Shown here: positions 1 through 64,000 of the stretch, piece by piece | Numbering within the stretch: the stretch's first letter is position 1 | Layout of the letters: each line of letters opens with the position of its first letter | NCBI RefSeq assembly: GCF_002356295.1 | Contig: NZ_AP018042.1 | Span: 1,644,361-1,708,360 of the forward strand | Length of the DNA stretch: 64,000 bases | Direction of reading: 5' to 3' | From: Labilibaculum antarcticum | Lineage (GTDB): Bacteria; Bacteroidota; Bacteroidia; Bacteroidales; Marinifilaceae | Notes under the pieces: model-generated | Told to the model about the DNA's origin: nothing | The model's database searches: none | What the model saw: the letters and a program-made list of their open reading frames with translations, nothing else | Made by a program: the position numbers and the translations under genes

Positions 1-214
1 AATTTAATATTATCGCAAAAAGTTACATACATAACACGATTTTTATTCCAAGACGTGAAACATCATAATTAAACACAAGGATTTAATTAATATTAATCAA
101 TTCAATCTTTAAAAACCTACTAGTTATGTGCTTTACAGAAGAATACCACGTCTTCTTACCTTCAACAGACACAGATGTATTTTTGATAGTGAGGAGGAAA
201 AAAAACAACTTGAG

Positions 215-252
215 TATTACAAATGTTCCACTGGCTATTACAAATGTTCCAC
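215..252. repeat. 17-bp direct repeat with 21-bp spacing, possible AraC-type operator
   Basis: The 17-mer TATTACAAATGTTCCAC occurs exactly at 215-231 and again at 236-252, so the copies are 21 bp apart, two helical turns. Known AraC-family half-sites are about 17 bp and lie as direct repeats at 21-bp spacing. The neighbouring regulator ends in an AraC-type domain. That it binds here is inference. Confidence 0.5.
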
Positions 253-440
253 ACATGCATTAATGCTTGATTATCAGAAAATTGCAGTACGAATAAAATA
301 GAATACCCAGACATACATTATAAAAAATTATTGCCTTGAGTTTTGCAATAACATCATTTTTGGGATTTGAGTTTTTGAGATTGAGTCATTTTGAAGAAAA
401 CCAGGTAGTCTTCAATCAGTAATTATCCAGATCCTAAATC

Positions 441-486
441 AAAAAAAAGCACCAATATATTATCAATTGATAATATATTGGTGCTT
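441..486 (-). terminator. Rho-independent terminator of the hybrid regulator
   Basis: A perfect 40-bp palindrome spans 447-486 with no unpaired centre in the DNA. On the minus strand it is followed by a run of eight T (441-448). It starts 19 bp beyond the stop codon of the hybrid sensor/regulator gene. Confidence 0.85.
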
Positions 487-505
487 ATCTAATTAGAATT
501 AAATC

Positions 506-3370
506 TTAGTTGGAATGCTCTTTCATATATTCCGATGGCGTACAACCTTGAATCTCTTTAAAACATTTGGAGAAATACGAAGTATCATTAAAGCCTGTTG
601 AGAAACAAACATCGCTAATCGTTACATTTGGCTTTAATAAAAATTCTGATGCCATTTTTATTCTTTGTGTTCTAATGAATGCTGTTGCAGATAAACCTGT
701 TAATGCTTTTAATTTACGATGAAGCTGTGTTCGGCTCATTAAACTTACTTCACAAAACTGATCGACCGTAAAATCGGGATCAGGCAAATGTTTCTCCAAA
801 ACTTCCTGTAAAATTTTGGCAAACTTTTCTTCTTCCGACTGAAATACTATGCCTAACGGATTAATAACAAGTTCCTTTTGAAACTTCTTTTGCATTTCTC
901 TTCGCGTGGCAATTAGTCTTTCAACCTTAACAATTAATGCTTGTGCATTAAATGGCTTCACAATGTAATCATCTGCCCCAGACTGAAGTCCCTCCAGTTC
1001 ATTCACATCACCAACTTTAGCAGTCAATAAGATAATTGGTATATGATTGGTTTTCACATCTGCTTTTAAACAGGCACAAAGCTCAACGCCTCCTACTTTT
1101 GGCATCATCACATCAGAAATAATCAAATCAGGAATGTGATCAATAGCCATCTTAATTCCCATCTCACCATCTTCCGCTTCTAAAATTTTGTACTGATGAA
1201 CAAAGTAAGTCTTAATGTATTTCCTCATGTCAAAGTTGTCCTCAACAATTAACAATACTGGTAATTCAGCAAATTTATCCTCATTTTCCAAATCTCCATT
1301 TATATCTAAATTTGCTTCATCAAGCTGTGTTTCCTTTATTTGAATAGGCAAAAGGGATATCTCGTTTGCCCTAAAATGATCTTTAGATGTTGGTAGCTGT
1401 AGCTCAAATTGAATAACTTGACTGTTTGAACAACTAATTTTTATAGGTGCGCGGTACAAAGTACAGAGTTCTTTCACTAATGAAAGACCAATTCCTGTTC
1501 CTTGCGTTTCATTTTCTCCGGCACGATAAAAACGATCAAAAATATGAGATAATTCTTCCTTTGTTAAAGTACATCCAGAATTACTTACCGTTATTTTTAT
1601 ATGATCCTCGAATCCATCGAGCTTCATTTCCACGTTCCCATTTCCAGGCACAAATTTAAATGCATTGGATAGTAAATTGGTAATTATTATTTCAACAATA
1701 TTCGTATCGAACCAAACAACACTTGATTCATTTATCTCCAGCTTATAATTAATTTTCTTTTCGGTAGCTTGATAAGTAAACGAATTTGCAATCCCTTTTA
1801 GTAAGGTGGCTAAATCGCCTTGTTGCGCATTTATAGCAAAATGCCCTGCATCAATTTTAGAGAGATCCAATAATTGATCAACCAATGAAAGTAATCGTTC
1901 CGAATTACGCAAAATTAGTTTCATCTCTTCCTGCTCCTCTTTACTATGGCTTCTAGTTAAATGCTTTTCTACAGGGCCTTTTATTAATGTTAATGGTGTT
2001 CTAAATTCATGGGAAATACTACTGAAGAATTTCGATTTCATCTGATTAATACTCTGTAACTCACTCGAAACCTTTTGTTTGTTCTTGTATAGATAATAGA
2101 AAAATGCGGCCAATCCTCCAAAGAGCAATAGTAACACGCCAAACTGATTTCTTTGCATTTTTTTAGACTCTCCAATCAGCTGATTTCTTGCATTTAACAA
2201 CTCTATCTGATGTGTTTTATTTTCCGATTGGTATTTAAATTCCAAATCATTCATTACACGATCTGATTCACTGTTGTATAACGAATCGGTATAATTTTTA
2301 TGTAATAAGAGAGCATCACTTGCCTCTTGATATCTGCCGGTCGCATAATAGATTTCATACAAAACCTGATTCGCAAACATCAAATTGTCTATGGAATGAA
2401 TTTCTTTTGAAATCAACCTTCCTTCCAGTAAATCCTTCTCCGCTTCCTTGTATCGTTTTAACTTCGAACAAACATTACCATGTTGAATTAGAATTGTACT
2501 TAAATAACGTTCATCCTCTTTTGTTCGTTGTAAATCAAGTGCTTTCTCAAAAAACACATATGCTTTTTCATACTCATTTTGAAACATTTGTACTTGCCCC
2601 AATAGTTGATAGCAAATTCCTTCCCCAATCGGGTTACCACGTAGCTTAGCCAGCTCCAACGATTTATTAATATATAAATTTGCCGAATCGGCTTCTTGCA
2701 AATAGAGATAAGCCTCTCCAACATTCCCATAACTAATCTCTAAATGATATTTATTGTCGCTACTTAAGCCATATTTTAAAGACTCTCGAAAATAAGACAG
2801 AGCCTTATCATACTCTTTTTGTACCAAATATATATTTCCTATTCCATTTTCGGCGATTGCCTTTCCATAAAAATTATTCGTGAATTTTGTTGTATTAATT
2901 GACGAAACAAAATAATTGAGCGCCTCTTCATTCCGATCCGTTTTTCGACAAACCACTCCTAATTCATTATAAATACGACCTAATTTATAGTGATCCTTTA
3001 TTTTATGAGCAAAGGGCAAAGACTTAAAATAGTAATATTTAGCAGAATCGTAGCCATGTGTATATCGGTGATTTACTCCTATCCGATAATATATTTCGGC
3101 CAGACCAGTCGTATCTTCATCTGTTTTAATTTTATTCAAAAGCAAATGTAAATAAGATGGATATTCCTCCTTTAATAGTTTCCGGTTGAAGGAAACAAGA
3201 CGAATAGCACTATCGGAATTTTCCATTTTCCCCTCAACCATCACGAGCTCATTTATGGCCGCTTTCAAACTATCCAAATCATTAAATCTGTTTTTTTTAT
3301 AATCATCCTCAGCGTACACACCACTAATATGGAACGAGAACAATAATAAAATAATGAGTTGTTTTATCAT
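506..3370 (-). CDS. Hybrid two-component system protein: TPR sensor, histidine kinase, receiver, AraC-type output
   Basis: This 954-residue protein carries a whole phosphorelay in one chain, as in the HTCS regulators that Bacteroidota use for glycan and nutrient control. A signal peptide (1-20) precedes tetratricopeptide repeats at about 90-360, predicted to be periplasmic, and one membrane helix lies at 409-426. The kinase has its H-box with His454 in SISHEFRTPL, an N-box near NLLSNAFKF (565-573) and a G-box GTGIGLS (624-630). The receiver (704-820) has phospho-acceptor Asp753 and Lys805; an AraC-type HTH occupies about 845-950. Classical HTCS sensors carry a beta-propeller (Reg_prop) domain; the TPR version differs and its ligand is unknown. 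No susC/susD genes lie in the window, so its targets are probably to the left. Confidence 0.9.
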   Translation of the reverse strand: MIKQLIILLLFSFHISGVYAEDDYKKNRFNDLDSLKAAINELVMVEGKMENSDSAIRLVSFNRKLLKEEYPSYLHLLLNKIKTDEDTTGLAEIYYRIGVNHRYTHGYDSAKYYYFKSLPFAHKIKDHYKLGRIYNELGVVCRKTDRNEEALNYFVSSINTTKFTNNFYGKAIAENGIGNIYLVQKEYDKALSYFRESLKYGLSSDNKYHLEISYGNVGEAYLYLQEADSANLYINKSLELAKLRGNPIGEGICYQLLGQVQMFQNEYEKAYVFFEKALDLQRTKEDERYLSTILIQHGNVCSKLKRYKEAEKDLLEGRLISKEIHSIDNLMFANQVLYEIYYATGRYQEASDALLLHKNYTDSLYNSESDRVMNDLEFKYQSENKTHQIELLNARNQLIGESKKMQRNQFGVLLLLFGGLAAFFYYLYKNKQKVSSELQSINQMKSKFFSSISHEFRTPLTLIKGPVEKHLTRSHSKEEQEEMKLILRNSERLLSLVDQLLDLSKIDAGHFAINAQQGDLATLLKGIANSFTYQATEKKINYKLEINESSVVWFDTNIVEIIITNLLSNAFKFVPGNGNVEMKLDGFEDHIKITVSNSGCTLTKEELSHIFDRFYRAGENETQGTGIGLSLVKELCTLYRAPIKISCSNSQVIQFELQLPTSKDHFRANEISLLPIQIKETQLDEANLDINGDLENEDKFAELPVLLIVEDNFDMRKYIKTYFVHQYKILEAEDGEMGIKMAIDHIPDLIISDVMMPKVGGVELCACLKADVKTNHIPIILLTAKVGDVNELEGLQSGADDYIVKPFNAQALIVKVERLIATRREMQKKFQKELVINPLGIVFQSEEEKFAKILQEVLEKHLPDPDFTVDQFCEVSLMSRTQLHRKLKALTGLSATAFIRTQRIKMASEFLLKPNVTISDVCFSTGFNDTSYFSKCFKEIQGCTPSEYMKEHSN

Positions 3371-3811
3371 ATCAGAAATTATAGGTGTGGCTTAAACCAG
3401 CAGACATTTTAAACTACAATAAAATTAAATCAAATATTTAGCAGTGGCGATATTCTTTCACCAACACTATAAAATATTGTTTATAAGCGAAATTAAAACA
3501 AACTATGCATTCATGCAAATTTAAACAAGTTAACAAAACAATGTTATTTGTGCGATAAAGAAAATCAAGATAACCAGAAGTGACGATTAAACAACAACAA
3601 TGACACGGAACTCGTGATTGAAGAAGCCGGACCAAATTTAGACCCATTTAAAATGAATATTATCCATCATTTAGTACCATCAATTTTAGGTAAACCTAAG
3701 CGACTATCCCATAATGAATCCATCTAAAATGAAATAATTATTCGTATCTTTACCACCCTTTACTAATAACATTTACCCGCTGATTATTTGGCAGGACAAA
3801 AGGATTTTACA
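3371..3811. other. Divergent intergenic region between hybrid regulator and cysH
   Basis: This holds the upstream regions of two divergent genes. TATCTTTA at 3745-3752 resembles the -7 element TAnnTTTG and could serve cysH. No convincing small gene was found; a 69-codon frame on the minus strand has no recognisable features. Confidence 0.5.
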
Positions 3812-4474
3812 ATGGATTTTGAGAACATTAAAAAGAAACTAGAACAATATAAAGCGGAAGGAAAGAAGATGTTTACTACGTCCTCTTTTCAATCGCACAG
3901 TCTTGTTCTTCTTCATATTATTAGCCGAATAGACAATACAATACCAGTATATTCAATCAATACTGGATTTTTATTTCCTGAGACCATTCAATTTAAAGAT
4001 CAAATAGCTAAAGAATTTGGATTGAACATTATCGATGCCAAATCTTCTATTCCAAAGGCACAACAAAAAGATGCAAAAGGAAATTTTCTTTTCACCTCAG
4101 ATCCTGATTACTGTTGTTTTCTAAATAAGGTACAACCACTAGACGGTGTTTTAGCAGATCATGACGTATGGATTAATGGTGTTAGAGCCGATCAATCAGC
4201 CGTGCGTAAAGCTATGGAAATTGAACAGCCTGCGCCACACGACGTAATTCGTTTTCACCCAATGCTGGATTGGAGCAAACCGGAAATTTACAAATACATT
4301 AAAGAGCACAATCTTCCTCGTCATCCGCTGGAAGCAAAAGGTTACGACAGCATTGGCTGTGAGCCTTGTACACGCAAAATGACTCTGGGAGACGACAGAT
4401 CGGCACGATGGTTTGGAATGAAAAAAACCGAATGTGGTTTAAATACCGATCTGGTGATTAAAAAAGATAAATAA
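3812..4474 (+). CDS. cysH: Assimilatory adenylyl-sulfate (APS) reductase, iron-sulfur type
   Basis: CysH-family enzymes reduce activated sulfate to sulfite with thioredoxin in the cytoplasm. The 220-residue product has the family nucleotide-binding segments SSFQSHS (24-30) and INTGFLFPET (49-58), and the C-terminal KTECGL with catalytic Cys208. It also has the paired cysteines Cys101-Cys102 and Cys183/Cys186 (GCEPCT). Those four are the [4Fe-4S] ligands that mark APS reductases rather than cluster-free PAPS reductases, so APS is the expected substrate. The ATG at 3812 is preferred over a TTG 24 bp upstream because the extra residues are not part of the family. No sulfate adenylyltransferase gene is nearby. 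The epimerase-fold gene follows after 38 bp and may be co-transcribed. Confidence 0.88.
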   Translation: MDFENIKKKLEQYKAEGKKMFTTSSFQSHSLVLLHIISRIDNTIPVYSINTGFLFPETIQFKDQIAKEFGLNIIDAKSSIPKAQQKDAKGNFLFTSDPDYCCFLNKVQPLDGVLADHDVWINGVRADQSAVRKAMEIEQPAPHDVIRFHPMLDWSKPEIYKYIKEHNLPRHPLEAKGYDSIGCEPCTRKMTLGDDRSARWFGMKKTECGLNTDLVIKKDK

Positions 4475-4512
4475 TAATTGCAGCTAATAACTCGAAATTA
4501 AAAACAGATAAA

Positions 4513-5430
4513 ATGAGAGTCCTAATTACAGGTGGTGCCGGTTATATTGGTACCGAATTATGCATAAAATTGAATCAGAATCCTGAGGTAAAAGAGATTA
4601 TTGTATTGGATAATTTGCATCAGGCCAATTTCAATCTGTTTTTACACTCCCAAATAAAACCGGGCAAACTAACCTTTGTTAAAGGTGAACTTTTGGATTC
4701 AAGAACTCTCGATAAAATACTGAAAAATGTAGATGTGGTTTATCATCTTGCATCTGAAGTTTCAGACAACGATAAGCTTCATCATCTTCACGAACAAGTT
4801 AATAACTGGGGAACTGCTGAGTTGGTTTATGCCATTGAAGAAAGTAATGTAAAACAATTGATTTACGTTAGTTCAACGGCTATTTACGGTTATTCTGATA
4901 ATGAATTTGATGTTTACTCAATTCCTGAACCAACTACATCATTAGGAAGTTCTATTTTAAGAGGCGAACAACATGTTGAACGAATCATGTCTAAAGTAAA
5001 CACTCAAATTATTCGTTTGGGAAATGTTTTTGGTTATGGTGTAAGTATGAACATGACAGGAATTCTGAACAGTTTAGTTTTCGATTCTCATTTTGTGGGA
5101 CGTATTTCTATCCACGGAAGTGGAAACCAAAAACGCCCGTTTATTTCTTTGGAAAAAACCAGCAGTATACTGGCTAATCTTTTGGGTGGAAAATTAGATT
5201 CAGGTGTTTATAATTTGGCGGAATACAACAAATCAATCATGGATATAGTTGAGGTGATGCAAAAACAAAATCCTGACATGGAAATGATTTTCACCAACCA
5301 ACATCTTGAGCTTCCACAGCAATTGGTAGCTCGCGATGAGCGAATTATGAAATTGTATAAAGGAGAGAAATTAGCTTTCGAAGAAGAATTGAAAATCCTG
5401 AAAGAGCATTTCGAGGCCTCGAGCATTTAA
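4513..5430 (+). CDS. NAD-dependent epimerase/dehydratase-fold protein lacking the YxxxK pair
   Basis: This is an extended short-chain dehydrogenase fold of 305 residues. The NAD-binding GGAGYIG is at 7-13, the acidic end of beta-2 at VLDN (31-34), and the catalytic-Ser strand YVSSTAIYG at 118-126. At the usual position of the Y-G-x-S-K active-site motif the sequence reads L144-G-S-S-I148, so the Tyr and Lys needed for hydride transfer are replaced while the flanking Gly, Ser and Glu are kept. It may bind a nucleotide sugar or dinucleotide without classical chemistry, or use other residues. It lies 38 bp after cysH on the same strand. No specific substrate can be named. Confidence 0.75.
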   Translation: MRVLITGGAGYIGTELCIKLNQNPEVKEIIVLDNLHQANFNLFLHSQIKPGKLTFVKGELLDSRTLDKILKNVDVVYHLASEVSDNDKLHHLHEQVNNWGTAELVYAIEESNVKQLIYVSSTAIYGYSDNEFDVYSIPEPTTSLGSSILRGEQHVERIMSKVNTQIIRLGNVFGYGVSMNMTGILNSLVFDSHFVGRISIHGSGNQKRPFISLEKTSSILANLLGGKLDSGVYNLAEYNKSIMDIVEVMQKQNPDMEMIFTNQHLELPQQLVARDERIMKLYKGEKLAFEEELKILKEHFEASSI

Positions 5431-5502
5431 TACCGATTTTTTTTCGCTCGCCATGAATCACTAATTATTAAAAATAGTATAAAATAGATTGGTTATTCAC
5501 CA

Positions 5503-5546
5503 AATAAAAAAAGCTTGATTCAATATTGAATCAAGCTTTTTTTATT
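5503..5546. terminator. Bidirectional terminator
   Basis: A perfect 44-bp palindrome centred at 5524/5525 has an A-run on its left flank and a T-run on its right. It therefore forms a hairpin plus U-tract in both directions. It separates the convergent epimerase-fold gene and the lipoprotein gene. Confidence 0.9.
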
Positions 5547-5562
5547 CTGCCAATACAGATCA

Positions 5563-6018
5563 TCATTTAATTCTTTTGTAGAAAACTGTAGATTTTAAAG
5601 GATCTAAAGTTTCAGAACCTAATCCTATTGTATTGTCATCAATAAACTCAATCATAAATTCCTTGCTCGAATCCAATCCATAAGTCGAAAATAACCCGGC
5701 TCCAATCTTCTTTTCAGTCAATCGAAACTGAAAGTTTGAAGACCTTTGAATATTACTTACGAGAACATTCCCAGCTTCCAAAAATAAGTCAACGTATTTA
5801 TTTGAGTTAATCTCTAGAACCTTACCTACAAAATTACCATTTTCGGTACGCTCAATAGATACTTTAATTCCATCTAACATCGAACGTCCTTTCAATTCCC
5901 AAACACCAACAAACTTATCATCCGATACTTTTCTCATGCCTTCAGTATCGCAATTCGTAAAAAGCAGAGCAAATGTTATCAGTAAAATATTTTTTAATAA
6001 TATGTGGTAATATTTCAT
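5563..6018 (-). CDS. Hypothetical small lipoprotein
   Basis: The 151-residue product has an N-terminal hydrophobic stretch (about 5-21) ending in LFTNC, with Cys23 as the likely lipidated residue. Asn before the Cys is unusual for a lipobox, but lipoboxes in this phylum are relaxed. The mature part starts with a KFVGVWELKG segment typical of small lipocalin-like or beta-sandwich proteins, but I do not recognise a named family. It follows the AI-2E-type permease gene after 37 bp on the same strand, so the two are probably co-transcribed. The shared terminator lies just downstream. No function can be stated. Confidence 0.7.
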   Translation of the reverse strand: MKYYHILLKNILLITFALLFTNCDTEGMRKVSDDKFVGVWELKGRSMLDGIKVSIERTENGNFVGKVLEINSNKYVDLFLEAGNVLVSNIQRSSNFQFRLTEKKIGAGLFSTYGLDSSKEFMIEFIDDNTIGLGSETLDPLKSTVFYKRIK

Positions 6019-6055
6019 TCTTAATTTAGAATTGATAATTCATAATTCCTTTTCA

Positions 6056-7156
6056 TTAAATCTTCTCGGTCAATTTCTTCACAAACCTATAATTGTTGAA
6101 GAATTCTTTGGCAATTACACGTATTAAGGTGTAAGTCGGAATAGCTAAAACCATTCCTAAAATACCTGCCATACTTCCGGCCATAATAATCACAATAAAT
6201 ATTTCAAGCGGATGTGCATTTACACTATTGGAATAAATAAGCGGCTGAAATAAAATATTATCGATGACCTGAACTGTCGCGAAAACAATTGCCATGTATC
6301 CTAAAAGTGGAAGGATTTCGGTGTAAAAATCAACATTTAAATTGGTTGCAATACCGATAATCATGCCAAAACAAGCTCCTATAATTGGCCCAATATAAGG
6401 AATTACGTTCATCATTCCGGCAAACAAACCAATAACAACGGCAGTCCCAAATGGTAAACCAACAATGGTTAAGCCGATCGTCACCATAAAACCAACCAAT
6501 ATCACTTCGAAAAATAATCCAACAAAATATCGCATCAGCAGATTTTTTATAGAATCCAAAACATGACGAACGCCGTCTTCGTTGCGAGCCGGAACCAGAA
6601 GCACTACTCCCTCACTAAACAAGCTGCTGTCTTTCAAGAAGAAAAAGGTAATAAATGAAATCGAAAATAAGGCAATAAAAGCATTCCCTAAAGTACCAAC
6701 GAGCGAACCAAAAATATCAGAAACATCTGAAATCTTCACAAATGAGGTAATATTGTCGACCAATACGGCTTTTAAATCAAAGGATTCATTATCAGCGGAA
6801 TATTTAGTAACCAAGGCCTCCAATTTTTGAATTGGCTCTTCGAGACTTCGCATAGCTGCATTCACGTCGATATTTGATAAATCTTGTGCTTGTGCGGCAA
6901 TCATCGGAATAAATGTTCGAAAGAACATAACCATAACAAACCACAATAAAACAAGAGTTATCCCGGCCGAAAGAGCAGAAGGTACTTGCCAATTCTTAAT
7001 TTTCAATCCGTTCATAAAATCGACAACCGGACGTCCAACAAAAGAAAGAACAACAGAAACTAAAACGTAGGCTACAATATTACTGAAATACCAAAATAGT
7101 AAGCCCAATAAGATTAATCCAAGAGCAACAATAAAATATTTTCCTTTTCCATTCAT
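6056..7156 (-). CDS. AI-2E family (PerM/YdiK-like) membrane permease
   Basis: A 366-residue inner-membrane protein with about eight predicted helices: two near the N-terminus (about 7-47), one near 60-82, and the rest between 150 and 350. A periplasmic or coiled segment lies at about 85-145. The C-terminal helices with a GPIIGACFGMIIG-type stretch and the terminal amphipathic tail match the AI-2E transporter family. Members have been linked to autoinducer-2 export, Na+/H+ exchange or unknown solutes, so the substrate is not assigned. It sits upstream of a small lipoprotein gene. An inverted repeat lies 25 bp before the start codon. Confidence 0.85.
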   Translation of the reverse strand: MNGKGKYFIVALGLILLGLLFWYFSNIVAYVLVSVVLSFVGRPVVDFMNGLKIKNWQVPSALSAGITLVLLWFVMVMFFRTFIPMIAAQAQDLSNIDVNAAMRSLEEPIQKLEALVTKYSADNESFDLKAVLVDNITSFVKISDVSDIFGSLVGTLGNAFIALFSISFITFFFLKDSSLFSEGVVLLVPARNEDGVRHVLDSIKNLLMRYFVGLFFEVILVGFMVTIGLTIVGLPFGTAVVIGLFAGMMNVIPYIGPIIGACFGMIIGIATNLNVDFYTEILPLLGYMAIVFATVQVIDNILFQPLIYSNSVNAHPLEIFIVIIMAGSMAGILGMVLAIPTYTLIRVIAKEFFNNYRFVKKLTEKI

Positions 7157-7180
7157 AGGTAGATGATAATTTTTGTCGGT

Positions 7181-7198
7181 TTTGTATCTAAATACAAA
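7181..7198. promoter_or_regulatory. Inverted repeat upstream of the AI-2E permease
   Basis: TTTGTAT and ATACAAA form 7-bp arms around CTAA, 25 bp before the permease start. The position fits a regulator site or part of a promoter. No binding protein can be named. Confidence 0.3.
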
Positions 7199-7243
7199 TC
7201 AATATTACACTTTAAAAGTAAGTATTTTTATGGTATCAAGGAT

Positions 7244-7276
7244 AAATAAAAAAAGGCTTTCTTTCGAAAGCCTTTT
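7244..7276 (-). terminator. Terminator of lon
   Basis: Arms 7251-7261 and 7266-7276 pair over 11 bp around a 4-nt loop. On the minus strand the hairpin is followed by a T-rich tract. It lies 17 bp after the lon stop codon. Confidence 0.88.
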
Positions 7277-7292
7277 CATAATCTAGCACTAA

Positions 7293-9761
7293 TTATATTT
7301 TTATTGGGTTGTCTACCTTTTGTTTCATCAAGGCAATATCCAAAACTTCCATAATTTCATTAACATAGTGAAATTTCAGGCCTTTTAAATAAATATCCTT
7401 AATCTCTTCAATGTCTTTTCTATTCTGATTACAAAGAATAATCTCTTTAATTCCGGCTCGTTTAGCCGCAAGGATCTTTTCTTTGATACCACCTACCGGC
7501 AATACTTTTCCTCGAAGCGTAATTTCACCAGTCATGGCTAAATTTTTCTTCACTTTACGTTGAGTAAAAATGGATGCCATTGCAGTAACCATCGTCACAC
7601 CAGCCGAAGGACCATCTTTAGGAATCGCGCCTTCAGGAACGTGTACGTGAAGATTCCATTCCTCAAAAGATTCCTTTTTGATATTTAATTTATCGCAATG
7701 AGCTCTTAAATATTCCTGTGCTAATAAGGCTGATTCTTTCATTACATCACCCAAGTTACCAGTAAGAGTCAATTTCCCTTTGCCGGCAGATAAACTTGAT
7801 TCGATGAATAAAATTTCTCCACCCACTGAAGTCCAGGCTAAGCCCGTAACGACACCTGCATATTCGTTCCCTTGATATTTATCCCGATTAAATATTGGTG
7901 AGCCTAAAAGCTCTTTCAAATCCTCAGGCTTAATATTAATATCGTACTCATCTTCCATTGCCACCTTACGCGCAACACGTCTCATCACCTTAGCAATTCG
8001 TTGATCCAATGCTCTCACACCCGACTCACGAGTATACTTATCGATAATTTCAGCAATTACTTCCTTCGAAAGTTTAATGTTCTTCGCTGTAATTCCATGA
8101 TTCTCCATTTGCTTCGGAACCAAATGACTCTTGGCAATCTGAACTTTCTCCTCCTGAATGTAACCGCTAACGTCAATCATTTCCATACGATCGCGAAGGG
8201 GAGCTGAAATTGCACCCACATTATTAGCCGTTGCAACAAACATCACATTCGACAAATCGTAATCTACATCCAAAAAGTTATCATGAAACGCACTATTCTG
8301 TTCAGGATCCAGAACCTCAAGCAATGCAGAAGATGGATCTCCTCTAAAATCATTACTTACTTTATCAATCTCATCCAAAATAAAAACAGGATTAGAAGAA
8401 CCAGCCTTTTTCATTCCCTGAATAATTCTTCCCGGCATTGCACCAATATATGTCTTTCTGTGACCCCGAATCTCTGACTCATCGTGCAAACCACCTAAGG
8501 ACATTCTGACATATTTCCGATCCAAAGCTCTCGCAATTGATTTCCCCAAAGATGTTTTACCAACCCCCGGAGGTCCATACAAACACAAAATCGGTGATTT
8601 TAAATCCCCTTTCAGTTTTAATACAGCCAAATGCTCAATAATTCTGTCTTTTACTATTTCTAATCCAAAGTGATCCTCATCCAGAACTTTTTGAGCTCTT
8701 TTCAGATCAAAATTATCTTTGGTGTATTCGCTCCAAGGTAAATCCAGCAGTTCCTCTAAATAGTTTAACTGCACCGAATATTCTGCCGAGGCAGGATTCA
8801 AACGTTGAAGTTTATTCAATTCCTTTTCAAAAACTGCAGCAACTTCGTCGGTCCATTTTTTAGTTTGTGCCTTTTCTTCCAACTCCTCTGCATCCTGATC
8901 ATTTTGACCACCGCCCAGTTCATCCTGAATGGTTTTCATTTGCTGGTGCAACAAATATTCTCTTTGCTGCTGATCCATATCAGTTTTCACCTTCGTCTGA
9001 ATATCATCCTTTAACTCCAGCACCTGAACTTCACGAACCAATAATTCCAAAAGTTTCATTGCTCTTCCACCAATCTCATCAATCTCGAGCAATTTTTGCT
9101 TTTGATTGTGTTTGATCTCAGAATTACTTGAAATAAAATTGACTAAAAATGAAGATCCTTCAATATTCTTAATGGCAAAACTAGCCTCATTAGGAATGTG
9201 TGGAGACAGTTTAATCACTTTAACAGCCATATCCTTCACTGAAGAAATAAGAGCCTTAAACTCATTATCTTCATTCTCAGGACGAATATCTTTTAAAGTC
9301 TTTATTTTAGCAATGTGATAAGGTTCCTCTGAAATCATTTCCTGCAACTCAAACCTCTTCTTGCCCTGTAAAATAACTGTGGTAGAACCATCAGGCATTT
9401 CAAGGATTTTAATGATTTGTGCAACAGTTCCAATTTTATGTATGTCTTCAAAGCTTGGGTCTTCAACACTCAAATCCATTTGAGTGGCCGCACCAAGCAT
9501 TCCTTTGTTACTATATACCTCACGAACTAATTTCAACGACTTTTCTCTTCCAACCGAAATTGGAATCACGACTCCAGGAAAAAGTACAGTATTTCGAAGA
9601 GGCAAAATCGGCAAACTATCAGGTACAACCAGTTCATCCAACGCACTTTCATCCTCATCAGTTATAATTGGAATAAAATCTGAATCCTCGTCCATCATAT
9701 TCGTTAAGGCCATATCACTTATATTGATTTCTATCTTTCTACTCATTATTTTGCTTGTCAT
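7293..9761 (-). CDS. lon: ATP-dependent Lon protease
   Basis: Lon degrades misfolded and short-lived regulatory proteins in the cytosol as a hexamer. The 822-residue chain has all parts in order: the N-terminal LON substrate-binding domain (about 48-250), a coiled linker, the AAA+ module with Walker A GPPGVGKT (396-403) and Walker B ILDEID (461-466), and the protease domain. Ser719 in PKDGPSAG is the nucleophile, and the catalytic Lys lies in GGIKEK (758-763). A roughly 40-residue acidic extension precedes the LON domain, as is common in this phylum. The start is the first ATG; an alternative Met is at residue 6. It is flanked by terminators and appears monocistronic. No clear heat-shock element was recognised upstream. 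Confidence 0.97.
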
Positions 9762-9871
9762 GTTCTAACTACTCACTATGAAGAAAACAAACTTTTATCA
9801 TAGCTTAAATGACAAAATGTCTGTCTCTACCAAAATAAATTGGTCACTACTTACTAGGCAATAGCTATGCC

Positions 9872-9913
9872 AAAATAAAAAATGAGCTCTGTCATTTAAA
9901 AGAAAGAACTCAT
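9872..9913 (-). terminator. Terminator of the GlmU-like gene
   Basis: Arms 9882-9890 and 9905-9913 pair over 9 bp with one G-U pair around a 14-nt loop. On the minus strand TTTTTATTTT follows. It lies about 20 bp after the stop codon. Confidence 0.7.
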
Positions 9914-9934
9914 GTTACTATAATAAGGTTTATT

Positions 9935-11125
9935 TTAAAATGACTTTCGATACTCTTTCGTCATTTCAAATACTTTTGTTAAAATATCCTTTTCTACCTC
10001 ATCAAATTTCAAAGCTCTTCGTTGCATTACCAAGGCAGCAACTTCGAAAGTGACATTTAAACGGTATTCTTTAAAACCATGGTTACCTCCCATAGCAAAA
10101 GACGGAATAAAATTGCGAGGAAATCCAGCCCCAAACACATTCGAACTAACACCAATAACAGTACCTGTATTCAACATGGTATTAATCCCTAATTTAGAAT
10201 GATCTCCCATAATGGTACCACAAAACTGCAAGCCTGTTTTTTCAAAGCTTTCACTTGAGTAACTCCACAATTTCACTTCTGAATAATTATTTTTAAGGTT
10301 GGAATTATTCGTATCTGCGCCAATATTACACCATTCACCCAAAACTGCATTTCCTAAAAACCCATCATGCGCCTTACTTGAATATCCAAACAGAACAACA
10401 TTATTCAATTCTCCACCACATTTGCAATATGGCCCCAATGTAGTTGCGCCATAAACTTTAGCACCCATTTTAAGCTCTGCATGCTCACACATCGCTAATG
10501 GACCGCGAACAAGACATCCTTCCATAATAACAGCATCTTTTCCAATATAAATTGGACCATCAGTGGCATTCAGTGTTGCAAATTCTATTTTTACGCCTTC
10601 TTCAAGAAAAATATTTTCCCGACCCAGAACATTTACCGTATCGCTAATTGCCTGCGACTTTTTCCCTTTGGTCAGCAATTCAAAATCCGCACGTAGCGCC
10701 TGATCATTACTTTCGAATATATCGTACGGCTTCGCAATTCGAACAACATCCTGCCCAAACTCAATCTTCGTTTTTCCAACAATCTCTTCACTATTGACTA
10801 AATCAATATCTTTGGCCAAAAAATTAGCAGCTAGAACCACTCCCTCTTTTGAAAGATATTCACCCTCTTTTAAATTCAAAACTGCTTCTTTCAACTCCTT
10901 ATTAGGAAGAACAGAACCATTAATTAGTATATTTTGTTCCTGAATCAGCTTTGGATATTTTACAGATAAGTAATCCTGAGTATAATAACTAAAGCTTGCA
11001 GACAGGTATTTTTCCCACTTTTCGCGAATGGTTAAAATACCAATTCGAATTTCGCATACAGGACGAGTAAATGTGAGCGGACGTAGATCATTCCATGCTC
11101 CATCATCAAAAAAAATATAGTTCAT
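9935..11125 (-). CDS. Alternative GlmU-like protein (sugar-phosphate nucleotidyltransferase/acetyltransferase)
   Basis: A 396-residue protein of the Bacteroidetes family described as the alternative GlmU, thought to supply UDP-N-acetylglucosamine for the cell wall and lipopolysaccharide. The N-terminus has the family signature FDDGAWNDLRPLTFTRPVCE (5-24), followed by a nucleotidyltransferase-like region. Residues about 180-360 form a left-handed beta-helix of hexapeptide repeats, with motifs such as IYIGKDAVIMEGCLVRGP and GEWCNIGADTNNSNLKNN. A short helix closes the chain. The annotation of both activities rests on family knowledge; the classical GlmU pyrophosphorylase motif is not evident. 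It lies about 100 bp after the L31 gene and has its own terminator. Confidence 0.82.
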   Translation of the reverse strand: MNYIFFDDGAWNDLRPLTFTRPVCEIRIGILTIREKWEKYLSASFSYYTQDYLSVKYPKLIQEQNILINGSVLPNKELKEAVLNLKEGEYLSKEGVVLAANFLAKDIDLVNSEEIVGKTKIEFGQDVVRIAKPYDIFESNDQALRADFELLTKGKKSQAISDTVNVLGRENIFLEEGVKIEFATLNATDGPIYIGKDAVIMEGCLVRGPLAMCEHAELKMGAKVYGATTLGPYCKCGGELNNVVLFGYSSKAHDGFLGNAVLGEWCNIGADTNNSNLKNNYSEVKLWSYSSESFEKTGLQFCGTIMGDHSKLGINTMLNTGTVIGVSSNVFGAGFPRNFIPSFAMGGNHGFKEYRLNVTFEVAALVMQRRALKFDEVEKDILTKVFEMTKEYRKSF

Positions 11126-11170
11126 TGTAGTAGTGATTTAAATCCGAAGGATTTTATGTACTATCAAAAA

Positions 11171-11200
11171 TAAAAAAAAGCCTCGAATAATCGAGGCTTT
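11171..11200 (-). terminator. Terminator of rpmE2
   Basis: Ten-bp arms (11177-11186 and 11191-11200) enclose a 4-nt loop. A run of T follows on the minus strand. It lies 25 bp beyond the L31 stop codon. Confidence 0.9.
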
Positions 11201-11225
11201 CTTTAATATAGTAAATTTTTTAATC

Positions 11226-11489
11226 TTACTTTTTGTTACCGTCCATGTGTTTCTTGTAACGAGTCATAAACTTATCAACACGACCAGCAGTATCTACTAA
11301 TGTCATCTTACCTGTATAGAAAGGGTGAGATGTGTTAGAGATCTCTAATTTAAGCACTGGGTACTCAACACCTTCAAACTCAATAGTTTCTTTAGAATTT
11401 GCTGTCGACTTTGCAAGAAAGACTGTGTCATTTGACATGTCTTTAAAAGCTACAAGACGGTAATTTTCCGGATGTATTCCTTGTTTCAT
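11226..11489 (-). CDS. rpmE2: 50S ribosomal protein L31, type B
   Basis: L31 is a large-subunit protein bridging the 50S and 30S. With the ATG at 11489 the product has 87 residues and begins MKQGIHPENYRLVAF, exactly the type-B pattern. The zinc-binding Cys motif of type-A L31 is absent. The middle has the SNTSHPFYTGK segment and the end VDKFMTRYKKH, both conserved. A longer version from a TTG at 11525 is rejected because a strong promoter (11533-11562) ends only 8 bp upstream of that TTG. The gene is monocistronic between a canonical promoter and a strong terminator. Confidence 0.95.
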   Translation of the reverse strand: MKQGIHPENYRLVAFKDMSNDTVFLAKSTANSKETIEFEGVEYPVLKLEISNTSHPFYTGKMTLVDTAGRVDKFMTRYKKHMDGNKK

Positions 11490-11532
11490 TTTAATATCCT
11501 TTAGTTTCTTATAATCTACTTCCAATAGACTG

Positions 11533-11562
11533 CAAAGATAAATATTGTTCTTTGTTTTGCAA
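11533..11562 (-). promoter_or_regulatory. Promoter of rpmE2
   Basis: On the minus strand TTG (11562-11560) is followed after 19 bp by TATCTTTG (11540-11533). This is the Bacteroidota consensus TTG-N19-TAnnTTTG. Transcription should begin near 11526, leaving a leader of about 36 nt before the ATG at 11489. Confidence 0.8.
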
Positions 11563-11578
11563 ACGAATAAATAAATTA

Positions 11579-12790
11579 TTATCCTCTTTCCTTTACTTTT
11601 TTCTCCTTCGCCTTACTCCCTCTGTTTTCCAGAGGGATTATCGGTGTCCGTTTAAAAGGTTTTGTAGGGTCAAAAAGCAGACGATAGGTAAAATGCGTCT
11701 TCATTTTCACTCCTCCAACCGACTCGTAAATCGAAATCATCTTCGGATTAAAGTCTCCTACCCACGAAAGTTCAACTTCTTTATAATGAGTTTTATGCTC
11801 TAACACCTTTTCCATATGCCAAAAAATAGCCGATTCAACACCAAAGCGCTGATATTTAGGAACCACACCCATAATTGTAATCCGGGCACGGGTTATTGTT
11901 TTCGTTTTTAAATGGTATAAAAATTTCAGCTTGTTCCAGAAATTAAATTTCCCATCCATCTTTACTAATATCTGATTGACATCCGGCATCATCACAAAAA
12001 ATGCGATTGGTTTTCCTTCGTGATAGGCGAACCAAATGAATTCTTCGTCGATTACTCCTTTTCCATCACGAGCCATTTTACGAATATCATCAGGATCAAT
12101 CGGCGAAAAATTATCATGAAATTGCCATGCTTCATCGTATATCGCAATTAAATCCTGAATGTATTTTTCAGAATTTTCAAACGTAAAGTGCTCAAAGGTA
12201 AATCCCGGTTTTTTTGCTATCCATTCAGCAATTTTCCAAAATCTCTCAGGAAAAGGCTTGGTTCTGTCAAGGTGATAGCTATACTGCTCAAAAAACACTT
12301 TAAAACCATAGTCCTCAAAAAACGCTTTGTAATATTTCTGATGGTAGGGCATTCCATATCCCTGAGGAATAAAACCTTCAACCAAAAGCCCCCAGTGATT
12401 ATCATTTTCGCCAAAATTCACAGGACCATCCATGGCCTCCATACCACGGACTGTTAACCACTGCTTGGCTGTATCAAACAAAAGAAATGCTGCCTTTTTG
12501 TCATTTATGCATTCGAAAAAACCACACCCGCCCGTAGGCTGATCAAACGAAAAAGCTTTATTCGTATTAATAAATGCAGCAATCCTTCCAATTAATTTTC
12601 CTTCCCCATTTATTAAAATCCAACGAGTCGCCTCTCCGTGTTTAAAAAAAGAATTTTCTTTCGGATCAAAGACTCCTTCAATCTCTGCATCAAATGGACA
12701 GGCATAATTAGAGTCATTCTTATAAATGATTCTGGCAATATCTAAAAAATCTTTTCTATGTTTCTGATCTAAAACTTCAACTATCCTCAC
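11579..12790 (-). CDS. GNAT-fold N-acetyltransferase-like protein
   Basis: About 403 residues in a Bacteroidetes family of long GNAT-like proteins of unknown substrate. The N-terminal part resembles the common pattern of a YKND segment followed by PFDAEIEGVFDPKENSFF and a strand rich in aromatic residues. The acetyltransferase-like C-terminal half has ITIMGVVPKYQRFGVES, where the acetyl-CoA loop is usually Q/R-x-x-G-x-G/A. I place the start at the GTG at 12790. A TTG at 12835 would begin inside the promoter element TAAATTTG, whose last four bases include that TTG, and relatives begin with this MRIVEV-like strand. It follows the Bax inhibitor gene on the same strand. Confidence 0.7.
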   Translation of the reverse strand: MRIVEVLDQKHRKDFLDIARIIYKNDSNYACPFDAEIEGVFDPKENSFFKHGEATRWILINGEGKLIGRIAAFINTNKAFSFDQPTGGCGFFECINDKKAAFLLFDTAKQWLTVRGMEAMDGPVNFGENDNHWGLLVEGFIPQGYGMPYHQKYYKAFFEDYGFKVFFEQYSYHLDRTKPFPERFWKIAEWIAKKPGFTFEHFTFENSEKYIQDLIAIYDEAWQFHDNFSPIDPDDIRKMARDGKGVIDEEFIWFAYHEGKPIAFFVMMPDVNQILVKMDGKFNFWNKLKFLYHLKTKTITRARITIMGVVPKYQRFGVESAIFWHMEKVLEHKTHYKEVELSWVGDFNPKMISIYESVGGVKMKTHFTYRLLFDPTKPFKRTPIIPLENRGSKAKEKKVKERG

Positions 12791-12832
12791 TCGATTCGTT
12801 TTATTTAGGTTTTGTAATTTAGGCTTCCAATG

Positions 12833-12864
12833 CAAATTTATCGTCTTGCCAATTTCGATAGCAA
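12833..12864 (-). promoter_or_regulatory. Possible promoter of the GNAT-like gene
   Basis: On the minus strand TTG (12864-12862) is followed after 21 bp by TAAATTTG (12840-12833). It overlaps the 3' end of the Bax inhibitor gene. It predicts a transcript starting near 12826 and favours the GTG start at 12790. Confidence 0.5.
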
Positions 12865-13587
12865 TCTCAACAACTCAACATACAACCAAACTAATGTTAC
12901 CATTAGCCCAAATGCACCATACCACTCCATGTATTTTGGAGCTCCGGATTCAGCTCCTTTTTCAATAAAATCGAAATCCAGAACTAAATTAAGTGCAGCT
13001 ATAACAACTATAAACAGGCTAATTCCAATACTTAGTAAACCCGAACCATTTGCGATGTTTAAGCCAATGCCAAACATTCCCAAAATCCAGTTTAGCATGT
13101 AGAATACAAAAATACCACCTGTAGCAGCAATAACACCAGACTTAAATTTCTCGGTTGCCTTAATTAATCCTGATTTATAGGCAAAAAGCATTGCAAACAA
13201 AGTTGCGAATGTTAAGCCAACTGCCTGTACCACAATACCTGGATAACTAGCATTCATCATTGCCGAAAAACCGCCCAACATTAACCCTTCTGCTAAAGCA
13301 TAAAAAGGAGCTGTATAAGGCGACCAAACCGGTTTAAAAGCAGTAACCACCGCAAGAATTAAGCCCACAATGGCTCCACCTATTAACCATGGCATCACCA
13401 CTGATGAATCCATCGAATCATTGTATAATCCCCAAGTGTAACTTGCTGCAGCTACCAGAAAAAACAATAACAAAGCAACTTTGTTAACGGTTCCGCTTAC
13501 CGTCATTGCTTCGCTGTACGATCCACTTCTTGAAGCGCTAAAAATTTTTTCGCTTAGAACAGGATTTGAACTTTTTGTATATCCCAT
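12838..13587 (-). CDS. Bax inhibitor-1/YccA family membrane protein
   Basis: A 249-residue inner-membrane protein with seven predicted helices (starting near 32, 63, 94, 116, 152, 185 and 222), the topology of the Bax inhibitor-1/YccA family. The N-terminal 30 residues (NPVLSEKIF...EAMTVSGTVNK) match the bacterial subgroup annotated as Bax1-I. Related proteins are proton-gated calcium leak channels or FtsH modulators; the role here is not known. A TAAATTTG element on the minus strand (13651-13644) lies 57 bp upstream of the ATG. The gene is tightly followed by the GNAT-like gene. Confidence 0.85.
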   Translation of the reverse strand: MGYTKSSNPVLSEKIFSASRSGSYSEAMTVSGTVNKVALLLFFLVAAASYTWGLYNDSMDSSVVMPWLIGGAIVGLILAVVTAFKPVWSPYTAPFYALAEGLMLGGFSAMMNASYPGIVVQAVGLTFATLFAMLFAYKSGLIKATEKFKSGVIAATGGIFVFYMLNWILGMFGIGLNIANGSGLLSIGISLFIVVIAALNLVLDFDFIEKGAESGAPKYMEWYGAFGLMVTLVWLYVELLRLLSKLARR

Positions 13588-13643
13588 ATGTATTAACTTT
13601 TACTCGTTACTATCTATTTTTACTATTCAACTAAAATATGGTT

Positions 13644-13651
13644 CAAATTTA
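13644..13651 (-). promoter_or_regulatory. Promoter -7 element of the Bax inhibitor gene
   Basis: TAAATTTG on the minus strand fits TAnnTTTG. No clear TTG lies at the expected distance upstream, so only half of the promoter is supported. Confidence 0.4.
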
Positions 13652-13717
13652 CTTTGTTTAATTTTATTTTCCTAGATATGCATGCCATATCAAGCCTTAA
13701 AGTTTCTTAAAATATAC

Positions 13718-14401
13718 CTACAAGTTAAGTTCATACTGAAGATCATCCCAAATCTCTTTCCAATCCTCATCCTCTGCCTTTAATTCAGAAACCAAAGCAA
13801 CAACTTTAGCCACAACAACTTCACCTCTTCTTGCAATCTTCCCTAGTGCTCTTTTCACCTGACTCAAAAAGTAAGCATCCTCAAAATGCCTAGGAAGCAA
13901 GTTGATAAAATTCAGAAACAGTTGCTCATTCTCCTCTTTCTTATCCAATGCCAAACGGCCTGCAACCATAACTGCACAAACTTGTTTGGCACGAATGCCA
14001 CTTTTCATCCAAGTTTCGATCAACTCGTTTATAGCAGGAAGATACTGAAACAAATTCATACTTGCCTGTTCCAGCAGTTCATTCGAATCCATCTCGGCAA
14101 ACCATCTATCCAACTGCTCTTCGGTCACTTTTGCAGGTTCTTCGAGAAGTGTCGCCACTATTTTCGACTCTCTAAATCCTTTCGTCCACAATTTATGTGC
14201 TAAAAGATGATTCTGCTCATAAGCATTCCCAATTTCGCGCAAATTTACAATTGTTGCGCCTAATGCTTTTGGGTAGTTTAATCCAAATTTTTTCATTTCA
14301 TGGTGGGTCTCACCATTGCGAAGAATTTGTATTTTCTTGAAAATTTCCTGAAACAAATCCTCAGTTTCATTACTATCGATAAAAAAATCCATTTTACTCA
14401 T
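13718..14401 (-). CDS. AlkD-like HEAT-repeat protein, active-site residues replaced
   Basis: AlkD proteins are HEAT-repeat glycosylases that remove bulky alkylated bases. The 227-residue product follows the family along its length: LREIGN near 54-59, LAHKLWTKGFRESKIVATLL at 67-86, the helix ending AEMDSNELLEQASMNLF, and KRALGKIARR at 183-192. By alignment from memory to the Bacillus cereus enzyme, active-site Trp109, Asp113 and Trp187 correspond to Asn107, Glu111 and Arg184 here. Glycosylase activity is therefore doubtful; DNA binding may remain. The ATG at 14401 is chosen because a TACCTTTG element lies 17-24 bp upstream, and the longer frame from 14515 would run through the divergent tRNA promoter. 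Confidence 0.75.
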   Translation of the reverse strand: MSKMDFFIDSNETEDLFQEIFKKIQILRNGETHHEMKKFGLNYPKALGATIVNLREIGNAYEQNHLLAHKLWTKGFRESKIVATLLEEPAKVTEEQLDRWFAEMDSNELLEQASMNLFQYLPAINELIETWMKSGIRAKQVCAVMVAGRLALDKKEENEQLFLNFINLLPRHFEDAYFLSQVKRALGKIARRGEVVVAKVVALVSELKAEDEDWKEIWDDLQYELNL

Positions 14402-14417
14402 ATTAGTTAACTGCCTG

Positions 14418-14425
14418 CAAAGGTA
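14418..14425 (-). promoter_or_regulatory. Promoter -7 element of the AlkD-like gene
   Basis: TACCTTTG on the minus strand fits TAnnTTTG. Transcription would start about 10 bp before the ATG at 14401, giving a very short leader. No matching TTG was found upstream. Confidence 0.5.
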
Positions 14426-14475
14426 GAGTTTATAATCCTTTCGGGATATTTTTTTATATTTTTTTACCAAAACAC

Positions 14476-14507
14476 TTGGATAATAATTAAAGAATTCTCT
14501 ATATTTG
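14476..14507 (+). promoter_or_regulatory. Promoter of tRNA-His
   Basis: TTG at 14476-14478 and TATATTTG at 14500-14507 are separated by 21 bp, the Bacteroidota promoter pattern. Transcription should begin near 14514, shortly before the tRNA. Confidence 0.75.
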
Positions 14508-14527
14508 CACCGCACTACAGCAAAAAT

Positions 14528-14602
14528 GGTGAATGTAGTTCAGTTGGTTAGAACGCTGGTTTGTGGTACCAGAGGTCGCCGGTTCGAGACCGGTCTTTCA
14601 CC
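14528..14602 (+). tRNA. tRNA-His (GTG anticodon)
   Basis: The cloverleaf folds fully. The anticodon stem is CTGGT/ACCAG (56-60 with 68-72 of the 14500s) around loop TTGTGGT, with anticodon GTG at 14563-14565. The T arm is GCCGG-TTCGAGA-CCGGT. The extra G at position -1 (14528) faces C73 (14602), the identity element of tRNA-His. One U-U mismatch sits at the sixth acceptor pair. CCA is not encoded. Confidence 0.95.
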
Positions 14603-14963
14603 CTAAATAAAACGCAAATAACAGTTCATCTGTTGTTTGCGTTTTTTGTTTTTATGGATAATTCCGTATTGATACCATCACCAGTCCCCACCATTCCCTA
14701 AAGCCAACAAGGTTTGAAGTTACACAAATTGCAGCAACGTAAAAAAACAATTACCTCCTAGCTTACACAACTGTCTTGAAAATAATTTGCTAAAATAAAA
14801 TCAGAACTTTTGCTTTTATTAAAAGCACGACAAAATCAACAGACCAAAGTCTATTAAATTCTCTCAGAACAGCAGTTTTTATAAAAGCTGCACATTATCG
14901 GAAAATCAGTAGCTTGGAGATGATTGGATAAAACAATATCTTACACAACAAAAGCTCTGTAAA
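14603..14963. other. Gene-free stretch after tRNA-His
   Basis: It contains the tRNA terminator at its left end. The rest shows no reading frame of note, no promoter with both elements, and no repeats. Confidence 0.5.
14612..14652 (+). terminator. Terminator after tRNA-His
   Basis: Thirteen-bp arms (14612-14624 and 14630-14642, one G-U pair) enclose a 5-nt loop and are followed by TTTTTGTTTTT. Confidence 0.92.
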
Positions 14964-15473
14964 ATGAAAAAACACATCCTATCCTTACTGATCATTGCAC
15001 TAACTCTCGGATGCACTCACGAAAGAGAAATAAGCTCGATAAATCCAGAAAACTGGGCCAAAAGAGCCATTGACATCAGCAAGAAAGATTCTTTGGAATA
15101 TGGGAAATCATATCTTTCTATCTATTCACAAATTTACAGCAACTCCGAACATAAAACTCATAACCTGACCGCAACGGCAAGTATGCGAAACACAAGTGAT
15201 TCCGACACAATCTTCTTGCTAAAAGCAGAATATTATGATACTCACGGGAAATCTATCCGAACATATTTCAGTAAGCCAATCTATTTAGCGCCAATGGAAA
15301 CTACGGAGATAATAATAGACGAAGCTGATACTGAGGGGGGAACTGGCTCAAATTTTATAATTGAATGGAAAATTCCAAAGAACTGTCCAGAACCTTTATT
15401 TGAGGCAGTTATGAATTCAACAATGGGTCAACAAGGGCTCTCATTCACAACACTAGCCAAGCGAATCAAGTAA
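14964..15473 (+). CDS. DUF3124 family lipoprotein
   Basis: A 169-residue lipoprotein: hydrophobic N-terminus with lipobox TLGC and Cys17. The mature part matches the DUF3124 pattern: SIYSQIY, then NLTATASMRNTSDSD (about 73-87), AEYYDTHGKSIRTYFSKP, LAPMETTEIIIDE, and the closing GQQGLSFTT. The fold is presumably a beta-sandwich in the periplasm or on the cell surface. The biochemical role is unknown. The gene stands alone with 360 bp upstream and 386 bp downstream free of genes, so it is probably monocistronic. Confidence 0.85.
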   Translation: MKKHILSLLIIALTLGCTHEREISSINPENWAKRAIDISKKDSLEYGKSYLSIYSQIYSNSEHKTHNLTATASMRNTSDSDTIFLLKAEYYDTHGKSIRTYFSKPIYLAPMETTEIIIDEADTEGGTGSNFIIEWKIPKNCPEPLFEAVMNSTMGQQGLSFTTLAKRIK

Positions 15474-15859
15474 AACTACGGGAGTATTCAACTGCAATAT
15501 TCTTTTTCCTTTGCGTTAAACGATCCAATAGGTTCGGTTGCTGTATATCTTGAGGCAACAAAAGAATTTGTAAAGTTAGCAACGAGAAATCGCAATTAGG
15601 GCATCAGTAGTTGCCTTTTTAATTCTGTTATTTATTATCATCATAGCCAACTAATTTAAGAGAGCATGTCAGTCTCTCTTGACGCTTTTCAAATTTCAAA
15701 AGATACTTTTACCAACATTGCTTTGATGAAAATTTGGGATTGTAAAGAGCTTCTATGATAGCTTTCGTCACAAAATAATCAGCGCAGTGATTGAATCATC
15801 AGTCAAATAAAAAAAGCGCTGCATAGTATGCAGCGCCTCTTTAATTAATCAAATTAATG
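15474..15859. other. Gene-free stretch between DUF3124 and ice-binding genes
   Basis: The only feature supported is the terminator of the ice-binding gene at the right end. No hairpin with a U-tract for the DUF3124 gene was found. Confidence 0.5.
15807..15838 (-). terminator. Terminator of the ice-binding protein gene
   Basis: GC-rich 10-bp arms (15816-15825 and 15827-15836) flank a single central base; a run of T follows on the minus strand. Confidence 0.92.
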
Positions 15860-16660
15860 TTATTCACTAACTGTGTTTCCTTCTAAGGTTATTTCACCTA
15901 TTCTTGCCAACAATCTACCATTAACAGTTGCTCCTGTATTTAATGAAATTGATTGATCAGCCATAATAATTCCCTTAAATATTGAAGTGGTTCCAATAGT
16001 AGCTGAAGTACCCACCTGCCAAAAGATGTTTGAAGCTAAGGCTCCTCCGCTAAGAATAACCTCACGTCCGGATGTTGTATTTAGTGTAGATGCTATCTGA
16101 ATAATAAATACTGCACTAGCATCTCCCTTTGCATCAAAAGTAAGGTTACCTGATGATATTTCAAGAGCACCATTTGATTTGTAAAGACCTGGTGCTAGTG
16201 TTAGTCCACCAATATTTCCTGCTAAAAGCACCATGTCAGTACTTGTTCTTCCTGCAGCATCGTTGTATGCAGTAGTTAGATCACCTTTAGCTGTTGTTAA
16301 GTTAGAAGGAGTTGGAACCGCATAATTGGATGCGAACAAATCTCCAGTCACTTGATCGGCTGCTGAAGAAGCTCCCCCAGCTGGAAGTGTTTCTGAAAAC
16401 CCTGTTAGGAAAGATCCGGCAGCTGGGCTTAACCCTATATTCCCTGTAATTTCTGAGGTCGGTACATTTGAGATACCGGAACCAGCTAAAATAACATAAT
16501 CGCCGGCTGATCTAAGATTAACAGCAGTTTGTACTGTTGTTTGAACCGGAATTATTATTGGATTATCAGTGTTGGTGTTGGTCGATTCATCATCGTCACA
16601 ACCTACGGTTAACGCAACAACTGCCATAGCAAGCGTCGGTAAAAATTTTTTAATATTCAT
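15860..16660 (-). CDS. Ice-binding-like (DUF3494) lipoprotein
   Basis: A 266-residue protein with signal peptide and lipobox TVGC (Cys21), followed by a Thr/Asn/Asp-rich linker. Residues about 45-262 match the DUF3494 ice-binding family: AGDYVILAGSGISN, TGNIGLSPAAGS, LTTAYNDAAGR, PGLYKSNGALEISSG, GDASAVFIIQIAS and NIFWQVGTSATIG. The fold is an irregular beta-solenoid that can adsorb to ice and change crystal growth or recrystallisation. As a lipoprotein it would be held on a membrane, so it may protect the surface or attach the cell to ice; that is inference. DUF3494 proteins also occur in non-cold bacteria as adhesins. The family is often spread by horizontal transfer. Confidence 0.9.
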   Translation of the reverse strand: MNIKKFLPTLAMAVVALTVGCDDDESTNTNTDNPIIIPVQTTVQTAVNLRSAGDYVILAGSGISNVPTSEITGNIGLSPAAGSFLTGFSETLPAGGASSAADQVTGDLFASNYAVPTPSNLTTAKGDLTTAYNDAAGRTSTDMVLLAGNIGGLTLAPGLYKSNGALEISSGNLTFDAKGDASAVFIIQIASTLNTTSGREVILSGGALASNIFWQVGTSATIGTTSIFKGIIMADQSISLNTGATVNGRLLARIGEITLEGNTVSE

Positions 16661-17432
16661 AAGTTTCGCTATTCATTTTTGTGAACTAATCTCACACTGC
16701 AAATGTAGATGCATTGAGTCCGGTTGTTGTTGTATAATTATAGTTTTAAGTTATAACATTCACGCTCAGAATGACATTCATCAAATCAGCACGTGTTGTG
16801 ATTGTATATATGTTTGCTCTGTTGCTTCTAATTTACCCATTTCCATCACTCGACTCTCAAGCTGAGTATTTTCTATCTTCCGTTTATGGTAGTTATAGGA
16901 AAGAGTATGAATTAGCGAATAAATTGAACCTCTTGCTCTGTTAAAGCGTTGAAATTGCGCTTACATCCACTCCATTTATAAAGCTCGACTCCTTTTCCTT
17001 TATTTTGCAGCGAAAAAATGGATGTAATATTTTTTTTTCAGGTATCTAAAAGCGGTTTCGGTTTTCACAACATACTCAAAAGCCCTATGATGCATACATT
17101 TTACAGCAAGATCAAATAAATAGTTTCCCATAGAGTGGATAACAGCATTCCTGTTGCTTTTTTTATTTATAGGGAATTCCCCTCACGAAAAAAGATGAAA
17201 CCCCAACACTTTACATCTCGCCTAACACCTCTACCAAAATAAAACAGGAGTCTACTTTAATACATCTACAAATGATCAGTTATTGTTTTTGCGCACAACT
17301 AAAAGATCCTTTGAGATACTTAGATTCTTTCTCTCTTTTTTATACATTTAGGACTCGTAATTGAATTTAGAACTACAATTATATATTTACTATTGCGCCT
17401 AACCAACTAACTAAAATTAAGAGTTATTTATT
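16661..17432. other. Long gene-free stretch between ice-binding and GH3 genes
   Basis: At the left end TACATTTG on the minus strand (16707-16700) fits the -7 element of the ice-binding gene. Near the right end TTG (17361) and TATATTTA (17382-17389), 18 bp apart, may drive the glycosidase gene. A 43-codon frame on the minus strand (17000-17131) has no support. Nothing else is recognised in these 770 bp. Confidence 0.5.
16700..16707 (-). promoter_or_regulatory. Promoter -7 element of the ice-binding gene
   Basis: TACATTTG on the minus strand, 40 bp before the start codon, fits TAnnTTTG. No TTG was found at the expected -33 position. Confidence 0.4.
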
Positions 17433-19592
17433 ATGAAAAAACTTGTGCCCATCATCCTGATTTGCATTCTCATGAGTGCATGTACAGAAAAGGCAAATAA
17501 TGAATTTAAAGCTGAAACAATGTTTACACCTTTTAAACCACCCATTGCATACGACAATGCAAAAGAACAAGCAGTAAAAATTCTTGATCAGATGACCATT
17601 GACGAAAAGATATCAATGATAGGCGGTCATAACGTATTTTTCACAAAAGGATTTGAAAAGTTTAATGTGCCAGCCATGTATCTCTCTGATGCAACTCAAG
17701 GAGTTAACATACGTTCTCATCTGGATGATCAGCTTGAAAAATCGGTTGCTTTCCCAAGCCCGATAGCCTTAGCAAGTACTTGGAATAAGGAGTTGGCAGG
17801 TAATTATGCAAAATCTATTGGTGAAGAGTGTAGAGCTGGTGAAATTGCAGTGCTACTTGGACCTGGAATGAACATTTACCGTATCTCACAAAATGGCAGA
17901 AACTTCGAGTACTTTGGAGAAGATCCATACCTAGCTGCTCGAATGATAGAGAATTATGTGGTTGGAATACAAGGAACGGGTACTATGGCTACTTTAAAAC
18001 ACTTTGTGGCCAATAATACGGACTACAAAAGAAGAACATCGAATTCAGTAGTAGATAAAAGGACCTTACACGAAATTTATTTACCAGCATTCGAAGCTGG
18101 TGTTGATGCAGGCGCTATGGCTGTTATGACATCTTATAATTTAGTAAACGGAGAATATTCCGGACAAAACAAAGATGTAATAACAGGTCTTTTACGTGAG
18201 GATTTAGGTTTTAAATGGTTGGTCATGAGTGATTGGTGGTCGGTATATGATGCCGAAAAAGTAATAAAATCGGGACTTGACCTAGATATGCCTGGGGAGC
18301 CAAGAGCTGAATATCCTGATTACATGAAGAAAGATGAATTCTTTTTACGTTATTCTGCAAAATCGCTTCTCGAAGAAGGAAAAGTAAAAGAAGAAGATAT
18401 CAACAGAATGGTTACCAACATTCTTACGACAGAAATCGCAATGGGACTGCTTGAGCGCCCGATAAAAGACTCTACTTATTTTAAGAACTTCGACCAACAC
18501 GTAGAAGTAGCCTTGCAAACCGGAAGAGAAAGTATTGTACTTCTTAAAAATGACAATATTTTACCTATTGATAAGACAGGTGAAATCTCGATTTTACTTA
18601 CTGGCGAATATTCAGATAAAATACCCCATGGAGGAGGTGCTGCAGAGGTTGTTGGATACGACCCTGTAACAATGCTAACAGCTCTTAAAGAGGTGTATGG
18701 CAATAAGCTTACTTATATTGAAAATCCGGATAACGAAGCGATAAAAGCTGCTGATTATGTGATTTATAGCACTGGTACATTTGATTCTGAAGGATGGGAC
18801 AAATCCTTTGATTTCCCAGAAGCACTTAACAAAGAAATCAAACAAATTGCTTCCTTAAACAAGAACACGATTGTTGCTGTAAACGCTGGTGGCGGGATGA
18901 ACATGACAGAATGGAATGATGATGTTGCCGGTTTAATTTACAGTTGGTATCCGGGTCAAATAGGCTTTACGGCTTTTGCCGAGATAATTGCCGGTATCAC
19001 TAATCCATCGGCCAAATTGCCTATTACCATTGAGAAAAAATTTGAAGATTCACCAGGATATGGGTACCTACCAGAAGGTCAAGAATTGTATACCGGTTGG
19101 GATCAGGATCACAGAATTATAGACCCAATAAACGATGTGAAGTATGACGAAGGTGTATTTGTTGGTTACCGTTGGTACGAAAGCAAAGCAATTGAACCTC
19201 TTTACGCATTTGGGTATGGCTTATCCTACACAACATATGAATACAGCAACTTACTATTAGAAAACGCATCGATAAAAGCCGGAGCAAAGCTTAACTTCAA
19301 AATTGATATTAAAAATACCGGATCGGTTGATGGCAAAGAAATTGTTCAGGTATATGTACGCGATGTTGAATCATCGGTAGCACGACCATTGAAAGAACTG
19401 AAAGATTTTCAAAAAGTGCAGTTGGCTGCAGGTGATAAACAAACTCTATATTTTACGTTAACCAATAGAGATTTTGCCTTTTGGGATGCAGAATCAGAAG
19501 ATTGGAAAGTAGAACCCGGTCAGTTTGAAATACTAGTTGGAGCAGCTTCAAATAATATTTTAGCAAGAGCTCAACTTGAAATAACAGAATAA
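17433..19592 (+). CDS. Glycoside hydrolase family 3 beta-glycosidase, lipoprotein
   Basis: A 719-residue exo-acting beta-glycosidase, with lipobox MSAC and Cys17, so likely anchored in the envelope. The GH3 N-terminal barrel (about 45-350) has the substrate-binding KHF (189-191) and the nucleophile Asp267 in MSDWW. The alpha/beta C-terminal domain (about 365-580) and a fibronectin-III-like domain (about 610-715) complete the usual bacterial layout. The nucleophile context resembles beta-glucosidases, but the exact sugar cannot be read from the sequence. It stands alone with its own terminator and is not inside a polysaccharide utilisation locus, since no SusC/SusD pair is near. Confidence 0.93.
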   Translation: MKKLVPIILICILMSACTEKANNEFKAETMFTPFKPPIAYDNAKEQAVKILDQMTIDEKISMIGGHNVFFTKGFEKFNVPAMYLSDATQGVNIRSHLDDQLEKSVAFPSPIALASTWNKELAGNYAKSIGEECRAGEIAVLLGPGMNIYRISQNGRNFEYFGEDPYLAARMIENYVVGIQGTGTMATLKHFVANNTDYKRRTSNSVVDKRTLHEIYLPAFEAGVDAGAMAVMTSYNLVNGEYSGQNKDVITGLLREDLGFKWLVMSDWWSVYDAEKVIKSGLDLDMPGEPRAEYPDYMKKDEFFLRYSAKSLLEEGKVKEEDINRMVTNILTTEIAMGLLERPIKDSTYFKNFDQHVEVALQTGRESIVLLKNDNILPIDKTGEISILLTGEYSDKIPHGGGAAEVVGYDPVTMLTALKEVYGNKLTYIENPDNEAIKAADYVIYSTGTFDSEGWDKSFDFPEALNKEIKQIASLNKNTIVAVNAGGGMNMTEWNDDVAGLIYSWYPGQIGFTAFAEIIAGITNPSAKLPITIEKKFEDSPGYGYLPEGQELYTGWDQDHRIIDPINDVKYDEGVFVGYRWYESKAIEPLYAFGYGLSYTTYEYSNLLLENASIKAGAKLNFKIDIKNTGSVDGKEIVQVYVRDVESSVARPLKELKDFQKVQLAAGDKQTLYFTLTNRDFAFWDAESEDWKVEPGQFEILVGAASNNILARAQLEITE

Positions 19593-19615
19593 CAACTAAC
19601 TACAAATAAAAACGA

Positions 19616-19664
19616 AACGCATGAAACTTGCCTCCAACAGGTAATTTTTATGCGTTATTTTTTT
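19616..19664 (+). terminator. Terminator of the GH3 gene
   Basis: Outer arms AACGCAT/ATGCGTT (19616-19622, 19650-19656) enclose an inner stem TTGCCT/AGGTAA (19628-19633, 19639-19644); a T-run follows. Confidence 0.8.
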
Positions 19665-19768
19665 AAGACACTATCCGGCAAAGTGTGTAAGTAATATTTC
19701 TCGAAGTAGTCCGCAAAACTTATTTTTCAGCTCACTAAAAATTCCATCCCAAATAATTTCAACCAATA

Positions 19769-19993
19769 CTAATTATCAGAATTATCTTCATCGGGCACGT
19801 AATCCAAAATATCGGCAGGTTTACAATCCAATTCTTTGCATATCGCCTCAAGTGTAGAAAAACGAATGGCTTTCGCTTTACCACTTTTCAAGATGGATAA
19901 ATTGGCTACAGTAATCCCAATTCGATCTGCAAGTACTTTCGAACTCATCTTTCGCTTGGCCAACATCACATCTAAATTTGTTATAATAGGCAT
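19769..19993 (-). CDS. Small Cro/C1-type HTH regulator (YozG-like)
   Basis: A 74-residue DNA-binding protein that is almost entirely one helix-turn-helix. ADRIGITVANLSILKSGKA (22-40) covers the turn and recognition helix, and FSTLEAICKELDCKPADIL is the typical ending of the YozG/HTH_26 group. It lies 16 bp downstream of the DUF2975 membrane protein gene on the same strand. This pairing recurs in Firmicutes and Bacteroidota, suggesting the membrane protein modulates the regulator or the regulator controls the pair. No target site is obvious. Confidence 0.88.
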   Translation of the reverse strand: MPIITNLDVMLAKRKMSSKVLADRIGITVANLSILKSGKAKAIRFSTLEAICKELDCKPADILDYVPDEDNSDN

Positions 19994-20009
19994 AAAATCA
20001 ATCTCTCCG

Positions 20010-20648
20010 TTAAATTGTTAATTCGCTCTCCTCTTTCATATCAATTCCTGCTTTGTACACTTGAGCAATTGCAAGAATTATCAAAGCTGGAAAAATCCCA
20101 AACAATACACTAAAGTCAGGATTAACATGGATTGCTATATCCATAACATGTAAATCTTTCAAAAAAAGATATGAATAAATAGTAGATTCAATAAACACAT
20201 AAATACAAAAAATGATTGAAATAAGACCAACCCTCTTAATTCGAATGTAATTTTCGCGAACGAAGAACAGATTACTCTTTGAAGCTAATGATATTGATCC
20301 AAAAACCTCCTTTAATTGCCTTGTTATAAACACCACAACACCAAACAATACAAACTGATCTAACCAACTGAGAATCCAATAAAATAGATTATTTATTTCA
20401 AGAACACGTGGCAAAATATAGAACTCACCAACACCATCAAACTTACTACCATCAAGCATTGTAAAACTAGTCGGAAGCTCTACGAAACTTGAAATTAACT
20501 TAAATCTCATTTCTACCGCTCCATCCCACTCAAAAATTAAATCCATAAAAAATGACAATATAACACCAACTAGGCCTAAAAGGCTGACTATATAGAACAA
20601 ATAAAAAGATGATGCTAACTGCCTTAAAACTATTTTGTTACTTTTCAT
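20010..20648 (-). CDS. DUF2975 family membrane protein
   Basis: A 212-residue protein with four predicted helices: about 11-33, 85-105, 133-157 and 178-198. The loop between the first two is extracytoplasmic and about 50 residues long. The LFFVRENYIRIKRVG segment (about 126-140) before the third helix is typical of DUF2975. The partner HTH gene follows after 16 bp. The biochemical role is unknown. The minus-strand sequence TAAATTCG about 30 bp upstream is one base off the -7 consensus. Confidence 0.8.
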   Translation of the reverse strand: MKSNKIVLRQLASSFYLFYIVSLLGLVGVILSFFMDLIFEWDGAVEMRFKLISSFVELPTSFTMLDGSKFDGVGEFYILPRVLEINNLFYWILSWLDQFVLFGVVVFITRQLKEVFGSISLASKSNLFFVRENYIRIKRVGLISIIFCIYVFIESTIYSYLFLKDLHVMDIAIHVNPDFSVLFGIFPALIILAIAQVYKAGIDMKEESELTI

Positions 20649-21201
20649 AGCAATAATATATTAGATATATGATTACACGAATTTAGCATAAATACTCGTT
20701 TTACAACTATTTATTATCGCTTTTCAATAATTTCATATTGACATACAACAATTAACGCCTAGAAATTAGACTTCTCATGCTAATACATTCTTTCCTCAAA
20801 TAATATCCATAATTCCATTCAAATTCCTGAAGTTGAATTTTATTATTTCTCGCAAGTAAAGCTGAATTTCCCAAAAACCAGGATGAAATAATGGGCGGAA
20901 ATCTCAATTGGGACAATATTACGCCAAACTAAAAAAGAAAAAACCAAAACAATTGAATTCTATTGTTCACGCGCTTCACAAACTATATTTGAAGATTTGG
21001 ATCGTTTGAAATGCGCTAATTGTTGCAGGAGTATTAGTCCGATTGTTATCGCCAAGGATATTGCCCCCTGACAAAATAGTTTAGAGGGAAACCTTCGGAG
21101 TTTATCAAGTAGTCGATTGCCTTAAAAGAAAAAAGAACAAGTCTAAGCAAGAATCTTTTCAATTCGATTTCTATCTTTAAGCCGCCTAAGCAATCAATTA
21201 C
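20649..21201. other. Gene-free stretch before porQ
   Basis: About 550 bp without a credible gene on either strand. TATCTTTA about 20 bp before the porQ start resembles the -7 element with its last base changed. No repeats or hairpins of note. Confidence 0.5.
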
Positions 21202-22230
21202 ATGAACCGAACAGTAATTCTAATCTTCATTTATCTTCTTGTTACTCTTTCGGCGAAAGCCCAAAGCGGTGGTGAGAACATCTACGAATTCCTTAATTTG
21301 GGGAGTTCGGCCAGAGTTGCAGCCATGGGAGGAGATCAAATTGCATTGGACGATGTTGATGCTGATTATTCCTTTTACAATCCTGCTGCCCTACATCCCG
21401 ATTTAGATCAGAAAGTGGCATTGAATTACGTAAATTACCTCACAGATATCAATTACGGATACGCTTCCTACACCAAATATTACAAGAAGATTGGCACCTT
21501 TTCGTTGGCCATGCATTACGTGAACTATGGAAAATTTACCGAAGCAAATGAGTTTGGAGAACGAACCGGTAATTTCAAGGCTTCCGATTACGCCTTAATT
21601 ATTAGCTATGGCCGTCAATTGAATACAAATTTTCGGGTAGGTGCTTCCGTGAAACCAATCTATTCGTCTTTAGAGAAATACAGTTCTTTTGGCTTGGCCG
21701 CCGATTTGGCTCTGATCTACGACAGCTCCAACAAACTATTCAGAACTTCTATTGTTGCCCGGAATTTTGGCTATCAAATAAAAGCCTACTACGGATCGCA
21801 TCGGGAAGATCTTCCTAATGAAATTTTGATTGGAATGAGCACCAAACTGCAATATGCACCCTTTCGTTTTGCGCTCACCTATCGCCATTTGGAAGAATTC
21901 GATACGAGCTACGAATCAGAATTAAACAGTGAAGACAATTCCTTTTCAAAATCAAACAAAAACAGTTTCTCCGACAAAGCTCTGAAACACCTTATTTTAG
22001 GCATCGAATTTTTGCCATCGAAAAACTTCAGCATTCGATTAGGTTACAACTTTCAGCGAAGAGCAGAACTTAAAGTAGATGAAAAAACCTCTACCGTTGG
22101 ATTCACTTGGGGATTCGGAGTAAAAGTGTCCCGTTTCCACATAAATTTTGCTTCTGCGAAGTATCATTTAGCTGGCACGAGCAATCATTTTTCCATAAGT
22201 ACCCGCTTAAGCGACTTCAATTTCAGATGA
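21202..22230 (+). CDS. porQ: Type IX secretion system protein PorQ
   Basis: PorQ is an outer-membrane beta-barrel of the PorV/FadL-like type that works in the type IX secretion pathway. The 342-residue product has a signal peptide (1-20, cut after AKA) and the family opening NIYEFLNLGSSARVAAMGGD, followed by the YNPAALHPD segment seen in PorV and PorQ. Alternating amphipathic strands continue to the terminal Phe/Arg. Its position directly upstream of cmk matches the arrangement I know for porQ in this phylum, which supports PorQ over PorV. No secreted protein with an obvious type IX C-terminal signal lies in the window. Confidence 0.85.
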   Translation: MNRTVILIFIYLLVTLSAKAQSGGENIYEFLNLGSSARVAAMGGDQIALDDVDADYSFYNPAALHPDLDQKVALNYVNYLTDINYGYASYTKYYKKIGTFSLAMHYVNYGKFTEANEFGERTGNFKASDYALIISYGRQLNTNFRVGASVKPIYSSLEKYSSFGLAADLALIYDSSNKLFRTSIVARNFGYQIKAYYGSHREDLPNEILIGMSTKLQYAPFRFALTYRHLEEFDTSYESELNSEDNSFSKSNKNSFSDKALKHLILGIEFLPSKNFSIRLGYNFQRRAELKVDEKTSTVGFTWGFGVKVSRFHINFASAKYHLAGTSNHFSISTRLSDFNFR

Positions 22231-22330
22231 TTTTTATCGAAAAAGCGCATTTCAATCGTTTACAGGAAGCCATATGGTTTTACACCCCCTTTTTTAGTGG
22301 GATTTCTCACAATTTGATGGATTTTCTTTA

Positions 22331-22338
22331 TACTTTTG
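22331..22338 (+). promoter_or_regulatory. Promoter -7 element before cmk
   Basis: TACTTTTG fits TAnnTTTG and predicts transcription from about 22345, 30 bp before the cmk ATG. The TTG inside it is not a start codon. Confidence 0.45.
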
Positions 22339-22374
22339 TATCCAATTGCACAAAAAAATCGAGCAATAAAAAGA

Positions 22375-23070
22375 ATGGATATACCTGAAAAGAAACTAAT
22401 TATAGCAATTGACGGACATTCGTCGTGCGGAAAAAGTACTGTAGCCAAAGATTTGGCAAAAAAAATTGGATATACTTATATCGATAGTGGTGCAATGTAT
22501 AGAGTGATTACTCTTTTTGCAATGCGAAACAACTTAATTTCCGGTGACAAAGTAGATGAAAACAAGTTGGCTCATTTAATCAGTCAGGTAAATATCTCTT
22601 TTCAGTACAACACTGAGAAACAGCGTCACGAAACTTATTTAAATGCCGAATTGGTTGAAGATGAGATTCGAAAAATGGATGTTTCGAACAAGGTTAGCCT
22701 GATCGCAAAAATTAAATTTGTTCGCGAAAAGATGGTGGCTTTCCAACGTGAATTGAGCAAAGAAGGTGGTGTGATCATGGATGGTCGCGATATTGGAACA
22801 GTTGTTTTTCCAAATGCCGATTTAAAGATATTTATGACTGCTGATGTGGAAATAAGAGCCATTCGCCGCTATAAAGAACTTAAAAACAAAGGAGAAGATA
22901 TTTCTTTGAATGAAATCAGAGAGAACGTTTCAAAAAGAGATTTTATTGATGAAAATCGTGACGAAAGTCCGCTCCGAAAAGCTGATGATGCAATCATCCT
23001 TAACAACAGCCATTTGACTCCTGAAGAACAATTGGATTGGATTGTTGATCGCATGAATGAGATTAAGTAA
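22375..23070 (+). CDS. cmk: Cytidylate kinase
   Basis: Cmk phosphorylates CMP and dCMP with ATP for nucleotide recycling. The 231-residue product begins MDIPEKKLIIAIDGHSSCGK; the P-loop GHSSCGKST is near 14-22, followed by YIDSGAMYRVIT, and DGRDIGTVVFPNADLKIFMTA in the centre with the acceptor-binding Asp-Arg-Asp. The usual bacterial length is 220-230. The ATG at 22375 is used; a frame from a TTG at 22336 starts inside a promoter element. The IspH-PFK gene follows after 21 bp, so they are likely one operon. Confidence 0.95.
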   Translation: MDIPEKKLIIAIDGHSSCGKSTVAKDLAKKIGYTYIDSGAMYRVITLFAMRNNLISGDKVDENKLAHLISQVNISFQYNTEKQRHETYLNAELVEDEIRKMDVSNKVSLIAKIKFVREKMVAFQRELSKEGGVIMDGRDIGTVVFPNADLKIFMTADVEIRAIRRYKELKNKGEDISLNEIRENVSKRDFIDENRDESPLRKADDAIILNNSHLTPEEQLDWIVDRMNEIK

Positions 23071-23091
23071 TCAACGGAATAGGAATAGAGA

Positions 23092-24939
23092 ATGAAGATT
23101 GAAATTGATTCCAATGCTGGATTCTGCTTTGGCGTAGTAAATGCCATAAATAAAGCAGAAGGAATACTAAAAGAAGAAAATCAACTTTATTGTATTGGTG
23201 ATATCGTTCACAACAATATTGAAGTTGATCGTCTTACTGCTCAAGGATTAAAATCGATCAGTCATGTTCAGTTTTCAAAATTATCAGGAGAAAAAGTTTT
23301 ATTTAGAGCACATGGAGAGCCTCCTACCTCTTATGAAACTGCAAAAAAACAAAACATCGAAATTATTGATGCTTCTTGTCCTGTAGTTTTGAACTTACAA
23401 AAGAAAATAAAAAAAGCGTACCTGGAGATTCAGAAATCCAAAGGACAAATAATTATATACGGTAAAAAAGGTCATGCAGAGGTAAATGGTCTGGTAGGTC
23501 AAACCGAAGGCAAGGCAATTGTTGTTGAAAACACAGAAGATCTGAAATTGGTGAATTTCAGCTTGCCTGTCGTGTTGTTTTCACAGACAACAAAAACCAT
23601 TAGCGGCTTTGCTGAAATTTCAGAACATCTGGAAAAAAAATGCAAAAGCAGTCTGATTATCAACGACACCATTTGCAGAAAAGTATCAAATCGTGTTCCT
23701 CTATTGGAAGAATTTGCAAACCAACACGATGTGATCATTTTTGTGAGCGGAAAAAAAAGCTCGAACGGAAAATTACTGTTCGATGTCTGTAAAAAAACGA
23801 ATCAAAACAGTCACTTTATCACTTGCCCTGATGAACTGAATATGGATTGGTTTGTGAATGCGCAATCAGTTGGTGTAAGCGGTGCAACATCCACTCCCAA
23901 CTGGCTGATGAATGAAACAATGGAAAAAATAAAACTTGAAAACAAAAGCGATTTAAGCATGTCTAAAATTAAGAAAATTGGAGTTCTAACTTCAGGAGGA
24001 GATGCTCCAGGAATGAATGCAGCCATCAGAGCTGTTGTACGTGCTGCGATCTACAACAAACTTGAGGTTGTAGGTATAATGCAAGGATACGAAGGCTTAA
24101 TTAATGGAGAAATCAAAAAAATGAAATCTCATGATGTAAGCAACATTATTCAACGAGGAGGAACCATTCTTTGTTCGGCCAGAAGTGAAGAATTTAGAAC
24201 CGTAGAAGGAAGGAAAAAGGCACATGAGCAAATGATTGCCAACAAAATTGATGCTCTTGTTGTTATTGGCGGAGATGGAACTTTTTCAGGAGCCCGTGTT
24301 TTTACTCAGGAATATGATATCCCTGTAGTTGGAATTCCGGGTACTATTGATAATGATTTGTTCGGTACCGATTATACCATTGGTTACGATACAGCTATCA
24401 ATACTGTAACTGAAGCTGTTGATAAGATACGAGATACTGCGAGTGCTCACAACCGTTTATTCTTTATTGAAGTAATGGGACGTGATGCTGGTTTTATTGC
24501 TTTACGCAGCGGTATTGCTACGGGAGCAGAAGCAATTTTGATCCCTGAAAGAGAAACTCACACTCAAGAGTTGCAAACATACCTTGAAAAAGAATACAAA
24601 GAACACAAAACGAGTGGTATTGTAATTGTAGCCGAAGGTGATAAATCGGGTGGTGCCTATACAATTGCTCAGGAAATTGGGAAAGATCATCCTGAATACG
24701 ATATCCGTGTTTCGATATTGGGTCACATGCAAAGAGGTGGTTCTCCATCAGCTTTCGACCGCGTAACTGCATCTACTTTAGGTGTTGCTGCTGTTGATGC
24801 ATTACTTGATGATCAGAAGAGCATCATGGTAGGATTGGTGCACGGTGAAGTTTCACATGTTTCATTCAACAAAGCAATTAAAAACAAAAAGAAAGTAAAA
24901 GATTCATTACTGATTCTTAACGATATTCTTTCGATCTAA
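23092..24939 (+). CDS. IspH (HMBPP reductase) fused in frame to 6-phosphofructokinase
   Basis: One open frame of 615 codons joins two complete enzymes. Residues 1-285 are IspH, the last enzyme of the MEP isoprenoid pathway, with [4Fe-4S] ligands Cys12 (AGFCFG), Cys96 (DASCPVV) and Cys195 (NDTICRKV) and the end motif GATSTPNWLM. Residues 290-615 are an ATP-type bacterial phosphofructokinase with GGDAPGMN (302-309), GGDGTFSG, PGTIDND and MGRDAGFIA, of normal length. The junction is about KLENKSDLS-MSKIKK, with an ATG at 23959 (Met290) that would be the natural pfkA start. In Bacteroides I recall cmk, ispH and pfkA as adjacent separate genes. Either this is a true fusion, or a single-base error in nearby A-runs removed the ispH stop; the DNA reads ATTTAAGCATG in another frame. 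An internal start could also give separate PFK. Confidence 0.85.
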   Translation: MKIEIDSNAGFCFGVVNAINKAEGILKEENQLYCIGDIVHNNIEVDRLTAQGLKSISHVQFSKLSGEKVLFRAHGEPPTSYETAKKQNIEIIDASCPVVLNLQKKIKKAYLEIQKSKGQIIIYGKKGHAEVNGLVGQTEGKAIVVENTEDLKLVNFSLPVVLFSQTTKTISGFAEISEHLEKKCKSSLIINDTICRKVSNRVPLLEEFANQHDVIIFVSGKKSSNGKLLFDVCKKTNQNSHFITCPDELNMDWFVNAQSVGVSGATSTPNWLMNETMEKIKLENKSDLSMSKIKKIGVLTSGGDAPGMNAAIRAVVRAAIYNKLEVVGIMQGYEGLINGEIKKMKSHDVSNIIQRGGTILCSARSEEFRTVEGRKKAHEQMIANKIDALVVIGGDGTFSGARVFTQEYDIPVVGIPGTIDNDLFGTDYTIGYDTAINTVTEAVDKIRDTASAHNRLFFIEVMGRDAGFIALRSGIATGAEAILIPERETHTQELQTYLEKEYKEHKTSGIVIVAEGDKSGGAYTIAQEIGKDHPEYDIRVSILGHMQRGGSPSAFDRVTASTLGVAAVDALLDDQKSIMVGLVHGEVSHVSFNKAIKNKKKVKDSLLILNDILSI

Positions 24940-25025
24940 ATTATCAAACGCGGTGGTTTTTGTTCATGCATAGTTTTCCCTTTTAGGAAATAACATCGGA
25001 ATGATGAGATTCTAATCAGAACTCA

Positions 25026-25033
25026 TAACTTTG
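25026..25033 (+). promoter_or_regulatory. Promoter -7 element of priA
   Basis: TAACTTTG fits TAnnTTTG. Predicted transcription starts at about 25040, at or just before the two candidate ATG codons. No matching TTG was found upstream. Confidence 0.4.
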
Positions 25034-25039
25034 AGGAAA

Positions 25040-27526
25040 ATGAACACTTTAATGAACAAGACTACCGATTTTGCAGATATCATACTACCACTTCCATTGG
25101 CTCAGCTTTTTACCTACTCTATTCCAGAGGAATTAAAAGCTGATGTTGCCATTGGAAAAAGGGTAGTTGTTCCTTTCGGCAGTAAAAAGTTCTACACCGG
25201 AATTGTAAAAAGCATTCACAATACTCCTCCAACAGATTATTCCACCAAAGAGATTATCACTTGTCTGGATGAATCTCCAATTATCAATTCATTTCAATTC
25301 AGTTTTTGGGAGTGGATTTCACAATACTATCAGTGTACAATAGGTGACGTTTTTAAGGCAGCTCTTCCTTCCGGATTAAAGTTGGAAAGTCAGACCAAGA
25401 TAACTGTAAATGAAAATTTTCAGGCTCAGGAAGTTCTTAGCAAAACCGAGGAACAAATTCTGAATGTACTAAAGCATTCAAAAGATGTAAATATTTCGAC
25501 TTTAAATCAGGCAACTGGTCTAAAAAACACCCTACCACAGGTAAAATCTTTGCTTGAAAAAGGAGCTGTTTCTATTGAGGAACAAATCATTAACACCTAT
25601 AAAGAGAAAAAGAAAGAATTTGTTCGACTGGCATCTAATTTTAACGAATCAGATATAGCGGCTGTAATTGATGGCTTAAAAAGAGCTAAAAAACAGCAGG
25701 AGATTCTTCACTCCTACCTCAATCTTTCCAAACACTATTTTGAAGAAAATGCCCTTAAAGTTTCGGTGACAGAACTTCTAAAGTCTATTGATGCCTCGAA
25801 AGGAATTTTAAAAAGTTTAGTCGAAAAAAACATTCTTGAAATTTACCATGAAAAACTGGATCGGATTGATCTTTCGGAAACGGAAACTTCGGGACTAAAA
25901 GAGTTGAATGAACATCAGCAGAAAGCAATTATTGAGACCCGTAAGCAATTCGAGGAAAAGAATTGTGTGTTGCTTCACGGAGTAACTTCAAGCGGTAAAA
26001 CCGAGATATACATTCATTTGATTCAAGAGCAATTACAGCAAGGTAAACAGGTTCTTTACCTTCTCCCAGAAATTGCTTTAACAACTCAGATTATTAACCG
26101 CTTACGAACCGTATTTGGAAATAAGGTAGGAATCTATCATTCCAAATTTAACGATGCCGAGCGCGTAGAAATCTACAACAACATCAATCAAAATGATCCT
26201 GAAAATGCCTATCAGGTTATTTTAGGGGTTCGATCATCGATATTCCTGCCTTTCAAAAACTTAGGTTTGGTTATTGTCGATGAAGAGCATGAAAACACTT
26301 ACAAACAGTTTGATCCGGCTCCCCGGTATCACGCCCGCGATGCTTCTCTTTATCTGGCTCATCTGCACAAAGCAAAAACCTTATTGGGTACTGCAACTCC
26401 AGCAATAGAAACCTACTACAATGCCAAAACGGGCAAGTATGGTTTGGTAGAATTGTTTCAGCGACACCAAAATCTGGAAATGCCCGAAATAATTATTGCT
26501 GATGTAAAAGAAGCAACGCGAAAGAAACAAATGAAATCAATGTTCTCTCCTCAACTGATGCAAATGATGGAGACTTGCCTGGAGAATAAGGAACAGATTA
26601 TTTTATTTCAGAACAGAAGAGGATATTCTCCCTACCTGGAATGTAAAAGTTGTGGATGGGTTCCTCATTGTCCAAACTGTTCGGTTAGCTTAACGTATCA
26701 CCGATACAACAATCAGCTGGTTTGCCATTACTGTGCACACAGTATTCATCCGCCAACGAGTTGTGAGCATTGCGGTTCAACCGAAATTGAAGACCGGGGA
26801 TTTGGAACCGAAAAAATTGAAGAAGAATTGACGGGCTTATTTCCTGATGCACGAATTGCACGAATGGATTTGGATACCACTCGAAAAAAGATGGCTTACG
26901 AAAAACTCATTTACAAATTCGAAAACAATGAACTCGATATTTTAGTAGGGACGCAAATGGTTTCAAAGGGTCTCGATTTTGATAATGTTAGTTTAGTTGG
27001 GGTATTGAATGCTGACTCGATGCTGAATTATCCGGATTACCGTGCCTATGAGCGCAGCTTTCAAATGATGGCTCAGGTTTCCGGTCGTGCCGGACGAAAA
27101 AAGAAAAGAGGAAAAGTGTTGATTCAAACTTATACACCAGAACACCCAATCATTAAAAATGTGATCGAAAATGATTACGTATCTATGTATAATGGTCAAC
27201 TGGCAGAAAGAAAAGAATACATTTATCCACCCTACTACAGATTAATCAATATCTGTTTGAAACACAAAAACCAGACATTGGTGAATCAGGCTGCTGCGAT
27301 CCTTGCAAAATCCTTGCATAAAGTTTTTGGCATTCGCGTTTTTGGCCCGCAATCGCCTGTTATAAACCGAATTCAAAACTACCACATCGTTAATATACTT
27401 TTGAAAATAGAGAAGAAAAGTTCGCCATCAAAAGCCAAATGGATTTTAAATCAACACGCGAATCATTTAAAAAGTATGGATCAATTTAAATCTATTCAAG
27501 TGAATTTTGATGTTGATCCGATGTAA
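25040..27526 (+). CDS. priA: Primosomal protein N' (replication restart helicase PriA)
   Basis: PriA reloads the replisome at collapsed forks and unwinds DNA in the 3'-5' direction. The roughly 828-residue product has the N-terminal 3'BD domain (DIILPLPLAQLFTYSIP), the Walker A segment GVTSSGKTE near residue 315, DEEH near 413, and between the helicase lobes eight cysteines in four CxxC pairs (about 534-580, CKSCGW...CPNC...CHYC...CEHCG) that bind two zinc ions. Motifs GTQMVSKGLDF and GRAGR follow. I take the ATG at 25040; 25052 is equally possible, and the TTG at 25031 is part of a promoter element. A 21-bp repeat array begins right after the stop codon. Confidence 0.95.
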   Translation: MNTLMNKTTDFADIILPLPLAQLFTYSIPEELKADVAIGKRVVVPFGSKKFYTGIVKSIHNTPPTDYSTKEIITCLDESPIINSFQFSFWEWISQYYQCTIGDVFKAALPSGLKLESQTKITVNENFQAQEVLSKTEEQILNVLKHSKDVNISTLNQATGLKNTLPQVKSLLEKGAVSIEEQIINTYKEKKKEFVRLASNFNESDIAAVIDGLKRAKKQQEILHSYLNLSKHYFEENALKVSVTELLKSIDASKGILKSLVEKNILEIYHEKLDRIDLSETETSGLKELNEHQQKAIIETRKQFEEKNCVLLHGVTSSGKTEIYIHLIQEQLQQGKQVLYLLPEIALTTQIINRLRTVFGNKVGIYHSKFNDAERVEIYNNINQNDPENAYQVILGVRSSIFLPFKNLGLVIVDEEHENTYKQFDPAPRYHARDASLYLAHLHKAKTLLGTATPAIETYYNAKTGKYGLVELFQRHQNLEMPEIIIADVKEATRKKQMKSMFSPQLMQMMETCLENKEQIILFQNRRGYSPYLECKSCGWVPHCPNCSVSLTYHRYNNQLVCHYCAHSIHPPTSCEHCGSTEIEDRGFGTEKIEEELTGLFPDARIARMDLDTTRKKMAYEKLIYKFENNELDILVGTQMVSKGLDFDNVSLVGVLNADSMLNYPDYRAYERSFQMMAQVSGRAGRKKKRGKVLIQTYTPEHPIIKNVIENDYVSMYNGQLAERKEYIYPPYYRLINICLKHKNQTLVNQAAAILAKSLHKVFGIRVFGPQSPVINRIQNYHIVNILLKIEKKSSPSKAKWILNQHANHLKSMDQFKSIQVNFDVDPM

Positions 27527-27565
27527 AAAACTTCTTCCTCAATTTTAAAAGCACCAATAACAGAA

Positions 27566-27817
27566 CTTTTTGCTACTTGATCGATGCTAAAAGCTACGCA
27601 TAAGATGCTTTATACTTCCTTTCCGATTCTCTTTGATACCTACTCAATGCTATTAGCTACGAACGAGATTCTTTTTACTACCACTTCGATGCTATTAGCT
27701 ACGCATAAAATGCTATCTGGTGACTTAACGTAGCTTTTTACTGCACTAGCGATGTAAAATACACCGAAACATACGCTTTTTCATGCAAACACAAAGCGTT
27801 TTACTCCAAAGCCGTCA
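27566..27817. repeat. Degenerate tandem array with a 21-bp period
   Basis: Twelve consecutive 21-bp units can be laid out without gaps, starting at 27566, 27587, 27608 and so on to 27797. The consensus is CTWTTWRCTAC-N5-MGATG: position 1 is C in 11 of 12 units, and the CTAC block and GATG end are the best kept. Units 1, 6 and 9 (CTTTTT type) and units 2, 5 and 7 (CTAWWAGCTACG type) form two subclasses, so the copies may have spread as pairs. One minus-strand frame reads as heptapeptides of the form I-x-x-V-A-K-S but has three stops, so no intact protein is encoded. The last two units are weak matches. Confidence 0.85.
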
Positions 27818-27981
27818 CAAATTGCATCATGAACCAAATCTTTCACTTCACTACCGGCCCTATTTCCCGAATGATAGGAACATCTGGCTTCTCAACCAAT
27901 TTCACAGGGCTCGTACGTTTTTTAAAAGTGTTAAAAATACATAAGGGATGTACTAAAAATTCGCGAACACACGAATTTGTT

Positions 27982-27989
27982 TATCTTTG
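27982..27989 (+). promoter_or_regulatory. Promoter -7 element of the heptose kinase gene
   Basis: TATCTTTG fits TAnnTTTG; transcription would begin near 27996, about 20 bp before the GTG start at 28017. A matching -33 TTG is not seen. Confidence 0.45.
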
Positions 27990-28016
27990 CTTTCATAATT
28001 CAAAAATCAAGAAATA

Positions 28017-29018
28017 GTGAATATAATTGAATTAGAACAAATCTTTGAATCCTTCTCCAAATTAAATGTATTGATTATCGGCGACGTTATGGTCGACGCT
28101 TATGTTTGGGGTAAAGTAGATCGAATATCACCAGAAGCACCGGTACCAATAGTTTCTTGCGTTAGGCGCGAAAGCAGATTAGGCGGAGCGGCAAATGTGG
28201 CTTTAAATATCAAATCATTAGGTGCAAAACCGATTCTTTGTTCCGTAATTGGAGACGATGACAAAGGCAAAGAATTCCTAAATCTCCTAACAGAGATACA
28301 AGAGGAACACTATGGTATCGTTGTTAGCAACAAACGCAGAACAACCGTAAAAACCCGTTTTATTAGCGATAATCAACATCTTATTCGAGTTGATGAAGAA
28401 GACACACATGAATTGGCGGATGAAATAGAGACTGAGTTCATCAATCACATTAAAAGTGTAATTGATAAACATGAGATTCATGCGATTATTTTTGAAGATT
28501 ACGACAAAGGTGTAATCACCAAAAATCTGATTGAGGAGATCACCAATCTTGCTAATAAAAGAGAAATTCCCGTAGCTGTCGATCCTAAAAAACGTCATTA
28601 CAGCGACTATAAAAACGTAAGTCTCTTCAAGCCGAATTTCAAAGAATTTGTAGAAGGTTCCAATCTTCTTCTTGAAAAAGGAGATATTCAGGGATTATTT
28701 GTTGAAGCCAAAAAGTTTCAGAACGAAATGGGCATTAAAAAACTCTTCATCACCTTATCTGAGTTGGGCGTTTTTATCAGCAACGAAAAAACATATGAAC
28801 ATATTCCTGCCGTAGTTAGACAAATTGCTGATGTTTCAGGAGCTGGGGACACTGTAATTAGTGTTGCAACTTTGTGTTTGGCGGCTGGTATGAATGCACG
28901 AGGAATTGCGGCGATATCGAATCTGGCCGGAGGAATTGTTTGCGAAATTCCGGTAGTTGTTCCAATCGACAAGGATCAACTTTTAGCCGAAAGCAGTAAG
29001 ATCGTCGACAAGCTTTAA
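28017..29018 (+). CDS. rfaE1: D-glycero-beta-D-manno-heptose-7-phosphate kinase (RfaE domain I)
   Basis: A PfkB-type sugar kinase of 333 residues. The N-terminal signature LIIGDVMVDAYVWGKVDRISPEAPVP is diagnostic of the RfaE/HldE kinase domain, which makes heptose bisphosphate for the lipopolysaccharide core. GGAANVALN (about 58-66) binds the sugar, and the catalytic SGAGDTV (about 276-282) gives the Asp base. There is no nucleotidyltransferase domain, so this is the stand-alone kinase form. The start is GTG; no ATG lies upstream in frame, and the next Met would delete the sugar-binding strand. A weak hairpin near 29046-29074 may end the transcript. Confidence 0.9.
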   Translation: MNIIELEQIFESFSKLNVLIIGDVMVDAYVWGKVDRISPEAPVPIVSCVRRESRLGGAANVALNIKSLGAKPILCSVIGDDDKGKEFLNLLTEIQEEHYGIVVSNKRRTTVKTRFISDNQHLIRVDEEDTHELADEIETEFINHIKSVIDKHEIHAIIFEDYDKGVITKNLIEEITNLANKREIPVAVDPKKRHYSDYKNVSLFKPNFKEFVEGSNLLLEKGDIQGLFVEAKKFQNEMGIKKLFITLSELGVFISNEKTYEHIPAVVRQIADVSGAGDTVISVATLCLAAGMNARGIAAISNLAGGIVCEIPVVVPIDKDQLLAESSKIVDKL

Positions 29019-29091
29019 ATATTGATCAAGCGATCTACTAATTATGAAAAACCCTTATCCTTAGGGAGTTTTAATTTCCTCGGGATTTATC

Positions 29092-29116
29092 TTATCAACA
29101 ATAAATATGTTGATAA
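29092..29116. repeat. Inverted repeat upstream of parA
   Basis: TTATCAACA and TGTTGATAA form perfect 9-bp arms around a 7-bp centre, 60 bp before the parA promoter element. The same half-site occurs as an inverted repeat before the parE operon (42761-42791). It may be an operator; the arms also resemble a one-mismatch DnaA box. Confidence 0.5.
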
Positions 29117-29176
29117 TTCACTTGTCTTTGTTACTATTTTAGATAGCCTCAAAATTTTAAATGTGCTTTAAAATAG

Positions 29177-29184
29177 TATCTTTG
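29177..29184 (+). promoter_or_regulatory. Promoter -7 element of parA
   Basis: TATCTTTG fits TAnnTTTG, 47 bp before the parA ATG. The upstream TTG is not evident. Confidence 0.45.
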
Positions 29185-29231
29185 GAACAAGATCATTATA
29201 AAAAAATAAAACCTTGTAACTAGAACTATTT

Positions 29232-30035
29232 ATGGCTAAAATAATTGCTCTGGCAAACCAAAAAGGAGGGGTTGGGAAAACCACTTCAGCAATAAATCTT
29301 GCTTCAAGTCTTGCTGTTTTGGAGTATAAGGTTTTGATTGTTGATGCAGATCCTCAAGCAAATTCCACCTCAGGCATAGGCTTTGATGTTCGAAACATCG
29401 AAAAAAGCATTTACGAATGTATTGTTGATGGAATAGAACCCAAAGAAGCGATTCTACATAGTGAGATTGAAGGATTTGATATTCTTCCTTCCCATATAGA
29501 CTTGGTAGGTGCTGAGATTGAGATGTTGAATCTTTCAAATCGTGAACAAATCTTAAAGAAAGTTCTTGAGCAATTGAGTCCTGATTATGATTTTATTCTA
29601 ATTGATTGTTCGCCTTCACTCGGTTTAATTACTGTGAATGCATTAACGGCAGCCGATTCAATTATTATTCCTGTTCAGTGTGAATATTTTGCACTAGAAG
29701 GTTTAGGTAAACTTCTGAACACAATTAAAATCATTCAGAATCGTTTAAATCCTGAATTGGAAATTGAAGGATTTCTTTTAACAATGTACGATAGCCGTTT
29801 GCGATTATCAAATCAGGTTGTTAGTGAAGTTAAAAAGCACTTTCAGGATATGGTTTTCGAAACAATAATTCAACGCAATACGAAATTAGGTGAAGCTCCA
29901 AGTTATGGAAAACCTGCAATTCTTTACGATGCAGATTCAGCTGGAGCAATTAATTACTTAAACATGGCTCGTGAATTATTGAAAAATAATAACCTGACAA
30001 AATCAGGTGTCAAAGCAAAACTCACTAGCGATTAA
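29232..30035 (+). CDS. parA: Chromosome partitioning ATPase ParA
   Basis: ParA is the Walker-type ATPase that moves ParB-bound origin regions during chromosome segregation. The 267-residue product has the deviant Walker A KGGVGKTT (11-18), the A' motif DADPQAN (39-45) and the Walker B-like LIDCSPSLG (about 122-130). There is no N-terminal DNA-binding extension, so it is of the chromosomal Soj type rather than a plasmid P1-type ParA. parB follows after 15 bp, and DUF5683 and mltD come next, an order I regard as conserved in this phylum. Confidence 0.95.
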   Translation: MAKIIALANQKGGVGKTTSAINLASSLAVLEYKVLIVDADPQANSTSGIGFDVRNIEKSIYECIVDGIEPKEAILHSEIEGFDILPSHIDLVGAEIEMLNLSNREQILKKVLEQLSPDYDFILIDCSPSLGLITVNALTAADSIIIPVQCEYFALEGLGKLLNTIKIIQNRLNPELEIEGFLLTMYDSRLRLSNQVVSEVKKHFQDMVFETIIQRNTKLGEAPSYGKPAILYDADSAGAINYLNMARELLKNNNLTKSGVKAKLTSD

Positions 30036-30050
30036 TATTGATACGGTAAG

Positions 30051-30929
30051 ATGGCAAAGAAAAGCGCATTAGGAAGAGGATTAGGAGCCCTAATTAATGA
30101 TATAGATGAGGTTCAGGTGAGACCTGAAAAAGATTTGAGTAACGAAATCGAGATCACCAAAATTGAATCAAATCCCTATCAACCAAGAACGAAATTTGAT
30201 GAGGAATCGTTAAATGAATTGGCCCAATCTATTAAAGAATTAGGAATTGTTCAGCCGATCACGGTTCGGAAAATTCATAGTAACTCCTACCAGCTAATCG
30301 CCGGGGAAAGACGTTTACGTGCAGCAAAAATTGCCGGACTAACCAGGATTCCTGCTTACGTTCGAATGGCTGAAGATGATAAAATGCTGGAACTTGCATT
30401 GGTTGAAAACATCCAACGCGAGGATCTTGATTCCATCGAGGTTGCCATTAGTTACCAAAGATTAATTGATGAGTGCAAGCTAACACAGGAAAGTTTGTCT
30501 GACCGTGTTGGTAAAAAACGCTCTACCATCTCCAACTATTTACGACTACTTAGACTACCTGCTGAAATCCAAAAAGGAATTCGCGAGAAGAAACTACTTA
30601 TGGGCCATGCGAGGGCATTGGTCAATGTTGACGATCCAAGAACTCAACTTGAAATTTTTCAAGTAACCGTTGAAAATGATTTTTCAGTTCGAAAAGTGGA
30701 AGAATTGGTTCGTAATTTCAACAAAAAAACGGAAGAAAAACCGGCTCCCGAAAAAGCTGTATCGCTTCCTAAAGAGTACGAATCTTTAAAAGATCACTTA
30801 GCCGATCATTTTAGTGCAAAAGTTGATCTTAAACGCACCAAAAACGGCAAAGGAAAAATCATTATTCCGTTTAAATCTGATGATGATTTAGAACGTATCC
30901 TTGCGGTATTGGATCAAATGAAATCATAA
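30051..30929 (+). CDS. parB: Chromosome partitioning protein ParB
   Basis: ParB binds parS sites, spreads along DNA as a CTP-dependent clamp, and stimulates ParA. The 292-residue product starts with the Soj-interacting KKSALGRGLGALI (3-15). The ParB/Srx domain has NPYQPRTKFDEESLNELAQS and the CTP-binding segment GERRLRAAKIAG (about 84-95). The HTH near 140-175 contains LSDRVGKKRSTISNYLRLLRLP, and a dimerisation tail ends the chain. No copy of the usual parS sequence was noticed near the gene. It is translated 15 bp after parA. Confidence 0.95.
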   Translation: MAKKSALGRGLGALINDIDEVQVRPEKDLSNEIEITKIESNPYQPRTKFDEESLNELAQSIKELGIVQPITVRKIHSNSYQLIAGERRLRAAKIAGLTRIPAYVRMAEDDKMLELALVENIQREDLDSIEVAISYQRLIDECKLTQESLSDRVGKKRSTISNYLRLLRLPAEIQKGIREKKLLMGHARALVNVDDPRTQLEIFQVTVENDFSVRKVEELVRNFNKKTEEKPAPEKAVSLPKEYESLKDHLADHFSAKVDLKRTKNGKGKIIIPFKSDDDLERILAVLDQMKS

Positions 30930-30958
30930 GTTAGCTGAAACTTTAAAAAAATTAAACA

Positions 30959-31612
30959 TTGAATAATTTGCGCCTGGTTATTTTCCTTGGGCTGATCTCT
31001 CTTATTTTGCTTGGAGGAAGTAAAAATGCACTCTCTCAGCGAATAGTAGCTGATACAGTATCTGTTGAATCGAATGTTAAAGTTCGCTCTGCACATAAAG
31101 CAAGCATGTACTCTTTAATGTTTCCTGGTTTAGGTCAGGCTTACAACAAAAAGTATTGGAAGATTCCTATCTTATATTTAGGAATCGCTCTGGATGTTTA
31201 CGCAATTAACTGGAATACGAAGAATTATAAAAAATATAAGTCTGCATATCAGGATCTCTCTTTGTACACTGATTGGAAATATCGACCAGAAGGATCTACA
31301 CTTGAAGAACCAACTTCTAAGAGTTATGAGGACCTCTTTAAAACTGTAGATTTTGAGACCACAAGCCAATCTGATGATACTTATTACGAGACCGTTTTTC
31401 AAAATGGAAAAGACTCCTATAAGCACGATCGTGATCTTACCTATATCATTTTGGTCGGAGTTTACGTACTAAATATAGTTGACGCTGCTGTGGATGCACA
31501 TTTTTCCAATTTTAATGTGAACGATGACCTGACTATTCGGGTAGAACCAGCAGTTAGCTATTCGGCCTTTTCAGGCAACTCTCTCGGCCTTAGATGCCAA
31601 ATAACCTTTTAA
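30959..31612 (+). CDS. DUF5683 family membrane-associated protein
   Basis: A 217-residue protein with a signal peptide or anchor (about 5-26). The conserved DUF5683 core MYSLMFPGLGQAYNKKYWKIP is at about 46-66, then a helix with LYLGIALDVYAINWN, and a second hydrophobic stretch LTYIILVGVYVLNIVDAAVDAHFS (about 160-183). Function is unknown; the parB-DUF5683-mltD order suggests envelope or cell-division work. The start is TTG at 30959, because the first ATG would remove the signal sequence. It lies 29 bp after parB and 10 bp before the transglycosylase. Confidence 0.8.
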   Translation: MNNLRLVIFLGLISLILLGGSKNALSQRIVADTVSVESNVKVRSAHKASMYSLMFPGLGQAYNKKYWKIPILYLGIALDVYAINWNTKNYKKYKSAYQDLSLYTDWKYRPEGSTLEEPTSKSYEDLFKTVDFETTSQSDDTYYETVFQNGKDSYKHDRDLTYIILVGVYVLNIVDAAVDAHFSNFNVNDDLTIRVEPAVSYSAFSGNSLGLRCQITF

Positions 31613-31622
31613 CTAAACAAGC

Positions 31623-33323
31623 ATGAAAAAAAACAAATATATTTTACCCCTTATTTTTCTGGGGACAACATTCGCTTGCAGTACAACCAAGCAGACCAAT
31701 TCAGAACAAATTTCAAATCCGGAAACGGTAATTGAACAAGTTACTCTTTCGGCAATTGACACAGTCGCAGTAGCAGATAATAATGCAATTGTGGAAGTTG
31801 AAAAAGACTCTTTGGCTTTTTTAAAAGTAAATGAAGTTGATGTTCGATACGATTTAGATGATGATATCAACAAAACATTCTCGGATAATCTGGATAGTTT
31901 AGTTTACTCTTGGTATGCAAAACACACCGTTAAAACAAGAACATACAATCAGGCCCCAATTCAGGTTCAAACAGAAAGAATTCCTGATTCGATTTACATT
32001 AAACGATTGGAACAAATCCCTTCTTTAATCGATTTATCGTATAATAAAATTGTTCGAAACTACATTGAACTATACTCAAAAAGAAGAAGAAATCAGGTAG
32101 AAATGATGATGGGTCTGTCGGAATACTACTTCCCTATTTTCGAAGAAATTCTTGATAGAGAAGGACTGCCTCAAGAATTAAAATACTTGCCAATTATCGA
32201 ATCTGCATTAAATCCAAAAGCTCTGTCAAGAGCTGGAGCAAGTGGTTTATGGCAATTCATGTATCCTACAGGCAAAATGTATAAGTTAGACGTTAACACT
32301 TTCGTAGATGAACGAAGAGATCCTGTAAAAGCCAGTTATGCTGCCGTAAAATACTTGAAGGACATGTACCGGGTTTACGGGAATTGGCAACTGGTAATTG
32401 CCGCCTACAACTGTGGACCTGGGAATGTAAATAAAGCAATTAGACGAAGTGGTGGCAAGAAAAATTACTGGGACATTTACTATCACCTACCTAGAGAAAC
32501 AAGAGGATATGTACCAGCATTTATAGCAGCTCTTTACACTTTTAATTATCACGAAGAGCATCAGCTATTTCCACAACCATCTAATTTGCCTGTTGCCTGC
32601 GACACACTGCTAATTAGTGAACAACTTCACTTTGATCAGGTTGCAAATGTAATTAACATTCCGAAAGAACAATTACGAGAATTAAATCCTCAATACAGAG
32701 TAGATATTATTCCTACAAATAAAGATGGCTATGCATTAAAAATTCCCATAGAGTATACGGCTAGATTTATTGACAATCAAGACTCTATTTTTGCGTACAA
32801 AAAGGAGTATTATTTTAGCATGAAAGACAAGGTGGTAAATCCGCATGATCGCTACCAAAAGTTTGCTCATGTTACACCTAAAAATAAAGCTAAGGTCTAC
32901 TACAAAGTAAGATCGGGTGATGCTATTGGTCTTATTGCTTCATGGTTTCACGTGAGAACATCAGAACTTCGATACTGGAATAATGTAAGAAGAAACTTGA
33001 TTAAGGTCGGTCAGAAACTAGTAATATATGTTCCTAAAGGAAAAGACTCCTACTATGATAGTTTCAACACAATGAATTACACCCAGAAACAAGCAACAGT
33101 AGGGAAAACAGTTACACCAACCCAGTCAAGTACGAAATCAACTCCGACAACTGCCAGTAATGGATCTTACTTGTACTACACGGTTAAAAGAGGTGACAAT
33201 TTTTGGACTATTGCTAAAAAATTTCCTGGAATTTCGAACTCCGACATCATGAAAATCAATAATATTAAAGATGATGGAAGCTTGAAAGTAGGACAAAAAT
33301 TAAGAATTAAACCCAAAAGCTAA
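31623..33323 (+). CDS. mltD: MltD-like membrane-bound lytic murein transglycosylase with LysM domains
   Basis: Cleaves the glycan strands of peptidoglycan with formation of anhydro-muramic ends. The 566-residue lipoprotein has Cys19 after a hydrophobic signal. The SLT domain (about 165-300) has catalytic Glu193 in PIIESALNPKALSRAGASGLWQ-type sequence, then AAYNCGPGN and YVPAFIAA, all standard for the MltD group. Two LysM domains bind glycan: about 425-470 (YKVRSGDAIGLIASWF) and 520-565 (YTVKRGDNFWTIAKKF), joined by a Ser/Thr-rich linker. It closes the parA operon, and a strong terminator follows. Confidence 0.92.
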   Translation: MKKNKYILPLIFLGTTFACSTTKQTNSEQISNPETVIEQVTLSAIDTVAVADNNAIVEVEKDSLAFLKVNEVDVRYDLDDDINKTFSDNLDSLVYSWYAKHTVKTRTYNQAPIQVQTERIPDSIYIKRLEQIPSLIDLSYNKIVRNYIELYSKRRRNQVEMMMGLSEYYFPIFEEILDREGLPQELKYLPIIESALNPKALSRAGASGLWQFMYPTGKMYKLDVNTFVDERRDPVKASYAAVKYLKDMYRVYGNWQLVIAAYNCGPGNVNKAIRRSGGKKNYWDIYYHLPRETRGYVPAFIAALYTFNYHEEHQLFPQPSNLPVACDTLLISEQLHFDQVANVINIPKEQLRELNPQYRVDIIPTNKDGYALKIPIEYTARFIDNQDSIFAYKKEYYFSMKDKVVNPHDRYQKFAHVTPKNKAKVYYKVRSGDAIGLIASWFHVRTSELRYWNNVRRNLIKVGQKLVIYVPKGKDSYYDSFNTMNYTQKQATVGKTVTPTQSSTKSTPTTASNGSYLYYTVKRGDNFWTIAKKFPGISNSDIMKINNIKDDGSLKVGQKLRIKPKS

Positions 33324-33346
33324 AAAATCACATAAGCAGATAAAAA

Positions 33347-33372
33347 AAACGGGGCAATTGCCTCGTTTTTTT
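33347..33372 (+). terminator. Terminator of the parA-mltD operon
   Basis: A 22-bp palindrome with one G-T mismatch (33347-33368), followed by a long T-run that overlaps its right arm. Confidence 0.9.
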
Positions 33373-33597
33373 TTGTGCTTTTATGACCAATCGATTCAAT
33401 TTTATTAACAATTTAAAATTATTTTATTTTTATTCTATTTAAATAACAGTAGCGAAATGTGTTGTACATCCTGATTTTACTGACGGACGACTAATTCAAG
33501 ACAACAAATAACCTTTTGTTAATCAAATAATTTTGATCAGTAAGAAATATATAATTAAATTGCTTTCAATAAATAACATCAAGCTTGACTTGATTTA

Positions 33598-33671
33598 TTT
33601 ATCCCGATTTATTGATATGCTAATAAGCTTCTGGTTAATTCTTTCCCGGAATTGCCAGAAGCCGGGATAAA
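33598..33671 (-). repeat. Nested inverted repeats after gldG
   Basis: Outer arms TTTATCCCG (33598-33606) and CGGGATAAA (33663-33671) enclose inner arms GCTTCTGG (33627-33634) and CCAGAAGC (33655-33662). The two right arms are contiguous. A competing stem, TCCCGG with CCGGGA, uses part of the same bases. It starts 20 bp beyond the gldG stop, lacks a U-tract, and may be a 3' structure of the gld transcript. Confidence 0.6.
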
Positions 33672-33691
33672 ACCTCTCTCTTTCACAATTC

Positions 33692-35206
33692 CTACTTAAT
33701 AAAACCAGGCTTCATTCTTTTAGTTCGTTTACTTCTTCTGCGTTCAAATCGAAATAAACCGTAGGCAATTACCGACACTAATGGAAGTAAAAAATTAAGG
33801 TATTTCAAGAAAAATACCCTGCCATCGGTAATTTCGCTTAAAGGACGTGACGAAACGCCCTTTGTTCTCAAGGACATCAATCCAGTATCATCGCTAAGCC
33901 AATCCACCGCGTTTGCTAAAAAATTAATATTATCCCTCTGGATAGCGATTTTACTTGCCCCGTAACCATTTACAATAAAATTCCCATCACCCACAATACA
34001 AATACGAGCTTCCTTCTCTCCTCCCATATTTCCACTAATCGCAGCTGCGACAGTTAAATTTGGGTGAAGAAAATCTTGTGCCCGCCAAACTCGGCCAATA
34101 TTAAAACTAATGGGTGCTGATAATTTACCCGAAATATCAGACGTGAAAGCAAGTGGCTGATAATTTAAGGTACTATCACCCGTAAAACTTATTGGACTTG
34201 CAAATTGAAATACAACCGTTTCAATTCCATCAGTAATGGTATGGTCTGCAAATTTTGACACAACGGGCAGAAAAGGGAAATTAATTTGCTGAGGATAGGA
34301 AAAATATCCTTGTTGCTGTACAGTTACTGTTCCACATTTCTTATCCACAATAAAGGAGTCGTCGACATACAAGCCTTTTGTTTGAAGCCAAACCTCTAAA
34401 CCAGTATTCACCGTCACTCCAATACCATCATTCAACATTCCATTCACACGTTCAATGGCAATAAACAAGTTACCTCCTTCAGCCAAGTATGCATCCAAGC
34501 GTCTTAATTGTGAGCCAGAAATAGTCGCCATAGGGCCAATAAGAAGCAAAGATTTATAATCAGACAGATTAGGTTCAGCTAGCAAATGAATTGGCTCTAC
34601 ATCGTATAAAACAGACAATTCTGTCATGGCCTGCCCCAACTTATCCAGTGAAGGTTCACCGTGTCCTGTTATGTAACCAATTTTAGGCTTATCTTTAATA
34701 GTAAGTCTCTTAATTAAAGTTGATAGTGTATATTCCATCACAATACCAGGCTTAATTAAAGGTATAATTTCAGATTTATCTCCTACTTGGATAGACATGC
34801 CCAGAAATACTCTTTGCACTTTAATTTGATCTTTTTCCCGCACTTCGAGAGGAACGGGATTGATTCCTGCTTCAATTGCTTCCTGCTCAAATTCTTCATT
34901 CGCATTTGGATTTACAAACTCAAAATCAATTTTTCTCTTACTGTAATTATTATATTCTGTAAGAAGATTTTTTAGGTCTTGAACAGTTCTATTAACATCA
35001 GGAGGCAAATTCTCAGACACATACAAAGTCATAATAATTGGCAATTCAACCTCACGCAGAATACGTTTAGTTGAACGATCCAATGTATATCTCTTATCTT
35101 CAGTAAAATCTGCTCGGAAGAAAAAAATGGAAGAAATAAAATTCAAGATTATTAAAATCCCTGCGACAACTATACTAGTATATATTAAATTCTTTCTTTT
35201 AGCCAT
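33692..35206 (-). CDS. gldG: Gliding-motility ABC transporter protein GldG
   Basis: GldG is the auxiliary, membrane-anchored periplasmic component of the GldA-GldF-GldG ABC transporter needed for gliding in Flavobacterium. The 504-residue product has an N-terminal helix (about 9-31), the family stretch FFRADFTEDKRYTLDRSTKR, a large extracytoplasmic region with the ABC-type GYITGHGEPSLD segment, and a C-terminal helix (about 470-488) before an Arg/Lys-rich tail. Species with this cluster do not always glide. It is the last gene of a minus-strand operon, 10 bp after gldF. Confidence 0.92.
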   Translation of the reverse strand: MAKRKNLIYTSIVVAGILIILNFISSIFFFRADFTEDKRYTLDRSTKRILREVELPIIMTLYVSENLPPDVNRTVQDLKNLLTEYNNYSKRKIDFEFVNPNANEEFEQEAIEAGINPVPLEVREKDQIKVQRVFLGMSIQVGDKSEIIPLIKPGIVMEYTLSTLIKRLTIKDKPKIGYITGHGEPSLDKLGQAMTELSVLYDVEPIHLLAEPNLSDYKSLLLIGPMATISGSQLRRLDAYLAEGGNLFIAIERVNGMLNDGIGVTVNTGLEVWLQTKGLYVDDSFIVDKKCGTVTVQQQGYFSYPQQINFPFLPVVSKFADHTITDGIETVVFQFASPISFTGDSTLNYQPLAFTSDISGKLSAPISFNIGRVWRAQDFLHPNLTVAAAISGNMGGEKEARICIVGDGNFIVNGYGASKIAIQRDNINFLANAVDWLSDDTGLMSLRTKGVSSRPLSEITDGRVFFLKYLNFLLPLVSVIAYGLFRFERRRSKRTKRMKPGFIK

Positions 35207-35216
35207 GAATCAGGAT

Positions 35217-35936
35217 TTATAGGTTGCGATTTGACAGTATCATTTTTGACGTAAAAAGGCAGAAAAACACAATTGATAAGAAATAAATCAGATCTTTTGT
35301 ATCCACAACGCCTCTGGATATTGATTCAAAATGAGTTGAAAGGCTCATGTAACTGAAAAAACTCCCTAAGAATCCCACAAAATTTGCTGCCAGAACATCA
35401 AAAATTATATGAAAGAAAATACCAATTGACAATGCTGTTAATGATGCTATGATCGGATTTGAAGCAATACAAGATGTAAGTAATCCAATGCTAATATAAA
35501 CCATACTCATCAACAATAAACCCACATATCCCAATAAAATTGCAGAATGATCAACCGGACCAATTGCCCACAATGTAAAATAATAAATAACTGTTGGAGC
35601 CAGGGCAATCACAATTAAAAGCAAAGTGGACAGAAACTTTCCCAGAATTAACTGCCAATCGCTCACAGGTTTTGTAAGAAGGAGCTCAAGGGTTCCTGCT
35701 TTTAATTCTCCGGCAATCGACTTCATCGTAAGTGCAGGAATAAAAATGAATAAACTCCAATAAGCCACCATGAAAAATGTATTCAGGTTAGCTTGTCCGA
35801 CAAAAAAGATGTCGGCCCCATAAACCCATGTAAAGAACCCACTAAAGCCTAAAAAAATCACAATCAGTACATAGGCTGTTAGTGAATCAAAAAAGGTACT
35901 TAGCTCTCGGCTGGCAATGTGTATAATTTGCTTCAT
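35217..35936 (-). CDS. gldF: Gliding-motility ABC transporter permease GldF
   Basis: A 239-residue inner-membrane permease with six helices. IASRELSTFFDSLTAYVLI at the N-terminus and the cytoplasmic coupling loop GELKAGTLELLLTKPVSDWQLILGKF (about 76-101) are typical of ABC-2 permeases of the GldF/NosY type. It pairs with GldA, whose gene ends 6 bp upstream, and with GldG. The substrate is unknown. Confidence 0.92.
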   Translation of the reverse strand: MKQIIHIASRELSTFFDSLTAYVLIVIFLGFSGFFTWVYGADIFFVGQANLNTFFMVAYWSLFIFIPALTMKSIAGELKAGTLELLLTKPVSDWQLILGKFLSTLLLIVIALAPTVIYYFTLWAIGPVDHSAILLGYVGLLLMSMVYISIGLLTSCIASNPIIASLTALSIGIFFHIIFDVLAANFVGFLGSFFSYMSLSTHFESISRGVVDTKDLIYFLSIVFFCLFTSKMILSNRNL

Positions 35937-35942
35937 AAAGAT

Positions 35943-36872
35943 CTAATGAAGGGTTAAATCCCTGAATATATCCTCCAATTTTGTTTCTGTTGGAGTCAAC
36001 TCGGTGATGTAATAATTATTTCGAACACAAGAATCAAATATTGCTTTAACAGAGGAGGTGTCGGGTAAAGATTGAATCTCGAACAATTGTTTCTCAACAT
36101 CAAGCAAATCAATAGAATCAATTGTTTCAATCTCGAATAGATGCTCAAAAATATCATCTACAGAGCCTCCTTGCACACCTAATTTCAATATTTCATTTCC
36201 TTGAGCCTGTTTTCTTAATTCAGCAGCTGTTCCATCTACCACAATCCGACCATTGTTAATGATCAAAATCCGATCGCAGGTAGCCTCCACCTCTGCCAAT
36301 ATATGTGAACTTAAGATAACTGTTTTCTCCTTGCCAATTCGTTTTATTAGTTCCCGAATCTCCACAATTTGATTTGGGTCAAGTCCTGTTGTTGGTTCAT
36401 CGAGAATTAAAATATCCGGATCATGGATTAAAGCCTGAGCCAATCCAACTCTTTGTTGATAACCTTTGGAAAGCTCCCCTATCAATTTGTGTTTTTCTCC
36501 CTCCAATCCACACGTTCGTATCATATCCAAAATCCGTTCAGGAATTAAATATTTTGGTATCCCGTGAATTTTAGCAATAAACTCCAAAAAATCAATAATA
36601 TTCATTTCCTGATACAATGGATTATTTTCAGCCAGGTATCCAATATTTTTCTTAATGATTTCGGGGTGCTCGTGAATAGAGTAACCTCCAACCAATATAT
36701 CTCCTTCTTCAGGTTTAATAAAACAAGCAATTGCCTTCATTGTAGTCGTTTTCCCAGCTCCGTTAGGACCAAGAAAACCTAGTACCTCGCCAGCTTTTAC
36801 ACGAAAAGACACATTGTCTACAGCCTTTTGAGGACCATATCTTTTGGTTAAATGTTCCACTACAATATCCAT
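35943..36872 (-). CDS. gldA: Gliding-motility ABC transporter ATP-binding protein GldA
   Basis: The 309-residue ATPase has Walker A GPNGAGKTT, the Q-loop AENNPLY, the signature LSKGYQQRVGLAQAL, Walker B ILILDEPTTGLDP and the H-loop SSHIL. A C-terminal regulatory domain ends in the GldA-type TPTETKLEDIFRDLT. The start is taken at the ATG at 36872, which begins MDIVVEHLTKRYG. A frame extending to 36902 begins next to the promoter element TAAATTTG (36907-36900). It heads gldA-gldF-gldG. Confidence 0.93.
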   Translation of the reverse strand: MDIVVEHLTKRYGPQKAVDNVSFRVKAGEVLGFLGPNGAGKTTTMKAIACFIKPEEGDILVGGYSIHEHPEIIKKNIGYLAENNPLYQEMNIIDFLEFIAKIHGIPKYLIPERILDMIRTCGLEGEKHKLIGELSKGYQQRVGLAQALIHDPDILILDEPTTGLDPNQIVEIRELIKRIGKEKTVILSSHILAEVEATCDRILIINNGRIVVDGTAAELRKQAQGNEILKLGVQGGSVDDIFEHLFEIETIDSIDLLDVEKQLFEIQSLPDTSSVKAIFDSCVRNNYYITELTPTETKLEDIFRDLTLH

Positions 36873-36899
36873 ATACGAGAAAATCTGTTTGCTTTCTAG

Positions 36900-36907
36900 C
36901 AAATTTA
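36900..36907 (-). promoter_or_regulatory. Promoter -7 element of the gld operon
   Basis: TAAATTTG on the minus strand fits TAnnTTTG, 28 bp before the gldA ATG. A -33 TTG is not evident. Confidence 0.45.
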
Positions 36908-37044
36908 GAAAAAAGCTTACCTATCTAACTGACCTATCCATGATTTAACAATTATTAACAGTTAATAGTCTTATGCTATTTTGTGAATCCCTTATCATTT
37001 TAATGAAAATAGGTACTTTTATGCCTTAAAGTCACAACAGAACT

Positions 37045-37698
37045 ATGATTAAAGCAGTAATTTTTGATATGGATGGTCTTTTGATAAATTCCGAACCATT
37101 CTGGCAAGAGAGCGAAGCAAAGGTGTTCAATTCCCTTGGACTTGATGTAAACAAAAAAATGTTTGAACAGTTCATGGGTAAGAGAATAGATGAGGTCGTT
37201 GAAGGCATGTATAAAATGACACCCTGGAATCATGTTTCGAAGGAAAAGGTTGCGGAAGATATTGTTGAAAATGTTATTCGATTAGTATTGGAACAAGGTG
37301 AGTGTTTAGCCGGTGTAACTAAAACTTTAAAGGATCTTAAAAAAGCATCTTTTAAAATCGGACTTGCCTCATCTTCGAGAATGAAGATTATTTCTGCGGT
37401 ATTGGATAAATTACAACTACGCGAGTATTTTGAAGTTATTCATTCTGCCGAATTTGAAAAATATGGAAAACCTCATCCGCAAGTTTTTATTAGCACTGCT
37501 GATATGCTTGGTATCCACCCTTCGGAATGTGTTGTTTTTGAGGACTCTTTAAATGGCGTAATATCAGCCCTTGCTGCCGGAATGAAATGCATCGCAGTAC
37601 CTGAAAAAAATGCTTTTAACCGGAACAAATTTATAATTTCGAATAAGGTTCTGGATAGCTTAAACGATTTTGAAATTGTTCAATTCACGAATTTATAA
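37045..37698 (+). CDS. HAD-family sugar/hexitol phosphatase (HxpB/YniC-like)
   Basis: A 217-residue haloacid dehalogenase-type phosphatase. Motif I is FDMDGLLINSEP (8-19) with nucleophile Asp9 and acid Asp11; motif II is LASSS; motif III has a Lys in KYGKPHPQVF; motif IV is FEDSLNG. The cap-domain sequence with PWN and the whole chain resemble E. coli YniC/HxpB, which removes phosphate from hexitol and 2-deoxyglucose phosphates; a beta-phosphoglucomutase is the main alternative. The 3' end overlaps the convergent aroK gene by 14 bp. Confidence 0.82.
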   Translation: MIKAVIFDMDGLLINSEPFWQESEAKVFNSLGLDVNKKMFEQFMGKRIDEVVEGMYKMTPWNHVSKEKVAEDIVENVIRLVLEQGECLAGVTKTLKDLKKASFKIGLASSSRMKIISAVLDKLQLREYFEVIHSAEFEKYGKPHPQVFISTADMLGIHPSECVVFEDSLNGVISALAAGMKCIAVPEKNAFNRNKFIISNKVLDSLNDFEIVQFTNL

Positions 37699-38197
37699 CA
37701 GGATCTAGAATTGCGGTAAAATCATCCAATTCTAAATTCCCAGACACCAATTTATAATGTGATTGCTCGTAAAAAGGGATTCTGTGCTGCAGGTGACTAA
37801 CAATGTAATTCAATAGTTCCTCCTGAGAAAAATTCTTCACTAAAGGACGCTCCGTATCTGACTCAGTAATTCGGTCGCGAAGCAATTGCGGACTACATTC
37901 TATGAATAATGTAGTTCCCCGTCGGTTCATTTCCTCCATATTCTTATTGAAACAGGGAGCTCCACCACCAGTTGCTACGATAAAATTTCCCGCATCAGAA
38001 ATTGATTGCAATGCCTCATGCTCCCGTTCGCGAAAACCCAATTCATCGTATTTCGCAAAAATTTCAGGAACACTTAACTTCTCCCTTTCTTCAATAAGGG
38101 TATCCAGATCGATAAACCGAAAGCCATAATGCTCAGCAACAATCTTACCCCAGAGTGATTTCCCACATCCCATATATCCAATCAGAAAAATCTTCAT
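37685..38197 (-). CDS. aroK: Shikimate kinase
   Basis: Phosphorylates shikimate in aromatic amino acid synthesis. The 170-residue product has the P-loop GYMGCGKS (7-14) in place of the common GxxGxGKS/T, the shikimate-binding FIDLDTLIEE (29-38), the GGGAP loop (76-80), and the LID segment with RPLVKNF near 117-123. Length is normal. It lies 27 bp after parC on the same strand, so it is probably the last gene of parE-parC-aroK. The stop region overlaps the HAD gene on the other strand. Confidence 0.93.
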   Translation of the reverse strand: MKIFLIGYMGCGKSLWGKIVAEHYGFRFIDLDTLIEEREKLSVPEIFAKYDELGFREREHEALQSISDAGNFIVATGGGAPCFNKNMEEMNRRGTTLFIECSPQLLRDRITESDTERPLVKNFSQEELLNYIVSHLQHRIPFYEQSHYKLVSGNLELDDFTAILDPVINS

Positions 38198-38224
38198 TGT
38201 TAAACTTTAAAATACGAAAGAAAA

Positions 38225-40828
38225 TTATTCTTGACTATTTTCAGTATCCTCTGCCAAATCATCGTCTATAACATCCTGACCATCCATATCAGCATCTTGT
38301 TCACGTGGCAGCGCTTCAATTTCTTTTACTTTTGAAATGTCATAGATGGATAATCTTTTCCCTCTCGCCTTATATGATTTTACAGCGATAAATTCTTCTC
38401 CATCCACAATTTCATTTGGCCTATCTTCGTTTTTACCACCGTAAGCAATTTCAAATCTTGGGTATTGCTCGTCGGTCAAACAAATCAGTTTATTTTCCGG
38501 ATTCTCACCCAAAAAGTTCACTTCTTTGCCATTTCCTTCCATGATAAAACGCTTCATATAATAGAATTTCTGATCTGCATCAAAAAATACTGCCGACCAG
38601 ATCTTATCCATATCATACTTCTCAATAACACTTATGCTATTGGAATAATGATTGCTTAAATCAAAACTGGTGAAATGAAACGATGCAGGTCTTGAAACTA
38701 CAAGTATTCGATCATCACCAGAAAATTCGCCAATAAAATCACCTCTGTGATCTGTATTCAAACGCAATACATCTGTATCAAACCAAATTTTACGACCTCC
38801 TAGAGTAGAAACACCTTCCTGCTTCAGCGTGATCTTGTGCACATCGTTACGAGTAAGAATATTACCCATGGAAGCACGGCCTTTTACTGCTAATTCCGCA
38901 AAATTGAATTCAAAAACAGTTTTCTTCAAACGTGCTTTTGGCTTTAAAACAACTCGAATCACTTCAGCCTCTCCATTCGGATTGGCACTAAAATACAATA
39001 TTCGGGAGCCACCTGTTTCTTTCGTAATATTGTATTCCTTATCTCTTGTAATACTTGTAACTGAAAAACGTTTTACGTAATTACTTCCTGATTTCCCATC
39101 ACGGTAAGCAACATTGTAAATAGTTCGTTTATCGTTTTTACGGAACACTGCAATATGAAGTAAGTTCTTACCCACAAAAGATTTATCGGCAACTTTCGTC
39201 ACCAAATATGTTCCATCTTTTCTGATAATAATAACATCATCGATATCGGAACAATCGCACAAATACTCATCTTTTCTCAGGGCGGTACCAATGAAACCTT
39301 CTTCCCGATTTACATATAGCTTCTCATTCGCAACAACCACCTTAGTTGCTACAATATTTTCAAAATTTCTAATCTCTGTTTTTCTCTCACGACCTTTGCC
39401 ATACTTTTTCTTTATGGCCTTAAAGTACCTGATTGTAAATGGAATGATATTCGCAAGATGCACTATAATTTCTGCAATTTCATCCTCTATCGCCTGAATA
39501 AAATCTTTGGCTTTGTCAATATCAAATTTAGAAATTCTCTTTATTTTAATTTCTGTTAATCGAACAACATCATCTCGGGTAACAGCACGCATCAAATTCT
39601 CAGTGTAAGGCTTTAATCCCTCATCGATAGTACTAACAACGGCCTCCCAGGTTTCACACTCCTCAATATCACGATAAATTCGATTTTCGATAAAGATTCG
39701 CTCCAAGGATGCATAATGCCACGCCTCTTCAAGTTCTTTTTTTCGAATTTCAAGCTCCAATTTCAGCAATCCAACCGTATTATCGGCAGCACGACGCAGA
39801 ATTTCAGCAACACCAATGAATTTTGGCTTGTCGTTTTCAACAATACAGGCATTCGGTGAAATAGATGTTTCACAATCGGTGAATGCATAAAGAGCATCTA
39901 TGGTTTTATCTGAAGAAATACCACTCGCTAAATGAATCAATATTTCAACATCAGCAGCGGTATTGTCATCAATCTTTTTAATCTTAATTTTCCCTTTATC
40001 ATTTGCCTTGATAATGGACTCTATTAAAGTTGATGTTGTTTTCCCAAAAGGAATTTCAGTAATCTTTAAGGTTCGGTTATCAAACTTCTCAATTCTTGCT
40101 CTTACTTTAACAGTTCCACCCCGTAAGCCGTCGTTGTAACGGCTAACCTCTACCATACCTGCAGTAGGGAAATCCGGATAAAGTTGAAATTCTTCTCCTT
40201 GTAAATAAGCTACACAAGCATCAATTAATTCATTGAAATTATGCGGTAGTATTTTTGATGCCAATCCAACAGCAATACCCTCAACTCCCTGAGCTAATAA
40301 AAGAGGAAACTTTACAGGAAGAGTGATTGGTTCCTTATTTCGACCATCGTAAGATTGTTTCCAATTCGTTGTTTTTGGATTGAAAAGAACCTCCAAAGCA
40401 AATTTTGATAGTCTGGCCTCAATATAACGAGGCGCTGCAGAGGAATCACCAGTTAAGATATTTCCCCAGTTTCCCTGCATATCTATCAACAGCTCTTTTT
40501 GTCCGAGCTGAACAAGAGCATCTCCAATAGATGCATCTCCATGAGGATGATACTGCATAGTATTACCAATAATATTGGCAACCTTATTGTATCGTCCGTC
40601 GTCCAACTGCTTCATGGCGTGTAATATCCTACGCTGAACAGGTTTCAACCCATCATTCAAGTAAGGTACAGCTCGCTCTAAAATCACATAGGATGCATAA
40701 TCCAGAAACCAATTTTGATACATCCCGGAAAGGTAGACTACATTCCTCAAAGTTTCAGAAGGAACTCCATTCACTTTATCTTCCATTTCCTCCGGGATTT
40801 CCATACCGTTTGTCTCGTCGTTACTCAT
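38225..40828 (-). CDS. parC: DNA topoisomerase IV subunit A
   Basis: ParC cuts and rejoins both DNA strands to decatenate chromosomes. The 867-residue product has the winged-helix opening with GLKPVQRRILHAM (about 59-71), HPHGDASIGDAL, and the active-site Tyr in AAPRYIEARLS (about 131-141). A coiled-coil tower and a degenerate C-terminal beta-pinwheel follow; the pinwheel lacks the strict GyrA box, which fits topoisomerase IV. The acidic tail (about 845-867, AEDTENSQE) is unusual but common in this phylum. parE lies 50 bp upstream. Confidence 0.92.
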   Translation of the reverse strand: MSNDETNGMEIPEEMEDKVNGVPSETLRNVVYLSGMYQNWFLDYASYVILERAVPYLNDGLKPVQRRILHAMKQLDDGRYNKVANIIGNTMQYHPHGDASIGDALVQLGQKELLIDMQGNWGNILTGDSSAAPRYIEARLSKFALEVLFNPKTTNWKQSYDGRNKEPITLPVKFPLLLAQGVEGIAVGLASKILPHNFNELIDACVAYLQGEEFQLYPDFPTAGMVEVSRYNDGLRGGTVKVRARIEKFDNRTLKITEIPFGKTTSTLIESIIKANDKGKIKIKKIDDNTAADVEILIHLASGISSDKTIDALYAFTDCETSISPNACIVENDKPKFIGVAEILRRAADNTVGLLKLELEIRKKELEEAWHYASLERIFIENRIYRDIEECETWEAVVSTIDEGLKPYTENLMRAVTRDDVVRLTEIKIKRISKFDIDKAKDFIQAIEDEIAEIIVHLANIIPFTIRYFKAIKKKYGKGRERKTEIRNFENIVATKVVVANEKLYVNREEGFIGTALRKDEYLCDCSDIDDVIIIRKDGTYLVTKVADKSFVGKNLLHIAVFRKNDKRTIYNVAYRDGKSGSNYVKRFSVTSITRDKEYNITKETGGSRILYFSANPNGEAEVIRVVLKPKARLKKTVFEFNFAELAVKGRASMGNILTRNDVHKITLKQEGVSTLGGRKIWFDTDVLRLNTDHRGDFIGEFSGDDRILVVSRPASFHFTSFDLSNHYSNSISVIEKYDMDKIWSAVFFDADQKFYYMKRFIMEGNGKEVNFLGENPENKLICLTDEQYPRFEIAYGGKNEDRPNEIVDGEEFIAVKSYKARGKRLSIYDISKVKEIEALPREQDADMDGQDVIDDDLAEDTENSQE

Positions 40829-40878
40829 AGAGGTATTTCGGTTTATTTTATTCTTAATTTGAGTTAGATAGCATCAAC

Positions 40879-42711
40879 TTATACTTCATCTCTTTCAATA
40901 TGAAGATTACTGATGATAAATTCTTGTCGGTTAGGTGTATTCTTTCCCATATAAAATTCCAACATCTTGGGTACAGAATCATCCTTTTTCATCACAACAG
41001 GATCAAGGCGGATTTCTTTACCAATAAAATTTTTGAATTCATCCGGAGAAATCTCACCCAAACCTTTAAATCGGGTAATTTCAGGATTAACACCTACACT
41101 CTTCATTGCTTTTTCTCTTTCGTCTTCAGAATAACAATATATCGTTTTCTTTTTGTTTCGAACCCTAAACAAAGGGGTTTGCAATATATACAAATGTCCG
41201 CTTCGAACTACATCAGGAAAAAATTGCAAAAAGAAGGTGATTAAGAGTAAACGAATGTGCATTCCATCTACATCGGCATCCGTTGCAATAATCACATTAT
41301 TGTATCGTAAGCCTTCTAAGCCATCCTCAATATTTAAAGCTGCCTGTAAAAGATTGAATTCTTCGTTTTCATACACGATCTTTTTAGTAAGACCATAAGT
41401 ATTTAATGGTTTTCCTTTCAGACTAAAAACAGCCTGTGTATTTACACTTCTCGATTTTGTTATTGATCCACTTGCAGAATCTCCCTCGGTAATAAATATT
41501 GAGGCTTCAGACTTTTGTTCGTGCGTTGAGTTAAAGTGAACCCGACAATCGCGAAGTTTTTTATTGTGCAAATTCGCTTTCTTAGCACGATCTTTAGCCA
41601 TTTTTTTAATACCGGAAATAGCCTTTCTTTCTTTTTCCGATTCAATAATTTTCTGGTAAATAGATTCTGCAACAATTGGATTTTTATGCAGATAATTATC
41701 CAGATTTGAAGTCACGAAATCCATTATAAAATTTCGAACTGATGGTCCTTCCGGGCCAATATCTTTAGAACCTAGTTTTGTTTTTGTTTGAGATTCAAAA
41801 ACCGGCTCTTGAACTTTAATACTTATTGCCGCAATAATTGAAGTTCGAATATCCGAGATATCGAAATCTTTCTTGAAAAAGTCACGAATTGCTTTAACCA
41901 ATGCTTCTCTAAAAGCTACAAGGTGTGTGCCTCCTTGTGTTGTGTGCTGTCCATTTACAAAAGAATAATACTCTTCTCCATATTGTCGGCCATGAGTCAT
42001 CGCTACTTCAATATCCTCACCTTTCAAATGAATAATATCATACAAACCTTCGGTGCTCATATTTTCATTCAGAAGATCAAGCAATCCATTTTTTGAAAAG
42101 AATCTTTGTCCATTAAAGTAAATGGAAAGACCTGTATTTAAGTAAACGTAGTTTTTAAGAAGCGAATCGATGTATTCTGAAATAAATCGATAGTTTGAAA
42201 ACAGCTCTTCATCAGGATGAAATACGATTTTGACACCGTTTTTTTCCTCACTGGCTTGAATTTCATTGTCCTCAACCAAAACACCTCGCGAGAAAACAGA
42301 TTTTTTCACCTCTCCTTCGCGAAATGATTCAATAATGAATTGATCAGACAAAGCATTTACTGCTTTAATTCCAACTCCATTAAGGCCTACTGATTTTTTA
42401 AATACTTCAGAATCGTATTTTGCTCCGGTATTCATTTTCGAGGTAACATCTACCACTTTACCCAATGGAATACCTCGTCCGTAATCACGAACAGTCACCA
42501 TTCTATCAGTAATGCTAACTTCGATTGATTTGCCAATTCCCATAGCAAACTCATCAACAGAGTTATCTAATACTTCTTTCACTAAAATGTATATACCGTC
42601 ATCATGAGAAGATCCATCGCCAAGCTTCCCGATATACATACCCGGGCGTTTGCGAATGTGTTCTTTCCAATCTAATGTACGGATTGAGTCTTCAGAATAT
42701 TTTGCAGTCAT
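40879..42711 (-). CDS. parE: DNA topoisomerase IV subunit B
   Basis: The ATPase subunit of topoisomerase IV. The 610-residue product has the GHKL N-terminal domain with RKRPGMYIG (about 20-28), the ATP-binding [17 protein letters not shown] and [13 protein letters not shown]; the transducer; and the TOPRIM domain with ITEGDSASG (about 412-420) and the metal-binding [10 protein letters not shown]. It is shorter than GyrB, as expected. The operon reads parE-parC-aroK. A TATATTTG element and an inverted repeat lie upstream. Confidence 0.93.
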
Positions 42712-42728
42712 GAAAAATCGCGTTTTTA

Positions 42729-42736
42729 CAAATATA
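42729..42736 (-). promoter_or_regulatory. Promoter -7 element of the parE operon
   Basis: TATATTTG on the minus strand fits TAnnTTTG, 18 bp before the parE ATG. No TTG lies at 19-21 bp further upstream. Confidence 0.45.
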
Positions 42737-42760
42737 GCTAAAAGAACGATTCATTTGGAA

Positions 42761-42791
42761 GGAGTTTATCAACAGCCTGTTGATATACTCC
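42761..42791. repeat. Inverted repeat upstream of parE
   Basis: GGAGTTTATCAACA and TGTTGATATACTCC pair over 13 of 14 positions around GCC. It has no U-tract, so it is not a normal terminator. The core TATCAACA/TGTTGATA is shared with the repeat before parA. Confidence 0.55.
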
Positions 42792-43013
42792 TTATTTAAA
42801 GAATAATTCAAGAGCCAATACAATTCCTATTGCATTAAAAATCAATGAGAAAAGACAATGGAAATAGGAGTAATTCAGAATAAACACAAATTAAGCATGA
42901 TTAAAAAAAATTAATCATGCTTAACATTAATACTTTAATTTAGCAGGCTCTATATAAATATCGCTTGTGTGATAAGCAAATATTCTCTCAATGGAAGTAC
43001 TCCATCAAAATTC

Positions 43014-44003
43014 TTACTGATTGATCGCTTTCCAAAGCATATCTTTTAGTTCCATAAGACCTTTTTGAGCTACTGAAGAAATAAACACATGTGGTATTTT
43101 AGGTAAATCCTGCTTCATTTCATCAATCAATTCCTGATCCAGCATATCCGACTTAGTTATCGCCAACAAACGCTGTTTGTCAAGAAGTTCTGGGTTGAAT
43201 TCCTTTAATTCGTTCAACAAAATCTTGTATTCATTGTGGATATCTTCACTATCGGCAGCCACCATAAAAAGAAGTACAGAATTTCGCTCAATGTGTCGCA
43301 AAAATCGCAATCCAAGTCCACGACCTTCATGCGCACCTTCAATAATTCCAGGAATATCGGCCATTACAAATGACTGATTATCACGATAAGACACAATACC
43401 TAAATTTGGAACCAATGTGGTAAAAGGATAATCGGCAATTTTAGGCTTGGCTGCAGAAACAACAGAAAGCAAAGTAGATTTACCCACACTTGGAAAACCA
43501 ACTAAACCAACATCAGCAAGAACTTTTAATTCTAATATCACAGGGCGTTCAACTCGATCTTCTCCAGTTTGAGCATAACGTGGTGTTTGATTTGTTGAAG
43601 ATCGGAAATTCCAGTTTCCCAAACCTCCACGACCACCTTTCACCAATATTTTCTCTTCACCATGATCTGTTACATCAAAAATAACTTCACCAGTTTCAGC
43701 ATCCCTGGCAATTGTACCCAATGGTACTTCAATCACCTTATCCGCTCCTTCTTTACCCGTACTTCGGCTTGCGCCACCATCACCACCATCACCCGAGAAA
43801 ACGTGACGACTAAACTTCAAATGCACCAAAGTCCAAAGCTGTTTGTTTGCACGTATAATAACATGTCCTCCACGACCACCATTTCCACCATCAGGACCAC
43901 CGGTCATGGTCAACTTATCTCTGAAAAGGTGAGTAGACCCAGTTCCTCCGCCACCCGAACGACAAAATATTTTTACGTAATCAACAAAATTAGACCCAGC
44001 CAT
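43014..44003 (-). CDS. obgE: Obg-type ribosome-assembly GTPase
   Basis: Obg helps assemble the 50S subunit and links growth to stress. The 329-residue product has the Gly-rich N-terminal Obg fold (1-158: [34 protein letters not shown]) and the G domain with G1 GFPSVGKST (about 167-175), G3 DIPG, G4 TKSD and G5 SSVAQKG. It ends right after the G domain; the variable C-terminal domain is missing, as in many Bacteroidota. It follows adk after 18 bp in hpt-adk-obgE. Confidence 0.94.
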
Positions 44004-44021
44004 AATATTATATTTTTCTTT

Positions 44022-44627
44022 CTATTGTCTTTCAACCGAAACCAATTTCTCTGCCATACATTTCTCAAGCAAGACACTTATTCGTTCAAGTACATTATCT
44101 AATGTTCCGATTGCATCAATTGAGTGATAAACACCCTTTCCTTTATATCTCTTTGCAATTGGAGCAGTAACATCTTCATAAATTCCAAGGCGCTTTTCAA
44201 TCACTTCTCTTCCTCCATCATCTGGTCGCCCAGATGATTCGCCTCTTTTCAAAAGTCGTTGAATTAATTCTTCTTCTTCCACTTTTAATTCAATAACAAC
44301 ATCAACAACACTATTTCGTTTGGCAAGCATTCCATCAAACACATCAATTTGTCCTTCGTGCCTCGGCATTCCATCGTACACAAAGCCTTTAGCATCAATA
44401 TTGCTGTCTAAAAACTTCTCAACAATTCGATATGCCAATTTATCCGGGAAAAAATTACCTCCATCAATCAATCTTTTTGCTTCCAATCCTTCTGGTGTTG
44501 CCAATTTAATCTCTTCTCGGCACACATCACCCGTAGAAAGATGAATCAACCCATATTTTTCCTGAAGCAATTTGGACTGCGTTCCTTTTCCAGAACCTGG
44601 AGGTCCAAATAAAACAATATTCAACAT
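44022..44627 (-). CDS. adk: Adenylate kinase
   Basis: Interconverts AMP, ADP and ATP. The 201-residue product has the P-loop GPPGSGKGTQ (8-17), STGDVCREE, FVYDGMPRHEGQ (where DGFPR is usual, Met replacing Phe), and the arginines of the lid region in LLKRGESSGRPDDGGREVIEKR. The lid is of the short, zinc-free type. The start codon directly follows the hpt stop with no gap, so the two are translationally coupled. Confidence 0.94.
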   Translation of the reverse strand: MLNIVLFGPPGSGKGTQSKLLQEKYGLIHLSTGDVCREEIKLATPEGLEAKRLIDGGNFFPDKLAYRIVEKFLDSNIDAKGFVYDGMPRHEGQIDVFDGMLAKRNSVVDVVIELKVEEEELIQRLLKRGESSGRPDDGGREVIEKRLGIYEDVTAPIAKRYKGKGVYHSIDAIGTLDNVLERISVLLEKCMAEKLVSVERQ

Positions 44628-45170
44628 TTACTTTTCGATTACAGTATATACATCAGGAAGGTTTCTACCCATTCCGTCATAATCCAATCCTCTTCCAACA
44701 ATAAAATCATTTGGTATTTCCATACCAACATAGTTCAACTTCACCTCACGTATTAAAGCATCAGGCTTAAACAACATTGTAGCGATTAAAACTTCTTTGG
44801 CTTCGTAATCCTTTATTTGATCCAATGTATTTGTAATGGTAATTCCAGTATCAACGATATCTTCCAACAAAACAACTGTTCTGTCTTTTAAATCCTCAGT
44901 AAAACCCATTAATTTTTTCACCTTACCTGTTGTTCCCATACCATCGTAGGAAGACAATCTCATAAATGTGATTTGAGAATTTTCAACAGTTATTTGCTTC
45001 ATTAAATCCGAAGCGAACATGAAAGATCCGTTTAAAATACAAATAAATAAAGGATTCGTTCCCGCAAGATCCTTATTCATTTTTTCAGCCATTTGAGCAA
45101 TTACATTGTCAATTTCCTCAGCAGGAATAGACACTCTAAATTCTCGATCCAGAAGTTTTACAGTTTTCAT
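44628..45170 (-). CDS. hpt: Hypoxanthine phosphoribosyltransferase
   Basis: A purine salvage enzyme that makes IMP or GMP from the base and PRPP. The 180-residue product has the PRPP-binding VVLLEDIVDTGITITNTL (about 98-115) and the flexible-loop region with MRLSSYDGMGTTG (70-82). The family end segment PNDFIVGRGLDYDGMGRNLP is complete. It is first in hpt-adk-obgE. A TACTTTTG element on the minus strand lies about 240 bp upstream, which would make a long leader. Confidence 0.95.
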   Translation of the reverse strand: MKTVKLLDREFRVSIPAEEIDNVIAQMAEKMNKDLAGTNPLFICILNGSFMFASDLMKQITVENSQITFMRLSSYDGMGTTGKVKKLMGFTEDLKDRTVVLLEDIVDTGITITNTLDQIKDYEAKEVLIATMLFKPDALIREVKLNYVGMEIPNDFIVGRGLDYDGMGRNLPDVYTVIEK

Positions 45171-45411
45171 TGATTCAATTTTTGTCTTAGTTGTCCGATC
45201 TCCCCCAACAAGGAAACCCTTGAAATATCGGGCGTTTAAGGCAATGCCCTAAAGTATCCTTAATAAAATATGTATCTCTCTAAAAATATAGAAATAAAAA
45301 ATGTTTCAACTCCACAGTGTTACATACATTTTTTTTTTTCAAATTTACACTTGAAAAACAATAACTGTTGTAAGCAATATTGGAATTAAAACCATTCCGT
45401 CAATTTTGCTG

Positions 45412-45419
45412 CAAAAGTA
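45412..45419 (-). promoter_or_regulatory. Possible -7 element of the hpt operon
   Basis: TACTTTTG on the minus strand fits TAnnTTTG. It would give a 5' leader of about 235 nt before hpt. No TTG is evident at the -33 position. Confidence 0.35.
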
Positions 45420-45463
45420 CGATTTTTTGTCATTCTATTTATTAAATCCACGAATAAAACCAT

Positions 45464-45970
45464 ATGAAAGCAAAAGTAAGTATCATAATGGGAAGCACAT
45501 CCGATCTTCCGGTTATGGAAAAAGCCGCCAAAGTCTTAAACGACTTCAGAATCCCTTTTGAGATTCACGCACTATCTGCTCACAGAACACCTGAAGAAGT
45601 TGAAAAATTCGCAAAAGGTGCATTCGACCGAGGAATAAAAGCGATTATTGCCGGTGCAGGAATGGCAGCTCACTTACCTGGTGTAATTGCTGCTATGACA
45701 CCTATTCCTGTAATTGGAGTGCCAATTAATGCATCTTTAGATGGAATGGATGCACTTTTGAGTATTGCACAAATGCCTCCTGGAATTCCTGTTGCAACAG
45801 TTGGTATTAATGGAGCCATGAATGCAGGTATTCTTGCCGGACAAATACTTGCTATTGGTGATAGTGAATTACAAAAAGTGGTTATCGCCTTTAAAGAGAG
45901 CCTTAAAGAAAAAATGGTGAAAGCTAACGAAGAATTAGCTTCAATTAAATACGACTTCAAGACCAACTAA
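45464..45970 (+). CDS. purE: N5-carboxyaminoimidazole ribonucleotide mutase
   Basis: Class I PurE moves the carboxylate of N5-CAIR to form CAIR in purine synthesis. The 168-residue product has SIIMGSTSDLPVMEKA (5-20), SAHRTPEEV (about 39-47) with the active-site His, and GAGMAAHLPGVIAAMTPIPVIGVP (about 65-88). It normally needs PurK, whose gene is not in the window. A strong terminator follows. Confidence 0.95.
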   Translation: MKAKVSIIMGSTSDLPVMEKAAKVLNDFRIPFEIHALSAHRTPEEVEKFAKGAFDRGIKAIIAGAGMAAHLPGVIAAMTPIPVIGVPINASLDGMDALLSIAQMPPGIPVATVGINGAMNAGILAGQILAIGDSELQKVVIAFKESLKEKMVKANEELASIKYDFKTN

Positions 45971-45994
45971 CAATACGATAGAATATTTTACTTC

Positions 45995-46033
45995 AAAAAA
46001 CCACAAAACATAATAATGTTTTGTGGTTTTTTT
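45995..46033 (+). terminator. Terminator of purE
   Basis: Seventeen-bp arms (45995-46011 and 46016-46032) enclose a 4-nt loop; the right arm ends in a T-run. Confidence 0.92.
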
Positions 46034-46141
46034 ATTACATTTAACACTGGAATGATTTTGTTTACTCTACCTAATTGCAGCTTCATCTCAACACACACAA
46101 CTAACGCACCTTAACTATGTGACCAAATCAATAAAAACCGA

Positions 46142-46954
46142 ATGAAAAAAACTTACTTCCTAATTTTTCTATTATTCCCAATTCATTTATTCGCAACAAA
46201 TGAAAATCATTTAGCAGGTGCTCGTTCTCATGCCATGGGAAATTCCAGTGTTGCATTATTAGATAATTGGGCAGGCTTTCACAATCAGGCAATATTGGCC
46301 AAATTGGATCAAATATCTTTTGGGGCCTACTACGAAAATCGGTTCGAAATAAAAGAATTAAGTACCAAAGCTTTTCACTTTAACTATCCTACCAAGCTTG
46401 GAACATTTAGCATGACTTACAAGCAATTTGGTTTCAATCTTTATAAAGAATCTAAAATTGGTATTGCATATTCCCGTGCTTTAGGCAAACACTTTTGGGC
46501 CGGATTGCAATTTGATCAAATTCGAAAAGAATTGAATCAATCTTATGGCTCTCAAAGTAAATACACTTTTGAAGCAGGAATTCTCGCAGAAATATTCCCC
46601 GATATCCATTTGGGATTTCATATCTTCAATCCAAGCCAGACAAATTTCACAACTTTAGATTACGAAGATGAAATTCCTTGCATTGCAAGACTTGGTCTTT
46701 CGTGGAAATTATCTGATCAAACCATAATCACTTCTGAGGTTGAAAAAGATTTGGATCACGACATAAGAACCAAATTTGGTATCGAATACGGAATAAGCGA
46801 AATGATATCCTTACGAGCTGGCGTGAGTAATCATCCTAATTCCATTAGCATGGGAATGGGATTTTCCTACAAATTGGTAAAATCAAACATTTCATTTTCC
46901 CGACATCCGGTATTGGGCTATTCTCCTTCTGCTGATATCAATATATCATTTTAA
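46142..46954 (+). CDS. Outer-membrane beta-barrel protein of the PorV/PorQ-like superfamily
   Basis: A 270-residue exported protein: signal peptide (1-18, cut after LFA), then AGARSHAMGNSSVALLDNWAGFHNQA. This opening resembles the PorV/UPF0164 pattern G-A-R-x-x-A-M-G with a following N-x-A segment. Alternating amphipathic strands follow to a C-terminal Phe, typical of a barrel. No enzymatic domain is seen. It lies 10 bp before a larger outer-membrane protein, so the two are co-transcribed and may act together. A role in type IX secretion is possible but unproved. Confidence 0.7.
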   Translation: MKKTYFLIFLLFPIHLFATNENHLAGARSHAMGNSSVALLDNWAGFHNQAILAKLDQISFGAYYENRFEIKELSTKAFHFNYPTKLGTFSMTYKQFGFNLYKESKIGIAYSRALGKHFWAGLQFDQIRKELNQSYGSQSKYTFEAGILAEIFPDIHLGFHIFNPSQTNFTTLDYEDEIPCIARLGLSWKLSDQTIITSEVEKDLDHDIRTKFGIEYGISEMISLRAGVSNHPNSISMGMGFSYKLVKSNISFSRHPVLGYSPSADINISF

Positions 46955-46963
46955 TTTGTTCTT

Positions 46964-49003
46964 ATGATTCTCTCAAAAAAAGTCATTCTTCTCTTGAGTT
47001 TACTCAGCCTTACGCTGATATCCACATCGCAGAACACTGCATCGCAAAACGATTTAATTGAAAATTTAATTGAAGAGATTGCAGAACAAAGCGAGGAAGA
47101 ATTAGACTATTCCAATCTATTGGACGAATTGAACAAGCTTTTAATTGATCCTATCAATTTAAATAATGCGAACGAAAGTGATCTGGACAAACTATTTATT
47201 CTCAATAAAAATCAAATCACTAATTTCATTAAATACAGAGAAAGCACAGGGCAAATATTTAGTCTTTACGAATTACAGTTAATACCCGGGTTTTCGTCTG
47301 CGGTTATAAGAAATATCGCTCCTTTTGTTAACCTAAAACAGATATCACGAGATACTCTCAACACAAGAAAAAAGGCAAAACATATTCTGCTTCTAAAATC
47401 AGAAAAAACAATTGAAAAAGAGAAAGGCTATAGTACCGAGAACACAAACTCAAGATATCTTGGGAGTCCATGGAAATACTACTCACGCTACCAATATACT
47501 TCAGCTCAAAATAAAATTTCCTTTGGTTTTACATCAGAGAAAGACAAAGGAGAACCATTTTTTGAGGGAGAAAACAAAAACGGTTTCGATTTCTACACAG
47601 CTTTCGTTCAATACAATTCCAAAAGCATTTTAAAACAAGTAAACCTTGGTGATTATCAGGTGAAATTTGGACAAGGATTAAGTCTTTGGGCAGGATTAGG
47701 TGGTGGTAAATCCTCCCTAACAACCCATAATGCGTACAAATCTCAAGGAATAAAAAGCTATAAATCTACTGATGAGAATCAATTCTATCGTGGGATATCA
47801 GTACTGCTAGAGCCACTTAAAAATGTGAACCTTGCACTATTTTCTTCCTACAAAAAGAAAGATGGCAGTCTTGATTCGGATTCAATCACACCCTTTATTT
47901 CCAGCATTGTAAATACAGGATTTCATCGGAACAGTAATGAGTTTAATCAAAAACACAATTTGAAAGAAATGGTATTGGGATCCTATCTATCAGTCAATTT
48001 GAATAAAATTGAGATGGGAATATCATTCCTGCAAACTAAATACTCTCCAGAAATAAGAGGAACAGATGCACCCTACAATTATTACAATTACAAAGGGAAT
48101 AAAAACCAAAACCTTAGTTTCTACTACGAAAGCCAGTATCGATCAATACACTTATACGGAGAAATCGCGCAAAGCAAATCTGGCGGCAGAGCAATATTGC
48201 AGGGCGCAAACATACAGGCTCATCCACAATTAAATTTTGAACTGATTTATCGAAAATACGACCCAGATTATCACGCCCTTTTTTCGAATTCATTTTCAGA
48301 ACAAAGCAAAACTCAAAATGAAGAAGGTTTCTATATGGGCGTTGAATTTCATCCATATCCAAAATGGACAGTAAAAGCTTACTACGATCAGTTTAAATTC
48401 CCTTGGCTAAGATATTCCGCCAATTCGCCAAGCGAAGGACATGAGTATTTCTCTCAACTCGAATTTACACCCAGCAATTTAGTTTCTGTTTATTTCAGAT
48501 ATAAACAGGAAAACAAACCTGTAAACAATAGCTCCGACATCATAAAAGGTCTTGAAATTCAGAAGAAAAATCAATATCGTCTGCATTTATCTGCAAAAAT
48601 AAATGAGAATTGGGAAATAAGAAACAGAATTGAAGTCTCGCATTTCCAAAAAGAAAATACAAATGAGAATGGTTATCTGATTTATCAGGATTTAATCTAT
48701 CATTTTACCAAGCAACCAATATCCATAAATCTTCGTTACGCTTTATTCGACACCGAATCCTATAATTCGAGAATATACGCATACGAAAATGATATTCTTT
48801 ATGGCTACTCAGTTCCTGCTTACTATCTAAAAGGAAATCGTTTTTATTTGAACTTCAACTGGAAAGTAAACAGGAATTTAAAATTATACGTAAAATACGC
48901 TCAAACAAAATATTCAAACCAAACAAGTATAGGTTCCAGCAACTCAGAAATCAATGGCGATTCAAAATCAGAGATTAAATTACTGCTCAAATTTCGTTTT
49001 TAA
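46964..49003 (+). CDS. Helix-hairpin-helix outer-membrane protein
   Basis: A 679-residue protein that starts with a signal peptide (about 1-22) and an acidic stretch. Residues 62-122 form tandem helix-hairpin-helix motifs of the ComEA type (INLNNANESDLDKLFILN, then YELQLIPGFSSAVIRNIAPF). The rest (about 150-679) is rich in alternating aromatic strands and ends in LLLKFRF, the C-terminal Phe of a beta-barrel. ComEA-type motifs bind DNA in competence proteins, but here they sit in the periplasm or on the surface. Homologues are widespread in the phylum with no known function. It is in an operon with the smaller barrel protein. Confidence 0.75.
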   Translation: MILSKKVILLLSLLSLTLISTSQNTASQNDLIENLIEEIAEQSEEELDYSNLLDELNKLLIDPINLNNANESDLDKLFILNKNQITNFIKYRESTGQIFSLYELQLIPGFSSAVIRNIAPFVNLKQISRDTLNTRKKAKHILLLKSEKTIEKEKGYSTENTNSRYLGSPWKYYSRYQYTSAQNKISFGFTSEKDKGEPFFEGENKNGFDFYTAFVQYNSKSILKQVNLGDYQVKFGQGLSLWAGLGGGKSSLTTHNAYKSQGIKSYKSTDENQFYRGISVLLEPLKNVNLALFSSYKKKDGSLDSDSITPFISSIVNTGFHRNSNEFNQKHNLKEMVLGSYLSVNLNKIEMGISFLQTKYSPEIRGTDAPYNYYNYKGNKNQNLSFYYESQYRSIHLYGEIAQSKSGGRAILQGANIQAHPQLNFELIYRKYDPDYHALFSNSFSEQSKTQNEEGFYMGVEFHPYPKWTVKAYYDQFKFPWLRYSANSPSEGHEYFSQLEFTPSNLVSVYFRYKQENKPVNNSSDIIKGLEIQKKNQYRLHLSAKINENWEIRNRIEVSHFQKENTNENGYLIYQDLIYHFTKQPISINLRYALFDTESYNSRIYAYENDILYGYSVPAYYLKGNRFYLNFNWKVNRNLKLYVKYAQTKYSNQTSIGSSNSEINGDSKSEIKLLLKFRF

Positions 49004-49066
49004 ATGTTAAGATAATTTCGGAATTCAAGAATCCTTTCTTACATTCGAATCCGAAAATCAAGAATT

Positions 49067-49540
49067 ATGAAAAAAATACTCAACCCTTACATCGAGACCG
49101 AAAACGGAAATTGCTTCGGTTGCTCTCCAAAGAACGAACAAGGCCTGCAAATGGAATTCATGGAAGATGGTGATTTCATCATCTCAAAATGGAATCCTAA
49201 AGCTCATTTATCTGGATTTAAAAATGTGTTGCACGGAGGAATTCAAACCACAATTCTAGATGAAATTGCCTGCTGGGTGGTATTTGTAAAATGTGAAACC
49301 AGTGGTGTAACAACTGCCTTAAATGCTAAATTCAGAGGTGCTGCATTTACTGACAAAGGATTACTGACAGTGCGGGCACACTTGATTTCTAAAGAAAAGA
49401 AATTTGCCAACATTCATGCTGAAATACTAGACGAAGACGGCAAAATTTGCTCTGAAGCCGAGGTGCAATACATGATATTCCCAACCGAAATGGCCAAGAA
49501 AAGATTTGGGTATCCAGGAATAGAAGCATTCTATGAGTAA
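49067..49540 (+). CDS. PaaI-type hotdog thioesterase
   Basis: A 157-residue hotdog-fold protein that likely hydrolyses an acyl-CoA thioester. It opens with NCFGCSPKNEQGLQMEF, common in the PaaI-like group, and has the catalytic region VLHGGIQTTILDEIACWV (about 54-71) with HGG and the acidic residue four positions later. The substrate is unknown. It meets the convergent pseudouridine synthase gene with no gap: stop TAA at 49538-49540 next to TTA at 49541-49543. Confidence 0.85.
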   Translation: MKKILNPYIETENGNCFGCSPKNEQGLQMEFMEDGDFIISKWNPKAHLSGFKNVLHGGIQTTILDEIACWVVFVKCETSGVTTALNAKFRGAAFTDKGLLTVRAHLISKEKKFANIHAEILDEDGKICSEAEVQYMIFPTEMAKKRFGYPGIEAFYE

Positions 49541-50446
49541 TTACACAAGATTCATGTCATCTTTGTATTTCTCCCAACGCATTTCTTCCATTTCCATAAA
49601 ACGTCCGAATTTATAGGGTGGATCTATCGACAGATCCATCTTTTCGTTTGTAAATGGATGAGTAAACTGCAAGCCTGTTGCGCATAAAAACATTCCTTTC
49701 TTACGCAAAATCTCACCTTCACTTCCATACAATTTATCCCCTAAAATAGGAGTTCCCATTCCTGCCATATGAATCCTTAACTGGTGAGTTCTGCCTGTCT
49801 CGGGAAACAAGTGTACCATACTCAAGCTTTGATTACGAATTGAATTATTTCGACGAATTACCGCGAATGAACTCACGGCTTCCTTATCATCAACAGGCAT
49901 ATCAATTTTTCCTTTATCAGGCAAACTACCTATAACCACAGCGGTATAGCGTTTACTGATAATCCTATTCTCAAACTGTGCTCCCAAGGCTCCAATTGCC
50001 TGAGATGTTTTCGCAATCAACAACAAGCCACAAGTAGGATTATCCAGACGATGAACCGGTCGAAAAACAGGCAATGCATCAATACGTTGTGATTGCTTCA
50101 AACTAAATGGCAAAGCACTCTGTATGGTACGAAATAAATTTCCACTTACTGAAATCCCTGCAGGTTTATTAATCACCGCAATGTGCTCATCTTCATAAAC
50201 AATTTCGAGTTGTAATTCATACACCTTTGCCGGAGGCAACTCTAAATCACACAATTCAATTCGCTGTCCTTGTTTTACCCACAATCCAGTTGATGCCGAA
50301 ACACCATCAACAAGAACCGCTTTCTTCTTTATTGCTTTTTTCATTCCCTGATGAGATGAAATAGAAATAAAAATGGACGGAGCATAATCCTGCAGACGAA
50401 TCTCTCCTATGCCTTCTGGAACAATATGCGATTCAATTACTTTCAC
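49541..50446 (-). CDS. RluA-family pseudouridine synthase
   Basis: Converts uridine to pseudouridine in rRNA or tRNA. The 301-residue product has an S4-like N-terminal segment (about 15-75), the VINKPAGISV strand, the catalytic Asp in HRLDNPTCGLLLIAKT (about 132-147) where HRLDxxTSG is usual, and the closing TGRTHQLRIHM. The exact target site cannot be read from sequence. It lies tail to tail with the thioesterase gene, with no terminator between. Confidence 0.92.
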   Translation of the reverse strand: MKVIESHIVPEGIGEIRLQDYAPSIFISISSHQGMKKAIKKKAVLVDGVSASTGLWVKQGQRIELCDLELPPAKVYELQLEIVYEDEHIAVINKPAGISVSGNLFRTIQSALPFSLKQSQRIDALPVFRPVHRLDNPTCGLLLIAKTSQAIGALGAQFENRIISKRYTAVVIGSLPDKGKIDMPVDDKEAVSSFAVIRRNNSIRNQSLSMVHLFPETGRTHQLRIHMAGMGTPILGDKLYGSEGEILRKKGMFLCATGLQFTHPFTNEKMDLSIDPPYKFGRFMEMEEMRWEKYKDDMNLV

Positions 50447-50695
50447 AATACTTTAGTTTGAGTTTCTATACATGTAAGGTAAAACAAAATTCAGGACCGT
50501 ATTCGATTCATTTCTATTCTCAAGAAAAAAATGTCATTATTTTGTAACAAAACACGTCAAAGATTTGATTTCCTTTCATTTCAGCATCTAATTTTAATTC
50601 TTACTGAATTAAAACAATAACATTACCCTCTCCTGCAAACCTTTGTTCCTGACAAATATCAGTTTTTCAATATGCAGACAAAGAAACTTAAAATC

Positions 50696-50723
50696 TTGAA
50701 ATTTAAAAATTTTACTACTTTTG
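50696..50723 (+). promoter_or_regulatory. Possible promoter of ybaK-HAD
   Basis: TACTTTTG (50716-50723) fits TAnnTTTG. TTG (50696-50698) lies 17 bp upstream, slightly closer than the usual 19-21 bp. The transcript would start near 50730. Confidence 0.5.
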
Positions 50724-50748
50724 CGACTTATTAGTAAAGTATCATCTG

Positions 50749-50797
50749 GGAAACTGGTAGTTTCCGGTCAAGAAAAACAATTGTTCTCTTGAACCGG
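50749..50797 (+). promoter_or_regulatory. Two overlapping hairpins in the ybaK leader
   Basis: GGAAACT/AGTTTCC (50749-50755, 50759-50765) forms a tight hairpin with a 3-nt loop. CCGGTCAAGA (50764-50773) pairs with TCTTGAACCGG (50787-50797) with one bulged base. The two share two bases (50764-50765), so they partly compete. The second ends 15 bp before the ATG. There is no U-tract, so control of translation is more likely than attenuation. Confidence 0.5.
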
Positions 50798-50812
50798 CCA
50801 AAAAACAAAAGG

Positions 50813-51301
50813 ATGAAGAAGACAAATGCAGCCCGCATTTTAGATCGGGCGAAAATTGAATATGAGATTATCGATTATGATGTGGATCCAATAGAATTGG
50901 GTGCCGAACGCGTAGCCGAAAAAACAGGTCAACACATTCAATCTATCTTTAAAACTCTTGTCCTTACCGGAGATAAAACAGGCACCATTGTCGCTTGCAT
51001 TCCCGGAGCCTCCGAACTTGATCTTAAAGCATTCGCAACTCTTAGTGGCAATAAAAAATGTGCTATGGTTCCCATGAAAAACATTCAGGAACTCACTGGC
51101 TATATTCGTGGTGGATGTTCTCCATTAGGAATGAAAAAAGATTACCTTATCTTTATGGATATGAGTGCACTTAAGCTCGAAAACATCCTGATTAGCGCCG
51201 GTATCAGAGGCAAACAACTTAAACTAAGTCCACAAGATTTACTTAAAGTATCTGGTGCAACAACCGGAGTAATATCTACCCTTAAATCCCAAACAGCATG
51301 A
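50813..51301 (+). CDS. ybaK: YbaK/EbsC-type Cys-tRNA(Pro) deacylase
   Basis: An editing enzyme that frees mischarged cysteine from tRNA-Pro. The 162-residue product begins MKKTNAARILDRAKIEYEI, as in YbaK proteins, and has IQSIFKTLVLTGD with the catalytic Lys, VACIPGASELDLKAFA and the GYIRGGCSPLGMKKD loop (about 102-116). The ATG at 50813 is used; an in-frame TTG at 50789 lies inside the leader hairpin. The next gene overlaps by four bases (ATGA at 51298-51301). Confidence 0.92.
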   Translation: MKKTNAARILDRAKIEYEIIDYDVDPIELGAERVAEKTGQHIQSIFKTLVLTGDKTGTIVACIPGASELDLKAFATLSGNKKCAMVPMKNIQELTGYIRGGCSPLGMKKDYLIFMDMSALKLENILISAGIRGKQLKLSPQDLLKVSGATTGVISTLKSQTA

Positions 51302-51936
51302 TAGACAGCAAAGCTATAATTTGGGATTACAACGGAACTCTTTTGGACGACCTGTCAATAGGTCTTCAGAGCATTAATGAAATGCTATCGAAAAGAAAGC
51401 TTCCATTACTTAGTAAGGAAAGCTACAGAGAGGTTTTTACTTTCCCGGTAAAGAACTATTACGAATCTATTGGCTTCGATTTTGCAAAAGAAGAATGGGA
51501 TGTGGTCGCTAAAGAATTTATTTCTCTGTACTCATCACTATTGCCAAAATCAAATATATTTCCTGAAGCCATACAGCTTCTCTCTCACTTTTCATCTTTA
51601 GGTAAAAGGCAATTTATCTTATCGGCGATGGAGCAAAATATGCTAACTCATTCGGTTAAAACTGAAAACATAGGCAATTTTTTCTCTGAAATTTCCGGAA
51701 TTGATAACATATATGCCAGCTCGAAAATTGAGAATGGAATACAAATGATTAAAAATAATCAGCTAGCACCCAAAGATGTTTGTCTTTTAGGTGACACAAC
51801 CCACGATTACGAGGTTGCTCAGGAATTAGGCTGTTATTGCATATTAATTGCGGCAGGACATCAATCTATTACAAAATTAAAACAGACAGGTTGCCCCATT
51901 GTGGTCAATCATCTTAACGATATTATAAAGAATTAA
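51298..51936 (+). CDS. HAD-family hydrolase with a DxN motif
   Basis: A 212-residue phosphoglycolate-phosphatase-like protein. Motif I reads WDYNGTLLDD (9-18): nucleophile Asp10 is kept but the second Asp, the usual acid/base, is Asn12. Motif II is ILSAMEQ with Ser, a Lys is in YASSKIENGIQM, and motif IV is LLGDTTHDYEVA. The W-D-x-N-G-T variant recurs in related HAD proteins, so it is a subfamily trait, and turnover may be slow or specialised. Translation is coupled to ybaK by an ATGA overlap, hinting at a linked role in tRNA or nucleotide quality control. Confidence 0.8.
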   Translation: MIDSKAIIWDYNGTLLDDLSIGLQSINEMLSKRKLPLLSKESYREVFTFPVKNYYESIGFDFAKEEWDVVAKEFISLYSSLLPKSNIFPEAIQLLSHFSSLGKRQFILSAMEQNMLTHSVKTENIGNFFSEISGIDNIYASSKIENGIQMIKNNQLAPKDVCLLGDTTHDYEVAQELGCYCILIAAGHQSITKLKQTGCPIVVNHLNDIIKN

Positions 51937-51993
51937 ACAACCATTTTTATTTTTCAGTAACTACTATTTTTAAACCTAAACAATCATTTTAAG

Positions 51994-52674
51994 ATGAAAA
52001 AATTACTTGTAATCTTCGCTGTTCTAGCTTCTTTCGCAGTGAATGCACAAAATTTCCAGTTGCACCGCGATTTCGACAGAGATCAATTTACTTCTACTTT
52101 CGAAATGTTTAAAATGGACAAATGGGGTAACACTTTTACTTTCGTAGATTTTGATTATGATGCGGAAAATGGAATCAACCAAGGTTATTTCGAGATTGCA
52201 CGTGTATTGAAGACGGAAAAAATGCCAATTGGTATTCACGTTGAGTACAATGGTGGTGTTGGAAACGCAGAAACTGATTTTGGCGATTTCGGTTACACAA
52301 TTAATAATGCTTGGATTTTCGGTCTTAACTACGCTAAAGGTGGTGCTAAATCTGGATTCTCAACTTATGCAGGTTACAAAGCAATTAAAGATGCTGGTGA
52401 AGCTAACTTCCAAATCACAGGTACTTGGTATGTAAACTTCTTCGATGGAAAAATGACTTTCTCTGGATTTGCTGACCTTTGGTCGGAAAATGGAGACGAT
52501 GAAGCTATTGCTGCTGGTAGTGTTTCTGACGAACTGGTTTTCTTAACAGAGCCTCAAATCTGGTACAACGCAACAGAAAACCTATCAATCGGTAGCGAGG
52601 TAGAGATCTCAAACAATTTTGCTGGTGACGACTTTAAAATTCGTCCTACTTTAGCTCTAAAATGGAATTTCTAA
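51994..52674 (+). CDS. DUF5020 family outer-membrane protein, Tsx-like
   Basis: A 226-residue exported protein: signal peptide (1-18, cut after VNA), then NFQLHRDFDRDQFTSTFEMFKMDKWGNTFTFVDFDY, the pattern of DUF5020. Regular amphipathic strands end in LALKWNF, with the terminal Phe of an outer-membrane barrel. The family resembles the Tsx nucleoside channel in layout. It lies 31 bp before an AzgA-type purine permease, which supports a role as the outer-membrane pore for purines or nucleosides; that is inference. Confidence 0.8.
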   Translation: MKKLLVIFAVLASFAVNAQNFQLHRDFDRDQFTSTFEMFKMDKWGNTFTFVDFDYDAENGINQGYFEIARVLKTEKMPIGIHVEYNGGVGNAETDFGDFGYTINNAWIFGLNYAKGGAKSGFSTYAGYKAIKDAGEANFQITGTWYVNFFDGKMTFSGFADLWSENGDDEAIAAGSVSDELVFLTEPQIWYNATENLSIGSEVEISNNFAGDDFKIRPTLALKWNF

Positions 52675-52705
52675 TTCAAACCGAATTAAAAACAAACAAA
52701 CAATC

Positions 52706-54028
52706 ATGTTAGATAAGTTTTTTAATATCACAGGGCAAGGTTCAACCATAAAGACAGAGATTATCGCTGGTTTAACCACATTTGCTACAATGGCATATAT
52801 TCTTGCTGTAAACCCATATTTCCTATCTGTTGCAGGTATGGATTACGGTGCAGTAATGACAGCAACTGCATTATCAGCAGTTATTGCAACCCTAGTTATG
52901 GCCTTGATTGCTAAGCTTCCTTTTGCTTTAGCTCCAGGAATGGGATTAAATGCATTTTTCGCATTCACTGTATGCGGTGTAATGGGATGCAGCTGGCAAT
53001 TGGCACTTACAGCAGTATTTGCTGAAGGTATCATTTTCCTTTTGCTTACTTTCTTTAATGTACGCGAAGCCATTATTAATTCAATTCCAACCAACATTAA
53101 GCACGCTATTTCTGTAGGTATTGGTTTGTTTATTGCTTTTATCGGCTTGGCTCATAAAGATGTTGCAATCATCGTTCCAGGACAAGGAATTCCAGTACAC
53201 TTGGGTAACCTTCATTCTCCAGGTGCATTGCTTTGTATTTTAGGGATCATCATAATTGGTGTTCTTTTAATACGTAATGTAAAAGGAGCAATTCTGATTG
53301 GCCTTCTTGCTGTAACTGTTGTTGGATTAATTCCTGGATTAGATGTTACAAGTCTTCCAAAAGAAGGTGGTCTTGTAAGTCTTCCTCCATCATTAGAGCC
53401 TATATTTTTCAAATTTGTTGGATTCGACGAAATTCTTTCCTTGAAGTTTGTTTCTATCCTATTTGTTTTCCTTTTTGTTGATATGTTCGACACAGTTGGA
53501 ACTCTTGTAGGGGTAGCTTCAAAAGCAGATCTTTTGGATGCAGAAGGAAGAGTTCCCCGCGTTAAGCAAGCTCTTTTTGCTGATGCAATTGGTACCACTG
53601 CTGGTGCTGTTTTAGGAACATCAACTGTAACAACTTACGTTGAAAGTGCTGCTGGTGTGGCTGAAGGTGGAAAAACAGGTATGACCTCATTGGTTGTAGC
53701 ATTCATGTTCTTCCTGGCCTTATTCTTCACACCTCTATTCACTATGATTCCTGCTGCTGCAAGTTCATCAGTTCTTGTAATCATAGGTGTTTTCATGATG
53801 AGCCCAATCACCAAAATCAACTTTGATGATTACTCAGAATTCATTCCAGCTTTCCTTACCATGATCATGATGCCACTTACATACAGCATCGCGGAAGGTA
53901 TTGCATTCGGTATGCTTTCATATGTAATCTTAAAAGTACTAACAGGTCGTTACAAAGAACTAAATGTTGCGATGGTTTGCATTGCCTTTATATTTGTATT
54001 GAAGTACGTTTACAATATCGGCGAGTAA
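52706..54028 (+). CDS. NCS2-type (AzgA subfamily) purine permease
   Basis: A 440-residue inner-membrane transporter with 12-14 helices that imports adenine, guanine or hypoxanthine with protons. It starts with FFNITGQGSTIKTEIIAGLTTFATMAYILAVNP-type sequence, the hallmark of the AzgA group. The substrate-binding helices have APGMGLNAFFAF (about 72-83), FVDMFDTVGTLVGVA and TSTVTTYVESAAGVAEGGKTG (about 302-322). Which purine is preferred cannot be told. It is in an operon with the DUF5020 outer-membrane protein and ends at a strong terminator. Confidence 0.92.
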   Translation: MLDKFFNITGQGSTIKTEIIAGLTTFATMAYILAVNPYFLSVAGMDYGAVMTATALSAVIATLVMALIAKLPFALAPGMGLNAFFAFTVCGVMGCSWQLALTAVFAEGIIFLLLTFFNVREAIINSIPTNIKHAISVGIGLFIAFIGLAHKDVAIIVPGQGIPVHLGNLHSPGALLCILGIIIIGVLLIRNVKGAILIGLLAVTVVGLIPGLDVTSLPKEGGLVSLPPSLEPIFFKFVGFDEILSLKFVSILFVFLFVDMFDTVGTLVGVASKADLLDAEGRVPRVKQALFADAIGTTAGAVLGTSTVTTYVESAAGVAEGGKTGMTSLVVAFMFFLALFFTPLFTMIPAAASSSVLVIIGVFMMSPITKINFDDYSEFIPAFLTMIMMPLTYSIAEGIAFGMLSYVILKVLTGRYKELNVAMVCIAFIFVLKYVYNIGE

Positions 54029-54053
54029 ATAATCTATTCACAAAATATTCCCC

Positions 54054-54085
54054 ATCCCTCATACAATGTATGAGGGATTTTTTTT
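54054..54085 (+). terminator. Terminator of the purine permease operon
   Basis: Eleven-bp arms (54054-54064 and 54068-54078) enclose a 3-nt loop and are followed by an 8-nt T-run. Confidence 0.93.
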
Positions 54086-54242
54086 GCCATCCAGACCTAT
54101 ACCACAGAGAGGCGAGGTCAATTCCAGATACCAGTTTGTCATCGTTTTTAGGCCGTTAGCAGTCGTTAATAGTCACTTCATCCAAACTTTATTGTTTTTT
54201 ATTCGTTTAAGAATATGTATTGAAACAAGTAAGAAGATAGAT

Positions 54243-55136
54243 ATGAGAGCGAAGAGATTAATAGGTTGGGGATTTCTTATTTTACTAGGCACATTGTCAT
54301 GTTCAACATCTGAAGATGAAATAAATATGGATATTCAAATTACCAACGCGGTGAATATTGAAGAAAATGCCATGGTCAATTGCATTTTAGAAGACCTACT
54401 TTGCGAGGTAGAGAAAAATGTAATCGCAGCCGATTATGGCGCAAATAGTAAGGATAACACTAAACAAGATTCAATTCCAGCTATAGAAGTAAGTGTTGAC
54501 GAAGAATCTCAAACATCCACAAAAATCATAAGTATCGATTATGGATCGAGCAATCATACCGATCATTTAGGCAGATTAAAACGCGGACAAATTCGCAACG
54601 AAATTTCAGGGAAGTTTACTACGAGTCAGGCTCGCCAATTCATTCAATTTCAGGAATTTTGTATTAATGATATGAAGATAGAGGGTAGCATTGAAATTAT
54701 TTCGAATGGCTTCAACGAGTTTGATCAGCTAAGCTTTACTATTTCATACGACAGTATTATTTTCACTTCTGAAAATGGTTTAGAATACAGTATTTCAGGT
54801 ACAAAAACCAAAGACTGGGTAGAAGGATTTTCTACACCCGAAAACCCTTGGGATGATCAATTTTTAATTTCCGGTGAATTTCATGGAATCAATTCTGAAA
54901 ATAGAGAATACAATTCAAAGATATCAACACCCTTGTTAATAAGTCGCTCTTGCGAGTTCATTTTATCCGGTGAAATCGAATTTCAAGTTGAAGATGAAAC
55001 CGTATTCTATAATTTTGGCGATGGAATGTGCGACAATAAAGGATTTTATACTCGCAATAACGAGATAAGCAATTTCGAATTTGGAAGATATTCTTTCAGA
55101 CAAAAAAATAACCCAATCAGTTTCTTGATGCATTAG
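54243..55136 (+). CDS. Hypothetical lipoprotein
   Basis: A 297-residue product starting MRAKRLIGWGFLILLGTLSC, with lipobox TLSC and Cys20. The mature part is acidic near its start. It then has a repeated beta pattern: GQIRNEISGKFTTS, MKIEGSIEIISNGFNEFD, and a second copy-like half with CEFILSGEIEFQVEDETVFYNFGDGMCDN. I do not recognise the family. The ATG at 54243 is chosen because the reading frame above it (from 54066) runs into the terminator of the upstream gene. A bidirectional terminator follows. It may be cell-surface exposed. Confidence 0.7.
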   Translation: MRAKRLIGWGFLILLGTLSCSTSEDEINMDIQITNAVNIEENAMVNCILEDLLCEVEKNVIAADYGANSKDNTKQDSIPAIEVSVDEESQTSTKIISIDYGSSNHTDHLGRLKRGQIRNEISGKFTTSQARQFIQFQEFCINDMKIEGSIEIISNGFNEFDQLSFTISYDSIIFTSENGLEYSISGTKTKDWVEGFSTPENPWDDQFLISGEFHGINSENREYNSKISTPLLISRSCEFILSGEIEFQVEDETVFYNFGDGMCDNKGFYTRNNEISNFEFGRYSFRQKNNPISFLMH

Positions 55137-55149
55137 TTAGTATTAGACA

Positions 55150-55185
55150 AAAAGAAAGCCCCAAATTGGGGCTTTTTATTTTTAT
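55150..55185. terminator. Bidirectional terminator between lipoprotein and uracil permease
   Basis: Ten-bp arms (55155-55164 and 55166-55175) form a GC-rich hairpin with T-rich tracts on both sides. It serves the two convergent genes. Confidence 0.9.
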
Positions 55186-55208
55186 CTATATGATAATGAG
55201 ATTCATCA

Positions 55209-56441
55209 CTATTTTTCCTTACTTCCTTTAATCGGCTTAGAAGTATCTGGCAAAATCAAGTTCAAGATAACTCCAACCATAGAAGCAAGACCAATTCCTG
55301 CCAAAGAGAAAGTTCCATATGAAATTTGTGCTCCTCCAATTCCTACAGTTAATATAATAGAAATAATCACCTGATTTCTAGTTTTGGTAAAATCTGTCTT
55401 GGCATCAATCAATGTTTTGATTCCAATACTGGCAATCATACCAAATAGTAATAGCATAATTCCACCTAAAACAGCCTGAGGGATTGTTTTAAGGAATGCA
55501 CTTACTTTTCCGATAAGAGAAAATACAACCGCAGTAATTGCTGCAATTCTCAATACTCTGGGATCAGTTACTTTAGTTAAAGCGATAGCTCCAGTTACTT
55601 CAGAGTAAGTTGTATTAGGCGGTCCACCAAAAAATCCAGCGAAAGCTGTTGCAACACCATCACCAAGAAGCGTTCTGTGCAAACCAGGATCTTTTACAAA
55701 TTTCTTACCTGCTACTCCCCCAATTGCGTACATATCTCCTACATGTTCGATAATTGGTGCAAAAGCCACAGGAAGCATATACAACACAGCACCCCAGTTT
55801 AATTCCGGACGAACAAATTCCGGAAGTGCAAACCATGCCGCATCTTGAATTGGAGCAAAATCAACTTTACCCATAACGACAGAAAGGATATAACCCACGA
55901 TTATCCCCACAAAAATTGGGATAAGCTTAATCACTCCTTTGCTATAAACAACGATAACAACAGCCGTTAATAAAGCGACAGAGGAAATTATCCAGTTTGT
56001 TTTTGCCATGTCCACAGCTACTGGTGCCAATGAAAGTCCAATAATCATGATTACCGGCCCAACGACGATAGCAGGGAAAATTTTCTCGATAACACGTAAT
56101 CCCCATACTTTAATAACAGCAGAGACAACGCCATATACCACACCTACTGCGATCAAACCAGAAAGAGCTCCTGGTAATCCATACAATTCTGTAGCTGCTA
56201 CAATTGGGGCAATAAATGCAAAACTACTGCCTAAAAAAACAGGAACTTTACCTTTTGTGATTAAATGAAAAATCAAGGTTCCGATTCCTGCTGTAAATAA
56301 TGCGACTGATGGGTCAATACCAACTAATAACGGGACAAGTACTGTTGCGCCAAATGCAACAAATAAGAACTGAATCCCGATAATAATTCTTTTCGCGGGA
56401 TTGTCAAAGTTCGGTGCGCTTGTTTTTTGAGATAGGATCAT
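55209..56441 (-). CDS. uraA: UraA-type uracil permease
   Basis: A 410-residue NCS2/NAT-family symporter that imports uracil with a proton. It has about 14 helices, the start GIQFLFVAFGATVLVPLLVGIDPSVALFTAGIGT-like core, the binding-site Glu in APIIEHVGDMYAIGG (about 231-245), and the loop GGPPNTTYSEVTGAIALTKV (about 273-292), which matches UraA rather than xanthine permeases. It is monocistronic between a canonical promoter and a shared terminator. Confidence 0.92.
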   Translation of the reverse strand: MILSQKTSAPNFDNPAKRIIIGIQFLFVAFGATVLVPLLVGIDPSVALFTAGIGTLIFHLITKGKVPVFLGSSFAFIAPIVAATELYGLPGALSGLIAVGVVYGVVSAVIKVWGLRVIEKIFPAIVVGPVIMIIGLSLAPVAVDMAKTNWIISSVALLTAVVIVVYSKGVIKLIPIFVGIIVGYILSVVMGKVDFAPIQDAAWFALPEFVRPELNWGAVLYMLPVAFAPIIEHVGDMYAIGGVAGKKFVKDPGLHRTLLGDGVATAFAGFFGGPPNTTYSEVTGAIALTKVTDPRVLRIAAITAVVFSLIGKVSAFLKTIPQAVLGGIMLLLFGMIASIGIKTLIDAKTDFTKTRNQVIISIILTVGIGGAQISYGTFSLAGIGLASMVGVILNLILPDTSKPIKGSKEK

Positions 56442-56472
56442 AAAATAGGTTTAGATTTTTTACAAATTGGCG

Positions 56473-56502
56473 CAAATATAATCAGGATGACCCTAAGAAC
56501 AA
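56473..56502 (-). promoter_or_regulatory. Promoter of uraA
   Basis: On the minus strand TTG (56502-56500) and TATATTTG (56480-56473) are 19 bp apart. Transcription should begin near 56466, 25 bp before the ATG. Confidence 0.8.
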
Positions 56503-56514
56503 ATTCGAATAGTG

Positions 56515-56540
56515 ATAATGAGAGATAGCTCCCTCATTAT
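56515..56540. repeat. Inverted repeat just upstream of the uraA promoter
   Basis: ATAATGAG and CTCATTAT form 8-bp arms around 10 bp, 12 bp beyond the -33 element. It may be an activator site of uraA or a weak end of the recJ operon; it lacks a U-tract. Confidence 0.35.
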
Positions 56541-56692
56541 AATCAAATACAATAGGTGATAACCCTAAGCATGTCAAACACTCAAGATATCCGAATAAAA
56601 AACTTTATTGAAATGGAAAAAATTATTGAGAGTGAATAAACAGAAGTCATTTCTTACAAATAGAAACTCAAATTCAGGATTAAATATATTTT

Positions 56693-58402
56693 TTAGAATT
56701 TGATATCCCGAACCATTAACTGGGTCTCTACTTTCCCCATATAGTCATTCTCCTGAAGCGAGTAACAAACATCAAAAGGGACTCCACTTGAAATTTTAGG
56801 GTATAAATCACCCATTGAAAAAGCGATACCCGCTTTAACGTCTCCTTCGCGAATATCATCAACAACAGAAAGCTTGAGATGCTCTTTATTTCTTCCTACG
56901 GGACGACTGTAACCGTAATCCAAAACTTGTTCGCTCACAAATACCGGAGTCATATTTTTTGGACCAAAAGGTTCAAACTGCTTAATTAACCGATAAAATT
57001 TAGGTGTAATATCAGACAATTTTATATTTGCATCAATCTTAACCTGAGGCACTAACATATCTTCCGAAATATTATTCACCACATAATCCTCGAAACGTTT
57101 TTGAAATTCACCAACGTTCTCAATCTTCATGGTTAAACCTGCTGCGTATTTGTGACCTCCAAAATTTTCAAGCAAATCACTACATTCCGAAATAGCATTG
57201 TATAAATCAAATCCGTCAACAGAACGAGCACTACCTGTAGCAAAACCATTCGATTCGGTTAAAATTACCGTTGGCTTATAATAGTTCTCAATCATTCGTG
57301 AAGCAACAATTCCTATTACTCCTTTGTGCCAGTTGCGATCGTAAAGAACAGTACTTTTTTTGGCAAGCAACACACTACTTTTTGCTACTCTTTCCAGTGC
57401 TTCATCAGTAATGTTGTGATCCAATTCCTTGCGGTCTTCGTTCATCACATTAATGGTATCACCAATTAATATTGCCGATTCCTCGGTGTCAGCAATCAAT
57501 AATTGGACAGCTCTATTACCGGATTGAATTCTTCCTGCAGCATTAATTCTTGGCCCAACTTTAAAAACGATATCGTTTATAGTTAAGTCTTTATCAACAC
57601 CAGCTAAATTTAAAATTGTTTTTAAACCCAAGCGTGGAGAATTATTCAATTGTATCAAACCAAAATGAGCAAGCACTCTATTTTCATCAGTAATAGGAAC
57701 AATATCCGAAGCTATACTAACGGCCACTAAATCCAGTAATGGGATCAACTCCTCAAATGGCCATTCCTTTTTCTGAGCCATTCCTTGCATTAACTTAAAG
57801 CCAACACCACAACCCGATAAGGCATCACAAGGATAATCACAATCCAATCTTTTAGGATCCAGAACCGCAACAGCCTCGGGCAAAGTATCACCCGGCGTGT
57901 GATGATCACATACTATGAAATCAATATTTTTTTCTTTGGCATAAGCTATTTTATCGACAGCTTTAATACCACAATCCAAGGCAATAATCAAGCTAAATTT
58001 GTTGTCAGCAGCATAATCGATACCTGCTTTCGAAACTCCATATCCTTCGGAATAACGATCAGGAATATAATAATCTATAAAATCGAAATGTTTTTTCAGA
58101 TAGGTATAAACAAGAGAAACAGAGGTCGTTCCATCCACATCATAATCACCATAAATCATGACTCTTTCCTGCTTCTGAATTGCTGTCTCAATTCTTTCAA
58201 CAGCCTTATCCATGTCCTTCATTAGAAAAGGATCGTGCAGATCATCAAGACTAGGCCGAAAAAATTTCTTCGCCATACCGAATGTAGTAATCCCTCGTTG
58301 TACCAGTAAGTCAGCGACTAAACGGTCAACCCCAAGTGACTCCATAAGTGTTGTCACCGTCTCTTCATCTCCCGGCTTATTGATTACCCATCTCTTTTCC
58401 AT
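56693..58402 (-). CDS. recJ: Single-strand-specific 5'-3' exonuclease RecJ
   Basis: RecJ degrades single-stranded DNA 5' to 3' in recombination and mismatch repair. The 569-residue product has motif I YGDYDVDGTTS (84-94) with metal ligands Asp86, Asp88 and Asp90, ALDCG, the DHH motif in VCDHHTPG (about 165-172), and in the DHHA1 half VGPRINAAGRI and ENFGGHKYAAGLTM (about 413-426). An OB-fold closes the chain. It lies 23 bp after lipB on the same strand and is likely the last gene of lipA-lipB-recJ. Confidence 0.95.
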   Translation of the reverse strand: MEKRWVINKPGDEETVTTLMESLGVDRLVADLLVQRGITTFGMAKKFFRPSLDDLHDPFLMKDMDKAVERIETAIQKQERVMIYGDYDVDGTTSVSLVYTYLKKHFDFIDYYIPDRYSEGYGVSKAGIDYAADNKFSLIIALDCGIKAVDKIAYAKEKNIDFIVCDHHTPGDTLPEAVAVLDPKRLDCDYPCDALSGCGVGFKLMQGMAQKKEWPFEELIPLLDLVAVSIASDIVPITDENRVLAHFGLIQLNNSPRLGLKTILNLAGVDKDLTINDIVFKVGPRINAAGRIQSGNRAVQLLIADTEESAILIGDTINVMNEDRKELDHNITDEALERVAKSSVLLAKKSTVLYDRNWHKGVIGIVASRMIENYYKPTVILTESNGFATGSARSVDGFDLYNAISECSDLLENFGGHKYAAGLTMKIENVGEFQKRFEDYVVNNISEDMLVPQVKIDANIKLSDITPKFYRLIKQFEPFGPKNMTPVFVSEQVLDYGYSRPVGRNKEHLKLSVVDDIREGDVKAGIAFSMGDLYPKISSGVPFDVCYSLQENDYMGKVETQLMVRDIKF

Positions 58403-58425
58403 ATCCTAGAATTTGGCTAGCTAAA

Positions 58426-59130
58426 TTAGTCAATTTCAAGCGTCATATCAAACAATTTGCTGATATGGCCCTTTAAATTATGTTTTACTTCTTCAATATC
58501 AAGCTCTTTGCCCAATTCTTTTTTTAATGATGTCACTCCTTTATCAACAAATCCACATGGATTAATGTATTCAAAATATTTAAGATCGGTATTTACATTG
58601 AATGCAAAACCATGCATACTTACCCATCTGCTAATTCGAACACCAATAGCACAAATCTTACGAACTGTAGGTTTTCCAACATCTAGCCAAACCCCGGTTG
58701 CTCCATCCAATCGGGTTCCTACAATTCCGTAATCGGCAATACAGTCAATTACAGCCTGCTCCAATGTTTCGATGTATTTTTTTATTCCCATATCGTAAGT
58801 TTCCAAATTTAAGATTGGATAACCCACAATCTGTCCCGGACCATGATAGGTTATATCACCGCCACGATTAATTTTATGAAAGGTTGCCTCTTTTGCTTGC
58901 AACTGGAGCAAATCCAGAAGCATATTTTGTTCTTTCCCACTTTTCCCAAGCGTATAAACATGAGGATGTTCGCAAAACAACAGGTAGTTATTCGATAAAT
59001 TCTTTTGCTCAGTAGGAAGATCAGCATTAGCCTGTTTGGAAGCTAAAACCTCATTAAACAATTCCTCCTGATAATCCCATGCTTCCTTATAATCAATTGA
59101 TCGCAGATCGCGAAATATAGTCTTAATCAT
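58426..59130 (-). CDS. lipB: Octanoyl-ACP:protein octanoyltransferase LipB
   Basis: Moves octanoate from acyl carrier protein to lipoyl domains, the first step of lipoate synthesis. The 234-residue product has the RGGDITYHGPGQIVGYPIL segment (about 89-107), KICAIGVRISRWVSMHGFAFNV, and the active-site Cys in INPCGFVDKGVTSL with a Lys nearby. The start overlaps the lipA stop by 8 bp, so translation is probably coupled. Confidence 0.95.
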   Translation of the reverse strand: MIKTIFRDLRSIDYKEAWDYQEELFNEVLASKQANADLPTEQKNLSNNYLLFCEHPHVYTLGKSGKEQNMLLDLLQLQAKEATFHKINRGGDITYHGPGQIVGYPILNLETYDMGIKKYIETLEQAVIDCIADYGIVGTRLDGATGVWLDVGKPTVRKICAIGVRISRWVSMHGFAFNVNTDLKYFEYINPCGFVDKGVTSLKKELGKELDIEEVKHNLKGHISKLFDMTLEID

Positions 59131-60001
59131 CTTTTAAACTCTGTTTTAAGTTTATCGCATTTACATGGCGTTCGGCATGATAGGAAGAACGCACCAAAGG
59201 AGAACTTTCTATAAATGCAAAACCTTTTTCCAAACCAACAGTTTCATATTTTTTGAATACCTCGGGAGTTATATATTCCTGAACTTCCAAATGATTTTTT
59301 GTTGGTTGCAAATACTGACCAATTGTCATCACTCTAACTCCAACCTTAATCAAGTCGTCCATTACCTGATAGATCTCTTCTTCTTTTTCACCCAAACCAA
59401 GCATAATTCCTGATTTAGCAACAATCCCTGAATCAGCAATTTGTTTTAAGACTTCAAGACTCAAATCATATTTTGCTTTGCTTCGAACTTCATGTGATAA
59501 TCGACGCACTGTTTCCAAATTATGAGAAATCACTTCCGGATTCATATCAATCACTCGTTGAATATCTTCCTCTTTTCCATTAAAATCAGGAATTAAAACT
59601 TCAAGTGTGATTTCCGGAGTCGTTTCTTTAATAGACTTAATGGTTTCTGCCCAAATTCCCGATCCGCCATCTTCCAAATCATCCCGATCAACAGAAGTTA
59701 TTACGGCATGTTTTAGGCTCATCAACTTAATAGAACGAGCCAATCTTTTGGGTTCTTTCCAATCGGCCTCAAGAGGCTTTCCTGTAGGAACATTACAAAA
59801 TTTGCAGGCTCGTGTACAAATATTTCCTAAAATCATAAATGTAGCGGTACCGTTTCCCCAACATTCTCCAACATTCGGACATTTCCCACTTGAACAAATG
59901 GTATGCAAGCCATTCTCCTTTACAATTCCATTAATATATGCATAATCGTCACCCTTAGGCAACTGTATTTTCAACCAATCTGGCTTTCTTCTTGTCTTCA
60001 T
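59123..60001 (-). CDS. lipA: Lipoyl synthase
   Basis: A radical-SAM enzyme that inserts two sulfurs into protein-bound octanoate. The 292-residue product has the auxiliary cluster cysteines in CSSGKCPNVGEC (about 36-47), the SAM-cluster motif CTRACKFC (about 62-69), and the closing SSPLVRSSYHAE with the essential Ser. It is followed by lipB with an 8-bp overlap. A TACCTTTG element 158 bp upstream may be its promoter. Confidence 0.96.
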   Translation of the reverse strand: MKTRRKPDWLKIQLPKGDDYAYINGIVKENGLHTICSSGKCPNVGECWGNGTATFMILGNICTRACKFCNVPTGKPLEADWKEPKRLARSIKLMSLKHAVITSVDRDDLEDGGSGIWAETIKSIKETTPEITLEVLIPDFNGKEEDIQRVIDMNPEVISHNLETVRRLSHEVRSKAKYDLSLEVLKQIADSGIVAKSGIMLGLGEKEEEIYQVMDDLIKVGVRVMTIGQYLQPTKNHLEVQEYITPEVFKKYETVGLEKGFAFIESSPLVRSSYHAERHVNAINLKQSLKDD

Positions 60002-60158
60002 CTAACTTTTCCTTAATTTTTCCTGATGATTCAATGTCCTTACCCCTTTAGTTTTTTCCGGATGATTTTCAACCAACAAAAAACAGCGTCGAACTAACTG
60101 ATTTCCAACAATAAAACACTACAATAAAATTAAATTTCCCAATAAATAAGAAACAGTG

Positions 60159-60166
60159 CAAAGGTA
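60159..60166 (-). promoter_or_regulatory. Possible -7 element of lipA-lipB-recJ
   Basis: TACCTTTG on the minus strand fits TAnnTTTG, giving a leader of about 150 nt before lipA. The -33 TTG is not clear. Confidence 0.4.
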
Positions 60167-60489
60167 TTCGAAACAATTTAATTTCTCATGAAATACCTCA
60201 TATTTTTGGTTCTTACTTGAGTACTTGCTTATTTTTATTTAATCTAAATACGATTAACATCTTGCAATGTTAACAAATATATTTCGCTTTACAATGGCAT
60301 CAGTTGATACACTTTTTTCAACTTGAAAATTACAGCTTGATCGATCAGAAAAGATGAATTGCTTTTTTTAAAATATTCTACTTGCTTCGAATAACTACAT
60401 ACAGCGAATTATCTTGTAATTTACTTGTTCGATTGACATCAAAACCAATAAGTAAAGCTGCTGAAATTAATTATTTGTACAGATTATAT

Positions 60490-60497
60490 TATCTTTG
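60490..60497 (+). promoter_or_regulatory. Promoter -7 element of lysS
   Basis: TATCTTTG fits TAnnTTTG, 28 bp before the lysS ATG. The only TTG nearby is at 12 bp, too close to be the -33 element. Confidence 0.45.
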
Positions 60498-60525
60498 CAT
60501 CCGAATAAACTTTATTGAGATTAGG

Positions 60526-62247
60526 ATGAATGCGTTAGAACTTAGTGAACAAGAAATCATTAGAAGGAATTCCCTTAAAGAAATGCAGTCTTTGGGTATC
60601 AATCCATTCCCTGCAGCACAATATCATGTAAACAACTTCTCTTCAGATATACTGAAAGATTTCGATCCTGAAAAGAAAAACCTTCAAGAGGTTTGTATTG
60701 CAGGTAGAATCATGAGTAGAAGAATTATGGGTAAAGCTTCTTTTCTTGAAATTCAAGATTCAAAAGGAAGAATCCAGGTATATATTACCAGAGATGATAT
60801 TTGCCCGAGTGAAGATAAAACTCTATACAACACAGTATTCAAGAAACTGACGGATATAGGTGATTTTATTGGGATTAAGGGATACGTATTTGTTACTCAG
60901 GTTGGTGAAACTTCGGTTCATGCAACCGAAATGACTGTGCTTTCAAAATCTATTCGTCCCTTGCCTATCGTGAAGGAAAAAGATGGGAAAATTTACGATG
61001 CCTTTAGCGATCCGGAAATGCGTTACCGTCAACGATATGTTGATCTGGTTGTAAATCCATCTGTTAAGGATGTTTTCTTGAAAAGATCGAAGGTCATTAA
61101 TTCGATGCGCGAGCTTTTCAACAGCAAGGATTATTTAGAGGTGGAAACACCAATCTTACAGGCAATTCCTGGCGGAGCATCTGCTCGTCCGTTTGAAACA
61201 CATCACAATGCATTGGATATCCCATTGTATATGCGTGTTGCGAATGAACTGTATCTGAAAAGATTAATCGTTGGTGGATTCGATGGTGTATACGAGTTTG
61301 CGAAAGATTTCCGTAACGAGGGAATGGATCGTACTCACAATCCTGAGTTTACAGTAATGGAAATCTATGTTGCCTATAAGGATTACAACTGGATGATGGA
61401 CTTTACTGAAGAAATGATTGAAAAGGTTGCAATGGATCTTCACGGAAAAACCAAACTTCCGGTTGGTGATAAGGAGATTGATTTCAAACGTCCGTATAAA
61501 CGTATTTCAATGATGGATTCGATTCTTGAGTTTACAGGAATTGATATCAATGGAATGGATGATGTTCGACTTCGAGAAGTTTGTAAAAAACTGAATATCG
61601 AAACGGATGAAACCATGGGTAAAGGAAAATTAATCGATGAAATCTTTGGTGAGAAATGTGAAGGAAATTACATTCAGCCAACTTTCATTACTGATTATCC
61701 TGTTGAAATGTCTCCTCTTTGTAAGAAACACAGAGACAATCCTGAATTAACCGAACGTTTCGAGTTGATGGTGAATGGAAAAGAGCTTTGTAACGCCTAT
61801 TCAGAGTTAAATGATCCAATTGATCAGTTAGAGCGTTTCCAGGATCAGAATAAATTAAGTGAAAAGGGTGATGATGAAGCCATGTTTATTGATATGGACT
61901 TTGTTCGTGCTCTTGAATATGGTATGCCTCCTACATCGGGTATGGGAATTGGAATCGATCGTCTAACGATGTTGATGACTAACTCTCACTCTATTCAGGA
62001 TGTATTATTTTTCCCTCAAATGAGACCAGAGAAAAAGGTTGCTATTGACAGCGATGAAAAATTCATTGCTCTTGGAATTGCTCCGGAATGGATGCCAATT
62101 ATTCGTAAAGCAGGATTTCTAACTGTAGGATCTCTAAAAGAAGAGAAGTCAACAAAAATTCACCAAGATATTTGTGGCTGGAATAAAAAACTAAAAATGG
62201 GATTGAAAAACCCAAGTCAGGAAGAAGTTGCAGCATGGTTATCGTAA
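60526..62247 (+). CDS. lysS: Lysyl-tRNA synthetase, class II
   Basis: Charges tRNA-Lys. The 573-residue product starts MNALELSEQEIIRRNSLKEM, which matches class II LysS. The OB-fold anticodon-binding domain (about 55-160) has AGRIMSRRIMGKASFLEIQD. The catalytic core has motif 1 (VFLKRSKVINSMRELF, LEVETPILQAIPGGASARPF), motif 2 (EFAKDFRNEGMDRTHNPEFT) and motif 3 (GMPPTSGMGIGIDRLTMLM). A C-terminal extension of about 70 residues after motif 3, ending in a short helix-rich domain, occurs in Bacteroidetes LysS. The ATG at 60526 is used; the frame above it, from 60382, crosses the promoter. Confidence 0.96.
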   Translation: MNALELSEQEIIRRNSLKEMQSLGINPFPAAQYHVNNFSSDILKDFDPEKKNLQEVCIAGRIMSRRIMGKASFLEIQDSKGRIQVYITRDDICPSEDKTLYNTVFKKLTDIGDFIGIKGYVFVTQVGETSVHATEMTVLSKSIRPLPIVKEKDGKIYDAFSDPEMRYRQRYVDLVVNPSVKDVFLKRSKVINSMRELFNSKDYLEVETPILQAIPGGASARPFETHHNALDIPLYMRVANELYLKRLIVGGFDGVYEFAKDFRNEGMDRTHNPEFTVMEIYVAYKDYNWMMDFTEEMIEKVAMDLHGKTKLPVGDKEIDFKRPYKRISMMDSILEFTGIDINGMDDVRLREVCKKLNIETDETMGKGKLIDEIFGEKCEGNYIQPTFITDYPVEMSPLCKKHRDNPELTERFELMVNGKELCNAYSELNDPIDQLERFQDQNKLSEKGDDEAMFIDMDFVRALEYGMPPTSGMGIGIDRLTMLMTNSHSIQDVLFFPQMRPEKKVAIDSDEKFIALGIAPEWMPIIRKAGFLTVGSLKEEKSTKIHQDICGWNKKLKMGLKNPSQEEVAAWLS

Positions 62248-62268
62248 CCAGCTCTTAAAAATATTTAC

Positions 62269-62305
62269 ATATCGGAGGTCGGGAATTTCTCCCTTCCTCC
62301 GATAT
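62269..62305 (+). terminator. Hairpin after lysS
   Basis: Ten-bp arms (62269-62278 and 62296-62305) with a possible inner GGGA/TCCC stem. A T-run is lacking, so it may stabilise the 3' end or act as a weak terminator. Confidence 0.5.
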
Positions 62306-62372
62306 TTAGTAAATTAGAGATCTGACAGTTACAGAAATATTTCTCTAATCACGCAGACTTATCAACAAATCC

Positions 62373-63368
62373 ATGAACAAATCGTCAAAAATTGCCATAA
62401 TTGGAGGTGGTAGCTGGGCAACAGCCATTGCAAAAATCCTTATGGAAAATGTAGCAGAAATTAACTGGTACATGCGTAATCCGGATACGATAGAACAATT
62501 CAAAGAATTAGGCCATAACCCACGCTACATTACAAGTGCCGAATTTGACATCGATAAAATAAATTTTTCTGATAATATTGACGAAGTCGTTACAAATTCA
62601 GACATCATCATTTTTGCAATACCATCCGCATTCTTAAAAAATGCACTTAAAAATCTTACTGTAAGCATCAAAAATAAATTTGTTGTCTCAGCAATTAAAG
62701 GTATTGTTCCCGATGAAAACATGATTATTGGTGAATTCTTTATCGAAAAATACAACGTGCCAATTAACAACATTGGGGTAATTTCCGGCCCCTGTCATGC
62801 AGAAGAAGTTGCATTGGAACGACTGTCATATTTAACGATTTCATGTCAGGAGACAAAAAAGGCAAGAGCTTTGGCGCTAAAACTGGAGTGTGCGTATATT
62901 AAAACAACCATTTCGGATGATATTTACGGAACAGAATATGCTGCTGTTCTAAAAAATGTAATTGCGATTGCATCGGGTATTTGTCATGGCCTTCGTTATG
63001 GTGATAATTTCCAAGCCGTACTGATCTCTAATGCAATACAGGAAATTAAACGATTTGTAGATACGGTTCATCCCATCACCCGAGATATTAAAAGCTCAGC
63101 TTATTTAGGTGATTTGTTGGTTACCTGCTATTCTCAGTTTAGTAGAAACAGAACATTTGGAACCATGATTGGAAAAGGATATTCTGTAAAATTTGCTCAA
63201 TTAGAGATGCACATGATTGCCGAAGGATATTATGCCGTTAGTTGTATCAAGGAAATTAATGATACATACAAGGTTCACATGCCAATTACAATGGCCGTTT
63301 ATAATATCCTATACGAAAAAATATCTCCTGCTATGGAAATTAAATTATTAACAGAAGATTTACGTTAA
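62373..63368 (+). CDS. gpsA: Glycerol-3-phosphate dehydrogenase [NAD(P)+]
   Basis: Makes sn-glycerol 3-phosphate for phospholipids from dihydroxyacetone phosphate. The 331-residue product has the dinucleotide-binding IIGGGSWATAIAKIL (9-23), IIFAIPSAFL (about 75-84), the SGPCHAEE segment (about 138-145), the catalytic Lys in YAAVLKNVIAIASG (about 190-203), and the substrate-binding SRNRTFG (about 253-259), where family members often have SRNRxxG. It lies between lysS and pgi on the same strand, separated by more than 100 bp from each. Confidence 0.94.
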   Translation: MNKSSKIAIIGGGSWATAIAKILMENVAEINWYMRNPDTIEQFKELGHNPRYITSAEFDIDKINFSDNIDEVVTNSDIIIFAIPSAFLKNALKNLTVSIKNKFVVSAIKGIVPDENMIIGEFFIEKYNVPINNIGVISGPCHAEEVALERLSYLTISCQETKKARALALKLECAYIKTTISDDIYGTEYAAVLKNVIAIASGICHGLRYGDNFQAVLISNAIQEIKRFVDTVHPITRDIKSSAYLGDLLVTCYSQFSRNRTFGTMIGKGYSVKFAQLEMHMIAEGYYAVSCIKEINDTYKVHMPITMAVYNILYEKISPAMEIKLLTEDLR

Positions 63369-63591
63369 AGTTATATTTCAGTTGTAAATTTGTCTTTTGA
63401 AAAATCTTTCAATTTCACAAAGCGAAAGTAACTCATTGTTTGAATGAACAATAATGACTTTTAAGCATTCATCATTAATTTTAGTTTGAAATACATTTAT
63501 TAATTATACACATTAAAAACCATTTCTGTCTTTCGCTCTGAGGGGGTATCGGTTCTGACAGATCTGGATTTTACATCTTAATTTGAAAATA

Positions 63592-64000
63592 ATGGAACAC
63601 ATCAAGTTGAGCTTTGAAAAGACTTTAAACTTCGTAAGCAAGGAAGAGATTTTCAAATTTAAAGAAGAGAGTCAAAAACATTTAACTGCTCTTCAAAAAG
63701 GAACCGGTAAGGGAAATGATTATGTTGGTTGGGTAGATTTACCTTCTCAGATTACTGAAGAAGAGCTAAATGACATCGAAGCAACTGCTTTATCTCTTAA
63801 GGAAAAAGTAGAAGTACTAGTAGTTATTGGTATTGGTGGATCGTACTTGGGTGCAAAAGCTGTTAATGATGCTTTGGCTCATAGTTTTGATCAACTAAAT
63901 ACTGGTGATGAAAATCCACTTGTATTGTATGCTGGCCAAAACATTAGCGAGGATTATCTATTCGAATTGTTGGATATTTTAAAAGACCTCGATTTTGGAA
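63592..64000 (+). CDS. pgi: Glucose-6-phosphate isomerase (partial, runs off the window)
   Basis: The first 136 codons of Pgi, which interconverts glucose 6-phosphate and fructose 6-phosphate. The translation starts MEHIKLSFEKTLNF and includes GWVDLPSQITEEELNDIE, and VVIGIGGSYLGAKAVNDAL (about 78-96), the sugar-phosphate-binding SIS motif of the family. The LPS tail and catalytic Glu lie beyond the window. It follows gpsA after 223 bp. With the PFK fused to IspH, two upper-glycolysis steps are encoded here. Confidence 0.95.
   Translation, partial: MEHIKLSFEKTLNFVSKEEIFKFKEESQKHLTALQKGTGKGNDYVGWVDLPSQITEEELNDIEATALSLKEKVEVLVVIGIGGSYLGAKAVNDALAHSFDQLNTGDENPLVLYAGQNISEDYLFELLDILKDLDFG

Follow-up and report, generated by a model that had tools for sequence, protein, structure and literature searches.

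The frame at positions 23092 to 24939 of the window (the whole 64,000-nucleotide stretch of the Labilibaculum antarcticum genome analysed here) raises the question of whether it is a genuine fusion of the genes for HMBPP reductase (IspH), which completes isoprenoid precursors, and for 6-phosphofructokinase (PFK), a key enzyme of glycolysis, and, if so, which proteins it gives rise to. The host genome consists of one contig of 5.72 Mb, and the gene order at the locus is porQ, cmk, ispH-pfkA, priA. The features considered are the following:

22336..23070, + strand: cmk, (d)CMP kinase, the upstream neighbour (TIGR00017, 236.6 bits, cut-off 135.55); its true start may lie downstream of the listed TTG
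23092..24939, + strand: fused ispH-pfkA reading frame, 615 aa with an ATG start, intact in relatives
23092..23943, + strand: IspH (HMBPP reductase) part, codons 1-284, with profile matches and cysteines 12, 96 and 195
23926..23961, + strand: putative embedded translation-initiation region for a free PFK, proposed from context and folding scores, the invariant A at -3 and ATG, and low synonymous change
23944..23958, + strand: linker, codons 285-289, mostly of low pLDDT; codon 286 is a stop in the Ancylomarina group
23959-23961, + strand: ATG codon 290 (Met290), the end of the putative embedded initiation region
23959..24939, + strand: ATP-dependent 6-phosphofructokinase part, codons 290-615, with Pfam and NCBIfam matches
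25031..27526, + strand: priA, replication restart helicase, the downstream neighbour (TIGR00595, 593.5 bits, cut-off 230.35)

In line with the original prediction, the 615-codon frame was found to carry a complete IspH and a complete PFK, as judged by the open reading frame and by Pfam and NCBIfam matches of near full length. The Pfam domains LYTB and PFK covered residues 4-281 and 295-571, respectively. Among the NCBIfam models, the IspH equivalog PRK01045.1-1 (346.1 bits, cut-off 276) and PFKA_ATP, TIGR02482 (420.5 bits, cut-off 371.35), were each covered over nearly the whole profile, and the IspH part also scored above the cut-off of TIGR00216 (218.6 vs. 187.85 bits). In IspH, three cysteines hold the 4Fe-4S cluster; Cys12, Cys96 and Cys195 were present where they had been predicted and aligned with cysteines of the solved IspHs 3dnf and 4h4c. 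ATP-type PfkA proteins are recognized by the residues GGDG and PGTIDND, and the PFK part contains IGGDGT at 392-397 and GTIDND from residue 417 with a proline just before it, so that the ATP-type residues are present. The junction reads GATTTAAGCATG, with A6 and A4 runs nearby, exactly as originally described. In the AlphaFold model (mean pLDDT 72.6 and pTM 0.49, 23 sequences), the IspH half was of high confidence, with its last helix at 270-285, linker residues 286-291 fell below a pLDDT of 50, and the PFK half was of low confidence, probably owing to the shallow alignment.

A search of the host genome with IspH found no second IspH match. Four PFK-like frames were detected, of which the fused one alone passes PFKA_ATP; the other three (253.6 bits, 187.4 bits and a third unlisted at E 1e-30) all lie below the cut-off. 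The fused PFK need not be the sole source of PFK activity in the genome, since the paralogue scoring 253.6 reaches 354.6 bits with PRK03202.1, a broader model of the ATP-PFK subfamily (cut-off 253).

The distribution of the joined frame was analyzed by searching 56 genomes of the family with the IspH part. A match was obtained in 52 of them, and in 16 of these, the window's own included, the frame runs on through PFK (by genus code: eight in g1, which is the window's, two in g10, one each in g9 and g7, and four in g5). The fused frame was not seen in the other 36, where some matches were fragments at contig ends (G070, G077), and G005 (63% complete) was without an IspH match. When all 16 fused loci were read base by base, 289 codons preceded the PFK ATG and the linker held neither a stop nor an indel; the row of G001 is one codon shorter (614). 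The same reading was obtained in 12 named records, most of which are the same genomes as in the family set. Fused records belong to Labilibaculum (sp. K2S, L. euxinus, L. manganireducens and L. filiforme), to Marinifilum (sp. N1E240, caeruleilacunae, breve, flexuosum, sp. D714, sp. D737 and fragile) and to a Marinifilaceae MAG, and the nearest named relatives of the window's protein are Labilibaculum species, with 90-91% identity across the 615 residues. In a 2025 proposal, Ancylomarina and Labilibaculum would be merged into Marinifilum (PMC12325347).

A search for IspH-PFK pairs in relatives, as the original prediction had suggested, therefore returns the joined frame in Labilibaculum and Marinifilum, and its reservation that all close relatives might possess two separate genes did not hold, 15 other family genomes being fused. 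With the frame open in 16 of 52 matched genomes, we consider a real in-frame IspH-PFK gene fusion to be very nearly certain.

Further searches were performed outside the family. The whole fused protein (E <= 1e-165) gave nine joined matches in 393 genomes of the order, all of which except the window's own hold one to three stop codons, and a single match, the window's own, in 395 genomes of the phylum; in both searches a fusion with a long linker splitting the match could escape this threshold. With PFK alone (E <= 1e-90), 80 of 144 order genomes matched and the window's frame alone exceeded 560 aa, followed by frames of 527 and 475. IspH alone matched in 266 of 295 order genomes, among matches listed down to about 1e-88, and in 49 of 149 genomes of the class, where no frame except the window's was longer than 373. 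Apparent additional fusions in G018, G036, G040 and G048 (listed frames of 475-672) were rejected, as direct reading shows a stop between the genes in all of them; G344 (484 aa) and G259 (465 aa) were also rejected as PFK fusions, their length being due to open frame upstream.

The unfused state in relatives is near-identical, and the fusion step can consequently be read base by base. In the Ancylomarina group (g17), all five genomes have a single in-frame TAA, which is codon 286 and lies nine bases ahead of the PFK ATG, in the same register and spacing, and the 45 bases around the junction vary at only one position among the five. Elsewhere among the unfused family loci that were read, ispH and pfkA are close but in varying frames, with gaps of 1-115 bases and, in G029, a short overlap. 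Across the order, ispH and pfkA are co-oriented and no more than 350 bases apart in 21 of 46 genomes (those with both IspH and PFK among the matches listed, the window's own omitted). The likeliest origin of the fusion, judging from these junctions, would be the loss of a single stop codon between operon neighbours: adjacent ispH and pfkA, a layout common in Bacteroidales, would already have been in frame with a lone TAA between them, nine bases ahead of the pfkA ATG, a state kept in the Ancylomarina group, and loss of this TAA would have joined them in a form that became fixed in the Labilibaculum-Marinifilum lineage of marine Bacteroidales.

In a tree of rpoB, ileS and gyrA, with G028 omitted, the 15 fused genomes formed one clade (SH-aLRT 100), sister to the Ancylomarina group. 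The combined IspH and PFK tree, with G028 among its rows, needs two changes. One gain followed by one later loss or split of the fusion is also possible, because in the tree of rpoB alone, which included G028, the Ancylomarina group falls within the fused genomes (p-AU 0.009 against a single fused clade).

G028 itself is a mosaic. Its ispH part is 98.8% identical to that of G017, while its PFK part shows 99.6% DNA identity to Ancylomarina DW003. The first crossover falls within bases 866-873 (the ATG being 868-870) and the second within 1834-1837 of the 1848-base gene, and the fusion frame is kept. The two relatives compared have no more than a 6-base run in common at the junction. This is suggestive of an unfused pfkA having taken the place of the PFK half in a fused gene. 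The rpoB, ileS and gyrA genes of G028 likewise combine Ancylomarina DW003-like with G017-like stretches, with crossovers within each gene, and the cause may be either genuine large-scale recombination or a fault in the assembly.

As to whether the open linker has been maintained by selection, a neutral simulation calibrated on fourfold sites gave a probability of 0.006-0.03, depending on the starting sequence, for a stop-free 7-codon linker in all 17 leaves, although some columns of G001 (614 codons) in the fourfold set may be shifted. This constitutes moderate evidence that read-through is under selection. That at least some of the product is a single fused chain is in our view highly probable.

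The overall explanation that we favour, with some reserve, is a fusion with two products. One mRNA would yield an IspH-PFK chain of approximately 67 kDa (estimated from 615 residues), presumably with both activities present, and a free PFK of approximately 36 kDa translated from Met290, which could cover glycolytic demand and, on our assumption, form tetramers with fused subunits. The sequence around Met290 supports the proposal that it may act as an internal start. In a start-composition model built from 64 unambiguous starts and 1563 internal ATGs in 464 kb of genome (AUC 0.96, scored on its own training set), Met290 scored 3.74, compared to means of 3.75 for starts and -4.19 for internal ATGs. 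This places it at the 52nd percentile of the 64 starts and the 99th of the 1563 internal ATGs, and it scores highest of the gene's 12 in-frame ATGs. In the 18 fused loci scored, Met290 fell at the 84th-100th percentile of internal ATGs, the lowest values being those of G001 (84th), G017 (93rd) and G028 (93rd). The model does miss some real starts, since it gives the accepted ispH start -3.50, a lower score than that of any of the 64 training starts. The folding energy from -30 to +30 of Met290 was -2.5, vs. means of -3.0 for starts and -9.1 for 400 internal ATGs; at -8.4, the pfkA start of G034 and G059, where the gene is separate, is about as structured as an average internal ATG, and therefore weak structure alone decides little.

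In G001, G017 and G028, a Shine-Dalgarno-like GAGGAG precedes the internal PFK ATG. AGGA or GGAG was found upstream of only 0.047 of the 64 G000 starts, and GAGGAG is probably not used by Bacteroidia ribosomes (PMC9976891).

Conservation around codon 290 points in the same direction as the start scores. The A at -3 and the ATG were invariant in the 17 fused sequences compared, and the neutral simulation on fourfold sites gave a probability of at most 5e-5 that the ATG would be kept in all 17; Met290 may, however, also have been kept for the sake of the protein. In Flavobacterium, an A at -3 is described as a positive determinant (PMC6847099). Further, synonymous change at codons 279-287, measured per conserved codon in 16 sequences with G001 omitted, was 0.32 of expectation, with about 1% of windows lower, in a window resting on five codons (3 changes vs. 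9.3 expected). The A-rich linker may look start-like merely through its Lys, Asn and Glu codons. Bacteroidetes promoters carry a -7 motif, and a search for this motif as a sign of a promoter just before pfkA gave a null result, with 100 hits in the window against a shuffle mean of 88 and 11 of 100 shuffles as high; the closest + strand motif preceding Met290 is at 23384. On balance, these signals make it somewhat probable that a free PFK is made from Met290 in addition to the fused chain.

The strongest competing explanation is that only the fused protein is made, the internal ATG being a relic and all product a bifunctional IspH-PFK. The open frame kept across the clade, the invariant linker length in the fused loci read and the imperfection of the start model are all compatible with it, but the start-like context, the invariant A at -3 and ATG and the low synonymous change upstream of Met290 speak against it, and a single product would tie a glycolytic enzyme to a biosynthetic one in a 1:1 ratio. 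We consider it a tentative alternative, clearly behind the production of both forms. It is unlikely that the enzymes are mostly separate, with the chain either cut in the linker or minor beside free PFK: the short, low-confidence linker at 286-291 and the start-like internal signals would suit this, whereas no stops occur across the tree, even though a stop would be the simpler route to separate proteins. Still less probable is an elaboration in which one message yields IspH-PFK and free PFK in mixed tetramers and the IspH domain tunes the activity or location of PFK, so that the state of the isoprenoid enzyme, IspH being an oxygen-sensitive iron-sulphur enzyme, would gate glycolysis. The original prediction had likewise seen in the fusion a tie between isoprenoid synthesis and glycolysis; we found no evidence for this, such metabolic coupling is unsupported, and the idea is weakened by the fusion of IspH to unrelated neighbours elsewhere in the order. 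Finally, a sequencing or assembly error joining two genes, such as the one-base deletion that had been envisaged and that the A-runs near the junction might favour, is refuted by the identical frame and 289-codon spacing in 15 other family genomes and can be dismissed.

If the internal start is used, as the two-product explanation holds, the locus would represent a simple example of gene fusion in which the free enzyme is still made beside the joined one, and it would bear on how often the annotation of fused genes misses a second product, as well as on the tolerance of PFK to an attached Fe-S enzyme.

PFK is a glycolytic and soluble enzyme. With it, the IspH fusions surveyed in 2015 gain a glycolytic partner that is retained in several genera. 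That survey, by Rao et al., covered 15,660 IspHs, and its main text, from which phosphofructokinase is absent, names no PFK fusion (PMC4746011). A literature search, in which few subscription journals were covered, found no paper on an IspH-PFK fusion. PFK is hence a fusion partner of IspH absent from the 2015 survey, IspH fusions as such being already known.

Like the IspH-RPS1 proteins (PRK00087), the window's protein carries a second protein after the IspH C-terminus in one chain. There, however, the partner is ribosomal protein S1 and the hosts are anaerobes such as Clostridium and Fusobacterium (PMC4746011); against PRK00087 the window's protein reached only 236 bits (cut-off 624), with PFK in place of the S1 repeats. 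As the same source reports, the IspH-RPS1 of Clostridium thermocellum is catalytically active, with similar IspH activity when the RPS1 repeats are removed (PMC4746011), and an extended IspH C-terminus is therefore tolerated there. The IspH-helicase of Bacteroidales bacterium CF also comes from the Bacteroidales and has IspH followed by its partner in one chain, but that partner is a helicase and the fusion was reported from a single species (PMC4746011). IspH-UbiA, known there from 47 sequences, primarily of Desulfobacterales, shares a C-terminal partner enzyme, in this case a prenyltransferase-like membrane protein (PMC4746011).

Three further in-frame fusions were observed among the order IspH matches listed, each in one genome. 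In G277 (132-3029, - strand), IspH is fused to PriA in a protein of 965 aa that resembles the IspH-helicase of Bacteroidales bacterium CF as described in PMC4746011. In G323 (67-2862), one draft genome, DXS is fused to IspH (931 aa), which links the enzyme that opens the MEP pathway to one that acts late in it; the IspH frames of two other genomes of its family (f75) are 293 and 373. In G085 (875-2188, - strand), the IspH frame continues into a PNPOx_N domain (437 aa). In DXS-IspH, unlike the PriA and PNPOx-like fusions, both parts are enzymes of the same pathway. The occurrence of PriA, DXS and PNPOx-like partners in the order speaks for ordinary merging of neighbours and suggests that IspH merges with whichever gene adjoins it, not through a specific metabolic bond. 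The separate pfkA lying downstream of ispH in 21 of the 46 order genomes compared shows the same enzyme and gene order as the window's locus, differing in that it is unfused, with IspH frames of 288-331 codons.
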